Shown one piece after another: positions 1 through 64,000 of a stretch of DNA of 64,000 bases. Origin of the DNA: Halopseudomonas nanhaiensis. GTDB taxonomy: Bacteria > Pseudomonadota > Gammaproteobacteria > Pseudomonadales > Pseudomonadaceae. The position numbers and the translations under genes were made by a program. Below the pieces are notes generated by a model. That model was given only the letters and a program-made list of their open reading frames with translations. It did no database searches and was not told where the DNA came from. Every line of letters begins with the position of its first letter. The stretch's first letter is position 1. Location: assembly GCF_020025155.1 (NCBI RefSeq), contig NZ_CP073751.1, positions 2,607,167-2,671,166 of the forward strand, read 5' to 3'.

Positions 1-447
1 GCGGGGATCGAGAAGGGTGCGCACCTGGCGATGTATTTTGCCGACGAGGCTGTGGTCGTCACCAATCCGGAAGTGTCCTCCGTACGTGACTCCGATCGCA
101 TGCTCGGCTTGCTGGCGAGCAAGTCCCGCCGCGCCGAGTCCGGTGAGAAGATCAACGAGCACCTGCTGCTGACCCGTTACAACCCCGAGCGCGTAGAGAA
201 CGGTGAAATGCTGTCTGTCAGCGACGTGGAAGACATCCTGTCCATTCCGCTGCTGGGCGTCATTCCCGAGTCGCAGGCCGTGCTCAAGGCATCGAACCAG
301 GGAATCCCGGTCATCATGGACGACAAGAGCGACGCCGGTCAGGCATACAGCGACGCAGTCGATCGTCTGCTCGGAGAGGAGAAGCCCCACCGCTTCCTCG
401 AAGCTCAGAAAAAGGGTCTGCTGCAACGCCTGTTCGGAGGCCGCTGA
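1..447 (+). CDS. minD: Septum site-determining protein MinD (C-terminal part)
   Basis: The reading frame is open from the first base, so only the last 148 codons of this ParA/MinD-family ATPase are present and the Walker A motif lies outside the window. The visible part has the typical MinD segment [13 protein letters not shown] followed by the region on tethering and recycling of the ATPase. It ends in the amphipathic membrane-targeting helix [12 protein letters not shown]. MinD binds the inner membrane with ATP, recruits MinC and is released by MinE, which keeps FtsZ rings at midcell. The stop overlaps the minE start (ATGA), so the two are translationally coupled. Identification is secure despite the truncation. 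Confidence 0.97.
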
Positions 448-707
448 TGAGCTTCTTCGACTATTTTCGTGACCGGAAAAAAACCACGTCTCCTGCGTCG
501 ATAGCCAAGGAACGTCTGCAGATAATCGTCGCGCACGAGCGTGGTCAACGTTCGCAACCCGACTACCTGCCGCAGTTGCAGCAGGAGATCATCGATGTGA
601 TCAGCAAATACGTGAAGATCGACCGTGACCAGGTCCATGTCGCGCTCGACAATCAGGACGACTGTTCGGTGCTGGAGCTGAACATCACCCTACCGGAACG
701 TACCTGA
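447..707 (+). CDS. minE: Cell division topological specificity factor MinE
   Basis: An 86-residue protein, the usual MinE length. It begins [12 protein letters not shown], the membrane-binding and MinD-interacting N-terminus, and continues with the anti-MinCD helix ([16 protein letters not shown]) and the dimerising beta-alpha topological domain with [11 protein letters not shown]. MinE stimulates MinD ATPase and drives pole-to-pole oscillation. The start overlaps the minD stop by four bases. A strong palindrome lies just after the stop. Confidence 0.97.
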
Positions 708-718
708 GAGTACAGACG

Positions 719-741
719 ATGCCGCCCGCCGCGGGCGGCAT
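719..741. terminator. GC-rich hairpin after minE
   Basis: A perfect inverted repeat with arms ATGCCGCCC and GGGCGGCAT lies 12 bases after the minE stop and 15 bases before rluA. There is no run of T after it, so it may be a weak or factor-assisted terminator or an mRNA 3-prime stabiliser rather than a classical intrinsic terminator. Confidence 0.45.
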
Positions 742-756
742 ACGGACCCTTACCCC

Positions 757-1392
757 ATGCCGCTGACTCATATCGGGATCGTCCACCACGACCCCACCTT
801 CCTGATCGTCGACAAGCCCACCCTGTTGCTCTCCGTGCCCGGCCGCGCCGAGGACAACAAGGACTGTCTGATCACCCGGCTTCAGGAGAACGGCTATCCT
901 GAAGCGCGGATCGTGCACCGGCTCGACTGGGAGACCTCAGGCCTGCTGGTGATTGCCCGCGACCCCGGCGCGCACCGCGAGCTGTCCCGCCAGTTTCATG
1001 ACCGTGAGACGGAAAAGACCTATGTCGCCCTGTGCTGGGGGCACCCCGCCGAGGATGCCGGTCACATTGATCTGCCGCTGCGCTATGATCCGCCCAACAA
1101 GCCGCGGCACATCGTCGACCATGAACTGGGCAAAGCCGCACAGACCTTCTGGCGGGTGACCGAACGGTACGAGCGCCATAGTCGTGTCGAGCTCACCCCG
1201 ATCACCGGGCGTTCCCATCAGCTGCGCGTGCATATGCTCTCGACCGGCCATCCGTTACTGGGAGATCGGCTGTACGCCGAGGGCGCGGCCCTGGAGGCTT
1301 GCCCCAGGCTGGCCCTGCACGCTGCCCGGCTGGGAATCAGGCACCCGTTGAGCGGTGAGAGACTGACGTTCGACAGCCCTGCTCCGTTCTGA
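757..1392 (+). CDS. rluA: RluA-family pseudouridine synthase
   Basis: A 211-residue protein matching the compact RluA class that acts on 23S rRNA U746 and tRNA U32. The catalytic segment [17 protein letters not shown] holds the HRLDxxTSG signature with the nucleophilic Asp near residue 55. A later [10 protein letters not shown] segment is the second conserved block. No S4 domain is present, unlike RluC/RluD. It follows minDE as in P. aeruginosa (from memory). Which substrate it uses cannot be read from sequence alone. Confidence 0.9.
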
Positions 1393-1415
1393 GCTGTCAC
1401 CATTCGAGGAATCGC

Positions 1416-2711
1416 ATGACACATACCGCAACCAATCAGGACCTGGCAGACTTCATACAGTCTTCGCCAACGCCCTTCCACGCCACCGCCAGCCTGGCAG
1501 CACGCCTCGCGCTGGCCGGCTTCGAGCAGCTCGACGAGCGGGAAGAGTGGGCTCTAGAGACAGGGGGGCGTTACTTCGTCAGCCGGAACAACTCATCGCT
1601 GATAGCGTTCACAATGGGCGATGCGGGCGCGCTGGAGCGCGGTATACGCATGATTGGCGCGCACACGGACAGCCCGTGTCTGCGGGTGAAACCGCAACCT
1701 GAAATCAATCAGCAGGGCCTGTGGCAGCTGGGAGTGGAAGTCTACGGTGGCGCGTTGCTTGCGCCCTGGTTCGACCGCGACCTGTCGCTTGCCGGCAGGG
1801 TAACCTTTCGCACAGCCGAAGGCGCATTGCACAGCGAGCTGGTCGACTTCAAGCGCCCGATTGCGGTGATTCCCAGCCTGGCGATACACCTGAACCGGGG
1901 CGTGAACGACAATCTGTGCATCAACCCGCAGACTCATCTGCCCCCCGTGCTGGCCATGGCACTGGATCCAAGCCGCGATCTGCGCGCGTTATTGCTCAGT
2001 GAGCTGACGCAACAGCACCCGGACTGCCAGCCCGCCCAGGTGCTGGATTACGAACTGAGCTTCTACGACACCCAGCCTCCGGCGACCATCGGGCTGGATG
2101 GAGACTTTTTCGCTGCAGCGCGGCTGGACAACCTGCTGTCCTGTTTCGCTGGCCTCACCGCATTACTTGCTAGCAATCAGCGCGAAGCCTGCCTGCTGGT
2201 GTGTACCGATCATGAAGAAGTCGGCTCGACATCGCTATGCGGCGCCGACGGCCCCTTCCTGGAAGATGTGCTGCACCGGATCGTGCCGGATCGCACTACG
2301 CGCGGTCGAACCGTTCAGCACTCCATTCTCGTATCAGCCGATAATGCCCATGCAGTACACCCCAATTTCGCTGACCGTCACGACGCCAATCATGGCCCGC
2401 GGCTGAATGCGGGGCCGGTGATAAAGATCAACAGTAATCAGCGCTACGCTACCACCAGCGAAACGGCGGCACTGTTCCGCGATCTGTGCGAACAGGCCGG
2501 CGTGCCAGTGCAGAGCTTCGTGGTAAGAAGTGACATGGGTTGCGGCAGCACGATCGGCCCGATCACCTCCAGCCGACTGGGTGTGCGCACGGTCGATATC
2601 GGGGCGCCGACGTTTGCCATGCATTCCATTCGGGAGCTGGCAGGCAGCAGGGATCCGGACTATCTCATCCGGGTGCTGACGCATTTTTGTGACCGCGCGA
2701 CTCTGATCTGA
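1416..2711 (+). CDS. apeB: M18-family aminopeptidase
   Basis: A 431-residue cytosolic di-zinc aminopeptidase of the aspartyl/aminopeptidase I family (M18). Metal-binding and catalytic blocks appear in order: [13 protein letters not shown] near residue 80, [12 protein letters not shown] near 233, DHEEVGS near 265 and [11 protein letters not shown] near 308. It removes N-terminal residues from peptides. No signal peptide is seen. A GAGGAAT ribosome-binding site sits upstream of the ATG. It converges on the oxidoreductase gene and shares a hairpin with it. Confidence 0.95.
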
Positions 2712-2715
2712 ACAG

Positions 2716-2740
2716 ACGCGGCGGCCCCGGGCCGCCGCGT
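2716..2740. terminator. Bidirectional hairpin between convergent genes
   Basis: A perfect 12-bp inverted repeat (ACGCGGCGGCCC with its complement) fills the 35-bp gap between the convergent apeB and quinone oxidoreductase genes. Its placement argues for a shared terminator, although there is no T tract on either side. Confidence 0.6.
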
Positions 2741-2746
2741 TATGGT

Positions 2747-3694
2747 TCACCGCTGGATGATGACCTTGCCGACAACCTGATCACCTGCCAGTTCAGCGAA
2801 AGCCTCCTCGGCCTGTTCGAAGCTGTAGGTCCTGGCAACAAGCGGCTTGAGGCTGCCGTCGGCAAACAGGGGCCACACCCGCTCTTCCATTCGCGCGAGC
2901 AGCTCGGCCTTGAAATCCGCACTGCGTGCACGCAACGTCGAACCGGTCAGCTGGATGCGCTTGGCGAGAACCTTGGCCAGATCCAGCGTGGCTTCGCGCC
3001 CCCCCATCAGGCCGATCAACACCCAGCGCGAATCCATTCCCATCAGATCCAGATGGTCCGCCGCATAAGGCGCGCCAACCGGGTCAAGCACGACCGAAAA
3101 CGGACCTTCGCTCTGCAGGCTGCGAATCCCGTTCTGGCGCAAGGCGCCGCCCTCGGCACCGAGTTCCCGGCAGGCGGCAAGCTTTTCTTCGCTACCCAGC
3201 GTCACCCAGCATGGATTGCCGAACGCCTTGCACAGCTGAATGGCGGCCGTGCCGACACCGCTGGCTCCCGCATGGATGAGCACCTTCTCCCCAGGCTTGG
3301 CTGCGCCGAGTTCAAAAATGTTCAACCAGGCGGTACTGAACACTTCCGGAATCGCCGCGGCCTCAGCCCAGTTCATGCCCTCAGGAACCGGCAGAAGGTG
3401 ACGTCCATCCACTACGGCTTCCTCTGCCATCCCGCCGCCCGCCAGCAAGGCGCAGACTCGGTCTCCGACTTTCCACCGTACGCCTTCGGACACCTCCACT
3501 ACCTCGCCAGCGCATTCCAGGCCGATGACCTGAGTGACGCCTGGCGGCGGTGGATACATCCCGGCCTTTTGTAACAAATCGGCACGGTTGAGCCCGGCTG
3601 CCATGACCCGAAGCCGGACCTGCCCGGCCTTCAGCTGTTCTGCGGGTTGATCGCGCCAGACCAACGCCCCGCCCTCGGCTTGCAATCCTCTCAC
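2747..3694 (-). CDS. NAD(P)H:quinone oxidoreductase, zinc-free MDR family
   Basis: A 315-residue medium-chain dehydrogenase/reductase of the PIG3/quinone oxidoreductase type. The N-terminal GroES-like domain has AAGLNRADLLQKAGMYPPPPG, and the Rossmann part has IHAGASGVGTAAIQLCKAFG near residue 140, the AxxGxG nucleotide-binding loop. No zinc ligands are evident, which fits quinone reductases rather than alcohol dehydrogenases. The start is GTG, preceded by GGAGG five bases away. It is divergent from prc. Confidence 0.9.
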   Translation of the reverse strand: MRGLQAEGGALVWRDQPAEQLKAGQVRLRVMAAGLNRADLLQKAGMYPPPPGVTQVIGLECAGEVVEVSEGVRWKVGDRVCALLAGGGMAEEAVVDGRHLLPVPEGMNWAEAAAIPEVFSTAWLNIFELGAAKPGEKVLIHAGASGVGTAAIQLCKAFGNPCWVTLGSEEKLAACRELGAEGGALRQNGIRSLQSEGPFSVVLDPVGAPYAADHLDLMGMDSRWVLIGLMGGREATLDLAKVLAKRIQLTGSTLRARSADFKAELLARMEERVWPLFADGSLKPLVARTYSFEQAEEAFAELAGDQVVGKVIIQR

Positions 3695-3798
3695 GGTGCC
3701 TCCATAGTGATTTTCATGATGTATTTGGCAAGGGAACCCGCTCTCCCTTCCGTTGAACTAACAGAATACCTCCACTCTCGCCGGAAACGATACCTTTG

Positions 3799-5910
3799 AT
3801 GAAAGCCTCCCACTCCCTGCGCAAGACTTGCCTGACGGCTCTGCTCGCTCTGGGCAGCAGCATTTCCGTCGCTGCAGACAAGCTGCCGGTTCTCGATGTG
3901 GAGAGCCTGAAGCCTACCCGTGAACAGACCATCGCCAGCCTCAATACAGTCGAGCTCCTGCGCCGTCATCACTACAACAAGATGAGTCTTGACGACGAGC
4001 TCTCCAGTGAGGTGTTCGATACCTACCTGCGCCAGCTCGATCCGCAGCGCAGCCTGTTTACCGCCCGCGACATCGCAGAGTTCGAGAAGAATCGGCACAA
4101 TCTCGACGACATGCTGCTCGCAGGCGACCTGAACTTCGGTTTCCAGATGCATCGGCAGCAGATCGACCGCGTCAACCAGCGCATGATCTACATCCTGAGC
4201 ATCCTGAATCAGGGCATCGACACGCTGGACTTCGATACCAAGCAGACCATTGAAATCGATCGCGAGGAAGCCGAATGGGTCGCTGACGAGGAGGCGCTCA
4301 AGCAACTGTGGCGTCAGCAGCTGCAGGACGAGATTCTTCGCCTGAAACTGGCCGGACGCGAGGAGCAGGCGATCGGCGAACTGTTGGAGAAGCGTTACAA
4401 GAACCAGCAGGCGCGTCTGGCACAGACCCGCAGCGAAGATGTGTTCCAGAACTATATCAACGCATTGGCTCAGGTCTACGACCCGCATACCCAGTACATG
4501 TCGCCGGAAAGTGCGGAAAACTTCGACATCAACATGAGCCTGTCCCTTGAAGGGATCGGCGCGGTGCTGCAAAGCGACGATGAATTTACCAAGATCGTCC
4601 GCCTGGTACCCGCTGGCCCTGCTGCGAAAAGCCAGCAACTGGCCCCGGCCGACCGTATCGTGGGCGTCGCACAGAACGAAGGCGAAATGATCGATGTGGT
4701 CGGCTGGCGTCTCGACGAGGTAGTCAAGCTGATTCGCGGCCCCAAGGGCTCCAGCGTGCGACTGGAAGTCATCCCTGCAGCGAACCCGAAAACCGACATG
4801 ACCAGCCGCGTGGTGGAGCTGGTACGCGAGTCGGTGAAACTCGAGGATCAGGCAGCCAAATCGGAAGTGCTGGATTTCAGTGAACAGGGTCGCGATTACC
4901 GCATCGGCGTCATCGAGGTTCCCGGTTTCTATATTGACTTCAAAGCCTATCGCCGCGGCGATCCGGATTACCGCAGCACTACCCGTGATGTACGCAAGCT
5001 GCTCTCCGAGCTGCAGGAAGAGAACGTTGACGCCATCGTCCTGGATCTGCGCAACAACGGCGGTGGTTCATTGCAGGAAGCCACTGAACTGACAGGGCTG
5101 TTCATTGAACAGGGACCCACGGTGCTCGTGCGCGATGCGCAGGGTCAGGTCCAGGTCCTTGATGACCCCGACTCAGGGGTGGCGTACACAGGCCCGCTGG
5201 CGGTAATGGTAAACCGGCTGTCTGCGTCGGCTTCCGAGATTTTTGCCGGCGCCATGCAGGATTACGGTCGCGCGCTCATCGTTGGCGAGCCAACGTTCGG
5301 CAAAGGCACGGTTCAGTCGATACAACCGCTCAACCATGGCGAACTGAAACTGACACTGGCCAAGTTCTATCGCGTATCCGGCCAGAGCACCCAGCACCGC
5401 GGTGTGGTGCCGGACATCGGTTTTCCCTCGCTGCTTGAGACCACGGATATCGGTGAGAGCAGCCTGCCCCGCGCGCTCCCCTGGGATACCATCAAGCCGG
5501 TTCCATACCGGATGGAATCGCAGCTCGAATCGCTGATCGAGCCACTGACGGCGCGACATAGCCGCCGTGCCTCGGACGATCCGGACTTCACATACACGCT
5601 GGCTCGAATCGAGCTGGACAAGGCCATGAAGGAGCGCAAGGTGTTGCCGCTCAATGAAACGCTACGCCGCGAGGACCAGAAGGATCTCGAATCGAGGCTC
5701 CTGACTCTAGAAAATACGCGTCGCAAGGCCAAGGGCGAGGAGCCGCTGGAATCGCTCGAGAAGGAAGACCCGTTTCTGGAGGCAGGCAACAACCCGCTGG
5801 CCGAGCCAGTGGACGAGAAAGACAAGGAAGACGATCCGTTCCTGGCGGAGACAGGTCATATCCTGATCGATCTGCTGCAGCTGAAAGAACAGGTTGCCAA
5901 CGCCAGCTGA
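3799..5910 (+). CDS. prc: Carboxy-terminal processing protease Prc/Tsp
   Basis: A 703-residue periplasmic S41 protease. The signal peptide is at the N-terminus (CLTALLALGSSISVAADK). A PDZ domain follows around residues 230-320 (LSLEGIGAVLQ ... GPAAKSQQLAPADRIVGV). The catalytic Ser is in RLSASASEIFAGAMQDYG and the Lys in GEPTFGKGTVQS, giving the Ser-Lys dyad. A C-terminal DUF3340-type tail follows. Prc degrades periplasmic proteins with nonpolar C-termini; in P. aeruginosa the orthologue AlgO affects MucA and alginate. I used the ATG at 3799 rather than the TTG immediately upstream. Confidence 0.95.
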   Translation: MKASHSLRKTCLTALLALGSSISVAADKLPVLDVESLKPTREQTIASLNTVELLRRHHYNKMSLDDELSSEVFDTYLRQLDPQRSLFTARDIAEFEKNRHNLDDMLLAGDLNFGFQMHRQQIDRVNQRMIYILSILNQGIDTLDFDTKQTIEIDREEAEWVADEEALKQLWRQQLQDEILRLKLAGREEQAIGELLEKRYKNQQARLAQTRSEDVFQNYINALAQVYDPHTQYMSPESAENFDINMSLSLEGIGAVLQSDDEFTKIVRLVPAGPAAKSQQLAPADRIVGVAQNEGEMIDVVGWRLDEVVKLIRGPKGSSVRLEVIPAANPKTDMTSRVVELVRESVKLEDQAAKSEVLDFSEQGRDYRIGVIEVPGFYIDFKAYRRGDPDYRSTTRDVRKLLSELQEENVDAIVLDLRNNGGGSLQEATELTGLFIEQGPTVLVRDAQGQVQVLDDPDSGVAYTGPLAVMVNRLSASASEIFAGAMQDYGRALIVGEPTFGKGTVQSIQPLNHGELKLTLAKFYRVSGQSTQHRGVVPDIGFPSLLETTDIGESSLPRALPWDTIKPVPYRMESQLESLIEPLTARHSRRASDDPDFTYTLARIELDKAMKERKVLPLNETLRREDQKDLESRLLTLENTRRKAKGEEPLESLEKEDPFLEAGNNPLAEPVDEKDKEDDPFLAETGHILIDLLQLKEQVANAS

Positions 5911-5938
5911 ACCAAATAGTCATCAGATCGCAATAATA

Positions 5939-5982
5939 CCGGCTCACACTCGCTCGACACGATGCCTGTGAGTGCGAGCCGG
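5939..5982. terminator. Imperfect hairpin after prc
   Basis: Arms of about 15 bp beginning CCGGCTC and ending GAGCCGG, with two mismatches, surround a 14-base loop between prc and the EAL-GGDEF gene. It may attenuate read-through from prc; there is no T tract. The upstream GTG alternative start of the next gene lies inside the hairpin, which argues against using that start. Confidence 0.4.
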
Positions 5983-6028
5983 GCTGCGACGCACACCGGG
6001 CAGATTCCTTCTTGTTCCCGGTACATTC

Positions 6029-7807
6029 ATGACTGTCCTCGAGCAGCGCTACGCCCTAGAGCAAATTCTTGCCGATGAGGCTACCTCCGTTCTGTTTCAA
6101 CCGATCGCCTCGACTGTCGAGCGGCGTATAGTCGGGTACGAAGCCCTCAGCCGAGGACCATCCAATAGCTCGCTGCACTCTCCCCTTACGCTGTTCGCTG
6201 CAGCGAGACATTGGGGCATGCTCTCCGAGCTCGAAGCTTTGTGCCGCAAGCGCGCGATACGCCGCTTCGTTGAGCTGGGCCTTCCCGGCAGGCTGTTTCT
6301 CAACGTCTCACCTGAGACACTGCTCGAACATCAGCACACGCGCGGGCTGACGCTGAAGGCGCTGGAGGAAACGGGTCTGTCCGCGTCCCGCGTGGTGATC
6401 GAACTGACCGAGCAATCACCCATCGATAATTTCGAGCTGCTTCAGACTGCTCTGCAGCATTATCGGACCATGGGATTTTCGATCGCGCTGGACGACCTGG
6501 GTGCCGGCTATTCCAGCTTGCGTCTCTGGTCACAGCTGCACCCGGAATTCGTCAAGATTGATCGCCACTTCATTGATGGCATCCATCGTGACAGCGTCAA
6601 GCGTGAGTTCGTCGGCAGCATTCTCAACATGGCCAAGGCGTCCCAGGCGCATGTGATTGCCGAGGGGATAGAGTGTGCTGAGGAGCTGGGTGTGCTCGAG
6701 GACATGGGCGTGGACTGGGTACAGGGGTACTGGCTGGGCCGGCCCGAAGCCAAGCCAGCCAAATGTGATCGCGACATCATTGAGCGCCTCGCGCAGAGGG
6801 ATCCGCGGACCGGGCAGGAACAGACCCTCCACGGGTTGCTACTGGATATCCCGCCCATCACCCGGCGTGAAACCGTGGCGCAGGTGCTGGCGCGCTTCCA
6901 GCAGCAGCCTAGCCTGAATAGTCTGGCGGTGGTTGATGAGGCAGGACGCCCGGTCGGCACAGTTCACGGGTACCAGCTGAGCCAGACCATGCTGAAGCCT
7001 TTCGCCCACGAGCTGTATGCACGCAAGCCGATTGAAAAGCTCATGGATCGGGACTATCTGGCGATCGACGTCAAACAGAGCCTGCAGCGAGTCAGCCGTC
7101 TGCTTACGAGTCGAGCGCGGCAGCGGCTGGAAGAGGACTTCATACTCGTCGACCGCGATCACTATATAGGACTGGGGCGTGTGATTGACGTGCTGCGACA
7201 AATCACCGAGCTGAAAGTCCGCCAGGCGCGCCATGCCAACCCGCTAACACTCTTGCCCGGGAATGTCCCGATTCAGGACTGTATTGGCAAGACCCTGGCC
7301 AACCGGCAAGCGGCCACACTCTGCTATGTCGACCTCGATTCATTCAAACCCTTCAACGATCTTTATGGATACGGCAAGGGGGATGAAGTCCTGCTCGGGC
7401 TGGCGCAAATATTGCGAGAAGCATGCGATCCCCGCTGTGACTTCGTGGGCCATATCGGCGGAGACGATTTCATGCTGGTCTTGCAGAGCCAGAACTGGCG
7501 AGCGCGACTGACAGCGGCTGGCGACCAATTCGCGCTTTTCTGCAAAGGTATCTACCGTGAGGAACATTCGAGCGCCGGATTCTTCCTGGCGCCTGATCGG
7601 CATGGCGACTGGCGCCGGCATGACCTGCTGGCACTGTCGATTGGCGTCGTCCATCTCTCCGGCGAAGCCATTCCCGGGATCGGACCAGCCGCTGTCGCAG
7701 AGCTCGCCTCGTACGCCAAGCAGCAGGCAAAGCGATCTTCGGGTTTCAGCATCTTCGAATGTCGGGTCGCAGAGCACCCCGTAGAGAGCGCCGTTGCGAT
7801 GGAATAG
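6029..7807 (+). CDS. EAL-CBS-GGDEF cyclic-di-GMP signalling protein
   Basis: A 592-residue cytosolic protein without predicted membrane segments. The EAL phosphodiesterase domain comes first (residues about 10-255), with YEAL near 37, DDLGAGYSSL, the AEGIE segment and QGYWLGRP, so metal and substrate residues look intact. A CBS-pair region follows (about 275-400). The C-terminal GGDEF domain carries GGDDF near residue 477 instead of GGDEF, so diguanylate cyclase activity is uncertain. This domain order is that of PA3258 next to prc in P. aeruginosa. The start chosen is ATG 6029; a GTG at 5972 is possible but lies inside a hairpin. Confidence 0.9.
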   Translation: MTVLEQRYALEQILADEATSVLFQPIASTVERRIVGYEALSRGPSNSSLHSPLTLFAAARHWGMLSELEALCRKRAIRRFVELGLPGRLFLNVSPETLLEHQHTRGLTLKALEETGLSASRVVIELTEQSPIDNFELLQTALQHYRTMGFSIALDDLGAGYSSLRLWSQLHPEFVKIDRHFIDGIHRDSVKREFVGSILNMAKASQAHVIAEGIECAEELGVLEDMGVDWVQGYWLGRPEAKPAKCDRDIIERLAQRDPRTGQEQTLHGLLLDIPPITRRETVAQVLARFQQQPSLNSLAVVDEAGRPVGTVHGYQLSQTMLKPFAHELYARKPIEKLMDRDYLAIDVKQSLQRVSRLLTSRARQRLEEDFILVDRDHYIGLGRVIDVLRQITELKVRQARHANPLTLLPGNVPIQDCIGKTLANRQAATLCYVDLDSFKPFNDLYGYGKGDEVLLGLAQILREACDPRCDFVGHIGGDDFMLVLQSQNWRARLTAAGDQFALFCKGIYREEHSSAGFFLAPDRHGDWRRHDLLALSIGVVHLSGEAIPGIGPAAVAELASYAKQQAKRSSGFSIFECRVAEHPVESAVAME

Positions 7808-7809
7808 GG

Positions 7810-7832
7810 TTACCCACAGGTTCTGTGGATAA
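7810..7832. repeat. Inverted repeat containing a DnaA-box match
   Basis: TTACCCACAG and CTGTGGATAA face each other across three bases, with one mismatch between arms. The second arm contains the reverse complement of the DnaA-box consensus TTATCCACA at 7824-7832. It begins three bases after the stop of the EAL-GGDEF gene in a convergent intergenic region and may serve as a terminator hairpin. A related structure occurs at 10245-10285. Confidence 0.5.
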
Positions 7833-7985
7833 GTCTGTTCACAACTTCTGGGAAACGGGGGCCAAGCCTTATGGAAGCTGGTGCAAAGGTGAATCGAGCA
7901 TTTTTTGCTCAAAAACAAAAACCTTTAAAATCAGCGACTTGGGTTTATCAGACAAATGGGACGAAATACCGGGGAAATGTGTTGA

Positions 7986-8017
7986 GTGTTACCGTCTGCT
8001 GTGCATAACGGTAACAC
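7986..8017. repeat. Perfect 10-bp inverted repeat downstream of fklB
   Basis: Arms GTGTTACCGT and ACGGTAACAC are separated by 12 bases in the 248-bp convergent gap between the EAL-GGDEF gene and the FKBP gene. A further GTGTTAC copy overlaps the end of the FKBP gene at about 8053. A terminator role is possible but no T tract follows; a protein-binding palindrome is the alternative. The rest of the gap is AT-rich without a recognisable gene. Confidence 0.4.
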
Positions 8018-8055
8018 CCTGTCTTTAATACTGGTGCGCGACTGGCTGCAGAGTG

Positions 8056-8799
8056 TTACTCGTCCGCAGGGGATTCGCCCTCTGCTTCCGCTTCGCCTTC
8101 CGCGTCGCCGCCTTCGATGCCCAATAGCTCCATGTCGAACACCAGCACGGAGTTCGGCGGGATCACCGGGCTCGGGCTGCGCTCACCATAGGCAAGGTCG
8201 CTAGGGATCGTAACCTTCCACTTGTCACCCACCTGCATCAACTGAAGCGCTTCAACCCAGCCGGGGATGACCCCACTCACAGGAAGATCAACCGGCTCAC
8301 CACGGCTCAGGGAGCTGTCGAAAACAGTGCCATCCACCAGCTTGCCTTCGTAGTGCACGGTCACGACATCATCGGCATCCGGTTTCGCCGCGCCGTCGGC
8401 ACCCGACTCGATTACCTCGTACTGCAGGCCCGAATCGGTGACAGTAACGCCTTCACGCTCGGCGTTTTCGGTCAGATATTTTTCGTTGGCTTCGCGGGTT
8501 TCGTTGACGAGACCTGCCGCGCGCTCTTCGGCACGCGTTTGCAGTTCGGTGAACGCCTGGCGAAGTTCTTCCTCACCAATGCGCGGCTCCTTCTTCTCGA
8601 GCGAGTCCTGCATACCCAGCGCAAGGGCTTGCGGGTCGATGTCATCGAGGCCGTCCTGCAAGAGGCTTTCGCCCATGTTCAGACCGATGCCGTAGGATGC
8701 TTGCTGGATGGAGGTTTCAAGTTCTGGTTCTTTTTCACCGCAACCGACGAGAGTCAATGCGCTAAGTGCAACGCTGGCTGCCAGCAGATTTCGCTTCAT
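8056..8799 (-). CDS. FKBP-type peptidyl-prolyl isomerase lipoprotein
   Basis: A 247-residue FklB/Mip-type isomerase. The start at 8799 gives a lipoprotein signal ending LVGC. A helical dimerisation region follows (residues about 30-130), then the FKBP domain with VHYEGKLVDGTVFDSS, VIPGWVEALQLM and LAYGERSPSPVIPPNSVLVFDMELL. The C-terminus is an acidic tail of Glu and Ala. It should act on proline bonds of envelope proteins in the periplasm. A longer frame upstream has no signal-peptide logic, so the internal ATG was preferred. Confidence 0.92.
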   Translation of the reverse strand: MKRNLLAASVALSALTLVGCGEKEPELETSIQQASYGIGLNMGESLLQDGLDDIDPQALALGMQDSLEKKEPRIGEEELRQAFTELQTRAEERAAGLVNETREANEKYLTENAEREGVTVTDSGLQYEVIESGADGAAKPDADDVVTVHYEGKLVDGTVFDSSLSRGEPVDLPVSGVIPGWVEALQLMQVGDKWKVTIPSDLAYGERSPSPVIPPNSVLVFDMELLGIEGGDAEGEAEAEGESPADE

Positions 8800-8941
8800 G
8801 CTTACCTCGATCGAACACGCCACAAGGGCAGAAAATAAAGACCGAAGCTTAACAGGGCAGGATGCGTGAGCGCTACCGGATAGGCCAAAGAATGCCAACC
8901 GGGGCGAGTATGCGTGTGGAATGTGTCACAGGAGGGAAAAA

Positions 8942-9018
8942 TGGCGCAGCGGACGGGACTCGAACCCGCGACCCCCGGCGTGACAGGCCGGTATTCTAAC
9001 CGACTGAACTACCGCTGC
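8942..9018 (-). tRNA. tRNA-Asp (GTC)
   Basis: A 77-nt cloverleaf on the minus strand with acceptor stem GCAGCGG/CCGCTGC, anticodon loop CTGTCAC (GTC), T-loop GGTTCGAGTC and encoded CCA. It lies 13 bases downstream of tRNA-Val and is probably cotranscribed with it. Confidence 0.96.
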
Positions 9019-9031
9019 GCATTACCTCGAG

Positions 9032-9107
9032 TGGTGGGTGATGACGGGATCGAACCGCCGACCCTCTGCTTGTAAGGCAGATGCTCTCCCAGCTGAGCTA
9101 ATCACCC
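9032..9107 (-). tRNA. tRNA-Val (TAC)
   Basis: A 76-nt cloverleaf on the minus strand with acceptor stem GGGTGAT/ATCACCC, anticodon loop CTTACAA (TAC), T-loop GGTTCGATC and encoded CCA. It is upstream of tRNA-Asp in the same transcript direction. The tRNA promoter should lie in the 213-bp divergent gap before rdgC. Confidence 0.96.
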
Positions 9108-9320
9108 ATTTGCTCTCGAAGTGGGGCGCATTCTAGGCAGCTTTGAACGGCGTGGCAATACCTTTTTTGAAAAAAATCCGACTCTTTTTCAATACGTTAT
9201 TTGCGCTTCCATGCACTGGTCGGCAGGGACGCTCTCAGGCAATATGCCAAACCCTCCCCCGGGCGCGTGCTTACTCCGCTGGCCGGCGGGATATTGATTT
9301 CGCAACATAGGATGGTACTC

Positions 9321-10238
9321 ATGTGGTTTCGCAATCTGCTTTTCTATCGCTTCAGCCAGAACGTGCCCTTCGACGAGGCCGCATTGCTCGCTGCGCTGGA
9401 GCAGCGCCCTGCTCGACCCTGCGCTAGCCAGGAAACCCACACCATGGGTTGGACGACGCCGTTTGGCCGCCACTCGGAAAATCTCCTGCAGGTAGCGGAC
9501 GGATATTGGTTGGTAGCGTTGCGCAAGGAAGAGAGAATTCTTCCGGGCAGCGTCATCAAGGATGCTCTGGCAGAAAAAGTCGAAGAAATAGAAGCCCGTG
9601 ATGCCCGCAAGGTGTACAAGAAAGAGCGCGACACGCTGAAAGACGAGATCGTCATGTCGCTGCTGCCACGAGCATTCACACGCATGCAGACCACGCTGGC
9701 GTGCATTGCACCGAAGGAAGGCTGGATCGCCGTCGACTCGTCGAGCAACAAGCGCGCCGAAGATCTGCTCAACATGCTTCGGGAGAGCACCGGCAGCCTT
9801 CCGGTCAGACCTCTTAATGTAAAGATGGCTCCTGCCGCCTGCATGACTGACTGGGTGAAACAGGGTTCCGCCCCCGAAGGCCTGGTGATCGGCGACGAAT
9901 GTGAGCTGCGTGACACCCATGAGGACGGCGGGGTGATCCGCTGCAAACGTCAGGATCTCGGCAGCGACGAGATCCAGCAGCACCTCACGGTAGGCAAGCA
10001 GGTGAGTCAGCTCGCTCTTGCATGGCAGGAAAAGGTCAGTCTTACGCTGGACGACAAGATCACCGTAAAACGCCTGCGGTTCGAGGAATTGCTCCGCGAC
10101 GAAGCGGACGATCAGGCGGGAGATGATATGGCCAGTCAGATGGATGCCAGTTTCATCATCATGGCTCGGACGCTTTCCGAATTGCTTCCCGCCCTGACCT
10201 CTGCATTGGGTGGAGAGGACATTCCACAGGGCGTGTAA
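9321..10238 (+). CDS. rdgC: Recombination-associated protein RdgC
   Basis: A 305-residue protein with the RdgC hallmarks: the N-terminus [11 protein letters not shown], a MGWTTPFG segment, [16 protein letters not shown], the block [17 protein letters not shown] and [20 protein letters not shown]. RdgC forms a ring-shaped dimer on double-stranded DNA and limits RecA loading in gammaproteobacteria. The ATG at 9321 is preceded by AGGA and matches the usual N-terminus; an upstream in-frame extension is not credible. It follows the two tRNAs divergently, as in P. aeruginosa. Confidence 0.96.
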
Positions 10239-10244
10239 CCCGAT

Positions 10245-10285
10245 CGGCTATCCACAGAATCTGTGGACAAGTATGTGGATAGCCG
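10245..10285. repeat. 12-bp inverted repeat with DnaA-box-like 9-mers
   Basis: Arms CGGCTATCCACA and TGTGGATAGCCG are perfect complements, with a 17-base spacer that holds another near-box, TGTGGACAA. It begins seven bases after rdgC. As a hairpin it could terminate rdgC, but no T tract follows. The next 224 bases up to the lipoprotein gene are AT-rich in part and hold no gene I can recognise. Confidence 0.5.
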
Positions 10286-10509
10286 CTGAAATTTCCTCGC
10301 CAATGCTTGATAGACGGGGCGCTACCTTAACTTGATCAATTTTTAACCAGATTTAAAGTCTTTTAAATCAATTAGTTAGCGAAGACAGGCTCGTTAAGCA
10401 GAGTCCCTGAGGTCGAAATTTCTCATGCCGGCGCGGGACGACGTCCTGTGTACAATGTCAAGCCCAAGCGCCAAAAAATGTTTCTCGGGCTGACCTCGGA
10501 GTCGCGCTC

Positions 10510-11127
10510 TCAGTTGGGGGATGACTCCAGCCAGGCCCGCGCATCCTTGGCCGCTTCGGTCCGTGCGTAGTGGCGCGTGACATAGCGCATCCGAGCCGCA
10601 GCTGTTGCTGCATCCCCCGTGCCGGCCTCCAGCTGGGCGAGTTCGAACTCTGCTCTGGCCATGCCTTCGAGAATTCGCTGAAGACGGGGCGCAACCTCGC
10701 TGCGGTACTGAGAATCCGGATACTCCCTGACGAAGCCAACCAATGCCGCGTGCGCTGTACGTCCGGTCTGCAGGCGCTGCTGGGCATCCTGTGCAGCGGC
10801 TTCGAAGCGCATGAACTCGGAAAGCGCGGCAAGATATGCCGCGTAATCACGGTGAGGAGGCGCGGCGTAACGCTGCTCATAGCCAGACAGCAGCTGATCC
10901 ACCAGATCAAGTTCTCCCTGCTGCAGACAGACATACGCCGCCTCCTGCTCCAGCTCAGGCTGTTTCAGGGAGAGTGTTTGCTGCACCAGCCTGGCGTCAC
11001 AGCCGCCAAGGCCGAGTTTGGCGCGTACATCAGCCAGATCTGCGGAGCGCTGGGCGTCGTTCTGCCCCGTCGCCGCGCAACCGCTCAAACCGACAAGTAC
11101 CGTCAGCAGTAATCCTGTGCGCTTCAC
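10510..11127 (-). CDS. Lipoprotein trailing the type II secretion operon
   Basis: A 205-residue predicted lipoprotein (LSGCAATG lipobox near residue 17) with an alpha-helical, tetratricopeptide-like body: ALVGFVREYPDSQYRSEVAPRLQRIL resembles BamD/YbgF-type repeats. The start is GTG with GGAGGTAA upstream. It lies 30 bases after gspN on the same strand, so it is probably the last gene of the gsp operon. I do not recognise the family. An outer-membrane helper role for the secretin, like PilF/PilW-type pilotins, is a guess from context only. Confidence 0.75.
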   Translation of the reverse strand: MKRTGLLLTVLVGLSGCAATGQNDAQRSADLADVRAKLGLGGCDARLVQQTLSLKQPELEQEAAYVCLQQGELDLVDQLLSGYEQRYAAPPHRDYAAYLAALSEFMRFEAAAQDAQQRLQTGRTAHAALVGFVREYPDSQYRSEVAPRLQRILEGMARAEFELAQLEAGTGDAATAAARMRYVTRHYARTEAAKDARAWLESSPN

Positions 11128-11157
11128 CGCCTTACCTCCGTTGAGTCGCCCATTGTT

Positions 11158-11916
11158 TTACTGAAGGCGGGCGCGCCATCGCACCCACCCTTCCTGATCA
11201 GGCCTCCCAAGCAGACCCAGGCCCTGCGCGAGTGCTGGTTGCGCATCAGCCCTCGCCCGCAGCCTGGCATCGATATGCATCGGCTGGGCGGGCCGCCACC
11301 GGGCCGTGCCGCCGAGCCCCAACGGGCCGCTGCCCTCGTCCGACAAGCGTAACATCAGCCAACCATCCTCGGCGTCGAGATCCGCCGCCAGATGCCCCAG
11401 CGGAAACGGCTGCGGCAGACCGCCGGCGGCATCCTGCCAGACCACCCGACCTTCGGCCGCTTCGACACGTTCGAAATCGTTCAGCTGCAACACCGGGACA
11501 TCGAACAACCAGGTCCCCCCCAATACAAAGGGGGCCTTGTTAAGTGCCGCCATGGTCGCGGCATCCAGCCTGCCAGTAATCCGTTCCAGGCGGAGCGAGC
11601 CGATGCCCGCCTTGAGATCAGCATCGATGCGTCCATTGCGGGGCAGCCAGGATATGTCCAGGCCCAACCGCCCGACGAAGGCCTGTCGGGGCTGCCACGA
11701 CCAGAGCAAGGCACCCTGCTCGATGCCGCCCACGCGCATGTTGCGCACCTGTCCAGACCAGACCGTGCCGGTCAGGCCGCTGAGATCGACCTTGGCGGGC
11801 AGCCGCGGCGCGACCAGCGCCCATGCCATGCTGGCCGGGATATGCCAGATCAGGGAGCCGACGAACAACAGCGCGGCCGTTACACCGATTACCCGATTGC
11901 TGATCCTGAAGGCCAT
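11158..11916 (-). CDS. gspN: Type II secretion system protein N
   Basis: A 252-residue protein with one N-terminal membrane helix (VIGVTAALLFVGSLIWHIPASMAWAL) and a periplasmic beta-rich domain containing SGLTGTVWSGQVRNMRVGG, typical of GspN. GspN is an accessory component not found in every T2SS; the P. aeruginosa Xcp cluster lacks it, to my recollection. The ATG shares its A with the gspM stop (TGATG), so translation is probably coupled. Confidence 0.88.
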   Translation of the reverse strand: MAFRISNRVIGVTAALLFVGSLIWHIPASMAWALVAPRLPAKVDLSGLTGTVWSGQVRNMRVGGIEQGALLWSWQPRQAFVGRLGLDISWLPRNGRIDADLKAGIGSLRLERITGRLDAATMAALNKAPFVLGGTWLFDVPVLQLNDFERVEAAEGRVVWQDAAGGLPQPFPLGHLAADLDAEDGWLMLRLSDEGSGPLGLGGTARWRPAQPMHIDARLRARADAQPALAQGLGLLGRPDQEGWVRWRARLQ

Positions 11917-12401
11917 CACCGAGGCTCCACGAGAACGCGAGCCGACACCATACCCGCCTCGCCCCGAGCGTCCACCGCCAACTGGCTCACCTTCAGACCG
12001 TGACGCTGTTCCAGTTGTCCTAGCCAGGCGATCATCCGGTCGAAACCGACCTCATCGAACCACAGCCGGGCCCCCTGTCCTTCCGGCTGGACACGTTCGA
12101 TATCGGACTTGATTCCCGAGGCGTTGGCGGCCACTTCAACCAGAGTCAGCACCGATCCGCCGGCTGCCGAAGCGCCGGCGGCTTGGCTACTCTGGGCTGC
12201 CCGCCGGCGCACCTGATCCGAAACCTGCTCCATCCAGCCGAGGTCGGCCTGCAGTGCAGCAACCTCGCTTCTCAGATCGGCGCGTCCTTTGGCGATCGGC
12301 TCCCACACCCATAGCCACAGGATCAATACCAGGAGCACCGCCAGCCCGCCGCCAAGGATGGCGCGCTCACGGGGTGCAAGGCCCGCCCACCAGGTCTTCA
12401 T
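11916..12401 (-). CDS. gspM: Type II secretion system protein M
   Basis: A 161-residue inner-membrane protein: a short cytoplasmic start (MKTWWAGLAPRERAILGGG), one hydrophobic helix (LAVLLVLILWLWVW) and a periplasmic ferredoxin-like domain. GspM binds GspL in the assembly platform. It overlaps gspL by four bases. The length fits the family (about 160-175). Confidence 0.92.
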   Translation of the reverse strand: MKTWWAGLAPRERAILGGGLAVLLVLILWLWVWEPIAKGRADLRSEVAALQADLGWMEQVSDQVRRRAAQSSQAAGASAAGGSVLTLVEVAANASGIKSDIERVQPEGQGARLWFDEVGFDRMIAWLGQLEQRHGLKVSQLAVDARGEAGMVSARVLVEPR

Positions 12402-13633
12402 GATTCACCTCTCTCGATCTTGAGTCGCGCCGTTACACCCTCTGCGCCGGAGTCCGCCCCCTGCAGGTTTTCCCGCAACCCCGGCTTTTCTGCCAGGCTC
12501 TCTCGTATCGCTTCCAGATCGGCGAATGAGCGCAACTGCAATTCAATTTCCACCTCGGCGGGGGTAGCCCTGAACTGTGTGACCCGGCCCCGCTCGCCGG
12601 AACTGGTCAAGGCGAGCGCCTCATACAACAGCGGTCCCATACTGCTCCCGGCACCCTGCCCGGCAGACCCATCGAGTGCCTGACGAAACTGCTCGACCGG
12701 ATCCACACGTCTCGAATTGGGAAGCGTCTGATCGAAGAGAGCGTCAATGTCCGCGCGAAGCCGATCACGTTCATTACTCAGTATCAGCCACTCGGAAACC
12801 AGCTGGGCAGCCAGCACGGCCAGCAACAGCCCGGCAGCAATGGCCACTCCGCGCAGCTTGCGCCACGGAGGTGCCCCGGCTCCGCCGGAATAGGGCTGTA
12901 CCAGCAGGTTCATCGGTGGTAGCGGCTTCGCGCACCGCGCGAGCAGCGTCGCTAGCGGGACCGGTCGCTGAGCCGATTCGGTAATCGTGTCGGCGTCCTG
13001 CATGCCCAAACGGTCCAGCGACAGTCCCAGCAGTTCAACCTGGCGGTCTTCGGCATCCCGCTCGGCAAGCGAGCGCTGCAACCAGAAGCCCGCCAGGCTG
13101 CGTTCCACGATGGCCGGTTCGCGATCAGCCGAGGTGACGATGATCTGCTCCTCACTGCTGGGCCACGGTGATGCCTGCGCACGCAGGCCCGCGTCCGGCA
13201 GTTGCTCGGCGTAGAGCGCCGCGACGGGAATGAAGGCTTCGACTCGCCAACCAGCATCGTCGAACCAGCCCAGCCACATGCGCATGCTTTCGTGCTCGAC
13301 GACCGCGGCGGCGACCTTGCCATCGGCCCGGCGCGAACCCGCGACGAAATGCAGCTCGTCAAGCTCCTGGCCCAGACTGTCTTCCAGCGCGAATGGCAGC
13401 GCTGCGCGGATCGCCGACTGACGTTTCACCGGCATCGGCAAACGATACAGCGTGACCGCAGACGATGGCACCAGACCCCGGATACGCTCAGCCGGAAAGC
13501 GTGACCGCAACTCCGGCAGTGCATGCGCGCCGCTGTCGAGAATGCTGCCGTCCTTGTCCAGCCGCCACCAGTGCCACGGCGCGGCGCTGGGGGCGGTAAC
13601 GTTGGTCGATTCCGGCAAAAGTACTATCAACAT
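12398..13633 (-). CDS. gspL: Type II secretion system protein L
   Basis: A 411-residue bitopic protein. The cytoplasmic actin-like domain (residues about 1-250) should recruit the GspE ATPase. One membrane helix follows near residue 265 (GVAIAAGLLLAVLAAQLV) and then a periplasmic domain that pairs with GspM. It starts 15 bases after gspK and overlaps gspM. Confidence 0.93.
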   Translation of the reverse strand: MLIVLLPESTNVTAPSAAPWHWWRLDKDGSILDSGAHALPELRSRFPAERIRGLVPSSAVTLYRLPMPVKRQSAIRAALPFALEDSLGQELDELHFVAGSRRADGKVAAAVVEHESMRMWLGWFDDAGWRVEAFIPVAALYAEQLPDAGLRAQASPWPSSEEQIIVTSADREPAIVERSLAGFWLQRSLAERDAEDRQVELLGLSLDRLGMQDADTITESAQRPVPLATLLARCAKPLPPMNLLVQPYSGGAGAPPWRKLRGVAIAAGLLLAVLAAQLVSEWLILSNERDRLRADIDALFDQTLPNSRRVDPVEQFRQALDGSAGQGAGSSMGPLLYEALALTSSGERGRVTQFRATPAEVEIELQLRSFADLEAIRESLAEKPGLRENLQGADSGAEGVTARLKIERGES

Positions 13634-13648
13634 ATTCCAGATCCGTTG

Positions 13649-14446
13649 TCAGGGCTCGCAGGCCGTTTGTTCTCTAAGCACCACTTTTCCGTTCGGTGCA
13701 TCTAGCAAAGTGCACTGGTAGTAGCGTCGTTCGCCGAATTCGGCCACGATCTGCAGCCGGACATACCAAGGCGCCTGTTGTGGCGCCGGGCGCTCCACGA
13801 ATACCTCCTTGATGATGTCATTGCTTCGCTCAAGGTCTATGGCACTTGCATTGCCGGGGTAGGCTGTCACAAAAGGCGACAGGGCCTGCCAGGCCTCGCC
13901 ACTCATGCCGCTGATCCCCGCCAGCTCCGAAGCCACGATCATCGCCCGATTACCGGAGACCCTCGGCGGATCGGCGAGCCGATACACCGGATCATCCGTT
14001 TCCGGGTTCATCCAGTCGGTGACTGCCAGGGCCAGCTGAGCGCCTGAAGGCATGCTGACGCCGGACTCCTGGGAGACGCGGTCCACCAGACTGGCGAAAT
14101 ACCCCTGCTCGACCTCGTCTGCTCCGGCCAGGGCGTTCACGTTGTACCGGCACTGCATGTTGTCCAGCGTTGCCTGCAGGCGAATGCCATCCACCTCGAA
14201 GGGCAGCACCGGTGACAGACACGTTTCCCAGGGGAGGTCATCCGGCCCCCCGGCCTGCTCCAGGACCTGCAAGACCATAGCCTCAGCGCCCGCTGCAATA
14301 TGTCTGGACATATCGCGCTCGAAGACGGCACTGGTACGGCGGATGTCGGCCTGCCCCCGGAGGGCCATCCCCACCGCGGCAACCGTCGCCAACGCGACGA
14401 CCAGCAGCGCCGTGACCAGCGCGATACCCCTCTGGCGGTGCGGCAT
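13649..14446 (-). CDS. gspK: Type II secretion minor pseudopilin K
   Basis: A 265-residue minor pseudopilin. The prepilin-type segment is RQRGIALVTALLVVALATVAAVGMA, with G|IALVTA as the likely cleavage site. As usual for GspK, residue +5 after cleavage is not Glu. The body has QYRCNVN-like and DWMNPETDDPVYRLADPP motifs of the family. GspK caps the pseudopilus tip with GspI and GspJ. At 265 residues it is shorter than the roughly 320-330 of PulK or XcpX, and the second helical subdomain appears reduced. The ATG overlaps the gspJ stop. Confidence 0.88.
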   Translation of the reverse strand: MPHRQRGIALVTALLVVALATVAAVGMALRGQADIRRTSAVFERDMSRHIAAGAEAMVLQVLEQAGGPDDLPWETCLSPVLPFEVDGIRLQATLDNMQCRYNVNALAGADEVEQGYFASLVDRVSQESGVSMPSGAQLALAVTDWMNPETDDPVYRLADPPRVSGNRAMIVASELAGISGMSGEAWQALSPFVTAYPGNASAIDLERSNDIIKEVFVERPAPQQAPWYVRLQIVAEFGERRYYQCTLLDAPNGKVVLREQTACEP

Positions 14447-15075
14447 CACAGCCCCACCGACATGAGTCTGCGAACCGGACCGACGCCAGGCAGATCGAGT
14501 ACCAGCTCGACAGCCAGCGGCAACGAAGCATCTTCTTCATTCGCATCCGGTGGAGGCCATGATTCGACACGCTCCAATCCTTCTTCCGTGCGAACGATGA
14601 AGAAAAAGCCACTATCCAGTCCGAGAATCTGCTCGGGACCGACCAGCTCGGCAAACGGTCGCACCCGCATCGCCTCGGCATCGACGATATCCACGCCCGG
14701 CCACATCTCGCGCTCTAGGCCGCGCTCGGTTATGCGCCAGGCTGTCCGCCGGATCCGCTGGTCGCCGCCCGCGCCGGCGCGCACCAACTCAAGCAGATCG
14801 GTTTCACCGCCGGCGCGCAACCGCAACGGTGGCAGCCGGTCGCCGAACTCGTCGCGCACCCCCACATCGATTACCTGAGCAAGGTCCCTTTCGAGCACGC
14901 TCAGCGTTACCTGCAAATCAGCCAGCCGCTGGGCCTGTTCTCGGGTGATCTGGTCGGCATCCAGTACCGCCCTGAGACCTTGATAAGCCACCATGCTCAT
15001 GATCGCAAAGACCGCCATGGCTACCAGCATCTCCAGCAGCGTGAAGCCTCGCATAGGTTTCATTCGTCTGATCAT
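14446..15075 (-). CDS. gspJ: Type II secretion minor pseudopilin J
   Basis: A 209-residue minor pseudopilin with prepilin motif RG|FTLLEMLVAMAVFAIMS. The soluble domain is typical of GspJ (TEEGLERVESWP, ELVLDLPGVGPVRRL). The start was set at 15075, where ATGA overlaps the gspI stop, instead of a longer frame with an Arg-rich leader. Confidence 0.92.
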   Translation of the reverse strand: MIRRMKPMRGFTLLEMLVAMAVFAIMSMVAYQGLRAVLDADQITREQAQRLADLQVTLSVLERDLAQVIDVGVRDEFGDRLPPLRLRAGGETDLLELVRAGAGGDQRIRRTAWRITERGLEREMWPGVDIVDAEAMRVRPFAELVGPEQILGLDSGFFFIVRTEEGLERVESWPPPDANEEDASLPLAVELVLDLPGVGPVRRLMSVGL

Positions 15076-15464
15076 GGCAACACGTACCCGCTGACGTTCG
15101 CGCGTTGCTCTTCTTCGCCGCGCTCGGCCATCCATACCCGGACATCGATTCGCTTGACCGGCGGCAGCGGAAACGGCGCAGTGGCCGAGAAATCCGTGAC
15201 GCTCGCCTGAAAACCGTAGCGATAGGGCCCCATGATCACTTCGCCGGAATGGTCCCCTTCGCCCACGGCCCGCATGCCGGCTTCGTATTCCGCGAGTACG
15301 TTCTGCCCCGCCCAGTGCGCCAACGTCCGCTCATGCAGATAGCTGGTATTGCGGGCATGTTCCGATCCGGTCTTGACCAGCGCGGCCAGCGCCACACCAA
15401 GCACGGCCAGTGCGACAAGGACCTCAAGCAGGGTGAAACCGCCTTCACTCCTCGGGCTGCGCAT
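15072..15464 (-). CDS. gspI: Type II secretion minor pseudopilin I
   Basis: A 130-residue minor pseudopilin with motif GG|FTLLEVLVALAVLGVALAAL and the family segment LAHWAGQNVLAEYEA. The ATG at 15464 has GAGGTGG upstream and lies within the last 20 bases of gspH; an upstream in-frame start at 15485 is possible. GspI nucleates the tip complex with GspJ and GspK. Confidence 0.91.
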   Translation of the reverse strand: MRSPRSEGGFTLLEVLVALAVLGVALAALVKTGSEHARNTSYLHERTLAHWAGQNVLAEYEAGMRAVGEGDHSGEVIMGPYRYGFQASVTDFSATAPFPLPPVKRIDVRVWMAERGEEEQRANVSGYVLP

Positions 15465-15981
15465 CCACCACCTCGATGCGGCCATCGGCGCCGATTTCGA
15501 TCTGCCGTTCTATGTTGCTGCCGGGCTTGCGCAGCGTGATGAAGGCAGGCGTCATTTCCCCTGTGTTGCTCAGGCGGATGTGCGGCTCCCAGCCACTGGT
15601 CTGCGGCAGCGCCAGACGCTTGTTCTCAACCACCAGATCCAGCTCCACCAGCTGCTGATCAATGGGATGGGGGCCAAGCTGTGCATCACTCACGGTGCGC
15701 CATTCACGCGTCGCGTCATCCAGCAGAACCAGTTCAAGAAAGCTGTACCCATCCCGGCGCAGCCCCAGTGCCCGCTCCGCTTCACCGGTGATCATTGTTT
15801 CGTCGCGCGCCAAACGAAGCACGTTTGCCAACCGATCTGCCTCGCTGCGTACCTGACGCTCGGCGCCATCTCCCACAGCGAGCGTTGCCAGACTTGCCAC
15901 GACGCCAACCAGCACCAGCACGACCAGCAACTCCATAAGGGTAAACCCTTTGAAGCTGTGGGGTAGGCGACGCTGCGCCAT
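15445..15981 (-). CDS. gspH: Type II secretion minor pseudopilin H
   Basis: A 178-residue minor pseudopilin with motif KG|FTLMELLVVLVLVGVVASL and the GspH-typical ADRLANVLRLARDETMITG. The ATG at 15981 was preferred to the TTG two codons upstream. Eight bases separate it from gspG. Confidence 0.91.
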   Translation of the reverse strand: MAQRRLPHSFKGFTLMELLVVLVLVGVVASLATLAVGDGAERQVRSEADRLANVLRLARDETMITGEAERALGLRRDGYSFLELVLLDDATREWRTVSDAQLGPHPIDQQLVELDLVVENKRLALPQTSGWEPHIRLSNTGEMTPAFITLRKPGSNIERQIEIGADGRIEVVDAQPEE

Positions 15982-15989
15982 GGTCAATT

Positions 15990-16457
15990 TCAGCGTTCCT
16001 CGGCGCGGTCGACGTTCCAGTTACCGATATCGGCATTGGAGCCCTCGCCGCCAGGACGGCCATCCGCTCCCAGGCTGTACAGGTCGAACTCACGGCCTTC
16101 GCGACCGGGTCGCAGATACTGGTAGTCGTTACCCCACGGGTCCTGCTGCAACCGGTCGATGTAACCCCCGGTACGCCAGTTGCGCGGCGCGTCAGTGCCC
16201 GTCGGACGCGTTACCAGTGCGCCCAGACCCTGCTCGGTCGAGGGATAGTTGAAATTGTCCAGGCGGTACAGGTTGAGCGCACTCTCGAGGGCCCTGATGT
16301 CGTTCTGTGCCTTGGTGGTCCGCGCCTGATCCGGCCGGTCCATTACGCGAGGCACGACAACAGCTGCGAGAATCCCGAGGATGACCACGACGACCATCAC
16401 TTCGATCAGGGTGAAACCGCGCTGTAGCGCGGCCGAGCGATTGAATGTCTTTGTCAT
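15990..16457 (-). CDS. gspG: Type II secretion major pseudopilin G
   Basis: A 155-residue major pseudopilin. The prepilin motif is RG|FTLIEVMVVVVILGILAAVVVP. The C-terminal segment DPWGNDYQYLRPG, with SLGADGRPGGEGSNADIGNW, is the calcium-binding loop region diagnostic of GspG. It polymerises into the pseudopilus that pushes cargo through the secretin. A prepilin peptidase is needed but is not encoded in this window. Confidence 0.96.
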   Translation of the reverse strand: MTKTFNRSAALQRGFTLIEVMVVVVILGILAAVVVPRVMDRPDQARTTKAQNDIRALESALNLYRLDNFNYPSTEQGLGALVTRPTGTDAPRNWRTGGYIDRLQQDPWGNDYQYLRPGREGREFDLYSLGADGRPGGEGSNADIGNWNVDRAEER

Positions 16458-16459
16458 AT

Positions 16460-17671
16460 TCAGTTAACCAGTTGATTGAGTTCAAAAATCGGCAGAAGGA
16501 TGGCCAGCACGATGACGAGTACCACACCGCCCATTGCCAGGATGAGTAGAGGCTCGAAAACGCCCATGACGATGGCGATGCGCGCCTCGAGTTCGCGCTC
16601 CTGCGTTTCGGCCGCACGCTCGAGCATCTTGTCCAGCGTTCCGCTACTTTCCCCGCTCTTTATCAGACTCAGGGTCATGGGCGGGAAGTAGCCGCTGCGC
16701 TCAAGGGAGTGCCCGACCCCTGCGCCCTCGCGCACACGCTTGGCGGCGTCACTCACCGCCTCTCGCATCGGCACGTTCGAGACCACGCTGGCACTCATGT
16801 TCAGCGCGTCCAGCAAGGGGACGCCGCTTCCCGCCAGGATGTTCAGCGTTCGGGCGAAACGAGCCGTGTTCAGACCGCGAATCAGACGCCCGATCAGCGG
16901 CAGGCGCAGCAACCAGTCGTCCCATGCCTGCCGCGGCCCGGGACGTTTGAGCAACTGTTTGGTAATCGCCACCAGCGCGATCAGCGCAATCAGCATCAGC
17001 AACCCCCAGTTACGCAGCGTGTCGCTGGTAGCGATGAGCGCCCGCGTCAACCAGGGCAGCTCCTGGTTCATGCCGGCAAACACCTGTACCACCTCCGGTA
17101 CCACGTAGGTCAACAGTGCGACGGTCACGAGTATCGCCACGGCGGTCAGGATAGCGGGATAGAACATTGCCAGCATGATCTTCTGGCGCATCGCATTCTG
17201 CGCTTCGACATTATCTGCCAGACGCTCGAGCACGATGTCGAGCCGGCCAGCTTGCTCGCCTGCAGCGATGGTAGTGCGGTAGATAGCCGGGAATACCGAA
17301 GGGAACTCGCCCAGCGCATGGGCCAGCGGCAAGCCTTCCATGACGCGGGTGCGCACCGCCGACAGCGTGGAGCGGACTTTCTGCGATTCACTCTGGCGAG
17401 CCACAGTACCGAGAACTTCTTCGATCGGCATGCCGGCGCGGGCCAGCGTCGCCATCTGACGCGTTGCCAGGGCCAGCTCGAGCGGCTTGATGCGCTTTTG
17501 CATGACGGGCATACGCAGCGCAGACTGCCGCTCGGCAATCTGGTTGACCGCCATCGGCATCAATCCCTGCTCGCGCAGGCGCGATCTTACCTGACGGGAC
17601 GAGTCACCTTCTTCGACACCTTTTTTGGTGCGTCCCGCCTGGTCCAGCGCGACATACTCGAATGCCGGCAT
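16460..17671 (-). CDS. gspF: Type II secretion inner-membrane protein F
   Basis: A 403-residue polytopic platform protein with two repeated GspF domains, the first around residues 70-190 and the second around 270-395 (LARTLNILAGSGVPLLDAL, LIKSGESSGTLDKMLERAAETQE), and three hydrophobic helices. It begins MPAFEYVALDQAGRTKKG as the family does. It contacts GspE and GspL. Two bases separate it from each neighbour. Confidence 0.96.
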   Translation of the reverse strand: MPAFEYVALDQAGRTKKGVEEGDSSRQVRSRLREQGLMPMAVNQIAERQSALRMPVMQKRIKPLELALATRQMATLARAGMPIEEVLGTVARQSESQKVRSTLSAVRTRVMEGLPLAHALGEFPSVFPAIYRTTIAAGEQAGRLDIVLERLADNVEAQNAMRQKIMLAMFYPAILTAVAILVTVALLTYVVPEVVQVFAGMNQELPWLTRALIATSDTLRNWGLLMLIALIALVAITKQLLKRPGPRQAWDDWLLRLPLIGRLIRGLNTARFARTLNILAGSGVPLLDALNMSASVVSNVPMREAVSDAAKRVREGAGVGHSLERSGYFPPMTLSLIKSGESSGTLDKMLERAAETQERELEARIAIVMGVFEPLLILAMGGVVLVIVLAILLPIFELNQLVN

Positions 17672-17673
17672 GA

Positions 17674-19185
17674 TCAGTCCTCCCGGGTAACGCGGAGGAC
17701 TTCTTCAAGGGTCGTGTCGCCGTTGAGCACACGGCGCAGTCCATCCTGCCTGATGCCCAGCTGAGCCAGCCGGGCATGACGCACCATCGCCTGCTCACTG
17801 GCACCGTCATGAATCAGCCCGCGCAGCGTTTCATCAATCTCGATCAGCTCGTAGATGCCGGTACGGCCGCGATAGCCTGTGCCGTTGCACTGCTCACAGG
17901 TTCCGGCGCTATAAAGAGTCGGCGCCTGTTGCGGGTCGATCCCCATGAGCCGGCATTCGCTGGCTGTTGCGGTATGCGGCTGGCGGCAGTATGAACACAG
18001 CGTACGCACCAGCCGCTGCGCGAGCACACCATTGAGCGTGGACGACAACAGGAAAGGCTCGATGCCCATATCCCGTAGACGGGTGATCGCTCCAACGGCC
18101 GTATTGGTGTGCAATGTGGAAAACACCAGGTGGCCGGTGAGACTCGCCTGGATGGCAATCTGAACGGTTTCCACATCCCGGATCTCACCGACCATGACGA
18201 CGTCCGGGTCCTGACGCAGGATCGCTCTCAGCCCTCTGGCGAACGTCATGTCGACACGCGAGTTGATCTGCGTCTGGCCGATGCCGTCGAGGTAGTACTC
18301 GATCGGATCCTCGACGGTGAGAATGTTTCGGCTACGGTCGTTCAGCCGCATCAGGGCTGAATACAGCGTGGTGGTCTTGCCGGAGCCTGTCGGCCCGGTC
18401 ACCAGCACGATCCCGTGCGGCCGGCTGATCACCCTTTCCATCGCGTCGTAATGTTCCTGACACATGCCGAGCTGACGCAACTCGAGACGGCCGGCCTGCT
18501 TGTCCAACAGACGCAGCACAACCCGCTCGCCGTGACCGGACGGCAGGGTCGAGACGCGCACGTCCACTGCACGACCAACCAGTCGCAGGCCGATACGCCC
18601 GTCCTGGGGCAGCCGCTTTTCGGCGATATCCAGCTTGGCCATGACCTTGATTCGCGAGACGATGACTGGCGCCAGAGCCCGCGGCGGCTCGAGGATTTCC
18701 CGCAGCACGCCATCGACGCGCAGGCGGATCGACAGGCGATTCTCGAACGGCTCGATGTGAATATCAGAGGCGTTTTCCTTGACCGCCTCGGACAGCAGAG
18801 CGTTGATCAGACGAATGATCGGCGCTTCGTCCTGCGATTCGAGCAGGTCCTCGGGCTCTGCCAGCGACTGGGCCACCGACATGAGATCCGCATCGTCACC
18901 CAGCCCTTCGACGAACTGCATCGCATCGTTGGCCGAGCGTTCGTAGCGGTCGCGGAGCCGGGCAGCGAAAGCGTCATCGTCGAGCACCAGCGGACGCAGA
19001 GGGTGACCCGCCAACCGACGCAGCTCGAGGAGCGCCTGCGGATCGCAGTCGGCGCGTACATACACGTCGAGCTCGTCCCCATGCAGGTTGCCCGGCAACA
19101 GTCCGAAGCGACGGGCAAAACGATACCCCGTATCCGCCTGCGGACCGGCCTCGGGAATGATGGCGCTGATATCGCTGTCGCTCAT
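17674..19185 (-). CDS. gspE: Type II secretion ATPase E
   Basis: A 503-residue cytoplasmic AAA-type secretion ATPase. The N-terminal GspL-binding domain is followed by a RecA-like core with Walker [16 protein letters not shown] (residues about 260-275), the Asp box [14 protein letters not shown] and Walker [14 protein letters not shown] four-Cys zinc motif, CSYC then CEQC, sits near residues 395-430. It powers pseudopilus assembly. Confidence 0.97.
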
Positions 19186-19194
19186 CCGTTAACC

Positions 19195-21276
19195 TCAGTT
19201 GACTGTCGGCGGCGTGGGAATCGTGGTTTCTGCCGGGGCCATGCCCTGGATGGCGTTTTCAAACGGTGCCGGCAGTGACAGCAGATAATTCCAGTCAGGC
19301 AGGACCGGCATGGTATTGCTCGGCAGCAGGCGACCGTCGCGCTGCTGCTCGCGGACCTGCTGATCGCGAATGTAAGAGTATTTGGAATGCGTAAGGCTCT
19401 CCGACACCGCGGTATCGCGCACGATCACCGGGCGCAGGAATACCATAAGGTTGCGCTTTTGCAGATCTGCAGTGTCGTAGCGGAACAGGCGGCCGAGAAA
19501 CGGCACATCGCCGAGCCCCGGAACCTTGTCACGCGTCTCGACCATCTGATCATCGATCAGACCGCCCAGCACGATGAGCTCATTGTCATCTACCATGACA
19601 TGCGTATTCAGGCTGCGCTTGTTGGTAATGATGTCTGCTGCGCCGCTGGCACCCGGTGCGATCTGTGAAACCTCCTGTGAGATTTCCAGACGCACTGCGT
19701 TGCCTTCGTTGATCTGCGGGCGGATGCGCAGCTTGATACCCACGTCTTCCCGCTGGATGGTGTCGAAGGCCTGACCGGAATTCTCCACCGAGCGACCGAC
19801 AATGAAAGGTACGTTCTGACCGACGACGATCTCGGCTTCTTCATTATCGAGTGTCAGCAGGCTTGGTGTGGAGAGAATGTTGCTTGAGCTGTCACCCTGC
19901 AGCGCATTGACCAGCAACGCTATCTGCGTGCTGCCGATACTGCCGATACCACCGAAGCTGCCACCATCGGGAAATGACGGCGGGGTAGTGATGTCGCCAT
20001 CGAGATAGCCGCGTACGGCCCCGGCCAGGCCCACCAGGCCGCGACCGTTGCGATTGAAGTTGATGATGCCGACGCCACCGTTCTCGTTGCCGACACCCCA
20101 CTGAACACCGAGCTCCTTGGCCCGATCGTACGAGACTTCGGCGATCACCGCTTCGACCAGGACCTGGGCGCGGCGGATGTCGAGCTGGCGGATGATCGAC
20201 GCCATCTCCCTCGAGAGCTCTGCTGGTCCGTGAACCACTACCGAGTTGGTGCTCTCATGATGCTGGATGCGAACCTGCGACTGGGATACACCGGTACCGG
20301 TGCTCGACATACCCGAGTTCGGGTCACTGGTGGAGGCCGTCTCACCCTGCCGGTTTCTTCCTTCGGAGATACCGCGCAGCACCTCGGCCACTTGCTCGGC
20401 CTTGGCGTAGCGCAGGTAATGAACCTGGGTGTCACCCCCCTGACCCGGGACATCCATGCGCTGGATCATGTTGCGCAGCGTGGAGCGGCTTTCAGGATCG
20501 CCTCGCAGGATCACGCTGTTGGTCCGCTCGTCGGCGAATATCCGTGCACGCTTGGTGAAGTCTTCCGTTTCCGAGCCGCTTTCGAGCCCCTGGGCGATGC
20601 GCACGACTTCCAGCGCCGAGGCATGCTCAAGGGGCACGATTTCAACACCATCCATCGACTCCTGATCGATACGTTCGATCAGACCTTGAATACGCCGCAC
20701 ATTCGACGCGGTATCGGCGATGACCAGAGAGTTGGATTCGGCAGCCGCAGCCAGATGGCCGCCCTTAGGCACGAGCGGACGCAGGATACGCACCAGCTGA
20801 CCGGCACTGATATGCCGCACCGGAATCACATGCGTGATCATCTCGTCACCGCGGCTCTCGGAGCTCAGGGTGGGCACCTCGTTCTCCTTGGCCTGGACCT
20901 CCGGGACGATGCGCACCACTCCACCGCTGCCGGTCACCGCGGCAAAGCCGTAGGATTTCAGAACCGCCAGAAACAGGTCATACAATTCGCCCCGCCGGAT
21001 CGGCTGCCCGGACACGACATTCACCTCGCCCCTGACCCGCGGGTCGACGATGAAGTTGACGCCGGTCTCTTCACTGACGATTTCGATCAGCCCGTTGATA
21101 TCTGCCTGACGCAGATTGAGCACCAGTTCTTCGTTGGGGTCTCCGGCCGGAACGACAAGCGGCTGGGTTCCGCTACCCTGCCCACTGCTCGACTGAGCCA
21201 TGACCGAACCGCTCAGCAGGCTCAGACTCAATGCCACAGACAAGGTGAGGCGGCTTTTAGCAAACAAGATCGGCAT
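19195..21276 (-). CDS. gspD: Type II secretion secretin D
   Basis: A 693-residue outer-membrane secretin. The signal peptide ends VMAQ, and an N0 domain (LNLRQADINGLIEIVSEETGVNFIVDPRVRGEVNV, split here by function) and N1-N3 repeats follow. The C-terminal secretin domain has LLVNALQ, the VGQNVPFIVG block and VPGLGDVPFLGRLFR. The Ser/Gly-rich linker between N3 and the barrel is present. It forms the outer-membrane gate of the T2SS. Nine bases separate it from gspE. Confidence 0.97.
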   Translation of the reverse strand: MPILFAKSRLTLSVALSLSLLSGSVMAQSSSGQGSGTQPLVVPAGDPNEELVLNLRQADINGLIEIVSEETGVNFIVDPRVRGEVNVVSGQPIRRGELYDLFLAVLKSYGFAAVTGSGGVVRIVPEVQAKENEVPTLSSESRGDEMITHVIPVRHISAGQLVRILRPLVPKGGHLAAAAESNSLVIADTASNVRRIQGLIERIDQESMDGVEIVPLEHASALEVVRIAQGLESGSETEDFTKRARIFADERTNSVILRGDPESRSTLRNMIQRMDVPGQGGDTQVHYLRYAKAEQVAEVLRGISEGRNRQGETASTSDPNSGMSSTGTGVSQSQVRIQHHESTNSVVVHGPAELSREMASIIRQLDIRRAQVLVEAVIAEVSYDRAKELGVQWGVGNENGGVGIINFNRNGRGLVGLAGAVRGYLDGDITTPPSFPDGGSFGGIGSIGSTQIALLVNALQGDSSSNILSTPSLLTLDNEEAEIVVGQNVPFIVGRSVENSGQAFDTIQREDVGIKLRIRPQINEGNAVRLEISQEVSQIAPGASGAADIITNKRSLNTHVMVDDNELIVLGGLIDDQMVETRDKVPGLGDVPFLGRLFRYDTADLQKRNLMVFLRPVIVRDTAVSESLTHSKYSYIRDQQVREQQRDGRLLPSNTMPVLPDWNYLLSLPAPFENAIQGMAPAETTIPTPPTVN

Positions 21277-21282
21277 CGTGTC

Positions 21283-22146
21283 CTAGTCCATCGTTATAGT
21301 TATGTTCATCGGTTCGCCGTTTCGCTCGAGCGAAACGGCCACGGAACTGGCGTCGCCCAGTTCCTGCAGAATATCGCGGTAATCATTGATCTCGGAGACC
21401 GGGGTGCCTTCGACGGCGATGATCACGTCACCGGGTTGCAGACCGGCGGCCTCGAACTCACGGGCATTGCGTGACGGGTTCACTTCCAGCCCGTACATCT
21501 GCCCATCCTGCAAAACAGGGCTGGCGGTGATGACCTCCATGAAACGGGATGGATCCTCGAGCCAGGCATCCCGGTCGATACGTGCCACACCGCCGTCCGC
21601 GGCAAGACTGGCGCTCGGGTCGGCCTGCGGCAGACTCGCTGTGGGGCGCTGACGGCCGCCGCCGCCCTCGGCCTGAGCCCGCTTGAGACGCAGCGTTTCG
21701 AGCTTGCCGTCGCGCGCCAGGATGACCCTGTCCTGCATGACCCGCTCAAGTCGAACATTTCCCGGAAGCGAAGCGCCAACACGGTATAGTTTCTCGGTTT
21801 GGCCCTGGGGCGCCAGGATCGCGCCACTGCGCGAAGGATCAGGATTGGTGAAGACGCCCTTGAGTTCCCAGCGCAGATTGGTATCCGGGGCATCGACTAC
21901 AGCAGTGCCGGCGCTTTTCGCCTTGCCCAGCACGGACAGCGCTGACAGCTCCCGAAAGCCGCCTGTTTCGCCCGACACTGTCTCCTGCGGCGTGGAATAG
22001 GCCGTCATGTCGCTCGGTGGCAGGACGCTCGAAGGTTCAAGGACCGCCCAGACAAGGCGACCCAGCAGCACAGCAGCAATGCCGATGAGGATTAGCGTAA
22101 CGACGCGCAACATGGGATCAAGCGGTAAACGGGCAACCAAAGGCAT
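21283..22146 (-). CDS. gspC: Type II secretion protein C with PDZ domain
   Basis: A 287-residue inner-membrane linker protein, first gene of the operon. One membrane helix is near residues 12-32 (VVTLILIGIAAVLLGRLVWAVL). A homology-region domain (residues about 75-150) should contact the GspD N0 domain. A C-terminal PDZ domain has AAGLQPGDVIIAVEGTPVSE. The ATG at 22146 is preceded by GGAGAG; an upstream TTG frame has no ribosome-binding site. Confidence 0.93.
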   Translation of the reverse strand: MPLVARLPLDPMLRVVTLILIGIAAVLLGRLVWAVLEPSSVLPPSDMTAYSTPQETVSGETGGFRELSALSVLGKAKSAGTAVVDAPDTNLRWELKGVFTNPDPSRSGAILAPQGQTEKLYRVGASLPGNVRLERVMQDRVILARDGKLETLRLKRAQAEGGGGRQRPTASLPQADPSASLAADGGVARIDRDAWLEDPSRFMEVITASPVLQDGQMYGLEVNPSRNAREFEAAGLQPGDVIIAVEGTPVSEINDYRDILQELGDASSVAVSLERNGEPMNITITMD

Positions 22147-22553
22147 GCGCTCTCCAGGGCAATCCAGCCCGTACAAGCGAGGCCGGAGTCAGGCGACAAA
22201 GGCTACTGACCTTTCTTTGCAAAATTATTGTTATACGCCTGAAACAGGCCGCAACGGAACGTGATTGTCACGATTTTGCCATACCCCGACAACCCCCTGA
22301 ACGGGTTACACCTTTATCCAGACATGTCGATGGAGGCTACGGGCGCTGGCCATCGCTCGACATCACCCATATGGGCGAAGCGACCGTTACAGCAATCGAT
22401 GCGAACTATGCCCGTTCATTGACCGGAACGAAATACCAGCGAAAAGCCATACCATGTCTTGAAATGTCTCACCGTTGAGTCTTTACTCTAGCGCAGCGAA
22501 GCCTGCCCCGCGGGTATGCCAACAACAACAACGGTTTCGCACGGAGAACAACA
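22147..22553. other. Divergent intergenic region gspC / hydrolase
   Basis: This 407-bp gap holds the promoters of the gsp operon (leftward) and the hydrolase gene (rightward). On the leftward side a GTATAAC/CAATAAT stretch at about 22228-22240 could be a -10 region, with a small palindrome GCCTG-AAA-CAGGC just beside it. A weak Pho-box candidate lies at 22265-22282. No gene is seen. Confidence 0.5.
22265..22282 (+). promoter_or_regulatory. Weak Pho-box candidate
   Basis: TTGTCAC-GATT-TTGCCAT matches the direct-repeat PhoB consensus CTGTCAT-N4-CTGTCAT at 10 of 14 positions with exact spacing. It points toward the hydrolase gene but lies 272 bases from it, and no good -10 follows. It is recorded because the same cluster has a much better Pho box upstream of phoX. 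Confidence 0.2.
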
Positions 22554-24011
22554 ATGAATGCATTGAAGAAGAGCGCCCTGCTCGGTCTGACCATCAGCGC
22601 CGTGGCGCTGTCGGGCTGCCTGGGCGGTGACAGCAGCAACGACGTCGACACACGCACAGAGCAGCAGAAGCGCATCGATACTGGCTATTTCGTGGTAGAT
22701 GAAGAGCAGCTTGCGTTTACCGCACTGTCGGCCGACGTTCCCGCCTACGCCAATACCAGCCGCTGGACCGGCGTCCTGAATGGAGCCGGCTATCGCGTCG
22801 AGGTGCCGGAAAACTGGAACGGCCAACTCGTCATGTGGGCACACGGCTTCCGCGGCGAAGGCCCGGAGTTGACGGCTGACAGCCCGCCAATGCGGCAGTA
22901 CCTGCTGGACAATGGCTACGCCTGGGCGGCCTCGACCTACAGCACCAACTATTACGATGTGCGCGCCGGCGTCGAAGACACCAACGCCCTCGCTCTCGCA
23001 TTCAATGATATTGCCGCGCGCAACGGCCGTACGCTGGCTCAGCCGAGCAAGTACTACATCGCCGGCGCCTCGATGGGCGGGCACGTTGCCGGTGCAGCGA
23101 TCGAAGCCGAGACCGAGCAGACTGCCAACAACTTCGTGCCGTACGCCGGGGCCAACCCGATGTGTGGCGTGATGGGCGATACCGAGCTGTTCGATTACTT
23201 CACGGCATACAGTCTCTCGCTCTTCGAAGTAGCCGGAGTGGGCGCCGACTCTTTCCCTGTCCAGGACTCCGACGCCAAGCTGGCCGCAGCTCGGGAAGCG
23301 CTCTGGACCAACTATGCAGGCAACAAGAACGCAAATGGATTGACCAGTCCTCTGGGTTTCCAGTTTTTTGCCATTCTGCAGAATCTCAGCGGCGGTCCAC
23401 GTCCGATCTACCCATTGTCGTTCGGCAGCTTCCAGGATCTGTTGCAGGGCTTCGCTGGCTCTGATGGCACGATCACCGGAATTCTGAAGGACAGCGTCGT
23501 CGATACGACCAACATCACTTACCGATTCCAGACTGTCAGAGGTCAGCCTCTATCAGCTGCGGAACAAGCATTCAACGCGACGATTGTCCAGGCGCAGGCG
23601 GTTCCCGGCGCCAACGGTTTACGTGAAGATGGACTCCGGTGGATTCCCAAAGTCAACGGCGAGCTATATGCCGACATTCCCGTGGTAACCGCACACACCC
23701 TGGGCGACCTGTTCGTGCCAATCAGGATGCAGCAGATTTACCGTGAACGAATGGAAAGCAACGGCTTTGGCGACAACCTCGTTCAGCGTGCCGTACGTGC
23801 ACCCGGCCACTGCGATTTCTCGATCGCAGAGTGGACCAGCACGTTCGATGCCATGATCCAGTGGGAGCAGGACGGCGTGAAGCCGGACGGCGACGACCTG
23901 CTTGATCCGGTCGCCATGTCTGACGCTGACTTCGGCTGTGAATACACCCAGAATGGCTTCCCACAGACCACTGTACGGGCGCTCATGCCCGCCTGCAGCA
24001 CTCCGGAGTAA
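22554..24011 (+). CDS. Alpha/beta-hydrolase lipoprotein, probable esterase
   Basis: A 485-residue predicted lipoprotein: signal peptide ALLGLTISAVALSGC with lipobox LSGC at Cys22, then a Ser/Asp-rich linker. The hydrolase part shows an oxyanion HG motif (MWAHGFRGEG), nucleophile elbow GASMGG with Ser173, a candidate acid Asp385 in LGDLFVP and His419 in APGHCDF, so a complete Ser-Asp-His triad is likely. Several Cys are present late in the chain. The substrate is unknown; esterase, lipase or polyester oligomer hydrolase are all possible. Its place next to gsp and tat/phoX genes suggests surface display or secretion by this T2SS, which is inference. Confidence 0.82.
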   Translation: MNALKKSALLGLTISAVALSGCLGGDSSNDVDTRTEQQKRIDTGYFVVDEEQLAFTALSADVPAYANTSRWTGVLNGAGYRVEVPENWNGQLVMWAHGFRGEGPELTADSPPMRQYLLDNGYAWAASTYSTNYYDVRAGVEDTNALALAFNDIAARNGRTLAQPSKYYIAGASMGGHVAGAAIEAETEQTANNFVPYAGANPMCGVMGDTELFDYFTAYSLSLFEVAGVGADSFPVQDSDAKLAAAREALWTNYAGNKNANGLTSPLGFQFFAILQNLSGGPRPIYPLSFGSFQDLLQGFAGSDGTITGILKDSVVDTTNITYRFQTVRGQPLSAAEQAFNATIVQAQAVPGANGLREDGLRWIPKVNGELYADIPVVTAHTLGDLFVPIRMQQIYRERMESNGFGDNLVQRAVRAPGHCDFSIAEWTSTFDAMIQWEQDGVKPDGDDLLDPVAMSDADFGCEYTQNGFPQTTVRALMPACSTPE

Positions 24012-24020
24012 CCGAGACCG

Positions 24021-24049
24021 GAAGGAGACCCGATCAACCGGTCTCCTTC
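24021..24049. terminator. Shared terminator of hydrolase and tatB
   Basis: GAAGGAGACC and GGTCTCCTTC form a perfect 10-bp stem around a 9-base loop between the convergent hydrolase and tatB genes. The right arm overlaps the last codons of tatB. Weak T content follows on the plus side. Confidence 0.75.
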
Positions 24050-24306
24050 TGATTGCCTGAAACGGCGTCGGCAAGACGCCGTTTCACATTGCTCGGCCGT
24101 AGCTGCACGATCTTTTCACTCAATTCACGCACTTCTTCGATCGGCAGATCCTTCTCGACCTCGGCCCTGACGCTGGCAAACATATTGCGAGCGCGCCCGA
24201 CCAAAGCGCCGATGAAGCTCATCGCGACAAGCACCTTCTGTGGCCCCAGCACGAACAGCATGACCAGGACTACCAGTACCCATTCGCCCAACCCGTTATC
24301 GAACAT
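24034..24306 (-). CDS. tatB: Twin-arginine translocase subunit TatB
   Basis: A 90-residue protein beginning MFDNGLGEWVLVVLVMLFVLGPQKV, the TatB-type N-terminus with one membrane helix followed by GPQK, then an amphipathic helix and a charged tail. TatB binds substrate with TatC. Here TatB is divergent from typical MFDIGF/GPE motifs. It lies 13 bases after tatA. No tatC is present in the window, so the pair would have to work with a TatC encoded elsewhere. An in-frame GTG at 24345 would overlap tatA. Confidence 0.82.
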   Translation of the reverse strand: MFDNGLGEWVLVVLVMLFVLGPQKVLVAMSFIGALVGRARNMFASVRAEVEKDLPIEEVRELSEKIVQLRPSNVKRRLADAVSGNQKETG

Positions 24307-24319
24307 CGTCGACGCCTGC

Positions 24320-24544
24320 TCAGGAGTGAGTGTGCTCGTTCGCACGGCGACCCGCTTCTGTAGCAGTCACGTCCAGCGTCAGTTCGTGGCGCGCCTCTTC
24401 GCTATCCTTGACCGCCTTGCGAAAGCCACTAAGCGCTCCGCCAAGATCGCTGCCCACGGTGCGCAGACGCTTGGTGCCAAACAGCAGCATCACGATGACC
24501 AGAACGATCAACAGCGAGCCTATGCTTACTCCGCCAATACCCAT
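24320..24544 (-). CDS. tatA: Twin-arginine translocase subunit TatA
   Basis: A 74-residue protein beginning MGIGGVSIGSLLIVLVIVMLLFGTKRL, then GSDLGGALSGFRKAVKD, the TatA membrane helix, FGTKKL hinge and amphipathic helix. TatA oligomers form the conduit for folded proteins. It lies downstream of phoX, whose product has a Tat signal, after a strong terminator. Being beside phoX suggests a dedicated accessory Tat pair. Confidence 0.87.
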   Translation of the reverse strand: MGIGGVSIGSLLIVLVIVMLLFGTKRLRTVGSDLGGALSGFRKAVKDSEEARHELTLDVTATEAGRRANEHTHS

Positions 24545-24564
24545 AATCAAACCCTCGCGAAAAA

Positions 24565-24592
24565 GCCGCCACGTTCTCTTGAGCGTGGCGGC
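24565..24592 (-). terminator. Intrinsic terminator of phoX
   Basis: GCCGCCACG and CGTGGCGGC form a 9-bp stem; on the minus strand TTTTT follows directly. It lies between phoX and tatA, so tatAB expression depends on read-through or its own promoter. Confidence 0.85.
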
Positions 24593-24628
24593 ATTGGAAA
24601 TGGCCTCCCCGGGGAGAGGCCTGTCGGT

Positions 24629-26710
24629 TCAGCTACCTACTACGCCACCATCATTTTTCCAGATGACCACCGTCGCCGAGCGCGGCGGCAGAGTGGCGTC
24701 CTGGTCCGGCCAGCGACTGGCGTAGTCGCCCGCGGCAAACTCGCTGCCCGACGTACCTGAGCCAGGGTGCTGGACGTTGATGAACAGCGTGCGCTGGTCA
24801 GGCGTCATGGTGATACCCGTAATTTCGTTGGAAACCGGCCCGGTCAGGAAGCGCTTGACCGTTCCGGTATTCGGGTCCGCCACGAGCATGGCGCAGTGGC
24901 CAAAGGGGTCGGTAGCACCACTGTCCATCTGAATCCATACGCGGCTGTCCGGGTCGATCCAAAGGCCGTCCGGGGAGCTCAGCACGTTGTCGGCGGTCAG
25001 GCGGTTGCCGTTCGGGTCGAAGCCGATGTTGTTTTCCACACCGCTCTCGCCGCTGTCGCCGCCTTTGAGGAAGATGTCCCACTCGAAGGACATCGCCGCA
25101 TGGTTACCGCCTTCTTCGGCCCAGCGAATGATGTGACCATGGCTGTTCGCCGAGCGCGGATTGGCTGCGTTGACCTGCTCTTCGGTACGGCGCGAGTTGT
25201 TGGTTAGGGTGAAATACACATCACCATTGGCCGGATCGACCGCGCCCCACTCAGGACGGTCCATGGGAGTGGCCCCGAGGAAATCTGCGGCCAGACGCGT
25301 GTTGACCAGAACGTCTGCCTGACTGGTGAAACCGTTCTCTTCATGCAGACCGTTTTCGCCATACACCAGAGGCAGCCAGCTGCCGGTACCGTCTTCGTTG
25401 AACTTGGCGACGTAGAGGGTTCCTTCATCCAGAAGCGAACCGTCCGCCGTGGCAGCGTTGTAATTGGCAGCGGTGACGAACTTGTAGATGTACTCGAAGC
25501 GCGAATCGTCGCCCGAGTAGCAGACTACCGGCTGGCCTTCGACGGCCGGAGCGAACACCACACCTTCGTGACCGAAACGGCCCAGGGCAGTACGCTTCTT
25601 CGGCGTGCTCTGCGGATCGAACGGGTCGATTTCGACCATCCATCCGAAGCAGTTGGGCTCGTTGCGGTAATCATCCAGCGCTGTCTCGCCCTTCTCACTG
25701 GCATCAAAGCGAACGAAACGATCTTCGCCACCTTCGGCCAGCTCCCAACCGTAGCGACCGTTCGCGCTGGGTACGCCGTATCGGGCATGCTCACGCGGGG
25801 CCGGGTTCTCGGCGGTAGCGCCATTGCGGAAGTAGCCTGCCCAGTTCTCTTCGGCAGCCATGTAGGTGCCCCACGGAGTCGGGCCACTGCCACAGTTGTT
25901 CAGCGTGCCGCGCGTGGCATTGCCAGCAGGGCTGTAAAGGGTGCGGACGAATTCGCTGCCGCGCACCGGGCCAGTCAGCTCCATGCGAGTCAGTCCGGTG
26001 ATACGACGGTTGAAGTCGCTCTGCACGACCTCCCAGGTGTTGTCCTGCGCCTTGGCAATACGCACCACCGTCACACCGTGGGCATTGATTTCCTTGAGCA
26101 CTTCATCGACCGGGCGTCCAATCAGGGGATCGAACGCCGGAACACCACCGCTTCCGAGCGACTGACCAGCAGCCGACAGATGCATGAAGCGCGGTTCGAT
26201 GTACTCGTGGTTGAGCACCAGCAGACCATCGGTGGAGCTGCCGTCGATCGGGTAGAACCACATGCCATCGTGGTGATTACCTACCTGATCGGCCTGATCG
26301 TCTCCTGTGCTCGCCAGGCTGAACGCCGGCATGCTGCCAGAGATGGGAGTGCCCCAGGGAATGATCACCTGATGGCTGTAGCCTTCGGGAACAACGATCT
26401 CGTCGGCGAAGCTGACCGCTACGGCGCTGAAGCCCAGCAGCTCAGCCGGAGGTTGCTCAGTGCCTGGCTGTTCGCTGCCCGGCTGCTCGGCGACCGGATC
26501 GTCATTGTCCGAGTCGCTGTTGCAACCAGCCAGGCCTACGCCCAGAAAACCGAGCATGGCAGCGCCCATGCTGCCCTTCAAAACTTGGCGGCGAGCCAGG
26601 CGAGCTTCGAGCACGCTGGCAAAAATCGGGTTCAGCGCGCGCTGGGTCAACGGCTCATCGCCTTCCCCATTGTCGATCATCATCAGGTCTTTGCTGTTAT
26701 CAACGGACAT
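24629..26710 (-). CDS. phoX: PhoX-family alkaline phosphatase, Tat-targeted lipoprotein
   Basis: A 693-residue DUF839/PhoX-family phosphatase. A long leader (about 40 residues) precedes ARRQVLKGSMGAAMLGFLGVGLAGC: a twin-arginine signal (RRQVLK) plus a lipobox LAGC. An EQPG-rich linker follows. Family blocks include GLLVLNHEY, NNCGSGPTPWGTYMAAEENW with the conserved Cys, and the late LWIDPDSRVWIQMD. PhoX enzymes bind calcium and iron and release phosphate from esters outside the cytoplasm. ATG 26710 has AGAGGAAA upstream. A near-consensus Pho box lies 53 bases upstream. Confidence 0.93.
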   Translation of the reverse strand: MSVDNSKDLMMIDNGEGDEPLTQRALNPIFASVLEARLARRQVLKGSMGAAMLGFLGVGLAGCNSDSDNDDPVAEQPGSEQPGTEQPPAELLGFSAVAVSFADEIVVPEGYSHQVIIPWGTPISGSMPAFSLASTGDDQADQVGNHHDGMWFYPIDGSSTDGLLVLNHEYIEPRFMHLSAAGQSLGSGGVPAFDPLIGRPVDEVLKEINAHGVTVVRIAKAQDNTWEVVQSDFNRRITGLTRMELTGPVRGSEFVRTLYSPAGNATRGTLNNCGSGPTPWGTYMAAEENWAGYFRNGATAENPAPREHARYGVPSANGRYGWELAEGGEDRFVRFDASEKGETALDDYRNEPNCFGWMVEIDPFDPQSTPKKRTALGRFGHEGVVFAPAVEGQPVVCYSGDDSRFEYIYKFVTAANYNAATADGSLLDEGTLYVAKFNEDGTGSWLPLVYGENGLHEENGFTSQADVLVNTRLAADFLGATPMDRPEWGAVDPANGDVYFTLTNNSRRTEEQVNAANPRSANSHGHIIRWAEEGGNHAAMSFEWDIFLKGGDSGESGVENNIGFDPNGNRLTADNVLSSPDGLWIDPDSRVWIQMDSGATDPFGHCAMLVADPNTGTVKRFLTGPVSNEITGITMTPDQRTLFINVQHPGSGTSGSEFAAGDYASRWPDQDATLPPRSATVVIWKNDGGVVGS

Positions 26711-26762
26711 CCGGACTTTCCTCTGGTGTTTTTTAAGGACCAGCACATCTTGGGAACCGTCG

Positions 26763-26780
26763 ATGACAGAAAGAAAACAG
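26763..26780 (-). promoter_or_regulatory. Pho box upstream of phoX
   Basis: On the minus strand CTGTTTT-CTTT-CTGTCAT matches the PhoB-binding direct repeat CTGTCAT-N4-CTGTCAT at 12 of 14 positions with the correct 4-base spacing and orientation toward phoX, 53 bases before its ATG. It supports phosphate-starvation induction of phoX. Confidence 0.7.
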
Positions 26781-26832
26781 CTATGTGAAGTTTTGATGAG
26801 CGCGAAACAGAGCGGTCGGCGCTTGAACCGAG

Positions 26833-26997
26833 GTGCCGATAGTCGAAGCCGAGCGGCTTGAAGTTCTGATTGAATCAGGCGCCAGCCGACTCTGCCTGGA
26901 GCAGGTCGAGTACAACCTGCGCCGGGCGATGGCCGTTGCCATCAGGGAGGCCCAGCAGGCCTGCAGAACCGTGTCGTCGCCCGTCCAGTCCGGATGA
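26833..26997 (+). CDS. Possible small ORF or gene remnant
   Basis: A GTG-initiated frame of 54 codons directly after an in-frame TGA, with amphipathic, protein-like composition (EAERLEVLIESG, LEQVEYNLRRAMAVAIREAQQ). There is no ribosome-binding site before the GTG, so it may be the tail of a decayed gene or a chance frame. No family recognised. The surrounding 26781-27007 contains nothing else I can support. Confidence 0.25.
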   Translation: MPIVEAERLEVLIESGASRLCLEQVEYNLRRAMAVAIREAQQACRTVSSPVQSG

Positions 26998-27094
26998 TCG
27001 AGCACCTCGTTGCGATGCTCCGACGTTCCGCCGCCAGCGCTGCTGGCTCCGGTCGAACCGCCAGGGTCCTCACCCCGGTCACCCCTGATAAACG

Positions 27095-27122
27095 AAAAAG
27101 CCCAGCATTCGCTGGGCCTTTT
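27095..27122 (-). terminator. Repeat-borne terminator, copy 3
   Basis: GCCCAGC-GAAT-GCTGGGC on the minus strand with T-rich flank; the same hairpin as in the other two units, farthest from the tRNA. Confidence 0.75.
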
Positions 27123-27272
27123 CATTTATTGGCGGAGAGACAGGGATTATTCGGCGCCGGAGGCGCCTCACCCCTTCGGGGCCGCCGTCGCTGCGCTCCA
27201 GCGTTCCTTCGCCAGCATTGCTGGCTCCGGTCGAACCGCCAGGGTCCTCACCCCGGTCACCCCTGACAAACG

Positions 27273-27300
27273 AAAAAGCCCAGCATTCGCTGGGCCTTTT
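27273..27300 (-). terminator. Repeat-borne terminator, copy 2
   Basis: Identical hairpin GCCCAGC/GCTGGGC followed by TTTTTCG on the minus strand, in the second 178-bp unit. Confidence 0.75.
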
Positions 27301-27450
27301 CATTTATTGGCGGAGAGACAGGGATTATTCGGCGCCGGAGGCGCCTCACCCCTTCGGGGCCGCCGTCGCTGCGCTCCAGCGTTCCTTCGCCAGCATTGCT
27401 GGCTCCGGTCGAACCGCCAGGGTCCTCACCCCGGTCACCCCTGATAAACG

Positions 27451-27478
27451 AAAAAGCCCAGCATTCGCTGGGCCTTTT
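27451..27478 (-). terminator. Terminator of tRNA-Ser (copy 1)
   Basis: Seven bases after the tRNA 3-prime end, GCCCAGC/GCTGGGC with loop GAAT is followed by TTTTT on the minus strand. A-rich sequence on the other side could also let it act on plus-strand transcripts. Confidence 0.85.
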
Positions 27479-27485
27479 CATTTAT

Positions 27486-27575
27486 TGGCGGAGAGACAGG
27501 GATTCGAACCCTGGGAACAGTTGCCTGTTCAACGGATTTCGAATCCGTCCCGTTCGACCACTCCGGCATCTCTCC
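27486..27575 (-). tRNA. tRNA-Ser (CGA)
   Basis: A 90-nt class II tRNA on the minus strand: acceptor GGAGAGA/TCTCTCC, anticodon loop TTCGAAA (CGA), long variable arm with AACAGGCAACTGTT, T-loop GGTTCGAATCC and encoded CCA. It lies just downstream of purC, as in P. aeruginosa (from memory), and heads the 178-bp repeat array. Confidence 0.97.
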
Positions 27576-27644
27576 AAGTCGGCGCGCATCATAGCAGCAA
27601 GCGGATGGCGACGAAAGAGTTTCGGGGTCGCGCTGTGCTGCTGA

Positions 27645-28358
27645 TCAGGGCAGTTCGACACCGAGACGCTGGGCCACTTCTTCGTAGGCTTCGATGACCC
27701 CACCGAGGCCCTGGCGGAAGCGGTCCTTGTCCATTTTTTTGCGCGTTTCCTTGTCCCACAGACGGCACCCGTCCGGGCTGAACTCGTCGCCCAGCACGAT
27801 CTCACCCTTGAACACCCCGAACTCCAGCTTGAAGTCCACCAGCATCAGACCGGCCTGGTCGAACAGCTCACCGAGGATGCCGTTGACCTTGAGGGTCAGC
27901 TCCCGCATGCGGGCAAGCTGCTCGGCTGTCGCCCAGCCAAAGGTGACCACGTGCGAGTCATTGATGAACGGATCGCCCTTGGCGTCATCCTTGAGAAACA
28001 GCTCGAACGTAGGCGGATTCAGTGTCTGGCCTTCCTCGATACCCAGCCGACGAACCAGACTACCTGCTGCATGGTTGCGCACCACGCATTCGACCGGAAT
28101 CATGTCCAGCTTCTTGACCAGACACTCGGTATCAGACAGCAGAGCGTCGAACTGCGTCGGCACTCCGGCCTCTTCCAGCTTCTGCATGATGAACGCATTG
28201 AAACGGTTGTTGACCATCCCCTTGCGTTCGAGCTGTTCGATCTTCTTGCCGTCGAAAGCCGAGGTGTCATTGCGAAACAGCAGGATCAGGCGCTCCGGGT
28301 CGTCGGTGGTGTAAACCGACTTGGCCTTGCCTCGGTAAAGTTCTGTGCGTTTTTCCAT
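27645..28358 (-). CDS. purC: SAICAR synthetase
   Basis: A 237-residue phosphoribosylaminoimidazole-succinocarboxamide synthase, the same length as E. coli PurC. Blocks [43 protein letters not shown] and [13 protein letters not shown] match the ATP-grasp-like family. It joins aspartate to CAIR in purine synthesis. ATG 28358 gives the standard N-terminus; ATG 28361 overlaps the upstream stop, indicating coupling to the metallo-hydrolase gene. Confidence 0.97.
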
Positions 28359-29155
28359 CATCGGCTCCCGATGTCCGCGAAATGGTAAGAAGGTGATGCG
28401 CTGATATCCTGCCAGGGCAAGCCCCGATCCTGCACGGCCAGCAGCAGCTGGCCATCCCAACCCTCAAGCGTTCCGGCGAGCTCGCCTAGCGCAAGGTCAG
28501 GCCGGTTGTTCTTCTCGCTTATATGAGCAATAGTCACGTGGCGAAGCCTGCTGCGGTCAATCGCGGCGAGCAGCGCGGCGGCCTGCTGATTGCTCAGGTG
28601 ACCCAGCGACCCACCGACCCTCGCCTGCAGGCGCGGGGGATAAGGCCCGTTTGCCAGCATGTGCGGGTCGTAATTCGCTTCCAGAAAAAGTGCATCCAGC
28701 CCGCCGTAGCGCTGGACGATCCATGGGGTGATGCTGCCGGTGTCGGTCAGGACACCCAGCCGACACTTCCCGTTGTCGAAGATGAACTGGCAGGGTTCCC
28801 GGGCGTCGTGAGGCACCGCAACGGGCGTCACTTCCACTTCACCAAGCTGGAAGGCGCGGTCCAGCTCGATGGGCTGGAAAGCGATATCAGCGCCACGCAT
28901 CCCGTGATAGGTACCCGGTGTCATGTACACCGGCAGTCCGTAGCGCCGGACGAGCTTCTCGACGCCCTGCACGTGATCGGAGTGCTCGTGGGTAACCAGT
29001 ATCGCCGTCAACTGCCGGGCGCTCAGGCCAACAGCGGCGAGGCGCTGCTCGGTAGTGCGCAAGCTGAAGCCACAATCGATCAGCAGCCGGGTACGGCCCG
29101 ATTCAACCAGCGTGGCATTGCCGCGACTACCACTGCCCAGGGAACAATACCGCAC
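28358..29155 (-). CDS. Metallo-beta-lactamase-fold hydrolase (YycJ/WalJ-like)
   Basis: A 265-residue cytosolic protein starting [13 protein letters not shown], with THEHSDH near residue 56 (HxHxDH metal motif) and further His/Asp ligands downstream. It resembles YycJ/WalJ-type MBL proteins, whose activity is probably nuclease-like but is not certain. The start is GTG. It sits between bamC and purC, as in pseudomonads. Confidence 0.88.
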
Positions 29156-29171
29156 CGCCTCGACCGACCTC

Positions 29172-30275
29172 CTAGTTCAGGTTGTCGCGAACGCGCGTCA
29201 ACAAGTCACGTGCAACCTCGGCATCAGCCGCTGTTTCGATACCCTGATCGACGGACACCTGAATCTCGCCACCCACTTCGGTCAGTCGAACCTGGAGACG
29301 AGGTTCGGCCTGCTCATCCTCCGGTTGATCGCGGTTGAACAGTCTGGAGAAGAAGCCGGGGCGCTCACGCTCGCTCGCAGTTTGCGACAGGTCCACGTAG
29401 TACACACCGCTACTGCGGTTGATATCGCTCACTACCACTTCCGAGCGCTCCAGCGCGCCGCCCACAGCCGCCCACGCCCGATTGAAATCGACATTCATGC
29501 GCAATACGGGGTTACCAGCGCCGTCGCGCACCAGTTCGCTGCGCTGCGCCACAGGGATCCGCGTGGCGGCAAGGGATGCAACATCTTCCTCGCTGCTCTG
29601 ATTCAGGTAGGTCTCGAGTTCCGCCAACACAGCGCTTTCGACCTTCGAATCCTGTGACCGCTCCGGCCAGTCAGACTGGTCGCTGCCTTCGCTGCGCGAC
29701 ATTTGCAACACGTGTACTTCACTGGTATCGGAGCGCACGCCCGGCTCGATGCGGATGCGCAGGCGCTGCTCCTGTCCATCGGTACGGCGACCTTCACTGA
29801 CGGCGGGGAGCAGACGGCGAACCAATGGGTTGTCGCTCTGCTTGTCGAACGCCAGCCATTCAGTCTGGATCTCGCCCGGATCCTGCATTTCCCTGGCGGC
29901 ACTTACCTGATAATCGGCGAGAAACTGTTTGACCAGAGCCCAGGACTCGGCGGGCGCGCGCTGCGCCTGCAGCCACCGGCGCGAGCCATCCTGCTGAACC
30001 GAGAAATCCTCACCGCCAATGCCAGCCTGCATGGGCTGCGGGCGCGGCGTGGAAAACTTGCCGGACTGGGCCTTCAGCTCCCCAGGCACTGGCAGCAGAT
30101 CACCCACCTGCTTGCTCTCGACACCCTCGGGCACCTTCATGCGCGGCTCGACCTCAGCCAGCTGATAGTCGGAACCACGGTCGCGGAAATACCCGTCATC
30201 ACCGAAAATGTAACCGCAGCCACCGAGACTGACCGTCGCGACACAGACTGCCAGCGGACCCAACACTGCCTTCAT
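29172..30275 (-). CDS. bamC: Outer-membrane assembly lipoprotein BamC
   Basis: A 367-residue lipoprotein: signal AVCVATVSLGGC with Cys20, an unstructured N-terminal stretch (GDDGYFRDRGSDYQLAEVEPRMKVPEG) that in BamC binds BamD, then two helix-grip domains. It belongs to the beta-barrel assembly machine. ATG 30275 follows AAGGAAAAC and gives a proper lipoprotein signal; longer frames do not. It follows dapA by 35 bases, a common pairing. Confidence 0.94.
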   Translation of the reverse strand: MKAVLGPLAVCVATVSLGGCGYIFGDDGYFRDRGSDYQLAEVEPRMKVPEGVESKQVGDLLPVPGELKAQSGKFSTPRPQPMQAGIGGEDFSVQQDGSRRWLQAQRAPAESWALVKQFLADYQVSAAREMQDPGEIQTEWLAFDKQSDNPLVRRLLPAVSEGRRTDGQEQRLRIRIEPGVRSDTSEVHVLQMSRSEGSDQSDWPERSQDSKVESAVLAELETYLNQSSEEDVASLAATRIPVAQRSELVRDGAGNPVLRMNVDFNRAWAAVGGALERSEVVVSDINRSSGVYYVDLSQTASERERPGFFSRLFNRDQPEDEQAEPRLQVRLTEVGGEIQVSVDQGIETAADAEVARDLLTRVRDNLN

Positions 30276-30310
30276 CTTGTTTTCCTTGCGAGATACATGG
30301 CGTAGATCAT

Positions 30311-31186
30311 TCATAGCAGGGCGCACTGGCGCAGCGCATCGCGAACCTGCTCGTGACAGCGGGCGCTCAACTGGGTGAGCGGCAGACGCAGGCCCTCGCC
30401 GATCAGCCCCATTTCGTGCAGCGCCCATTTGACGGGGATCGGGTTGGATTCGATGAACAGCATCTTGTGCAGGATCATCAGGTCCTCGTTCAATCGTCGC
30501 GCGGTATCGGCATCGCCCGCCAGCGCGGCGGCACACAGCTCATGCATGCGTCGGGGTGCAACGTTGGCGGTAACCGAGATATTGCCCTTGCCGCCCAGCA
30601 GAATCAGCTCGGCCGCTGTGGCGTCGTCACCGGAATAGACATCGATGCGGTCGGCCACGCGCTCAATGAGCTCACGCGCCCGTTGCAGATCGCCGGTGGC
30701 TTCCTTGATACCTACGATGTTCGGGATGCCGGCGAGGCGGTCGACCGTCTCGGGCAGCATGTCGCAAGCCGTGCGACCGGGTACGTTGTACAGGATCTGG
30801 GGAATCGCGACGGCTTCGGCAATGTAGCGATGATGCTGGTACAGGCCTTCCTGGGTGGGCTTGTTGTAGTACGGGGTGACCAGCAGGCAAGCGTCAGCGC
30901 CCACACTGCGTGCTGCCTCGGTGAGCTCCACTGCCTCGCGAGTCGAGTTGGCACCGGTTCCGGCGATGACCGGAATGCGCCCGGCGACCTGCTCGACTAC
31001 GCGGCGGATCGCTTCTTTATGTTCGTTCATGTCCAGCGTGGCGGACTCGCCGGTCGTGCCCACGGCAACGATACCGTCCGTACCCTGCTCAAGGTGGAAG
31101 TCGATCAGGCGCTCGAGCGCCACCCAGTCCAGGCCGCCTCGGGAGTCCATGGGTGTAACCAGCGCCACCAGGCTGCCTGAAATCAT
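30311..31186 (-). CDS. dapA: 4-hydroxy-tetrahydrodipicolinate synthase
   Basis: A 291-residue (beta/alpha)8 enzyme. The Schiff-base Lys is in GIKEATGDL near residue 161, the catalytic Tyr in LYNVPGRT near 133 and the substrate loop is [10 protein letters not shown] near 43. It condenses pyruvate and aspartate semialdehyde, the first committed step to lysine and diaminopimelate. It is divergent from gcvR and upstream of bamC. Confidence 0.97.
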
Positions 31187-31389
31187 GCAACTGCTCCACT
31201 TGAAACGTTAATCGGCAATGGTACTTTCGCGCTGCGGGCAGCACAAGGAGTGGACCCGGCAAAGCCGGTAAAATGCGGGCGTTCAAGCGGAGGTTGAACC
31301 GCTGGGCCGGGAAGAGGGACAATAGCCGCCTTCAGCCCGGCCAGGCGATTGCTCCGCCGGGTTCTCGAACGCCATTTCCGAGGATGACC

Positions 31390-31947
31390 ATGTCGCAACC
31401 TGCCGGCCAGAAGGAACAGTTCCTGGTAATCACCGCCATGGGTCAGGAAACCACCGCCCTGGCGACGCATCTTACCCGCCTGTGCATGGAGCAGCGCTGC
31501 CTGATTGTCAGCAGTCGGATGAGCCGGCACGGCACCAGCACCGCCGTCGTGCTGCAGATCGGCGGCAACTGGGATGCACTGGCGCGGCTGGAAAGTCTCC
31601 TGCCGGCGCTGGCCCGCCGCGAGCATTTCACGCTCTCGATGAGTCGCAGCCACAGCCTGGAAGAACGCCCCGAGGCACTGCCCTACAATGTATTCGTGAC
31701 CGCCGCGCAGCGTCCGGAACTGATCGCCGAGCTGTGCCTGTTCTTTCAGCAACTGGGTATCGAGATCGAGGAGATGTTCAGCTTTACCTATCAGGCGCAG
31801 CATACTGGCACGCCGATGCTCAACCTGACGCTGACCATTGCCATACCCGGCAAGATGCAGCTGAGCTGGCTGCGTGAACAGTTCCTCGATTTCTGCGACG
31901 AGCTCAACCTTGACGCCGTCATCGAGCCGTGGCGCCCTCTCCACTGA
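31390..31947 (+). CDS. gcvR: Glycine cleavage system regulator GcvR-like
   Basis: A 185-residue protein with two ACT domains (residues about 10-80 and 95-175), e.g. FLVITAMGQETTALATHLTRLC and NVFVTAAQRPELIAELCLFF. GcvR-type proteins bind glycine and modulate GcvA in enterics; in pseudomonads the role is less clear. ATG 31390 has GAGGATGACC before it. It is divergent from dapA and upstream of bcp. Confidence 0.88.
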   Translation: MSQPAGQKEQFLVITAMGQETTALATHLTRLCMEQRCLIVSSRMSRHGTSTAVVLQIGGNWDALARLESLLPALARREHFTLSMSRSHSLEERPEALPYNVFVTAAQRPELIAELCLFFQQLGIEIEEMFSFTYQAQHTGTPMLNLTLTIAIPGKMQLSWLREQFLDFCDELNLDAVIEPWRPLH

Positions 31948-31956
31948 CAAGGAAAG

Positions 31957-32427
31957 ATGATGACAGCCGAGCTGAACAAACCCGTCCCGAACTTCACCGT
32001 GCAGGCCACCAGCGGCACCACCCTGACCCTTGCGGAGCTGGCCGGGCGCAAGGTCGTGTTGTATTTCTATCCAAAGGACAATACGCCAGGCTGCACGACT
32101 GAAGGCCAGGCCTTCCGGGATCTCTACCCGGAGTTCGAAAAAGCCGGCGCAGTGGTGTACGGGGTATCCAAGGACAGCCTTCGGACGCACGAGAACTTCA
32201 GGCAGAAACAGTCGTTTCCGTTCGACCTGATCAGCGACACTGACGAAAGCCTCTGCCGCCTGTTTGACGTCATCCGCATGAAGCAGATGTACGGCAAGCA
32301 ATACGAGGGCATCGAGCGCAGCACGTTCATCATCGATGCCCAGGGCGTCCTACGCCACGAATGGCGCAAGGTGAAGGTGCCTGGGCACGTCGAACAGGTT
32401 CTGGAGGCCCTACGCGCCCTCCCCTGA
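31957..32427 (+). CDS. bcp: Peroxiredoxin, Bcp/PrxQ type
   Basis: A 156-residue thiol peroxidase with the peroxidatic site DNTPGCTTEGQAFRD (Cys near 47). A second Cys near 104 (ESLCRLF) may be the resolving residue. It reduces peroxides in the cytoplasm with thioredoxin. GGAAAG precedes the ATG; only nine bases separate it from gcvR. Confidence 0.95.
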   Translation: MMTAELNKPVPNFTVQATSGTTLTLAELAGRKVVLYFYPKDNTPGCTTEGQAFRDLYPEFEKAGAVVYGVSKDSLRTHENFRQKQSFPFDLISDTDESLCRLFDVIRMKQMYGKQYEGIERSTFIIDAQGVLRHEWRKVKVPGHVEQVLEALRALP

Positions 32428-32442
32428 CTCTCGAGCAGAACC

Positions 32443-33531
32443 TCAGTTCTGCTCGACTTCCTGCGGCAACTCCAGCTCGGCTTCCACCCCGCGCGGCCAT
32501 GCGTACAGCACCGCCTTGAACAGCGTGGCCAACGGGATGGCGAAGAATACGCCCCAGAACCCCCACAACCCGCCAAAGATCAGCACCGCTGCGATGATCG
32601 CAACAGGGTGCAGGTTGACCGCTTCAGAAAATAGGATCGGTACCAGCACGTTGCCATCCAGAGCCTGAATGACCGCGTAGACAACCATCAGCACCATGAA
32701 CTCGTTGCCCAGGCCCCACTGGAAGAGGCCGATCAACGCCACCGGAATGGTCGCCACCGTCGCGCCAATATACGGAACCAGCACGGATATCCCGACGATG
32801 ACTGCGAGCAGGGCCGCGTAATTGACCTTCAGCACGACGAAACAAATGTAGCTGACTACCCCAACGATGACGATCTCGACCACCTTGCCACGAATATAAT
32901 TGGCGATCTGCTGGTTCATCTCGGTGGCGATGCGTGTCATCAACCTGCGTTCGCGAGGCAGACGACCCTTCAACCAGTCGCTGATCTGCTGGTTGTCCAT
33001 GAGAAAGAAGAACACCAGAATCGGCACCAGTACCAGGTACACCAGAATCGTGAGCAGCATGGGCACGCTGGCCAGACTCTGGGACAGCAACCACTGCCCC
33101 AGCTGGCCCACCTCGCCGCTGGCGGTCTGGATCAGCCGCTCAACCTGATCTTCGGACACGAATGTCGGGTACCGCTCCGGAAGATGCATGAGCAACGACC
33201 GCCATTCCACGAACATCCGCGGCAGCTCGTTGAACAGTGTAAACATCTGCTTCCAGACCAGCGGAATGACCACTCCGATCAAGGTACCCAGGGCACCGAG
33301 AAACAGCAGGAAGACTATCCACACCGACAGACCGTGGGGGACTCGAATATCACGCAGCCGGGTTACCAGCCCCTGCAGCAGGTAGGCGAGGACCAGCCCC
33401 GTCAACAGGGGCGCAATACGGTCGCCGAAGCTGATGACGATGGCGAAACCGAGGAGGAGCAGCACCGCCAGGACGACGGCTTCTTCATCGGAAAAATAGC
33501 GATGAATCCAGTTCTGAAAAATTCGCAGCAT
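32443..33531 (-). CDS. AI-2E/PerM-family membrane transporter
   Basis: A 362-residue inner-membrane protein with about seven to eight hydrophobic helices, including VVLAVLLLLGFAIVISFG at the N-terminus and the pore-lining AALLAVIVGISVLVPYIGATVATIP. The UPF0118/PerM family includes autoinducer exporters and Na/H antiporters, so the substrate is open. It lies directly after the tusA-like gene, one base apart. Confidence 0.9.
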   Translation of the reverse strand: MLRIFQNWIHRYFSDEEAVVLAVLLLLGFAIVISFGDRIAPLLTGLVLAYLLQGLVTRLRDIRVPHGLSVWIVFLLFLGALGTLIGVVIPLVWKQMFTLFNELPRMFVEWRSLLMHLPERYPTFVSEDQVERLIQTASGEVGQLGQWLLSQSLASVPMLLTILVYLVLVPILVFFFLMDNQQISDWLKGRLPRERRLMTRIATEMNQQIANYIRGKVVEIVIVGVVSYICFVVLKVNYAALLAVIVGISVLVPYIGATVATIPVALIGLFQWGLGNEFMVLMVVYAVIQALDGNVLVPILFSEAVNLHPVAIIAAVLIFGGLWGFWGVFFAIPLATLFKAVLYAWPRGVEAELELPQEVEQN

Positions 33532-33780
33532 TTAGCTTTTACGCAACCAGTAGTGATATTCGCCCGAGGCGTGTTCCGATCGAAGCAGTACGTGCCCGGA
33601 AAGCTCCGCAAAACGTTGAAAGTCGCGTTGCGAACCGGCATCGGTCGCACTGACCTTCAACACCTGTCCGGACTGCATGGCGTTGAGAGCAAGCTTGGTC
33701 TTGAGTAGCGGCATGGGACAGGTCAGCCCGCGCGCATCGAGGTAGTCGTCGACCTGCGCATTTTCTGTTTCAAGTACCAT
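33532..33780 (-). CDS. tusA: TusA-family sulfur carrier protein
   Basis: An 82-residue SirA/TusA/YedF protein with the active CPMP motif (ARGLTCPMPLLKTKLALN, Cys near 21). TusA relays persulfide sulfur for tRNA thiolation or cofactor synthesis. The P. aeruginosa gene at this position (PA1006) has been linked to molybdenum cofactor use. Which TusA subtype this is cannot be decided here. Confidence 0.9.
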   Translation of the reverse strand: MVLETENAQVDDYLDARGLTCPMPLLKTKLALNAMQSGQVLKVSATDAGSQRDFQRFAELSGHVLLRSEHASGEYHYWLRKS

Positions 33781-33858
33781 TTGCAGACTCCTGAAAGGTG
33801 CATCAGTATAACGCTGCCGCTTAAGGGCGGATAATCATATCGCACAGGTCCTCACACC

Positions 33859-35319
33859 ATGCTAGGCAAGAAAGCTGTGCTGGCAGCCACTCTGAAGCTG
33901 CTGCTGGTGCCGGCATTGATCGTTCTGCCGCCACATACCTTCAGTGCCGAGCCCAACCTCCCCTCGCTCGGCGACACCAGCTCGTCTTTCATGTCGCGCG
34001 AGCAGGAGTACCAGCTCGGCCGCGCCTGGCTGTCGATGCTGCGCGGCGCGGTGAAGACGCTCGACGATCCGATCCTCAAGGACTTCGTCGAGCAAAGCGT
34101 GCTGGGCCTTGCCGAAACCAGTCAGCTTTCAGACAAGCGCCTGACCTTCGTAGCCATCGACAGTCCCCAGCTCAATGCGTTCGCCGCCCCGGGCGGAGTG
34201 GTCGGCGTCAATGGTGGCCTGTTTCTGCACGCGCAGAGCGAGGCCGAATTTGCCTCGGTCATGGCCCACGAACTCGCGCACCTGTCTCAACGCCATTTCG
34301 CCCGAAACCTCGAGGCGCAGCAACGCATGCGCATTCCGGTGATGACCGCGATGCTGGCCAGTGTGATCATTGCCGCGGCCGGCGGGGGCGATGCAGGCTT
34401 TGCAGCCATGGCCTCGACCCAGGCTGCGGCCATTCAGGAGCAGCGCCGCTTTTCCCGGCAGAACGAGCTGGAAGCCGACCGCCTCGGCCTGCTGACCCTG
34501 ACCCAGGCCGGCTACGATCCGCAGGCCATGCCGGCCATGTTCGAGCGGCTTTCAAGACTGAGTCAGTTCAGCCAGAACCCACCAGAATTTCTGCTGACCC
34601 ACCCGGTGAGCCAGACACGGATCGCCGATTCGAAGAACCGCGCCGCTCAGCTGAACGGCGACGGCAAGCGTGACAGCGTGGCATACCAGATGATACGAGC
34701 CCGTGTTCAGTTGCATTACGAGCAGAGCCCGGGTCTCGCTGCGCGTCGCTTCCAGGCACTACTCGACGAGCACTCCAACGATCATGCCGCTGCACGTTAC
34801 GGCCTGGTACTGGCCCTCACTCGCGGGGGACAGCTGGACGAGGCTGAAAAAGCGCTCAAGCCACTGCTGGCAGAACGCAGCGAGGATGTAGCGGTGAATC
34901 TGGCCAGGGTCGAACTCGACATAGCGCGCGGTCGCTACGACGTCGCGCTGGATCGAATCGATCAGTTACTTGCGGTCAACCCGGCCAACTACCCACTGCT
35001 CGAAGCGAAGGCCGACACCCTGTTACGCGCCCGTCGTTACGAAGAGTCCCGCACGGTGTACGACAAGCTGGCGAGTCAGCGGCCTTACGACCCCGACATC
35101 TGGTACATGGTCGCTGAAATCAGGGGCCTGGCCGGCGATATCCTTGGCGTACACACCGCTCGCGCGGAGTATTTCATGCTCGCCGGAGACCTTGACCAGG
35201 CCGCGCAACAGCTCGAGCTGGCGGCCAGGCGTGCCGAAGGCAACTTCGTAGAAAGCTCGCGAATCGAGGCGCGCCAGGAGCAACTGGCACGCCTGCGAAA
35301 ACTGCTCGAAGAGATGTAG
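33859..35319 (+). CDS. bepA: BepA-like periplasmic metalloprotease/chaperone
   Basis: A 486-residue M48 protease: signal peptide ending TFSAEP, the catalytic motif AHELAHLSQRHF near residue 137, the third zinc ligand in NELEADRLGL, and four or more tetratricopeptide repeats in the C-terminal half (residues about 280-480). BepA monitors LptD and BAM substrates. It is divergent from tusA. Confidence 0.95.
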   Translation: MLGKKAVLAATLKLLLVPALIVLPPHTFSAEPNLPSLGDTSSSFMSREQEYQLGRAWLSMLRGAVKTLDDPILKDFVEQSVLGLAETSQLSDKRLTFVAIDSPQLNAFAAPGGVVGVNGGLFLHAQSEAEFASVMAHELAHLSQRHFARNLEAQQRMRIPVMTAMLASVIIAAAGGGDAGFAAMASTQAAAIQEQRRFSRQNELEADRLGLLTLTQAGYDPQAMPAMFERLSRLSQFSQNPPEFLLTHPVSQTRIADSKNRAAQLNGDGKRDSVAYQMIRARVQLHYEQSPGLAARRFQALLDEHSNDHAAARYGLVLALTRGGQLDEAEKALKPLLAERSEDVAVNLARVELDIARGRYDVALDRIDQLLAVNPANYPLLEAKADTLLRARRYEESRTVYDKLASQRPYDPDIWYMVAEIRGLAGDILGVHTARAEYFMLAGDLDQAAQQLELAARRAEGNFVESSRIEARQEQLARLRKLLEEM

Positions 35320-35331
35320 TGCAGGCGACCG

Positions 35332-36390
35332 TCAGGCGTTACCCGCAACCGGCAGGTTGGCGTTGCGGGTGAAGGACAGCATCCGCTCCAGTGGCATGAC
35401 CGCTCGCGGGATCAGGTGCTCCGGGACGATGATCTCGTCGGTACCCTGCTCCAGCGCCTGCAGTACGCGCGGCAGCGTATTCATCGCCATCCACGGACAA
35501 TGTGCACAGCTACGGCACGTAGCCCCATTTCCGGCCGTCGGCGCCTCTATCAAGCGCCGGTCCGGCGCGCCCTGCTGCATCTTGTAGAAGATGCCGCGGT
35601 CGGTTGCAACGATGAAAGTCGGGTTGGGCAAGGTCTGGGTCGCGCGAATCAGCTGGCTGGTGGAGCCTACTACGTCGGCCAGCTCGACGACCGAAGCCGG
35701 GGACTCCGGATGGACCAGAACCGCAGCGTCCGGATAAATTTCCTTGAGGTCCAGGAGCGACTTGGCCTTGAACTCCTCGTGAACGATGCACGAGCCTTCC
35801 CAAAGCAGCATGTCCGCGCCGGTCTGCGTCTGGATGTAATGGCCCAGATGCTGATCCGGCGCCCAGATGATCTTCTCGCCCTTGTCCATCAGATGTTCGA
35901 CGATGCCCAGCGCGCAGCTCGACGTAACTACCCAGTCGGCCCGCGCCTTTACCGCAGCGGAGGTATTGGCATAGACGACCACGGTGCGGTCGGGGTGTTG
36001 ATCGCAGAAGGCAGCGAACTCGTCGATAGGACAACCGATGTCCAGCGAACAGGTTGCTTCCTGCGTCGGCATCAGAATCCGCTTCTCGGGACTGAGGATT
36101 TTCGCCGTCTCGCCCATGAAGCGCACCCCCGCGACGATCAACGTCGATGCAGGATGCTCCTTGCCGAAGCGGGCCATTTCCAGCGAGTCCGACACGCAAC
36201 CGCCGGTCTCCTCGGCAAGCGCCTGGATCATGGGGTCGGTGTAGTAATGAGCGACCAGTACGGCGTCACGCTCCTTCAGAGCTGCAGCGATGCGGGCGCG
36301 ATAATCGGCCTGCTCCGCTTCGCTCAACACCGGCGGCTGCTTTGCCGCCAGATGGGCCTGTACGAGTACACGCTCGGGAATCTGAGACAT
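35332..36390 (-). CDS. nadA: Quinolinate synthase A
   Basis: A 352-residue iron-sulfur enzyme. Cys ligands appear in [20 protein letters not shown] and [16 protein letters not shown], so the three-domain NadA and its 4Fe-4S cluster are intact. It condenses iminoaspartate with dihydroxyacetone phosphate in NAD synthesis. ATG 36390 gives the usual pseudomonad N-terminus; an ATG at 36402 is possible. It converges on bepA. Confidence 0.96.
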
Positions 36391-36567
36391 TGATCGAACC
36401 ATAGAGGGGGATGAGCCCACAGTGTATCACGAGGGCACAGCCGTCGATCATCGAGGCTCTACCGTGCGACAACGCGTCGGGCCATCTCCATGAACTTCCC
36501 ATCCGTCGGGCCAGTCAAGAGAGATAAGACGAGCCTATTCACATCGTCACGGACCCAGGAGCTTGAA

Positions 36568-37203
36568 ATGATTCAAAACGTGCCCGGCGTATTGTTCTCC
36601 CCCGCGACCGGCTGGCGTCAGCTGCGGGATCAGTCTGATCAGCACCCATGGAGCTTCCTCCCGGTATTGCTTGTATTCGCGCTGATCCCGGCGATATGTA
36701 TTTATATCGGCACCGCCCATGTCGGATGGGAGATGTTTGGCAGCGAAGACAACCGGTTGCTCACGCGAAGCAGCGCCATCATGCTCGGCATACTGGTTTA
36801 CGTCGGATTTGTCTTCGGTGTCGGGGTCATGGCGCAGGTCGTGCGTTGGATTCTTTTCCGTACCGCAGGGCGCCCAACCCTGGCAAGGGCAATGGCCTTC
36901 GTCACCTTCGTCTCGTTACCACTGATGATTGGGGGACTCGCTGGCGCCTTTCCCTATCGCGTGTTGATCGTCGGCGGGGCTTTCATCACCACGGTGTGGT
37001 CGGTCCTTCTCCTGTTCAAGGGACTGCCGGTCTTCATGCATCTCAAGGATAGCGATCAGACCCGCTTCCTGGGCGCCTGCATCGTGGCAGCAGGCTTTCT
37101 CGTGTTGATCACCAACGCGTTCGTCTTCCAGCATATGTGGCGGACGACTCAAACCGATGCGAGCTATGTAGGATCGCAGGAAGAACAAAGCGGAATGGAT
37201 TGA
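36568..37203 (+). CDS. Yip1-family membrane protein
   Basis: A 211-residue polytopic protein with about five hydrophobic helices (WSFLPVLLVFALIPAICIYIG, SAIMLGILVYVGFVFGVGVMA, MAFVTFVSLPLMIGGLAGAF, LIVGGAFITTVWSVLLLF and FLGACIVAAGFLVLITNAF), typical of the bacterial Yip1/DUF1282 family. Function unknown. AGGAG lies seven bases before ATG 36568. It closes the conserved nadA block before the stress island. Confidence 0.85.
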   Translation: MIQNVPGVLFSPATGWRQLRDQSDQHPWSFLPVLLVFALIPAICIYIGTAHVGWEMFGSEDNRLLTRSSAIMLGILVYVGFVFGVGVMAQVVRWILFRTAGRPTLARAMAFVTFVSLPLMIGGLAGAFPYRVLIVGGAFITTVWSVLLLFKGLPVFMHLKDSDQTRFLGACIVAAGFLVLITNAFVFQHMWRTTQTDASYVGSQEEQSGMD

Positions 37204-37224
37204 GGGGGGGGTTGTAACGGACCA

Positions 37225-37247
37225 AGCGGAAGCATCCTGCTTCCGCT
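37225..37247. terminator. Hairpin between convergent Yip1 and KGG genes
   Basis: AGCGGAAGCA and TGCTTCCGCT form a perfect 10-bp stem with a 3-base loop in the 63-bp convergent gap. T-poor on both sides, but position favours a shared terminator. Confidence 0.65.
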
Positions 37248-37266
37248 CACTGAGGTCAGGCTCGGG

Positions 37267-37455
37267 TCAACTGCGCTCGCCCTGGCCGCTTTGGCCACCC
37301 TGACTGTTCTGACCGCCCTTGCGACCGGCTTCGGAGGCGCGTCCCGGGTCGTTCTTGAAATTGCCGCCACTCTGCTGGCCCCCCTTGCGTCCCGCTTCTG
37401 CTGCGCGTTCACGGTCTTCCGCGAAATTACCTTTACCACCTTGATGTTGAGCCAT
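37267..37455 (-). CDS. KGG-repeat stress-induced small protein
   Basis: A 62-residue hydrophilic protein with two KGG motifs, ERAAEAGRKGGQQSGGNF and GRASEAGRKGGQNSQGG, as in YciG/GsiB-type stress proteins. Rich in Gly, Gln and Ser, with no hydrophobic core, so probably disordered. AGAGGAT precedes the ATG. In enterics yciG is cotranscribed with ferritin-like yciF/yciE under RpoS; the same classes of gene lie nearby here, in separate units. Confidence 0.88.
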   Translation of the reverse strand: MAQHQGGKGNFAEDRERAAEAGRKGGQQSGGNFKNDPGRASEAGRKGGQNSQGGQSGQGERS

Positions 37456-37902
37456 GTTCAATATCCTCTGATGTTCGGGTTGTCGAGCGCAGCACGCGCT
37501 CAATAGTGGGAGCCCGTCACACTGGAATCGTTCGCAGTTACATTAGAGATATTGAGACTGAAAAACGCTTTTCCAATAACAGAAAAACGAAAAGACAGGC
37601 AAACCTGAATCATCGACAAATCAGGGTCATATCGCTTTGGTATTAACACGGTTCGTGTGTGTGATTGCGGTGCCCACTATAAGGATCATGAGGCCACTCC
37701 GAACTTTTGACAGACTGGTTACTCAAATCTGGTGAGTGGCATCATCGACTTGTTAATCGGGTCAATAGCCAGGCCGTTAATATAATGTGCCGGCGCATGA
37801 TACCGACGATGCCCCAGAGTAAACAGACATCAGGAGAAGTTTCAGCAGTCTCCAACACGCTCCAAAGTCTGAAAAGCTCATCTACCCAATAAGGAATGAA
37901 TT
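37456..37902. other. Divergent regulatory gap KGG / DUF4142
   Basis: A 447-bp AT-rich gap with no gene. It holds an AlgU-type promoter match at 37701-37727 and a TATAAT at 37781-37786 facing the DUF4142 gene. The leader from either to the ATG is over 100 bases. A leftward promoter for the KGG gene should lie in 37456-37600, but none is clear. Confidence 0.6.
37701..37727 (+). promoter_or_regulatory. AlgU/RpoE-type promoter candidate
   Basis: GAACTT, then 16 bases, then TCAAA fits the AlgU (sigma-22/RpoE) consensus GAACTT-N16/17-TCTGA or TCNAA. It faces the DUF4142 gene 176 bases downstream. A TTGACA overlaps the start of the spacer but has no good -10 at 17 bases. Confidence 0.5.
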
Positions 37903-38427
37903 ATGAAGACAGCACACATGTTCAAAACCGGAGCACTCGCCGTCGCCATGTCCCTTGCTGCCAGCTCGGCCTGGGCAATGGACGCAGAAGAATTTATCGA
38001 TAGCGCAGCTGAAAAAGGCTTCGCCGAAATCGAAACCGCAAAGCTGGCGCAGGAGCGCGGGCAGTCGGAAGAGGTGAACAAGTTCGCCGAGAAAATGATC
38101 GAGGACCATCGCTCCTCCAACGAGGAACTCAAGGAGATGGCCCAGGAGAAGAACCTTGAGTTTCCCGATGACGCCACTCTGATGGATCGCGGCAAGGCGA
38201 TGATCCTGAAGCTGCGCGAGGGTGAAAACTTCGATCAGGCTTACGCAAACAATCAGGTCGTTGCACATGAGCAGACCATCGAGATTTACGAAGTAGCCTC
38301 GCAGGAGCTGCAGGACGAAGAGCTGAAAGAGTGGGCTTCCGACCAGCTCGAAATGCTTCGTGAACACTACGGTGAAGCCAAGCAGCTGCAGACTCAGACC
38401 GGTGCCGAAGGCGACTCCGATAGCTGA
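37903..38427 (+). CDS. Exported DUF4142 four-helix protein
   Basis: A 174-residue protein with signal peptide GALAVAMSLAASSAWA and a mature helical domain typical of DUF4142 (ferritin-like fold): FAEIETAKLAQERGQSEEVNKFAEKMIEDH with a Glu-Asp-His cluster, and VVAHEQTIEIYEVASQE. It is the only clearly exported member of this island, so it would act in the periplasm. AAGGAATGAATT precedes the ATG. Metal binding is plausible but unproven. Confidence 0.86.
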   Translation: MKTAHMFKTGALAVAMSLAASSAWAMDAEEFIDSAAEKGFAEIETAKLAQERGQSEEVNKFAEKMIEDHRSSNEELKEMAQEKNLEFPDDATLMDRGKAMILKLREGENFDQAYANNQVVAHEQTIEIYEVASQELQDEELKEWASDQLEMLREHYGEAKQLQTQTGAEGDSDS

Positions 38428-38448
38428 TAGCAGGATTGATCGTGAATT

Positions 38449-38476
38449 GATAAAGGGCGCTTCGGCGCCCTTTATC
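38449..38476. terminator. Terminator after DUF4142 gene
   Basis: A perfect 12-bp stem GATAAAGGGCGC with TTCG tetraloop and complement; T-rich on the distal arm. Works in either direction. Confidence 0.9.
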
Positions 38477-38520
38477 ATGCGCGCTGATGCGGGCCAGTCG
38501 CCCAATCAGTCGCCCAAGAA

Positions 38521-38543
38521 AAAGGGCAGCCAGGCTGCCCTTT
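38521..38543 (-). terminator. Terminator of the PA2169-type gene
   Basis: AAAGGGCAGC-CAG-GCTGCCCTTT with an A run before it on the plus strand, giving a T tract on the minus strand 20 bases after the stop of the 38563-39024 gene. Confidence 0.85.
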
Positions 38544-38562
38544 CTTCACGCCGCACCTACCG

Positions 38563-39024
38563 TCAGTTCTTGGCACGCTCGGTATCGCGTAGTGCCTTGA
38601 CCTGATCATGGTTGCGCAGCACGCCGTCGTACTGACGCTGCACGACCGCACGGATCTCCGGCGGCAGGTCCTTCTCCAGCGCCTGCTTGTAATTCTTCTT
38701 GGCGACATCTTCGCCCCGCTCGCATTCACTGAGGACCGCTTCGTCGCTTTTGCCGGTAATGGCCGATTTGATGTCTACCCAACGGCGGTGCATGTCGCCG
38801 CTCAAGCTGGTGCTGTCTTCGGGGTCACCACCGAGCTGGACGACGATCGCCTGTAGCTCGGCAGCAGCCTTGGCGCACTCCTGAGCTCGCGCGGTGAACA
38901 GGCTCTTCAGATCCTGGCGCTTGATATCCTCGGCGCAATCCTTGAAGCCCGCCTCACCGTCCTTGCTGGTCTCGATAAGGTTGTTCAGCGTTGAAATGAC
39001 GTCTTTGACGTTATCGGCTGCCAT
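38563..39024 (-). CDS. PA2169-family four-helix-bundle protein
   Basis: A 153-residue cytosolic, all-helical protein of the DUF2383/PA2169 type: VISTLNNLIETSKDGEAGFKDCAEDI, ECAKAAAELQAIVVQLGGDPEDSTSLSGDMHRRWVDIKSAITG. Acidic residues and one His on the helices make a ferritin-like metal site possible; three Cys are unusual. An AGGAGATACGACAAC leader contains the ribosome-binding site. Function unknown; relatives are stress-induced. Confidence 0.85.
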   Translation of the reverse strand: MAADNVKDVISTLNNLIETSKDGEAGFKDCAEDIKRQDLKSLFTARAQECAKAAAELQAIVVQLGGDPEDSTSLSGDMHRRWVDIKSAITGKSDEAVLSECERGEDVAKKNYKQALEKDLPPEIRAVVQRQYDGVLRNHDQVKALRDTERAKN

Positions 39025-39074
39025 GTTGTCGTATCTCCTCGGTTGCAGTGAAAGTTCGATTCAAACCACCCGTC

Positions 39075-39326
39075 TCAAGCCTGGCGGTTTTGCATTTTCT
39101 GCTTCATTTCGCAATGCCCGGTCGAGCCGCGCAGCAGCGCTGCAGCACCCATGGCCATGCTCGCCATACCAAAGATGCCGCCGCGACGCATGCCGCGGAA
39201 CACCAGCAGAGCCCCGCCAGCCAGTGACGCTGCACGCTCCATGCCCTGGACATTGGTCGGGCCGTTGACCATGGACTTGATCTTGTTCAGCGGGCTTTCG
39301 TTCTGGGAAGATTGAAGTTGATTCAT
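39075..39326 (-). CDS. Small DUF2892-like membrane protein
   Basis: An 83-residue protein with Gly/Ala-rich hydrophobic stretches (MERAASLAGGALLVFRGMRRGGIFGMASMAMGAAALLRG) and a Cys-containing tail, like YgaP/DUF2892 membrane proteins. It lies between the PA2169-type gene and the DUF2061 gene on the same strand. ATG 39326 follows a GAGGTTTACATG context. Function unknown. Confidence 0.75.
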   Translation of the reverse strand: MNQLQSSQNESPLNKIKSMVNGPTNVQGMERAASLAGGALLVFRGMRRGGIFGMASMAMGAAALLRGSTGHCEMKQKMQNRQA

Positions 39327-39421
39327 GTAAACCTCGTATTCGTCGGATTGGAAAATTCGACGGCTCCCTCGTCTACCCAAGTGACCTGCCGGTCCGCAAG
39401 AGGTTCAGCGGGCCACCAGGA

Positions 39422-39697
39422 TCAGCGCTCCTTCTGTTGAAAGAGATTGCCATGGCCGTAGCCCTTGGCAGGGGTTGGGGGAGTGCCAAACTTTTGCCAC
39501 AGTCTTTCGTGGAAGAAATAGGCGACGGTGTTGCACGCAGGCTCGATCAGCGCGATCAGCCCACCGGTAACGATGCTTCCTGTAAGCCAGTAGGCGACGG
39601 TGAACGCTACCGCGAAATGCACGACGGCGAAGCTCAATGTCTTCGCCAACGTTCTGCGCGTATGACGAGCCAGATGGGCCGTCAGCCATGCTCTCAT
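39422..39697 (-). CDS. DUF2061 small membrane protein
   Basis: A 91-residue protein with two hydrophobic helices (KTLSFAVVHFAVAFTVAYWLTG and GGLIALIEPACNTVAYFFHERLW), the DUF2061 pattern. The ATG overlaps the stop of the upstream DUF892 gene by four bases, so the two are coupled. Function unknown. Confidence 0.85.
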   Translation of the reverse strand: MRAWLTAHLARHTRRTLAKTLSFAVVHFAVAFTVAYWLTGSIVTGGLIALIEPACNTVAYFFHERLWQKFGTPPTPAKGYGHGNLFQQKER

Positions 39698-40212
39698 CGC
39701 TTGGCAACCGCGTCCGGGGCTGCATCGCGAGTCAGAAACGCGCTGACAACCTGCGGCAGGTGATCCTTCAACCACTGGGCCATGGCGATCTCCTGCTCGA
39801 TGATTGTTTCGCAGGCTCTCTGAGTTTCCGTATCACCCACTTCCTTGGCCGCTGCAATCAGCACGGTATAGGATGCGATTTCGAGATTCTCGAATACGTA
39901 GCCCATTGCCGCACCCTTGACGACCTCGTCAGTCATGATGCTCCCGCCGACGCCTTGTGCGAACGCCATCATCTTGCCGCCGAAATCCTTGATGCCAGAC
40001 GGCGACGCGTCATAGCGAGCCAGGCATTGCTCAATCAGTTCGCGCTGCCCCTGAGTCTCAGTGATGTGTTCCTCGATACGCGCCCTGAGCTCCGGATAAT
40101 GCTCCAGGCGTTCGGACTGAGCCTTTAACATGGTTTCTGCCTGTTGTTCCATGGCATGCGCATCGCGCAACCAGTCGACAAGATTCTTCACCTTTGAATC
40201 GTTGATATTCAT
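39694..40212 (-). CDS. YciE/DUF892 ferritin-like protein
   Basis: A 172-residue four-helix protein of the DUF892 (YciE/YciF) family: LVDWLRDAHAMEQQAETML, IEEHITETQGQRELIEQCL, YVFENLEIASYTVLIAAA and EQEIAMAQWLKDHLPQV carry Glu/His positions of a dinuclear metal site. GAGGAAGG precedes ATG 40212. Overlaps the DUF2061 gene; an AlgU-like promoter match lies 36 bases upstream. Confidence 0.9.
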   Translation of the reverse strand: MNINDSKVKNLVDWLRDAHAMEQQAETMLKAQSERLEHYPELRARIEEHITETQGQRELIEQCLARYDASPSGIKDFGGKMMAFAQGVGGSIMTDEVVKGAAMGYVFENLEIASYTVLIAAAKEVGDTETQRACETIIEQEIAMAQWLKDHLPQVVSAFLTRDAAPDAVAKR

Positions 40213-40521
40213 CGGCCACCTTCCTCGCAAAAGTTGTTCAGTCTTTATGAGAAAGGATCGCAGGACTTAAGTTCATACCTGAATTGGCTCGCCTGATATT
40301 AGCAAGACATCAAAAGGACACTACTTGGAATGTATATCTGCGATCAGCTGACCGCCTTAATCAAAAACTATCGTTGAGATCATTCCTATATATAAAAAAA
40401 ACTCTGAACCATCTTCCATTGTTTCCCTTCTATCTATTAGTGGCTGTGCTTGACGCTATGAGATCGTCCGCAGACTTCAACCCGCTTCAAATAAAAGATT
40501 TGCCTGCCTGAGGAGGCATAC
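40213..40521. other. Divergent gap upstream of the ferritin-like genes
   Basis: A 309-bp AT-rich region. Leftward it carries an AlgU-like match at 40248-40274. Rightward there is a TATATATAAAA stretch near 40389 and a strong GAGGAGG ribosome-binding site right before 40522, but no clear -35 element. No gene recognised. Confidence 0.5.
40248..40274 (-). promoter_or_regulatory. AlgU/RpoE-type promoter candidate for the DUF892 unit
   Basis: On the minus strand GAACTT, 16 bases, TCTCA matches the AlgU consensus with one mismatch in the -10 part (TCTGA). It lies 36 bases before the DUF892 ATG, a sensible leader length. Confidence 0.5.
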
Positions 40522-41694
40522 ATGCACGGACTATCCGGAATTCTTGATAACCAGGGCGTCCCGCTGGAGAAACAGGCGTTCACCTGGAAAGACATCTCCA
40601 GCAAGCCGATCAGCAAGCTGGATGACGACGCCTTCACCCGCGTGCGGATCATCCTGATGAATGGGATCGAGCAGGATGCGTTGCGCCTGAAACACTTCGG
40701 CGCCATGTTCAACAAGGATTTGCAGCTGCCACTGGCGCAGGTGCGCCGCGTGGAGCAACACCAGATGACCAGCATCAACTGGCTTCTGTCATCGGATCAT
40801 TCGCCGCTCGAGACCACCGTCGCGTACGAACAGGTCGCGATCGAGGTCACCGCCGCCGTCGCGCAAACCGAGCCTGATCCCTATCAGGCGCAGACCTATC
40901 GCTTCGGCCTACTGGAAGACTTCGACCATCTTTACCGATATTCGGCGATGCTCGATCGTCTCGAGGGGAAGGATGCCAATAATATCCTGCAGGGTTACAC
41001 CGACATCGTGCCGGGCCGTCCGACCTCCGAGCATCACCGGGCGCCTGAAAGCGATCTGCGCGACAACTACCACAAGGAAGAAGCTGCACTGATCACCAAG
41101 ATTCACGCAGCCATGATTACCGCAGCCGAATTCCAGACGCACGACTACTACATGAATATCGGCCCGCTGTTCTCTGATCCGGTCGCCCGGCAACTGTATG
41201 CCGAAATCGCCTCGGTGGAAGAACAGCACGTCACCCAGTACGGATCACTCAAGGACCCGAGCGAGTCGTTTCTGGAGAAATGGATGATTCACGAGGCAAT
41301 GGAGGTCTACAACTACAAGAGCTGCGCCGAGCAGGAGGAGAATCCGCGCATCAAGGCGATGTGGGAGCGCTTCCTCGATTATGAGCTGGGTCATCTGAAC
41401 CTGGTCTGCGATTTGTTCAAGCGGATCGAGCGTCGAGATCCGGCCGAGATTCTGGGCGGAACGCTGCCTGAGATGGTGCAGTTCAAGAGTCAGCGCGACT
41501 TCGTTCGCAAGGTTCTCGCCGAAGAGGTGGACCTTCGTACCAGCGGCACGCAATACGTGGCCAAGCTGGATGAAAGCCCCCTCTCCCTGGATTACCGCAC
41601 TCAGATGAATTCCCAAGGCGTTGCTTCCGATATCGCCTCGGCTGGCTATGCATGGCATCCGGGCACCGAGCTCGCCCGCAACAAGGCTAAGTAG
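40522..41694 (+). CDS. Large ferritin-like protein, two possible diiron bundles
   Basis: A 390-residue cytosolic helical protein. Glu-x-x-His-type segments recur: LLEDFDHLYRYS near 135, EEQHVTQYG near 234 and DYELGHLNLV near 290, with further acidic helices (YEQVAIEVTAAVAQTE, HKEEAALITKIHAAM, WMIHEAMEVYNYKSC). This suggests one or two diiron ferritin-like bundles, larger than bacterioferritin or rubrerythrin. No rubredoxin Cys pairs. First of two genes nine bases apart; the family name is unknown to me. Confidence 0.8.
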   Translation: MHGLSGILDNQGVPLEKQAFTWKDISSKPISKLDDDAFTRVRIILMNGIEQDALRLKHFGAMFNKDLQLPLAQVRRVEQHQMTSINWLLSSDHSPLETTVAYEQVAIEVTAAVAQTEPDPYQAQTYRFGLLEDFDHLYRYSAMLDRLEGKDANNILQGYTDIVPGRPTSEHHRAPESDLRDNYHKEEAALITKIHAAMITAAEFQTHDYYMNIGPLFSDPVARQLYAEIASVEEQHVTQYGSLKDPSESFLEKWMIHEAMEVYNYKSCAEQEENPRIKAMWERFLDYELGHLNLVCDLFKRIERRDPAEILGGTLPEMVQFKSQRDFVRKVLAEEVDLRTSGTQYVAKLDESPLSLDYRTQMNSQGVASDIASAGYAWHPGTELARNKAK

Positions 41695-41703
41695 GAGAAC
41701 CTC

Positions 41704-42429
41704 ATGACCAACCCAGCATCGAAGATGGGCCATAACCGTACCGGGGCCCAAATGTCACCGAAGGACACCGAACGGCAACTTGACGCACTCAAGCATTTCC
41801 CGCCGGACGTACCCGGCAATCCGTCTCAGCTGCTCAATGCGCGGCGCGAGGAAGCCACCGAAGCCGGTCGTATCGGGTCGGTTCCTGTCCCGGGTTCAGC
41901 CAAAGGTATGCTCAAGAGCACCTTTGAAAAGATGCTCGGCAAGAACCCCGAAGTGCTCATCAACAAGCTTGGCGAGCGTCTGGCATACGAGCGCACCGGT
42001 GTCCGGCTCTACGAAGCGACGATAGCCAAGGCGCAATCAGCTGAAAAGGTTGATCAGGGTCTGGTCACCACGCTCCAGCAGATCCGCAACGAAGAGGACG
42101 AGCACTTTCAGTTGCTGGTCTCTGCGCTGGAGAAGTTGGGCGCCGACCCCACCGCGATGACACCCGACGCCGACGTCTCGGGCGTCATCGCGCTGGGCGT
42201 CATGCAGGTACTAACCGATCCGCGCACCGATATTCCGCAGTCGCTCAATGCATTGCTGACAGTCGAGTTGGCGGATAACGCCGCCTGGGAGCTACTCATC
42301 GAGCTATGCGAGCAGGCGCATCAGAAGGACATTGCCACGCACTTCAAGAAGGCCCTGGCCCAGGAAGAGCGTCATCTCGCGACAATCAAGGGGTTGCTAC
42401 GCGACCACCTGACTGCAGCACTGTCCTGA
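41704..42429 (+). CDS. Ferritin-like protein, partner of the 390-residue protein
   Basis: A 241-residue protein with an extended polar N-terminus (about 70 residues with MGHNRTGAQMSPKDTERQLDALKHFPPDVPGN) and a ferritin-like bundle: LAYERTGVRLYEA, NEEDEHFQLLV (ExxH), VELADNAAWELLIE and QEERHLATIKGLL (ExxH), an intact diiron ligand set. GGAG precedes the ATG; it is in an operon with the upstream gene and closed by a terminator. Confidence 0.85.
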   Translation: MTNPASKMGHNRTGAQMSPKDTERQLDALKHFPPDVPGNPSQLLNARREEATEAGRIGSVPVPGSAKGMLKSTFEKMLGKNPEVLINKLGERLAYERTGVRLYEATIAKAQSAEKVDQGLVTTLQQIRNEEDEHFQLLVSALEKLGADPTAMTPDADVSGVIALGVMQVLTDPRTDIPQSLNALLTVELADNAAWELLIELCEQAHQKDIATHFKKALAQEERHLATIKGLLRDHLTAALS

Positions 42430-42453
42430 TCGATTGAAGTAACTGTACACAGC

Positions 42454-42483
42454 CCTGCTTCAGGTCACCTGGAGCAGGTTTTT
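42454..42483 (+). terminator. Intrinsic terminator of the ferritin-like pair
   Basis: CCTGCTTCAGG and CCTGGAGCAGG form an 11-bp stem (one G-U pair) with a TCA loop and TTTTT. It lies only 21 bases before the hemerythrin ATG. Confidence 0.88.
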
Positions 42484-42504
42484 GATGATGAGGAGAAGAA
42501 AAAT

Positions 42505-42966
42505 ATGAACGCTACTGACCTGCTTGTTCAAGACCATGAAAAACTCAAGAAGCTGCTTAGCGAGATTACTGACACGACCGAACGCGCAGTAAAAAAGCGT
42601 ACCGAACTGCTGGCTCAGATTGAGGCGGAGCTGCACGCGCATACGCAGATCGAGGAAGAAGACTTCTACCCTGCCTACAAGAAAGCCGGCGGCAAGGACG
42701 AGACCAAGATGTATCACGAGGCGAAGGAAGAGCATCGCGCCGTAGAGGCACTGGTCCTGCCGGATCTGAAAAAGACCGACGTGGGCACAGTCGAGTTTTC
42801 CGGACGCATCAAGGTGCTCAAGGAGATGCTCGAACACCACATCGAGGAAGAGGAAAGCGAGATGTTCCCCGAGGCCGAAAAGATCCTGAACAAGCAGGAA
42901 CTGGCGGAGCTGGGTGAGCGCATGGAAAAGAAGAAGAAAATGCTGCTGGCTGCGACCCGACACTGA
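42505..42966 (+). CDS. Hemerythrin-domain protein
   Basis: A 153-residue hemerythrin (HHE) cation-binding protein: LLVQDHEKL near residue 11, LHAHTQIEEEDFYP near 46, EEHRAVEAL near 76 and LEHHIEEEESEMFPEAE near 112 supply the His and Glu ligands of a diiron site. It may bind oxygen, nitric oxide or iron. GAGGAG precedes the ATG. With a terminator just upstream it needs read-through or a promoter hidden in the short gap. Confidence 0.93.
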   Translation: MNATDLLVQDHEKLKKLLSEITDTTERAVKKRTELLAQIEAELHAHTQIEEEDFYPAYKKAGGKDETKMYHEAKEEHRAVEALVLPDLKKTDVGTVEFSGRIKVLKEMLEHHIEEEESEMFPEAEKILNKQELAELGERMEKKKKMLLAATRH

Positions 42967-42981
42967 TCGCAGGCTGAACCG

Positions 42982-43010
42982 AAGGGGCCGCAAATGCTGC
43001 CCCTTTCTTC
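42982..43010. terminator. Terminator after hemerythrin gene
   Basis: AAGGGGC and GCCCCTT form a stem around a 10-base loop, with T-rich sequence (TTTCTTC) on the plus side. Confidence 0.7.
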
Positions 43011-43047
43011 CAGGTGGAAACGGGGCGAGGAGCGAAGCGAGAGAAGA

Positions 43048-43123
43048 TGGTGGGTCGTGTAGGATTCGAACCTACGACCAATTGGTTAAAAGCCAACTGC
43101 TCTACCAACTGAGCTAACGACCC
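43048..43123 (-). tRNA. tRNA-Lys (TTT)
   Basis: A 76-nt cloverleaf on the minus strand: acceptor GGGTCGT/ACGACCC, anticodon loop CTTTTAA (TTT), T-loop GGTTCGAATCC, encoded CCA. It lies 53 bases downstream of queC. In P. aeruginosa the equivalent tRNA-Lys gene is an integration site for genomic islands. Confidence 0.97.
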
Positions 43124-43176
43124 GGAACGCGCGCTATAGTACTGATTTCTCGCGATAATTCAAATACTTTTTTCTG

Positions 43177-43860
43177 TCACGCGTAACGCGTGGGGTCGTC
43201 AACGCCCGCAGCGGCGAAGCCTGCCGAACGCAAGCGGCAGCTATCGCACCGACCGCATGCAAGGCCTTTCGGGTCGGCCTGGTAACAGGAAACAGTCAGG
43301 CTGTAATCCACGCCACGCTCGAGCCCGGCGCGAATGATCTCGGCTTTGCTCATCTGCTGCAGGGGAGCACGAATTCTGAAACCAGCGCCCTCCACGCCTT
43401 CTCGCGTCGCAAGATTGGCTACTCGCTCGAACGCCTCGATGAATGCCGGGCGGCAATCCGGATAGCCCGAGTAATCCACTGCGTTCACGCCAATGAAGAT
43501 GTCGCCTGCACCGATCACCTCCGCCCAACCCAGCGCCAAGGACAGAAACACGGTGTTCCGGGCGGGAACGTAGGTCACCGGGATACCGATCTGTTCCGAT
43601 TCGGGAACCGCAATAGAGCTATCTGTCAGAGCAGACCCACCCATCCCGTTCAGGTCAAGGCCGATGACCTTGTGCTCTGCCACGCCCGCTACCGAGGCGA
43701 TCGCCTCGGCCGCATGCAACTCGGCGCGGTGACGTTGACCGTAGTCGAAACTCATCGTGTAACAGGCGTAACCGTCGGCCTGAGCCATCGCAAGAATGGT
43801 TGCCGAGTCAAGCCCGCCAGAGAGCAGCACTACTGCCTTGCGTGAAGCTGATTTGCTCAT
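43177..43860 (-). CDS. queC: 7-cyano-7-deazaguanine synthase
   Basis: A 227-residue ATP-dependent enzyme converting 7-carboxy-7-deazaguanine to preQ0. The PP-loop [11 protein letters not shown] is near residue 14, and the C-terminal zinc site [21 protein letters not shown] supplies four Cys. ATG 43860 follows queE directly (one base), so queE-queC form a unit for queuosine synthesis. Confidence 0.97.
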
Positions 43861-43861
43861 A

Positions 43862-44521
43862 TCAGTGTCCCGGCTCGTCATTCCACAGGTATTTGTGAAG
43901 CTGCATCTGAAATCGTACAGGCAGATTGTCTTCGATGATCCACTCAGCCAACTGACGGGCTTCGACCTGGCCATGACTGGGAGAAAACAACACCTCGCCG
44001 ACCCGCCCCGGCAAGCCGAAGCGGTCGAGCTGGAAGCGCGCCCATTCGTAATCATCGCGACTGCAGATGACGAACTTCACCTGATCGCGCTTGCCGAGAT
44101 ACTCGATGTTCGAATAGAGGTTGCGATGGGATTCTCCGGAAGCCGGCGTTTTCAGATCCATCACGCGACTCACCCTGCTGTCGACTGCGGCCACGTCAAG
44201 CGCACCGCTGGTTTCCAGCGACACCTCGTACCCTGCGGCGCAGAGGTGCTCCATCAGCACCAGACAGTTTGGCTGTGCGAGCGGCTCTCCGCCGGTTACG
44301 CAGATATAGCGCGGCGAGAAAGACGCTACGCGTGCGAGAATCTCCTCCAGCGGCATGACCTCGCCCCCGCTGAAGGCGTACGCCGTATCGCAGTAATGGC
44401 AACGCAGAGGGCAACCGGTCAGGCGCACGAACACAGTGGGCAAGCCGAGCGTGCGGCTTTCGCCCTGGATGGAATAGAAAATCTCCGTAATCCGCAGATT
44501 CGGGTTCGGCAGGTCTGGCAT
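43862..44521 (-). CDS. queE: 7-carboxy-7-deazaguanine synthase
   Basis: A 219-residue radical SAM enzyme with the QueE-type cluster motif [15 protein letters not shown] (Cx3Cx2C) near residue 35 and [22 protein letters not shown] before it. It makes CDG from CPH4. ATG 44521 was chosen; a longer frame lacks conservation. It follows cpoB, as in the pseudomonad tol-pal cluster. Confidence 0.96.
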
Positions 44522-44664
44522 TGATTTATCCCGGGCTGGACTGCTAAACAGGCAGAGGCCCAAAGCGGCAACGTGCGCATGCTCACAGAGGGTGAGTGCA
44601 GGCAGGCTGCGATTTCAGAGGGCGCCTAGTTTAGCCGAGGCAGGACAAAAAAGGCAGGCCGTAT

Positions 44665-45474
44665 CTAGCCGAGCGACTCGAGATCGCGTCGGGCAAGCTG
44701 GGCGGCAGAGGTATTGGGGTGCTTGGACAGCACTTCCTGGTACAGCTCTCTGGCCTTCTGCGCATTACCGAGGCGCCGCTCGACATCGGCGAGCTTGTAG
44801 AGCGCATCGGCTTCCTTGCGGTGGCCGGGATAGCGCGCCGGGACCTGGGCAAACGCCTGGCCGGCTGATTGAAGATCTGACTGGGCGAGATGAACTTCCC
44901 CCAACCAGTATTGTGCGTTGCCGGCATATTCGCTATCCGGATAACGACGCACGAAAGCGCTGAAAGCCATGGCGGCTTTCTCGAAATCACGCTGCTTGAC
45001 CAGGTCAAATGCAGCTTCGTACATCAACTTCTCTCGCGCCGGATCGGCCGGAGCGGTCGATTCGCCAGCAGGCGACTGTACAGGACCTCTGGCATCAACC
45101 ACCTGCTCGTCACTGTCACTGGTCGTACCAGCATCGGCGGGCGCAGTTGACCCCATATTGCCATTGGTGCGAGCGGACAGGCGGCGATCCAGATCCTCGT
45201 ACTGATCGAGCTGGTTCTGCTCCATCTGCTTGAGACGGTGCTCCTGTTCTTCCACCAGACCACGCAACATGGATACTTCCTGTTGCAGCTGATAAAGCTG
45301 CTGCATGAGCTGGCCCTCCATCGAGAGACCAGCTGCAGACTGCGAGGACGCAGGGGCTGACGATTGGCCGTTCTGATAACCACCAGAGCTGCCATCGTAG
45401 ACCGGTACCTGGGCTGTTACCGAAAGCGGCAACAGCGCCAGACCAAGTGCATAACCCCTGTATCCTTTTTTCAT
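44665..45474 (-). CDS. cpoB: Cell division coordinator CpoB (YbgF)
   Basis: A 269-residue periplasmic protein: signal peptide ending VTAQ, a coiled-coil trimerisation region (MQQLYQLQQEVSMLRGLVEEQEHRLKQMEQ), a Ser/Asp-rich linker and three C-terminal tetratricopeptide repeats. CpoB links Tol-Pal to PBP1b. It starts five bases after pal. Confidence 0.95.
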   Translation of the reverse strand: MKKGYRGYALGLALLPLSVTAQVPVYDGSSGGYQNGQSSAPASSQSAAGLSMEGQLMQQLYQLQQEVSMLRGLVEEQEHRLKQMEQNQLDQYEDLDRRLSARTNGNMGSTAPADAGTTSDSDEQVVDARGPVQSPAGESTAPADPAREKLMYEAAFDLVKQRDFEKAAMAFSAFVRRYPDSEYAGNAQYWLGEVHLAQSDLQSAGQAFAQVPARYPGHRKEADALYKLADVERRLGNAQKARELYQEVLSKHPNTSAAQLARRDLESLG

Positions 45475-45479
45475 GCTTA

Positions 45480-45980
45480 TTACTTACGCAGTTCTACGCG
45501 ACGGTTCTGAGCCCAGGACTCTTCGTCCGAACCCATGGCAGCCGGCTTCTCTTCACCGTATGAAACCAGTTCCAGCTGGGCCGGAGAAACGCCTTGCAGA
45601 ACCAGGTAGCGCTGAACGGCAGCAGCACGACGCTCGCCCAGAGCCATGTTGTACTCACGGCTGCCGCGCTCGTCGGTGTGACCTTCCAGAACGACGTTGT
45701 TGTTTTCGGACTTCAGGTCACGCGCATGAACGTCCAGAGCGCGCATCGCTTCCGGCTTCAGCTCGGAGCTGTCCAGCTCGAAGTAGAACGTAGTGATGGC
45801 GCGCAGAGCAGCTTCTTCGCTGTTCATGTCGCTACCGGAGGTCGGGGCGCTGCTGGTGTAGCCTGCGTTCGGGTCGACAGCGCCAGTACCTGCGGCGTCA
45901 CCACCCTTGGAGGAACAACCAACAACTACGCCGAAAGCTACAACCAGAGCTGCGAACTTGCCGAACTTGATAACTTGCAT
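45480..45980 (-). CDS. pal: Peptidoglycan-associated lipoprotein Pal (OprL)
   Basis: A 166-residue outer-membrane lipoprotein: lipobox VVGC near Cys22 and an OmpA-like domain with [35 protein letters not shown] and RRVEL that binds peptidoglycan. Partner of TolB. The ATG at 45980 gives the proper lipoprotein signal. Confidence 0.97.
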
Positions 45981-46020
45981 CTTAAAACTCCTGAAAACCC
46001 CATGGTTTGGTATTGGCACC

Positions 46021-47331
46021 CTAAGGCAGGTATGGGGACCATGATGGTACGCGCAGGTCGTTGAACTGTGTCGGAATCTCCGACCGTGCACGACCATTGG
46101 TTGAGACCAGCATGAGCACGCCCCGTCCCTGTTGACGGGTAGCATAAATTAACATAGTGCCGTTGGGTGCAACAGTGGGTGACTCATCCGACGACGTTTC
46201 TGTTAATACCTTCAAATTGCCGCGCTTGAGATCCTGCGCAGCAATACGGAAGTTTTGGTAACCATCCTGTCTATGGACCATGACCATGGTCTGGCCGTCG
46301 AAGGATAGCTTGGCATTGGCGTTGTAGTTGCCGACGAAGGTCAACCGCTCTGTTCCGCCACTGTTGATGTTCTGTTTGTAGATCTGCGGGCGCCCCCCAC
46401 GGTCCGAGGTGAACACGATGGTGTCGTTGTCCATCCAGGTCGGCTCGGTATCGATTGCGAAATGGTTGGTCACCCGGCGCATTTCCTTGGTCTCAAGGTT
46501 CATGACGTAGATTTCCGGATTACCGTCGCGGGACAGCACGAATGCCAGACGTTTGCCGTCGGGGGACCAGGCCGGAGCTCCGTTGAGCCCCTGGAAGCTG
46601 GTTATGCGCTCGCGGCGGCCGGTCTGCACGTAATGTATGTAGATTTCCGGCCGTCTCGATTCGAAGGATACATAGGCGATACGCTGGCCATCCGGGGCGT
46701 AGCTCGGGCTGAGGATCGGCTCGCGCGACTGCAGGAGGGTCACCGCACGGGCACCATCGTAATCGGACCGCTGCAGCGTGTAGCGCGTGTTGTCCACGGA
46801 AAAACGTTCGGCGGAAACGTATAGCAGCTTGGTATTGAATGCTCCGCGCGTACCGGTGAGCTCTTCGAACACCTGGTCGCTGACATGATGCGCGAGATCA
46901 CGCAGCTGGCTGCGCGACCCGCTGACCGTCTTGGACATGAGCAGCTCTTCGCGCGCTACCCCGTACAGGTGATAGGCGATTTCATAGCGATCAGCCGCGG
47001 CGTCATGCGTAACGCGCCCGGCCACGACGTAATCAACGCCGAGCACTTTCCAGTCGCGGGGGAATATTTCCTCGGCCCGCGTAGGATAGCTGAGCATGTT
47101 CTGACGATCGAACGGGGCAAACATGCCGCTGTTGTACAGATCCTGGCCCGTGATCTGCGCCAGATCTTCCGGCAATGGAGCACTGCCACTCCAACCAAAG
47201 GGTACGACCGCGATGGGGGTCGCGCGGTCCGTACCACGGGTAATCTCGATCACGTTCTGCGCCTGCGCAAGGGCAGCGAAGCAAAACATGACCAGTGCGA
47301 CGAACAGTCCGCCGAGTTTCTTTGAAGTCAT
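46021..47331 (-). CDS. tolB: Tol-Pal system protein TolB
   Basis: A 436-residue periplasmic protein: signal peptide ending AQAQ, an N-terminal domain (residues about 25-165) and a six-bladed beta-propeller with repeats such as [17 protein letters not shown] and [14 protein letters not shown]. The ATG shares its A with the tolA stop. Confidence 0.96.
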
Positions 47332-48380
47332 CAAAACGATAAGTCCTCTGGTCTGAATCGCAAGAGCTTGTTGCGATAGTCGCGATCGAAGATGGCCGGG
47401 TTTTCCCGCGACAGCTGCTGCATCTCCGGGATCCGCCCGACGTTCTTGACTGCCTGCACCGCGGATTGATCAAAGCCCGCGTCACCACTGGACCGGGTGA
47501 CCACCGCATCGGTGATCTGGCCCGTGGGCAACATGCTGATGCGCACTTCGACCACCATGCCGTTGCGCGCTGTAGGCGGTCGACGCCATTGCTCGCTGAC
47601 GTAGCGGCGAATGACATCATCAAAACTGGCCGCAACCTCATCGCCGATCTGGTCGGCCTGGGCGCGCTGATACTGGGTTTCTTCCGCGAGCAGCTCCGAC
47701 AGAGCTCGGGCCCGTGCGTCTTCCTGTTCGCGCTTCTCTCGAGCTACGCGGTCGGCCTCGGCTTTCTTCTTCGCCTGCTCAGCAGCCTTGCGTTTGGCAT
47801 CCTCGGCCGCCTTTCGCTTGGCCTCTTCCGCTGCCTTGCGCTTGGCGTCTTCAGCAGCCTTCTGTTTGGCTGCATCGGCTGCGGCGGCTTTTTTCTGCGC
47901 CTCTTCCTCGGCGCGCTTGCGGGCAATATCTGCCTGACGCTTGGCTTCCGCCTCGGCTTTCTGCTTGGCGGTCTTTTCCGCTTCGGCGCGCGCTGCAGCA
48001 ACCTGCTTTTGCCGCTCGGCCTGCGCAGCGGCCGCAGCTTCCTGGCGGGCCTTGTCTGCAGCAGCCTGACTGGCAGCTTCCTGCGCTTCCTGCTGTTCCT
48101 GTTTCTTGCGCTCGAGCTCTTCGGCTTCGTGCGTCGGCGCAGCCGTACGCTCAGCTTCCCCGGCGATACGCTGATTGGTTTGCGTGGTGGCCGGACTTTT
48201 CGAGTTTAGCTGAACGAGTCGAGCCTGCACGATCGGCTTGGCGGGCTCGAATTCAGGGGCCGACGAGAACGAAACGAACAGCAATGCCGCCACCACGACG
48301 TGAAGCGCAACCGCCTTGATAGCCGACGCGGTAAATCGCCCGGTTCCGCCCTCGCGCGGGTGGTCTTCGCGTGTGTTCAC
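47331..48380 (-). CDS. tolA: Tol-Pal system protein TolA
   Basis: A 349-residue inner-membrane protein: one N-terminal helix ([20 protein letters not shown]), a long Ala/Lys/Glu helical domain (residues about 80-235, with repeated [18 protein letters not shown]-like segments) spanning the periplasm, and a C-terminal domain that contacts TolB and Pal. The start is GTG in a GTGA overlap with tolR. Confidence 0.95.
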
Positions 48381-48823
48381 GGCGCCTCGGTAATCAATCC
48401 GACGTTGGGCACGCCGGCTTGCTGCAAGCCGGCCATCGCCGAGACAACCACTCCATAGTTGGCCGCCTGATCGCCACGAATGTACACCTGGGTATCCGGA
48501 CGAGCACGTATGATCTTACTCACGCCCTCGACCATCTCCTCCAGGGAAATCGCGCTATCGGTCTGGTTCTCCGTGTCGACACTTTCACCAAGGTTCCAGA
48601 AATACGAGCCGTCCGCGAGCACCGACAGTGTCAGCACCTGCTGGTTGTTATCAGATGGCAACACCTCGCTCGATACCTGAGGGAGGTCAACCTTGACCCC
48701 CTGATTGAGCATCGGCGCGGTGACCATGAAAATCACCAGAAGGACGAGCATGACGTCGATATACGGCACGACGTTCATCTCTGCGACCGGTTTGCGTTTG
48801 TGGCGTCTGCCTGGAACCTGCAT
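48377..48823 (-). CDS. tolR: Tol-Pal system protein TolR
   Basis: A 148-residue ExbD/TolR protein: one helix with the proton-path Asp (VPYIDVMLVLLVIFMVTAP) and a periplasmic domain. It works with TolQ as the motor of the Tol system. Overlaps tolA by four bases. Confidence 0.96.
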   Translation of the reverse strand: MQVPGRRHKRKPVAEMNVVPYIDVMLVLLVIFMVTAPMLNQGVKVDLPQVSSEVLPSDNNQQVLTLSVLADGSYFWNLGESVDTENQTDSAISLEEMVEGVSKIIRARPDTQVYIRGDQAANYGVVVSAMAGLQQAGVPNVGLITEAP

Positions 48824-48835
48824 GAAGTCTCCCGA

Positions 48836-49522
48836 TTACTCTTCGCTGGCGTGCACGCGGCGGTGGAGGATGCTGGAGAATTCGTCGGCGAAGGTGTAAT
48901 ACCGGCCGATCAGCATTTCCGAACGAGCGGAGAAGCGGTTGTAGGCAATAACCGCCGGGATCGCAGCGAACAGACCAATCGCGGTAGCGATCAGCGCTTC
49001 GGCAATACCGGGAGCGACGGTGGCAAGCGTCGCCTGCTGGACGGTTGCCAGACCGCGGAAGGAATTCATGATGCCCCAGACGGTACCGAACAGGCCGATG
49101 TACGGGCTGGTCGAGCCTACCGTGGCGAGAAACGACAGATGACTGTCGAGCTTCTCTTCCTCGCGGGAAATGGCTACCCGCATCGACCGCTGTACCGCGT
49201 CCATGACCGCGTCCGGATCGACACCCGGCTGCTGACGCATGCGGGAAAACTCCTTGAAGCCGGCGCGAAAGATCTGCTCCAGACCCGAATCCGCGTTCGG
49301 TGTGCCGGTTACCTGGCGGTACAGCTTGGACAGATCGATCCCCGACCAGAAACGCTCTTCGAAGTCATCCAGAGAACTCTTGGCGGCACGCAACGTGGTG
49401 GTGCGCTGAAAGATGATGATCCAGGAAGCGACGGATGCGGCGATGAGGGTCAGCATAACCAGCTGCACCAGCACGCTGGCGCTGGATACCAGGTGCCACA
49501 TCGACATTTGATCAGCTTGCAC
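48836..49522 (-). CDS. tolQ: Tol-Pal system protein TolQ
   Basis: A 228-residue ExbB/TolQ protein with three membrane helices ([39 protein letters not shown] and the second helix between) and the family block [17 protein letters not shown]. The GTG at 49522 has AAGGAG upstream and overlaps ybgC by 11 bases; the ATG at 49507 lacks a ribosome-binding site. Confidence 0.95.
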
Positions 49523-49979
49523 TATCTACCACTCCTTGCTCGGTATCACGTGTTTCCTGCCTGCTGGCGGCAAATGCCTCGGCCAACGCAGCGGGTATGG
49601 TTCTGGGCTTGTAGCGGTCGCCGCTTACGCATGCGACCAATACTTCACCCTCACACAGCAGCGTGCCATCGGCACGGTGGATCTGCTGAACGAAGCGGAT
49701 GCTCGCTCGCTTGAGTTCCGAGACCGCTGCGCTTATCACTAGTTCATCGTCCAATCGTGCGGGCGCGTGGTAGCGCGCCGAAACGGAATGCACAACAAAG
49801 ATGATGTTTTCGCGCTGCAAGACGCTTTGATCAAACCCCAGGGAGCGGACCAGCTCGGTTCGCGCACGCTCCATGAATTTGAGGTAATTGACGTAGTAGA
49901 CGATGCCACCGGCATCGGTATCTTCAAAATAGACACGGGCTCTCAGCGCGAATGGCGGCCCAGGACTGTCAGCGCGCAT
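49512..49979 (-). CDS. ybgC: Acyl-CoA thioesterase YbgC (Tol-Pal associated)
   Basis: A 155-residue hotdog-fold thioesterase; [26 protein letters not shown] near residue 13 holds the catalytic Asp of the YbgC/FadM family. First gene of the tol-pal operon. Confidence 0.95.
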
Positions 49980-50053
49980 AATGTAGAGCCAAGACGAACG
50001 TTTGCATAGTGGGAAGTCTCGCCAAAACGAAAATATTTTTCATCGGCCGGATT

Positions 50054-51097
50054 TCAGCTGTCGCTGAACAGATCCGGTGTATTGCGTTCCATCCGTGCAG
50101 GCAGATCGAGGCCGAAATACAGATAGGCATGACGGGTCACCACACGCCCACGCGGGGTGCGCATGATGAACCCCTGCTGAATCAGGTAGGGTTCAAGCAC
50201 ATCCTCGATGGTGTGGCGCTCCTCGCTGATAGCGGCGGCGAGGCTGTCTACACCTACCGGCCCACCATCGAATTTATCGATCATCGTTAGCAGCAGGCGG
50301 CGGTCCATGTGATCGAACCCCTGCTCGTCCACGTCGAGCAGATTGAGTGCCTGATCCGCGACTTCGCGAGTAATGGCGCCTTCGCTGCGTACCTCGGCAA
50401 AATCCCTTACTCGGCGCAACAGGCGATTGGCGATACGCGGCGTGCCGCGCGAACGTCGGGCCACCTCCCTGGCGCCTGCGGGATCGAGCTGCAACCCGAG
50501 GATGGCGGCCGAGCGGGATACGATGGTGGACAGGTCGTCGACGCCGTAGAACTCCAGGCGCTGGACGATACCGAAACGGTCACGTAGCGGATTGGTAAGC
50601 ATGCCGGCGCGGGTGGTCGCGCCTACCAGGGTGAACGGTGGCAGGTCGAGTTTGATGGATCGTGCAGCAGGACCCTCGCCGATCATGATGTCGAGCTGAT
50701 AGTCCTCCATCGCGGGATAGAGAATCTCCTCCACGACCGGAGACAGACGGTGGATCTCGTCGACGAACAGCACGTCCCCTGCTTCCAGATTGGTCAGCAT
50801 GGCGGCCAGATCACCGGCCCGCTCGAGCACCGGACCGGAGGTGCTTTTGATCTTCACGCCCATTTCCTGGGCAATGATGTTTGCCAGCGTGGTCTTGCCC
50901 AGGCCTGGCGGACCGAAAATCAGCACATGGTCGAGCGCCTCGCCGCGCCCCTTGGCCGCCTTGATGAACAGCTCCATCTGCTCGCGCACGGTGGGCTGGC
51001 CGATATAGTCGGCAAGCCGGTACGGGCGGATCGCCCGATCGATCACTTCTTCCTGCTGCCGCGGCGAGGCGGCGATCAGGCGGTCTTCTTCCAACAT
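50054..51097 (-). CDS. ruvB: Holliday junction helicase motor RuvB
   Basis: A 347-residue AAA+ ATPase: Walker [13 protein letters not shown] near residue 60, Walker [11 protein letters not shown], sensor 1 GATTRAGML and a C-terminal winged-helix domain ([14 protein letters not shown]). Drives branch migration with RuvA. The ATG at 51097 gives the standard N-terminus; 31 bases separate it from ruvA. Confidence 0.97.
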
Positions 51098-51128
51098 GTC
51101 AGGTCCGTGCGCGTTACGCTGTAAATGG

Positions 51129-51734
51129 CTACACCATGCCCTTGAGTGCACGGCGAATCAACTCTTCACTACTGAGCCCGTCTTCCTCGATTGCGGCCAC
51201 TGCCTTGCTCGCTTCCTGGGGCTTGTAACCCAGAGAGACCAGAGCGCTGACTGCATCGCTTGATTGCGACGCCGGCTGCGCTGGCTGCTTGCCCGGCCCG
51301 AGTGTCTTGAGTGGTCCCGGTAGTGCTTCCCATGCCTTGAACCGGTCCTTGAGCTCCACCAGCAGGCGCTCGGCGGTCTTCTTGCCAACACCCGGAACCT
51401 TGACCAGCGCCGAGGTATCCTGCGCCTGGACAGCCCTGACCAGTTCGTCGACGTCCAGCCCGGACATCAGCGCCAGGGCAAGCTTAGGTCCGACGCCGTT
51501 GAGCTTTATCAACTCGCGAAACAGCTCCCGCTCACGCTTGTGGGAAAAGCCATAGAGCAGCTGGGCATCCTCGCGCACCACCATGTGTGTATGCAGCACC
51601 GCCCGCTCACCGACGGCCGGCAACTCATAGAAGGTGCTCATCGGAGCATCGAGCTCGTAGGCGACGCCCTGTACATCCAGCAGAATGAAGGGAGGTTGCT
51701 TTTCCAGCACGATGCCGGTGAGTCTGCCGATCAC
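51129..51734 (-). CDS. ruvA: Holliday junction DNA-binding protein RuvA
   Basis: A 201-residue protein: an N-terminal OB fold ([28 protein letters not shown]), helix-hairpin-helix motifs ([15 protein letters not shown] and [16 protein letters not shown]) and a C-terminal RuvB-binding domain. GTG start with AGGAAT upstream. Confidence 0.97.
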
Positions 51735-51749
51735 ATTTGATTCCTGTTG

Positions 51750-52277
51750 TCAGCGGCGGCGCATACGACCGGCGCGCAGGCCGATCAGGCCGCCACCAAG
51801 TTGTGCATGCAGAGCTGCGGAGTGGGCGTGGCAGAGAGCGATCGCCAGGGCATCGGCTGCGTCCGCCTGCGGCGTGCCGGACAACCCGAGCAACTGGGTG
51901 ACCATATGCTGCACCTGCGTCTTGTCGGCTGCCCCGGTGCCCACCACGGACTGCTTGACCTGCCGCGCCGTGTATTCATTCACTACGAGCCCGGCGTTGA
52001 CCGCTGCCACTATTGCCGCTCCCCGTGCCTGGCCAAGCTTGAGCGCGGAGTCCGGATTGCGTGCAAGAAAAACCTGTTCAATGCTCAGAACCGTCGGGCG
52101 ATGATGTTCGATGAGCTCGCTGAGACATTCGAAGATTCGCTTGAGACGCTCCGGAAACGGACCATCGCCAAGGCGTATGCATCCTGAGGTGACATAGGAA
52201 CACTGCCCGGCTTCCTCCCGTACGATGCCGAAGCCGGTAATGCGCGAACCAGGGTCTACCCCGAGTATCAATGCCAT
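51750..52277 (-). CDS. ruvC: Holliday junction endonuclease RuvC
   Basis: A 175-residue RNase H-fold resolvase: [15 protein letters not shown] with the first catalytic Asp, and later acidic residues in [14 protein letters not shown] and [16 protein letters not shown]. First gene of ruvCAB; a terminator separates it from yebC. Confidence 0.97.
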
Positions 52278-52341
52278 GTGTGCCTAAGTCCTAGCCGAGG
52301 GAAACGCGCGGGTCCTTCTGGGCGACACGATGCCGCAAATG

Positions 52342-52363
52342 AAAAAGGGAGGCAATGCCTCCC
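52342..52363 (-). terminator. Intrinsic terminator of yebC
   Basis: GGGAGGC-ATT-GCCTCCC on the minus strand followed by TTTTTC, 19 bases after the yebC stop. It isolates ruvCAB from yebC. Confidence 0.88.
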
Positions 52364-52382
52364 ATCGTCCAGTGAGAACGGG

Positions 52383-53129
52383 TCAGCCCAGCTGATCCAT
52401 GACCTCGTCCGAAATCTCGGCGTTGCTGTACACATTCTGCACGTCGTCGAGGTCTTCGAGCATGTCGATGAGACGGATGACCTTCTCCGCAGTATCAGCG
52501 TCGAGCGGCGTGGTCGTCGAGGGAATCATGCTCACCTCTGAAGCTTCGCTGGCGAATCCCGCAGCGTCCAGCGCGTCCTTGACGGCCCCGAACTCCTCGA
52601 AGGCGGTGTAGACGTCCACCGATCCATCATCGTTGCTGACGATGTCTTCCGCGCCTGCGTCCAGCGCAGCCTCCATGAGACCGTCCTCGTCGACACCCGG
52701 CAGATAGCTGATGCGGCCGCGGCGCGTGAAGAGGTAGGCCACCGAGCCGTCTGTCCCAAGATTACCACCGCATTTGTTGAAGGCGTGACGCACCTCGCCG
52801 ACCGTACGGTTGCGATTGTCCGTCATCGCTTCAACCAGGATGGCCACGCCACCGGCGCCGTAGCCTTCGTACGTCAGCTCTTCCATATTGTCGGCGTCGT
52901 TGCTGCCGGCTCCCCGGGCAATCGCCCGATCGATGGTGTCGCGGGTCATGTTCGAACCCAACGCCTTGTCGACTGCCGAGCGGAGCCGAGGGTTGTCCGC
53001 TGGTACCGGCCCGCCGAGGCGCGCCGAGATGGTCAGCTCACGGATCAGCTTGGTAAATATCTTGCCCCGCCTGGCATCCTGCGCCGCCTTGCGGTGTTTG
53101 ATGTTGGCCCATTTGGAATGACCGGCCAT
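52383..53129 (-). CDS. yebC: YebC-family translation/transcription factor
   Basis: A 248-residue TACO1/YebC protein: [42 protein letters not shown] and [14 protein letters not shown] are diagnostic. Members act at poly-proline stalls in translation or as regulators (PmpR in P. aeruginosa). Upstream of ruvC. Confidence 0.96.
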
Positions 53130-53326
53130 GAGATTCTCCGGATTGCTTTCTTTTGTGATGCGAGATCAGCGCTTGGCGCAGCAAGTCGTGCGACTGCGCC
53201 GGCCACGCCGTGAATACATCCCTGTAGGCTCGGCGGCGCCCGTCCTAGGCGCCGACGGTCCGTCGCAATCACACGCCTCACAGCGCGAATCGGCATTATG
53301 GTTGCTGAGAGCTGCAGAAACCCCGC

Positions 53327-55102
53327 TTACTCCGCCTTCGGCTGCTCGCGCAAACGAATATGCAGTTCGCGCAGCGCCTTGCTGTCCACTGCGCCCGGCG
53401 CCTGAGTCATGACGTCTGCTGCGCTCTGCGTCTTCGGGAACGCGATGACCTCGCGGATCGAACTGGCGCCGGTCATCAGCATCACCAGACGGTCCAGACC
53501 GAACGCCAGGCCACCATGCGGCGGCGCACCATACTTCAGGGCATCGAGCAGGAAGCCGAACTTTTCCTGCTGCTCTTCGGGGCTGATGCCAAGAATGTCG
53601 AATACCGCCTGCTGCATGTCCTTGCGGTAGATACGGATCGAACCGCCGCCCAGTTCGGTGCCGTTGAGCACCATGTCATAGGCACGCGACAGCGCTGCAG
53701 CAGGATCGGCCTTGAGCTCTGCCGGCGAGCACTTCGGCGCGGTGAACGGGTGATGCAGGGCCGACAGCGAGCCGTCATCGTTTTCCTCGAACATCGGGAA
53801 GTCGACCACCCAGAGCGGCGCCCACTCACAGGTGAGCAGCTTGAGGTCATGGCCCAGCCGAATGCGCAGTGCGCCCAGGGCGTCGCTGACGATCTTGGCC
53901 TTGTCCGCACCGAAGAACACGATATCGCCATCCACGGCGCCTGCCCGGTCCAGGATGACCTGCAGGTTCTGCTCGGGAATGAATTTGACGATGGGCGACT
54001 GCAACCCTTCGACGCCCTTCGCCCGCTCGTTGACCTTGATATAGGCCAGGCCTTTGGCGCCGTAGTTGCCAACGAACTTGGTGTAGTCGTCGATCTGGCT
54101 GCGCGGCATGCCGGCAGCGCCCGGCACCCGTAGTGCCGCGACGCGGCCTTTCGGGTCCTTGGCCGGACCGCTGAATACCTTGAATTCGACTTCGGAGAGT
54201 TGATCGGCAACATCGACCAGCTCGAGCGGAATGCGCAGATCCGGCTTGTCGGAGCCATAGCGACGCATGGCTTCCTCGAACGTCATATGCGGGAAGTCGC
54301 CAAGATCCAGATCGAGCACTTCCTTGAACAGACCGCGGATCATGCCTTCGGTCAGACCAATGATGTCCGCTTCGTCAAGAAAGCTGGTCTCGATATCGAT
54401 CTGCGTGAATTCCGGCTGGCGGTCGGCACGCAGGTCCTCATCACGGAAGCATTTGGCGATCTGATAGTAGCGGTCGAAGCCGGCAACCATGAGCAACTGC
54501 TTGAACAGCTGCGGCGACTGCGGCAGAGCGAAGAAGCTGCCCGGGTGGGTGCGGCTTGGCACCAGATAGTCCCGCGCCCCTTCCGGCGTGGCGCGCGTCA
54601 GAATCGGCGTCTCGACGTCCAGGAAGCCGTTTTCGTCAAGGTAGCGCCGGATGCTGCTGGTGATGCGCGAGCGCAGCTTGAGCTTGGCAGCCATTTCAGG
54701 ACGACGCAGGTCGATGAAGCGGTAACGCAGACGGGTCTCCTCGCCAACATCGGAGTATTCGTCGAGCGGGAACGGAGGGGTCTCAGCCTGGTTCAGCACT
54801 TCCAGTTCGTAACCCAGCACCTCGATCGCCCCGGAAGCCATGTTGGGGTTCACTGCGCCTGCCGGGCGCGGACGCACCTTGCCGCGCACCTTGACGACGT
54901 ATTCGCTGCGCACTCGGTCCGCCAGAGCGAAGGTGTCTTCCCGATCGGGATCGAAAACCACCTGAGCGAGGCCTTCACGATCGCGAATATCAAGGAAGAT
55001 CACGCCACCATGATCGCGGCGGCGGTGGACCCAGCCACAGAGAGTGATTTCCTGATCAGCCAGCGATTCGTTCAGCTGGCCGCAATAGTGGGTACGCATC
55101 AT
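53327..55102 (-). CDS. aspS: Aspartyl-tRNA synthetase
   Basis: A 591-residue class II synthetase: OB-fold anticodon domain ([22 protein letters not shown]), motif 2 [18 protein letters not shown], a bacterial insertion (GAD) domain in the middle and motif 3 [14 protein letters not shown]. The non-discriminating or discriminating state cannot be judged by eye. Starts MMRTHYCG, like the P. aeruginosa enzyme. Confidence 0.97.
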
Positions 55103-55244
55103 GGTGTGGTGTTCCTGTGTTCGACGATTCGGCGCCATCGGCCTGTCAGCTCGCGGAGCGCCCGGATAAAAGCGCAATAATATACCCGATATTTTGCCTC
55201 CGCGGGAAAAGTCGGGCCACTGCGCGCCGCGTCGTTTCGTAGCA

Positions 55245-55272
55245 TTGAGGCTTTACCGGCTACCCTTATACT
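55245..55272 (+). promoter_or_regulatory. Promoter candidate for dps
   Basis: TTGAGG, 16 bases, TATACT, ending 44 bases before the dps ATG. The C before TATACT is offset, so sigma-70 or RpoS cannot be told apart. Confidence 0.5.
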
Positions 55273-55315
55273 GTTCGATGAAACACGAAGAAACCGCATA
55301 TCAAGAGGAGTGGAT

Positions 55316-55786
55316 ATGAAGATCGACATCGGCATAACCGAAGAAGACCGCGGCAAGATTGCGGAGGGGCTGTCGCGCCTGCTGGCAGATACCTACACGC
55401 TATATCTGAAAACCCACAACTTTCACTGGAACGTAAAGGGTCCGATGTTCCAGACGCTGCACGTGATGTTCGAGCAGCACTACACCGAACTGGCGCTGGC
55501 GGTGGATGACGTCGCCGAGCGCATCCGCACCCTGGGCTTCCCTGCTCCCGGCACCTACAAGCAGTTCGTCGAGCTGAGTTCAATCAAGGAAGATGAGGGT
55601 GTGCCGGAGGCGCGGGAAATGATTCGGTTGCTGGTGGAGGGTCACGAGGCGTGCGTCCGGACCGCTCGCAGCATATTCCCGATCTGCGACAGCACACATG
55701 ACGAGCCAACCGCTGACCTGCTCACGCAGCGCATGCAGGTACACGAAAAGACAGCCTGGATGCTGCGCAGCCTTCTCGAGACCTGA
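55316..55786 (+). CDS. dps: Dps/ferritin-like DNA-protection protein
   Basis: A 156-residue Dps: the ferroxidase segment [42 protein letters not shown], split across helices, holds the His and Asp/Glu ligands. It oxidises and stores iron and protects DNA. AGAGGAG lies six bases before ATG 55316. Divergent from aspS. Confidence 0.96.
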
Positions 55787-55792
55787 GCGCTA

Positions 55793-55816
55793 CGGCGCGG
55801 GTTGATTCCCGCGCCG
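55793..55816. terminator. Terminator between dps and slyX
   Basis: CGGCGCGGG-TTGATT-CCCGCGCCG, a perfect 9-bp stem, in the convergent gap. CTTCT follows on the plus side. Confidence 0.75.
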
Positions 55817-55845
55817 CTTCTGGTCGCTGCAGACCCGGACGCTCG

Positions 55846-56058
55846 TCAATAATGCGGCGGAGGTGAATCCTCGGCGTCAACCGGGATGGACGCGGCGATA
55901 TCCGCCTGCCGACGCGCCAGTAATTCCATGGCCCGGCTCAGTTTGTCCAACTCCATCTGCTGTCGGCTGACCATGTCATTGAGGGTCTGGATAGTGTCGT
56001 CCTGAAACGCGAGGCGCGCTTCGAGGTCCGCCAGTCTGTGTTCCAGTAGATCGCTCAT
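55846..56058 (-). CDS. slyX: SlyX-family protein
   Basis: A 70-residue coiled-coil protein: LEHRLADLEARLAFQDDTIQTLNDMVSRQQMELDKL, followed by a Pro-rich end SPPPHY typical of SlyX. Function unknown. It overlaps the HIT gene by four bases. Confidence 0.9.
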   Translation of the reverse strand: MSDLLEHRLADLEARLAFQDDTIQTLNDMVSRQQMELDKLSRAMELLARRQADIAASIPVDAEDSPPPHY

Positions 56059-56486
56059 TTGTCGGCCTCCACAAAGTTGAAGTGTTTCCCCAGCACCGCG
56101 CGGAGTTCGGCAAGGCGTTGTTCAAGCGCTTCGCCTTCATAACGCACCGGGGGCAACTTGCCCCATATTGGTGCAGGCCAGACCGGGTCAACACGAAATC
56201 GAACGACCACATGTATATGCAACTGACTCACCATATTCCCCAACGCGGCGATGTTCATCTTGTCGGCATTGAATGTGTCTTTCAATAGCTGCCCAAGGCC
56301 CGACATTTCCGCCTGAAGCTGGGCCTGGTCGGCAGCGCTCAGCTCGAACAACTCGGTCACCTCCCGCCTCCGAGGCACCAGAATCAGCCACGGAAACTGG
56401 GAATCGTTCATCAGCAGGAGCCGCGAAAGCGGAAGATCGCCTACCGCAATACAGTCCTGAGCGAGCTGCGGGTGAAGTTCGAACAT
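56055..56486 (-). CDS. HIT-domain protein with Q-x-H-x-H motif
   Basis: A 143-residue HIT-superfamily protein. The signature reads SQLHIHVVVRFRVDP near residue 96, so the first His of HxHxHxx is Gln while the two later His remain. N-terminal WLILVPRR matches the nucleotide-binding strand. Probable nucleotide hydrolase or transferase. Upstream of slyX. Confidence 0.88.
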   Translation of the reverse strand: MFELHPQLAQDCIAVGDLPLSRLLLMNDSQFPWLILVPRRREVTELFELSAADQAQLQAEMSGLGQLLKDTFNADKMNIAALGNMVSQLHIHVVVRFRVDPVWPAPIWGKLPPVRYEGEALEQRLAELRAVLGKHFNFVEADK

Positions 56487-56756
56487 GGTTTACCGCTCCA
56501 GATCAGGGGGGCGCAGGCATTTGCAGATATTTCAGCCACGCCTGAAAGATGGTTAATATAGCTGCGCGTCGCGGCAATCGCGGGAAAGCGAAACGCGGGA
56601 CGGATGCGACAGCTTGTGAGGAGTTTGCGACAAATCACTGTTTTTCAAGCTATTGCTTTTGTATATTCGCATGCGATGTTTTAGAGTCGGGCCGATAATA
56701 AGAACAGACGGTAACGATAACAGTAGCCTCAAGCTTTTTTGATGAAGGAGTACACA

Positions 56757-58049
56757 ATGAAAAATGCAGTCAAATGGAGTTCGATCGCGCTTGCGGTTGC
56801 CATGGGCAACGGCCTGATCGCGTCGCAAGCTGTAGCGCAAACCGAATCCGAAAATCAGGGCATCGTCGAGGGCGCTTCTGCCACCCTCAACAGCCGCACA
56901 GTTTATTTCAACCGTGACTTCCGTGACGGCGGCAAGCGCGAAGAAGCGGCTACCGGCCTTCTGCTTGATTTCCAGTCCGGCTTCAGCCAGGGCCCGATCG
57001 GCCTTGGCTTTGACGTGACCGCAATGGGCGGCCTGAAGCTCGACAGCGGCAACGGACGACGTGGAACCGGGATTCTCCCGAACGATTCGAGCGACCCGGA
57101 TTACAATGTTCCAAACGAGTACTCCGAAATCCGTGGCGCCGTAAAAGCCAACATCCTGGGCGACACCGTCCTGCGTTATGGCGTCCACTTCCCGGAAAAT
57201 CCGGTCATCGCCTACGACGACGCTCGCCTGCTGCCGAACCACTACCAGGGCTACAGCGTCGCCAATAATTCGATCGACGGGCTGTTCGTCGAAGCCGGTC
57301 GCATGAACAAGCGTAGCGATATGGCTGGTTCATCTGAGTACGACGGCGTCTTTACCTCATACGTCGATGACGAAGAGGTCGTGTATCTCGGCGGCACCTA
57401 TACTTTCAACGATCAGCTGGCTGCGACGCTCTATACATCTGACGCCGATCAGCTGTGGAAGCGCCATTTCGTCGGTCTGAGTCACAATTTCGCAATCAAT
57501 GACGGATTGTCGCTCGGCACTGAGTTCGCTTTCTACGATACATCTGACGAAACTCCTGATGCGGGTACCTCCTACGACAACCAGGCAGGATCTCTCGCCT
57601 TCACTCTAGGCGCGGGTAACCATGGCTTCACCGTTGCATACCAGCAGATGGGCGGTGATAACCGCTTTGCGTATGAAGACGGTGCTATCTTTCTTGCCAA
57701 CTCAGTTCAGTATGCGGACTTCAACGCCAAGGACGAGAAATCTTACCAAGTCCGCTATGATTACGACTTTGCAGGCCTCGGCATCCCAGGCCTGAGCTTC
57801 ATGACTCGCTACATCCGCGGCTATGACATCGACACAGGCTTTGCGACGATCGAAGCCGAGGGCGCATTCGTCGCTCGCGATACTCGCTGGGAGCGTAACA
57901 GCCACCTGAACTACGAGTTCCAGTCTGGTGCTCTTGAAGGCCTGAACGTACTGTGGCGTAACGCTACCGTTCGCCAGGACGCAAATCTGGATGGCGGCGA
58001 CATCGACGAGAATCGTCTGATCGTCTCCTACTCCTGGGATCTGCTGTAA
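56757..58049 (+). CDS. OprD-family outer-membrane porin
   Basis: A 430-residue porin: signal peptide ending AVAQ, GIVEGASATLNSRTVYFNRDFRDG as the first strands, GFDVTAMGGLKLDSG, YGVHFPENPVIAYDDARLLPNHYQGYSV and a C-terminal aromatic strand VSYSWDLL. The OprD/Occ family takes up basic amino acids or carboxylates; the substrate is not deducible. AAGGAG precedes the ATG. A 270-bp gap upstream (56487-56756) is AT-rich and should hold its promoter. Confidence 0.92.
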   Translation: MKNAVKWSSIALAVAMGNGLIASQAVAQTESENQGIVEGASATLNSRTVYFNRDFRDGGKREEAATGLLLDFQSGFSQGPIGLGFDVTAMGGLKLDSGNGRRGTGILPNDSSDPDYNVPNEYSEIRGAVKANILGDTVLRYGVHFPENPVIAYDDARLLPNHYQGYSVANNSIDGLFVEAGRMNKRSDMAGSSEYDGVFTSYVDDEEVVYLGGTYTFNDQLAATLYTSDADQLWKRHFVGLSHNFAINDGLSLGTEFAFYDTSDETPDAGTSYDNQAGSLAFTLGAGNHGFTVAYQQMGGDNRFAYEDGAIFLANSVQYADFNAKDEKSYQVRYDYDFAGLGIPGLSFMTRYIRGYDIDTGFATIEAEGAFVARDTRWERNSHLNYEFQSGALEGLNVLWRNATVRQDANLDGGDIDENRLIVSYSWDLL

Positions 58050-58069
58050 TCCCCGACCGTAGTTGAAGA

Positions 58070-58095
58070 AAACCCGGCTCCGGCCGGGTTTTTTT
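58070..58095 (+). terminator. Intrinsic terminator of the porin gene
   Basis: AACCCGG-CTCCGG-CCGGGTT followed by TTTTT, 21 bases after the stop. Confidence 0.93.
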
Positions 58096-58198
58096 ATGCC
58101 TGCCGTCTGGTCGGCAGCCAGTGTCGGCGCACTGTACGGGGCATCGGCCGGCCCGTACAATACCGGCCAGAATCGACCCCACCAGGATCCGCTTGCCG

Positions 58199-59932
58199 AT
58201 GCGTACCAGCCAATTTCTCATCTCCACCCTGAAAGAAACGCCCGCCGACGCCACGGTCATCAGCCACCAGTTGATGTTGCGCGCGGGGATGATCCGCAAG
58301 ATCGCATCGGGACTGTACACCTGGCTGCCGATGGGTCTGCGGGTGCTGCGCAAGGTGGAGCACGTTGTACGTGACGAGATGAACAACGCCGGCGCGCTGG
58401 AAGTGCTGATGCCGGCGATTCAGCCGGCGGAGCTATGGCAGGAATCCGGCCGCTGGGAGCAGTACGGACCCGAACTGCTGCGTCTGAAGGACCGGCATGA
58501 TCGTGAATTCTGCGTAGGGCCGACCCATGAGGAAGTGATCACCGAGCTGGCCCGCAACGAAATCACCAGCTACAAGCAGCTGCCGCTCAACCTGTATCAG
58601 ATTCAAACCAAGTTCCGTGACGAAATCCGCCCGCGCTTCGGCCTGATGCGCGCCCGCGAGTTCACCATGAAGGACGCCTATTCCTTTCATATCGACCAAC
58701 CATCCCTGCAGCAGACCTACGACGGGATGTATCAGGCGTATTGCAACGTATTCAGCCGGCTGGGTCTCGATTATCGACCGGTCGTTGCCGACAACGGGTC
58801 GATCGGCGGCGAGGGTTCGCACGAGTTTCATGTTCTGGCGGATTCCGGCGAAGATGCAATTGTCTTTTCCGACACCGGCCGCTACGCAGCGAACATGGAG
58901 AAGGCCACCGCGCTGTTGCCTTCGGAAGAGCGGCCTGCCCCGGCGCAGGAGCGCGCGATGGTCGACACACCGGACCAGTTCACCATCGATGCGGTCAGTG
59001 CGTTTCTGAAGCTGCCAGCCACTCGCACTGTCAAAACGCTGATCGTTCTGGGCGCTGGAGAGGAAGGCCAGCCGCATCCGCTGGTTGCGCTGGTTCTGCG
59101 GGGCGATCATGAACTGAACGAGATCAAGGCCGAAAATCGGCCGGAGGTCCATGCACCCCTGACGATGGCTACAGAGCAGCAAATCCAGAGCGTTATCGGC
59201 TGCAAACCTGGCTCGATCGGCCCCGTGGGTCTGGACATCAAGGTATTGGTCGACCATAGCGCTGCAGTGCTAGCCGACTTCGTCTGTGGGGCCAACCAGG
59301 ACGGCAAGCACTTCACCGGGGTCAACTGGGATCGTGATGCGCGGCTTGATGCGGTGTGCGATCTGCGCAATGTGGTCGAGGGTGACGCAAGCCCGGACGG
59401 CGAAGGCCATCTGGTCATCAAACGCGGAATCGAAGTAGGACACATCTTCCAGCTCGGCAGGAAGTACAGCCAGGCGATGAACTGCAACGTGCTCAACGAG
59501 CAGGGCAAGGCAGTGACGCTGACCATGGGCTGTTACGGAATCGGCGTGTCGCGCGTGGTCGCCGCAGCCATCGAACAGAACTATGACGACCGAGGCATCA
59601 TCTGGCCGGACGCCCTGGCGCCGTTCCAGGTCGTTCTGGTGCCGATGAAGATGGAAGCATCCCAAGCGGTCCGCGAGAAAACCGAAGAGCTCTACGATCA
59701 GCTCAAGCGCGCGGGAATCGACGTGCTGATGGACGATCGTGACAAGAAGGTCAGCCCAGGTGTCAAGTTTGCCGATATGGACCTGATCGGCATTCCCCAC
59801 CGCGTTGTCATCAGCGATCGCGGTCTGAACGACGGCCAGCTGGAATACAAGTATCGTCGAGACAGCGACGCTCGGACGCTGCCTGTTGACGACATGCTCG
59901 ACTTTCTTCTGCAGCGGATTGCCGGTAATTGA
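58199..59932 (+). CDS. proS: Prolyl-tRNA synthetase
   Basis: A 577-residue bacterial-type Pro[20 protein letters not shown], motif 2 region [26 protein letters not shown], an editing (INS) domain around residues 225-400 and the anticodon domain after. [10 protein letters not shown] is motif 3. Overlaps the next gene by four bases. Confidence 0.97.
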
Positions 59933-60627
59933 ACACACGCACGTCCCTCGCCGGCAGGCGGCTGTTTGGCCTGCTGATGCCGCTGATTCTGCTGAGCGCC
60001 TGCAGCACCTCCGCGCCGACGACGCTTTCCGCGGAAGGTCGTACTGAACGCGAGCTGCTCAGCCACGGCATCCATATCGATGCGGGAGAGTCGCTGGTAC
60101 TGGACACCCCGCAGCGGGTCATTCGTGTCACCGAGCAGAAGCTCTACCGAGTGACGCACTACGATGCCCAAGGCAACGCCGTGGATCAGCATGACGACTT
60201 CCGCAATCTGCCCTGGGCTGAAAAGCCCGTACAGGTCACCGCTGGCGAATTCACCGCGACGCTGACAACCGACATGGAAGGCATGACGCGGTTGAACCTG
60301 CTGGACAACGGTTTCATCGAGCTCGACTACGATCAGCTCAGAGCCATACAGCTCAGCGCAGAGGCGAGCCCTGCCGTGCGCAGCGAACTGAATTTGCTGG
60401 TTGGCCGCGATCTGCGTGCCAGGCTCGCCGAGGCGGTTGCATTGATCTACGACGATCTGGAGGAAGCCGGGGTTCACCAGTGGGCGTTTCGCGTGAACCG
60501 GCTCGCTGAACTGGGGTTGATGGAAGAATCCAATCAACTCGAGAACATGCTTATTCTGCTGACCACCGGCGACCCGGAGCTACAGGCAGAATTCGTCAAC
60601 GCTCTGGAACCTGCTTCGAGTCATTGA
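59929..60627 (+). CDS. Lipoprotein of unknown function after proS
   Basis: A 232-residue predicted lipoprotein: [14 protein letters not shown] with lipobox LSAC near Cys25. The start is TTG, overlapping the proS stop (TTGA); it gives a charged N-terminus, whereas the next ATG inside the hydrophobic stretch does not. The middle is beta-rich and the end helical. Family not recognised; a gene at this place occurs in P. aeruginosa. Confidence 0.75.
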
Positions 60628-60628
60628 G

Positions 60629-61216
60629 ATGGCCCAGCGCCTGCGGTTGGTATGCTGTCTTCTCGCGCTGACATTGCTCGCCATGCAGGCGTACGCGCAA
60701 CGTGTGCCTGCTGCGCCGATTGACGCGGAACTGCGCGCGTATCTGAAGCAGACCGTCGCCGAGGCCGACAGCTTCGAGGATCGTTTCGACGCGGAAGTCT
60801 GGCTGCTCGACATGTCGACGCGCATGCGCCCATATCTACCGGATGAACGTGAGCGGCTCGACTTTCTCCGCCATGTCCACAGCGAGGCCCGCCATGCCGG
60901 CCTCAAGCCTGACCTGGTCATAGCGCTTATACACGTCGAAAGTCTGTTCGACCGGTTCGCGCTGTCACGGGTAGGTGCACAGGGGGTCATGCAGATAATG
61001 CCTTTCTGGAAGCATGAGCTCGGCCGACCGGACGACAACCTCATCGATTTGCGCACCAACCTGCGCTATGGCTGCACCATTCTGAAATTCTACCTGGAGA
61101 AGGAACGCGGCAACCTGCGCCGCGCTCTTGCGCGCTACAACGGCAGCCTGGGGAGTCAGGTCTATCCTGACAAGGTGCTTGATTACTGGCACCGCTACTG
61201 GTACGTCAAGGATTGA
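60629..61216 (+). CDS. Small lytic transglycosylase (SLT domain)
   Basis: A 195-residue exported protein: signal peptide ending AYAQ, SLT domain with IALIHVESLFDRFALSRVGAQGVMQIMPFW (catalytic Glu in HVES) and ARYNGSLGSQVYPDKVL. Short for the class, without extra binding modules. One base after the lipoprotein gene. Probably trims peptidoglycan. Confidence 0.9.
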   Translation: MAQRLRLVCCLLALTLLAMQAYAQRVPAAPIDAELRAYLKQTVAEADSFEDRFDAEVWLLDMSTRMRPYLPDERERLDFLRHVHSEARHAGLKPDLVIALIHVESLFDRFALSRVGAQGVMQIMPFWKHELGRPDDNLIDLRTNLRYGCTILKFYLEKERGNLRRALARYNGSLGSQVYPDKVLDYWHRYWYVKD

Positions 61217-61242
61217 TCAGCGTCGCTGGCGGTACCCGTTGC

Positions 61243-61695
61243 TCACGGCCGTGCCCTGCCCTGTTCGATGACCTTGAGTAGCGCCTCGGCCGACTGGGGA
61301 CCCTGAAGCGCGATGGCCTCGCCACCACCCGGAGCGATGATGTAGGTGGTGGGAATCACCGAGGGCCTGGCCAGGCCCATGGCAGAAGCGAAGTCATGCC
61401 CCAGCACCGGGAAGCGAATCTCCATCATGTCGCTGACCTTCCGAAGCTCGGCCTCGGTCAATCCGTCAAAATTGATGCCGACTACCGCAACGTCAGGTCG
61501 CTCGATGCTCAGCGTATTGAGTTCGGGTATCTCGTCTCGGCAAGGCCCGCACCACTCCGCCCAGTAATTGACCACCAGCCATCGGCTGGTAAGGCTTTGC
61601 GACTCGATTCGCTTGCCGTGCTGATCAACCCAGTCCTCGGGGCTGCATGCCACGAGCAAGGCGACGGCCAGCACTATGATCCATCGTCTGGTCAT
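61243..61695 (-). CDS. TlpA-like thioredoxin-fold lipoprotein
   Basis: A 150-residue protein: VLAVALLVACSPEDW lipobox, then a thioredoxin fold with NYWAEWCGPCRDEIPEL (CGPC) and the cis-Pro segment RPSVIPTTYII. A membrane-tethered periplasmic thiol reductase is likely. The start overlaps the upstream yihY stop by four bases. Confidence 0.92.
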   Translation of the reverse strand: MTRRWIIVLAVALLVACSPEDWVDQHGKRIESQSLTSRWLVVNYWAEWCGPCRDEIPELNTLSIERPDVAVVGINFDGLTEAELRKVSDMMEIRFPVLGHDFASAMGLARPSVIPTTYIIAPGGGEAIALQGPQSAEALLKVIEQGRARP

Positions 61696-62963
61696 GAAGG
61701 CATGTCCCTGGTATTGCGGAGGTCGACATCCGTCGTGAATGGCGCATCGCTCAGCCAGCTCTTCAGACTTCCGGCGAGAATGCGATCGCGCTGTGCCTCG
61801 AGCTCGGCGGCGGCGCTCAGGAAACGCGGGTACCACGTGGGCTCGCCTTCGAGCTGCGTGGGCAGACGGTCAACCGGTGGCATCGGCTCGGGCAGCATCG
61901 CCAACAGGTCGGCCATCTCCGTTCTGTCCAGGTCCCGACTGAGCACATAGCCGCCCTGATGCGCTCGGGTTATCAGGTTTCGAGCCTCCAGCCAGCCAGT
62001 CAGATCGAGCCAGAGATGCTCGTGCACCACCCAGCCGGCGCGGTTGACCTTGTGCAGGTCCACCGTCTCGCCCTTGCGCTGCGCATCCAGCAACATACGA
62101 AGCAGGCCCAGCAGATTGACGACCCAGGGGTAGACGGGCCGGTTCCAGGCGCTACCGTTGCCGAGATTGGCGACCAGCTCGGCACCGGCGAGAATGATCA
62201 ACCAGCTGATATAGATCCATAGCAGAAACAGTGGGAAAGCGGCGAACGCCCCGTAAATCAGCTGATATCCCGGGAACAGCGCAACGTACAGGGCGAAACA
62301 CGCCTTGGCTCCCTCGAACAGCAGCGCCACGAGCACCCCACCAATCAGCCCGTGACGCAACGGCACTCGGGTATTGGGCACGGCCACGAACAGCAGCGTG
62401 AATGCCGCCATGCTGAGCAACAGCGGAACCCATCCAAGCATCCAGCGACCGGCTGATGCATAACTGCTTTCGTTCCCCATAAATGCCATCGAGGTCAGGT
62501 AGGTACTGACGACAAATCCGGCGCCCAGCAGCAACGGCCCGAGACTGAGCACCGCCCAGTACAACAGGAAGCTCGATACACCGCGGCGAGGCTGGCGGAT
62601 GCGCCAGATCGCGTTGAACGATTTCTCGATGTTGGTAATCATCAGAAAAGCGGTGACCAGCAGCACGGCGACGCCGATTCCGGTCAGCTGACGTGCCTGG
62701 TTGGAGAAATCGGACAGATACTGTTGCACCGCCACCCCCGTGGACGGTACGAAATTCTGGAAGATGAAATTCTCGATCTGACTCCCGGCCTCGGAGAATG
62801 ACGGAATCGCAGCCAGCATTGCGTAACTCACGGTCATCACGGGCACGACCGCGAAAAGCGTGGTGTAGGTCAGCGCTGCGGCATTCTTCGGGCAGTTGTC
62901 TTCAACGAACCGCTGAACCAGATAGCGGCAAAAAAATGTCAACTGCTGCACTTGCGGCGGCAT
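61692..62963 (-). CDS. YihY/BrkB-family membrane protein
   Basis: A 423-residue inner-membrane protein with about six helices (AALTYTTLFAVVPVMTVSYAML, GIGVAVLLVTAFLMITNIEK, WAVLSLGPLLLGAGFVVSTYL, LLLSMAAFTLLFVAVPN, GLIGGVLVALLFEGAKACFALY, AFAAFPLFLLWIYISWLIILAGAELV) and a soluble C-terminus of about 130 residues. UPF0761/YihY family, once called RNase BN; function uncertain. AGGGAG precedes ATG 62963. Confidence 0.92.
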   Translation of the reverse strand: MPPQVQQLTFFCRYLVQRFVEDNCPKNAAALTYTTLFAVVPVMTVSYAMLAAIPSFSEAGSQIENFIFQNFVPSTGVAVQQYLSDFSNQARQLTGIGVAVLLVTAFLMITNIEKSFNAIWRIRQPRRGVSSFLLYWAVLSLGPLLLGAGFVVSTYLTSMAFMGNESSYASAGRWMLGWVPLLLSMAAFTLLFVAVPNTRVPLRHGLIGGVLVALLFEGAKACFALYVALFPGYQLIYGAFAAFPLFLLWIYISWLIILAGAELVANLGNGSAWNRPVYPWVVNLLGLLRMLLDAQRKGETVDLHKVNRAGWVVHEHLWLDLTGWLEARNLITRAHQGGYVLSRDLDRTEMADLLAMLPEPMPPVDRLPTQLEGEPTWYPRFLSAAAELEAQRDRILAGSLKSWLSDAPFTTDVDLRNTRDMPS

Positions 62964-63058
62964 CCAGTCTCCCTGACAGGGTTGGCGTAAAGGCTTAGAA
63001 TAGCCGCCAAAGCCGGCACCGGCCACCGCCAGCCACCGAGCACATACGGAGCATGACC

Positions 63059-64000
<942 letters not shown>

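Follow-up and report, generated by a model that had tools for sequence, protein, structure and literature searches.

In the 64,000-nt stretch of the Halopseudomonas nanhaiensis genome that we analysed (the window), a tRNA-Ser(CGA) gene is followed by a tandem array of 178-bp units. A sequence-only reading of this DNA had already placed the repeats behind the tRNA and named no strand; ARAGORN and Rfam both put the gene on the minus strand at 27486-27575, so that the array lies 3' of it. The features of the locus are as follows.

27486..27575, minus strand: tRNA-Ser(CGA) with genomic CCA (ARAGORN and Rfam); the repeated end is its last 19 nt, 27486-27504
27308..27485, minus strand: unit 1, a full 178-bp cassette (TRF, unit search, 19-mer positions)
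27443..27485, minus strand: terminator-like hairpin and T run of unit 1, abutting the tRNA CCA (reading, script test)
27308..27450, minus strand: RtT-type structured part of unit 1 (R2, 86.5 bits; RF00391, 32.3 bits)
27308..27326, minus strand: tail of unit 1, identical to the last 19 nt of the tRNA (sequence comparison)
27130..27307, minus strand: unit 2, full, one base apart from unit 1 (unit search, 19-mer positions)
27130..27272, minus strand: RtT-type structured part of unit 2 (R2, 85.4 bits; RF00391, 31.6 bits)
27130..27148, minus strand: tail of unit 2, identical to the last 19 nt of the tRNA (sequence comparison)
27017..27129, minus strand: partial unit 3, with terminator, left arm and start of the body, without tail (TRF, unit comparison)

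Along the tRNA strand, the elements follow one another as tRNA, terminator, structure, tRNA-end copy, terminator, structure, tRNA-end copy, terminator and partial structure. As the sequence-only reading had it, the 19-mer TGGCGGAGAGACAGGGATT occurs three times at a spacing of 178 bp (27130, 27308 and 27486), and we found it at no other site in the window on either strand; the single base by which the two full units differ is at position 41. The claim that every unit has its own terminator also holds: each copy carries the same hairpin, and a hairpin scan lists three, with the T run on the plus strand. On the tRNA strand the hairpin is followed by TTTTT (by reading, and by a script test for unit 1). 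For the assembled sequence TRF reports a period of 178, 2.7 copies and 97% matches, and its score of 927 is the top of the four TRF rows for the window. In the partial unit 3, homology extends over about 113 nt, differences from the complete units are scattered from position 90 on, and the R2 model described below gives just 18.3 bits, over 26930-27094. The ORF list includes open frames that overlap the array. On the plus strand at 27489-27540, the complement of the tRNA-Ser matches RF04351 (Plastid-psbl-rps4) at 54.3 bits, with a cut-off of 68; this family may have antisense tRNA-Ser among its members. A separate set of 24/48-bp tandem repeats with 76-79% matches (TRF) lies at 47779-47882.

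The genome is a single contig of 3,653,147 bases. Elsewhere in it, unit matches consist of just 37-40 nt of terminator in two places, adjoining tRNA-Arg(CCG) and tRNA-Ser(TGA). A second tRNA-linked array stands behind tRNA-Arg(CCG) (L004 955-1478; G000:C1 ~118356-118879), with a period of 138 bp and 3.8 copies. By reading, it is like the window array in its tandem arrangement, in a similar hairpin order and in carrying AATCCTGTCG as in its own tRNA, but it reaches only 18.8 bits with R2 and no CCCGnAGGG core is visible in it by eye; it is either a diverged cousin or a second family.

A search of the genus found the tRNA-Ser-linked unit behind tRNA-Ser(CGA), (TGA) and (GGA). Unit matches occur in 23 of 37 genomes (E<=0.001), part of them terminator only, and R2 finds units in 22 of the 37 (E<=0.01). 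Twenty-one of the 28 stretches from this search (L036-L063) hold a tRNA, which is always tRNA-Ser (CGA, TGA or GGA), and 7 hold none. TRF periods in these relatives are 170, 173, 175 and 186. By reading, the inner tails of many relatives hold no more of the tRNA end than roughly its first ten bases (AATCCCTGAC and similar), following the local tRNA, and in several arrays (L007, L010, L011, L014, L017, L036) the inner copies are about one unit long but have lost the tRNA acceptor part as well as the terminator's left half. The shortened inner tails count against the explanation that we favour below.

The sequence-only reading had likened the array to the E. coli tyrT/rtT repeats, giving these a period of 178 and a repeated tRNA end, and E. 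coli records confirm both. The Rfam RtT model RF00391 scores the two complete units at 32.3 and 31.6 bits; the gathering cut-off is 45 bits, and for this reason we do not file the array as a member of RF00391; the low scores also count against the explanation favoured below. The match spans the whole consensus, positions 1-130, and at E<=1 the two complete units are the sole matches reported in their genome. At the same threshold, 23 of the 37 genus genomes match, none of them above the cut-off, and of 370 genomes drawn from the class 65 have a match at E<=0.001, with 25 above the cut-off.

We also built a covariance model with 33 pairs, R2, on an alignment (A1) of 67 units, one per genome and tRNA type, in which the last ten tail bases equal those of the tRNA and no N occurs. 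The training rows all represent other genera of the class, and the tRNA-Tyr rows are without the E. coli tail. R2 thus owes nothing to the window but does depend on Rfam, because its training units were collected with RF00391. It scores the window units at 86.5 and 85.4 bits, within the range of five annotated E. coli RtT genes from two strains (85.0-88.9), which places them in a broader RtT-type family. The proposed kinship with the E. coli repeats is therefore upheld, as RF00391 matches both units and R2, containing neither array, scores both alike. The argument from an equal 178-bp period, on which the rtT-like reading also leaned, falls away: 17 of 20 class-draw intervals shorter than 400 bp measure 154-224 bp and one of them is 178, and among the matches listed for a public set 8 of 15 intervals measure 165-184 bp. 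We rejected the shared period as evidence of kinship, since class intervals mostly range over 154-224 bp. What the window and E. coli arrays do have in common is the unit body and a unit that ends in the 3' end of its own tRNA.

A unit consists of a closing helix, P1, and the hairpins P2, H1, H2, H3 and H4. In A1, 85.9% of cells are paired in this structure, compared with 70.1% after shuffling and 32-52% when the structure is slid, percentages that lean towards the structure because it was picked from the pair statistics of the same alignment, for which tails had been preselected to agree in their last ten bases. Two-sided changes occur in 24 of 33 pairs (8 of 10 in P1), and covariation is 0.388, compared with 0.150 in shuffles (0/500). 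An unconstrained fold of A1 yields just 10 pairs, which we think is due to MAFFT misalignment of the variable hairpins. In the window units, P1 forms between left arm and tail with 8 of 10 pairs standard; the R2 alignment has non-standard bases at the other 2 of 10 P1 pairs and at 3 of 7 H1 pairs, which counts against the explanation that we favour.

The balance of G-U and A-C pairs bears on the strand and on the kind of molecule. Over all helices of A1 there are 102 G-U and 56 A-C pairs, and the variable hairpins H1, H2 and H4 together are without G-U excess (17 G-U, 24 A-C). A hairpin-wise count over 200 distinct bodies, which caught H4 in just 37 of them, gives 37 G-U versus 12 A-C (p=5e-4), and the stems of tRNAs, used as a control, give 77 and 3. 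The G-U bias weakly favours an RNA of the tRNA strand, and transcription-linked mutation bias could contribute to the excess. Palindromes at the DNA level are possible because the ratio of 3:1 is far under the 77:3 of tRNA stems.

The relation between each unit and its tRNA follows a simple rule. The class draw with RF00391 gave 132 rows, 2 of them the window's own, and our analysis covers all but one of the remaining 130. Of these 129 units, 101 have the end of a same-strand tRNA within 700 nt upstream, and 84 have it within 100 nt. An exact copy of the last 18 nt of that tRNA is present in 75 of the 101 units, compared with 6.3 on average and at most 13 over 2000 shuffles of the tRNAs, and the tRNA-Tyr-like end of RF00391 may favour complete tails in this count but cannot select a local tRNA of another type. 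Set against every other tail sequence for the same amino acid, the own tRNA fits best in 87 of 97 cases, with 4 ties and 6 losses. In the 75 perfect tails the next base outward matches the tRNA in 61 (mostly a body A) and the following two in none, which sets the start of the copy at tRNA position 59, or 58. The window units agree with this pattern: a same-strand tRNA lies directly 5', and the tail equals its last 18 nt.

We assembled a second set with a plain DNA pattern of the body that includes nothing of the tail beyond AATCC, covering at least 118 public genome stretches and 3 viral contigs. Among the matches listed there are 136 in 121 stretches, of which 106 lie behind a tRNA within 900 nt; 75 of these 106 are exact over 18 nt (shuffled mean 2.7, maximum 10, 2000 shuffles). 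The nearest tRNAs of these listed matches represent twelve amino acids, nine of them with at least one exact tail, and the hosts include Citrobacter, Kosakonia, Pectobacterium, Marinobacter, Thioalkalivibrio, Alteromonas and Salinisphaera. In a draw of 397 genomes of the phylum, R2 finds a match in 79 (E<=0.001), and 30 of the 79 belong to other classes. The best 29 loci of the 79 matching genomes, one per genome and all in other genomes, stand behind a tRNA in every case and have exact 18-nt tails in 22; outside the class, 13 of these loci lie behind a tRNA and 9 have exact tails. Exact tails have been seen for Ser, Gln, Tyr, Arg, Glu, Pro, Lys, Val and Thr among the matches listed and for Asp in the phylum draw. 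Two tRNA-Asp units of the latter end in AGTCCC, as does their tRNA; the agreement with the tRNA thus includes position 59. The sequence-only reading thus understates the case: the rule spans many tRNA types, and the left arm of the unit is tRNA-matched as well.

Some units have no same-strand tRNA upstream in range, 28 of 129 in the class draw and 30 of 136 among the matches listed for the second set, and these count against the explanation that we favour. At least 300 nt of upstream context is available for 18 of these 28 and 17 of these 30, and an upstream T-loop motif in 3 of the 18 and 1 of the 17 points to a tRNA gene missed by ARAGORN. Six of the 28 class units stand less than 100 nt upstream of a same-strand tRNA, as described for Pasteurellaceae. 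Units so placed upstream of Ser or Gln tRNA genes are G434:C141, G306:C1:1583782, G306:C1:491687, G550:C1:836046, G397:C27:4877 and G410:C56:19139. Complete serine-type tails with no upstream tRNA found in the stretch occur in L248, L311, L314, G433:C1:102928-103063 and G512:C13:7603-7749, which are either solitary copies or sites of lost tRNA genes. RtT-type units are also present on three contigs of a viral collection (L331, L332, L333), one of them beside tRNA-Thr, and these are perhaps host flanks of prophages. The body pattern further occurs in metagenome bins labelled Candidatus Auribacterota and Nitrospira (L243, L281), through either wrong binning or transfer.

At the other end of the unit, we found complementarity between the first 50 nt and the 3' part of the unit's own tRNA (87 units), with a mean local score of 14.0 compared with 9.9 for shuffled tRNAs (maximum 10.7 in 5000 runs) and exact antisense runs of up to 20 nt. 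Against tRNA bases outside the tail, the score is 5.11 vs 4.40 in the class set and, among the matches listed, 5.11 vs 4.53 in the public set, in each case above all 3000 shuffles. Because the match reaches tRNA bases that are absent from the tail, the partner to which the left arm is fitted is the tRNA, and not the tail alone. Among the 87 tRNAs, the own tRNA is the best or tied partner of the left arm in only 51 of 87 units, which counts against the explanation that we favour, and by reading the window's own left arm deviates from the T-loop of its tRNA.

Copy number can be followed at the tyrT locus of E. coli, for which we compared 15 of 17 listed matches (H8 and H15 left out), taken from the top of one list and from across another and thus not a random sample. 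Fourteen of the 15 loci have two tRNA-Tyr genes, with a spacer of 33-34 nt in 8 and of 209 nt in 6, and the long spacer consists of the short one with an RtT unit in front, whose last bases copy the tRNA 3' end. The six long-spacer tails are identical to the tRNA 3' end over 19 nt in 3 strains, with one difference in 2 and two differences in 1. Behind the second tRNA-Tyr, exact tails number zero at one of the 14 loci, one at six, two at five and three at two; the fifteenth strain has a single tRNA-Tyr and a unit without exact tail. The presence, absence and copy number of units vary precisely at unit boundaries in these 15 loci, a comparison that does not separate gain from loss. A shortened RtT consensus matches 4,615 of 5,426 E. 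coli genomes.

The duplicated segment may exceed the tRNA end, because at some loci of other genomes the stretch past the tail resembles the stretch past the tRNA, terminator included (by reading). A terminator-like hairpin stands between tRNA and left arm at 33 of 84 loci, compared with a mean of 0.2 in shuffled stretches. In the window, the terminator between the tRNA and each unit counts against reading the units as transcribed.

The explanation that we favour, and hold to be probable, is that the array is a tandem of RtT-type, tRNA-tailored cassettes with unit turnover, a role as RNA and occasional movement. The sequence comparisons above show the RtT-type family to be a structured element that lies mostly directly 3' of tRNA genes of many types. 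The right end of most linked copies is a verbatim copy of tRNA positions 59-76, and the left arm tends to complement the T-arm and the acceptor 3' strand of the same tRNA, with the result that P1 rebuilds the T-stem/acceptor helix. Across the E. coli strains, the tRNA-end copies are the exact points at which whole units are found, missing or repeated. Recombination or slippage (unequal exchange) between these copies would add and remove cassettes in this way, and the near-identical units of the window fit such turnover as seen in E. coli. The cassette would act as an RNA within the tRNA transcript: when the terminator is read through, the product may be a unit that imitates a tRNA end by its P1 helix and CCA, and the tRNA 3'-end machinery would trim at each tail and free an RtT-like RNA. 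From time to time cassettes may reach other tRNA genes, where their ends would be rewritten from the new tRNA or selected to match it. A RefSeq note on the E. coli units describes rtT as processed from the tyrT transcript, and the accessible part of PMC4986893 reports Northern signals for RtT RNAs in Actinobacillus.

Several other explanations have to be weighed against this one. An independent, convergent duplication of the tRNA end unrelated to rtT, or an assembly artefact, would suit the low RF00391 scores of the window units, but R2 scores them like E. coli RtT, units are found by R2 in 22 of 37 genus genomes and the assembly is a single contig, and we give this explanation almost no weight. 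We rejected convergence without rtT kinship on the RF00391 matches and the R2 scores. It is also improbable, if less extremely so, that the units are a cis-regulatory switch in which the left arm pairs with the nascent tRNA and blocks it, or pairs with a decoy in its own GGTTCGA/tail, and so tunes tRNA yield. The fit of the left arm to the local tRNA outside the tail (in the class set and among the matches listed for the public set) and the long exact antisense runs are as such a switch would have them; against it, a terminator separates tRNA and left arm in the window and at 33 of 84 loci, the order of the sequence means that the tRNA is finished before the arm is transcribed, and the window's left arm departs from the T-loop. 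A DNA-level palindromic repeat (REP/BIME-like), or quasi-palindrome debris behind tRNA genes with no RNA function, strikes us as a little less improbable than the switch and still unlikely. The stems are nearly all Watson-Crick, A-C is ahead of G-U in the variable hairpins of A1, and the accessible part of PMC2965389 assigns an Enterobacteria cluster similar to rtT to BIMEs. The G-U excess in the larger count, the near-invariant unpaired columns and a covarying tandem GA motif in RtT, given in the accessible part of PMC7657543, speak against it; tRNA-linked units were counted on the tRNA strand by design, so their orientation is no separate evidence here.

Movement between tRNA genes supplies the remaining alternative, a non-autonomous mobile element that inserts at tRNA 3' ends, duplicates positions 59-76 as its target site and has its ends rewritten at each insertion. 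We see this as a real possibility that nevertheless falls well short of an even chance. Empty and filled alleles in E. coli (spacers of 33-34 nt vs 209 nt), exact tails for ten amino acids (among the matches listed and in the phylum draw) and the sharp boundary of the copy, with the two bases beyond the next matching in 0 of 75, all speak for it. So does the likeness of bodies within a genome: over 26 pairs from 85 units, bodies from one genome that sit at different amino acids resemble each other more than chance predicts (0.724 vs 0.654, 0/5000 permutations), and in genome G214 the bodies of a Gln and a Val unit agree to 94%, with tails and left arms that differ, each following its own tRNA. 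Between genomes, mean body likeness is 0.648 at the same amino acid and 0.654 at different ones. The nearest body in another genome is at the same amino acid for 40 of 85 units, where 28.7 are expected, a count that speaks against free movement. Loss by recombination between direct repeats accounts equally well for the empty sites, rewriting of the left arm goes beyond ordinary transposition, and at some loci the direct repeat exceeds 18 bp, terminator included. In a bolder form, which we think unlikely, RtT-type cassettes would be an unrecognised class of tiny, tRNA-gene-borne mobile elements with both ends rewritten from the resident tRNA. They would occupy many tRNA genes at the 3' end, both in the class of the window and in at least one further class of the phylum. 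Copying primed by tRNA, as in retroelements, produces a boundary like that at tRNA positions 58/59, and by this analogy the left arm resembles a primer-binding site and the right end a primer that has been copied.

Most accounts treat RtT as a by-product of a single E. coli operon or as a family of small RNAs. RtT RNA is, by second-hand account, a processed product of the tRNA transcript with an effect on the stringent response. The rule set out here, that units usually bear both their own tRNA's end and an arm complementary to that tRNA, defines a family and predicts where to look for it. It opens questions for the laboratory: is a tRNA-like RNA processed from the units, do they tune the tRNA, and do they move? 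Judged from the matches collected here, the RtT family is widespread, little noticed and broader than the sequence-only reading guessed. We found no title or start of an abstract that states the own-tRNA-end rule across many tRNA types, in a search that covered subscription literature thinly, and the rule is unstated in the accessible parts of PMC4986893, PMC2965389, PMC7657543 and PMC4710047, which deal with RtT.

Direct repeats of the 3' part of a tRNA also mark the attachment sites of integrative elements at tRNA genes. RtT-type units share this tRNA 3' direct repeat with them but are cassettes of about 180 bp, with a left arm matched to the tRNA and with many tRNA types as neighbours. The RtT RNAs of Pasteurellaceae (Arrc20, Arrc21) are like the window units in belonging with the Rfam RtT family and lying near tRNA genes, and have Northern signals of their own (PMC4986893, accessible part). 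They differ in standing upstream of Asn and Lys tRNA genes, and a copy of the local tRNA end goes unmentioned in that part of the paper. The E. coli RtT/tyrT repeats (RF00391) are like the window array in their structured body, in the 19-nt tRNA 3' end of each unit, in their variable copy number and in their period of 178. They are linked to tRNA-Tyr, whereas the window array is linked to tRNA-Ser(CGA), has a serine-type tail in place of the tRNA-Tyr one, scores below the Rfam gathering score and carries a terminator-like hairpin directly after the tRNA.
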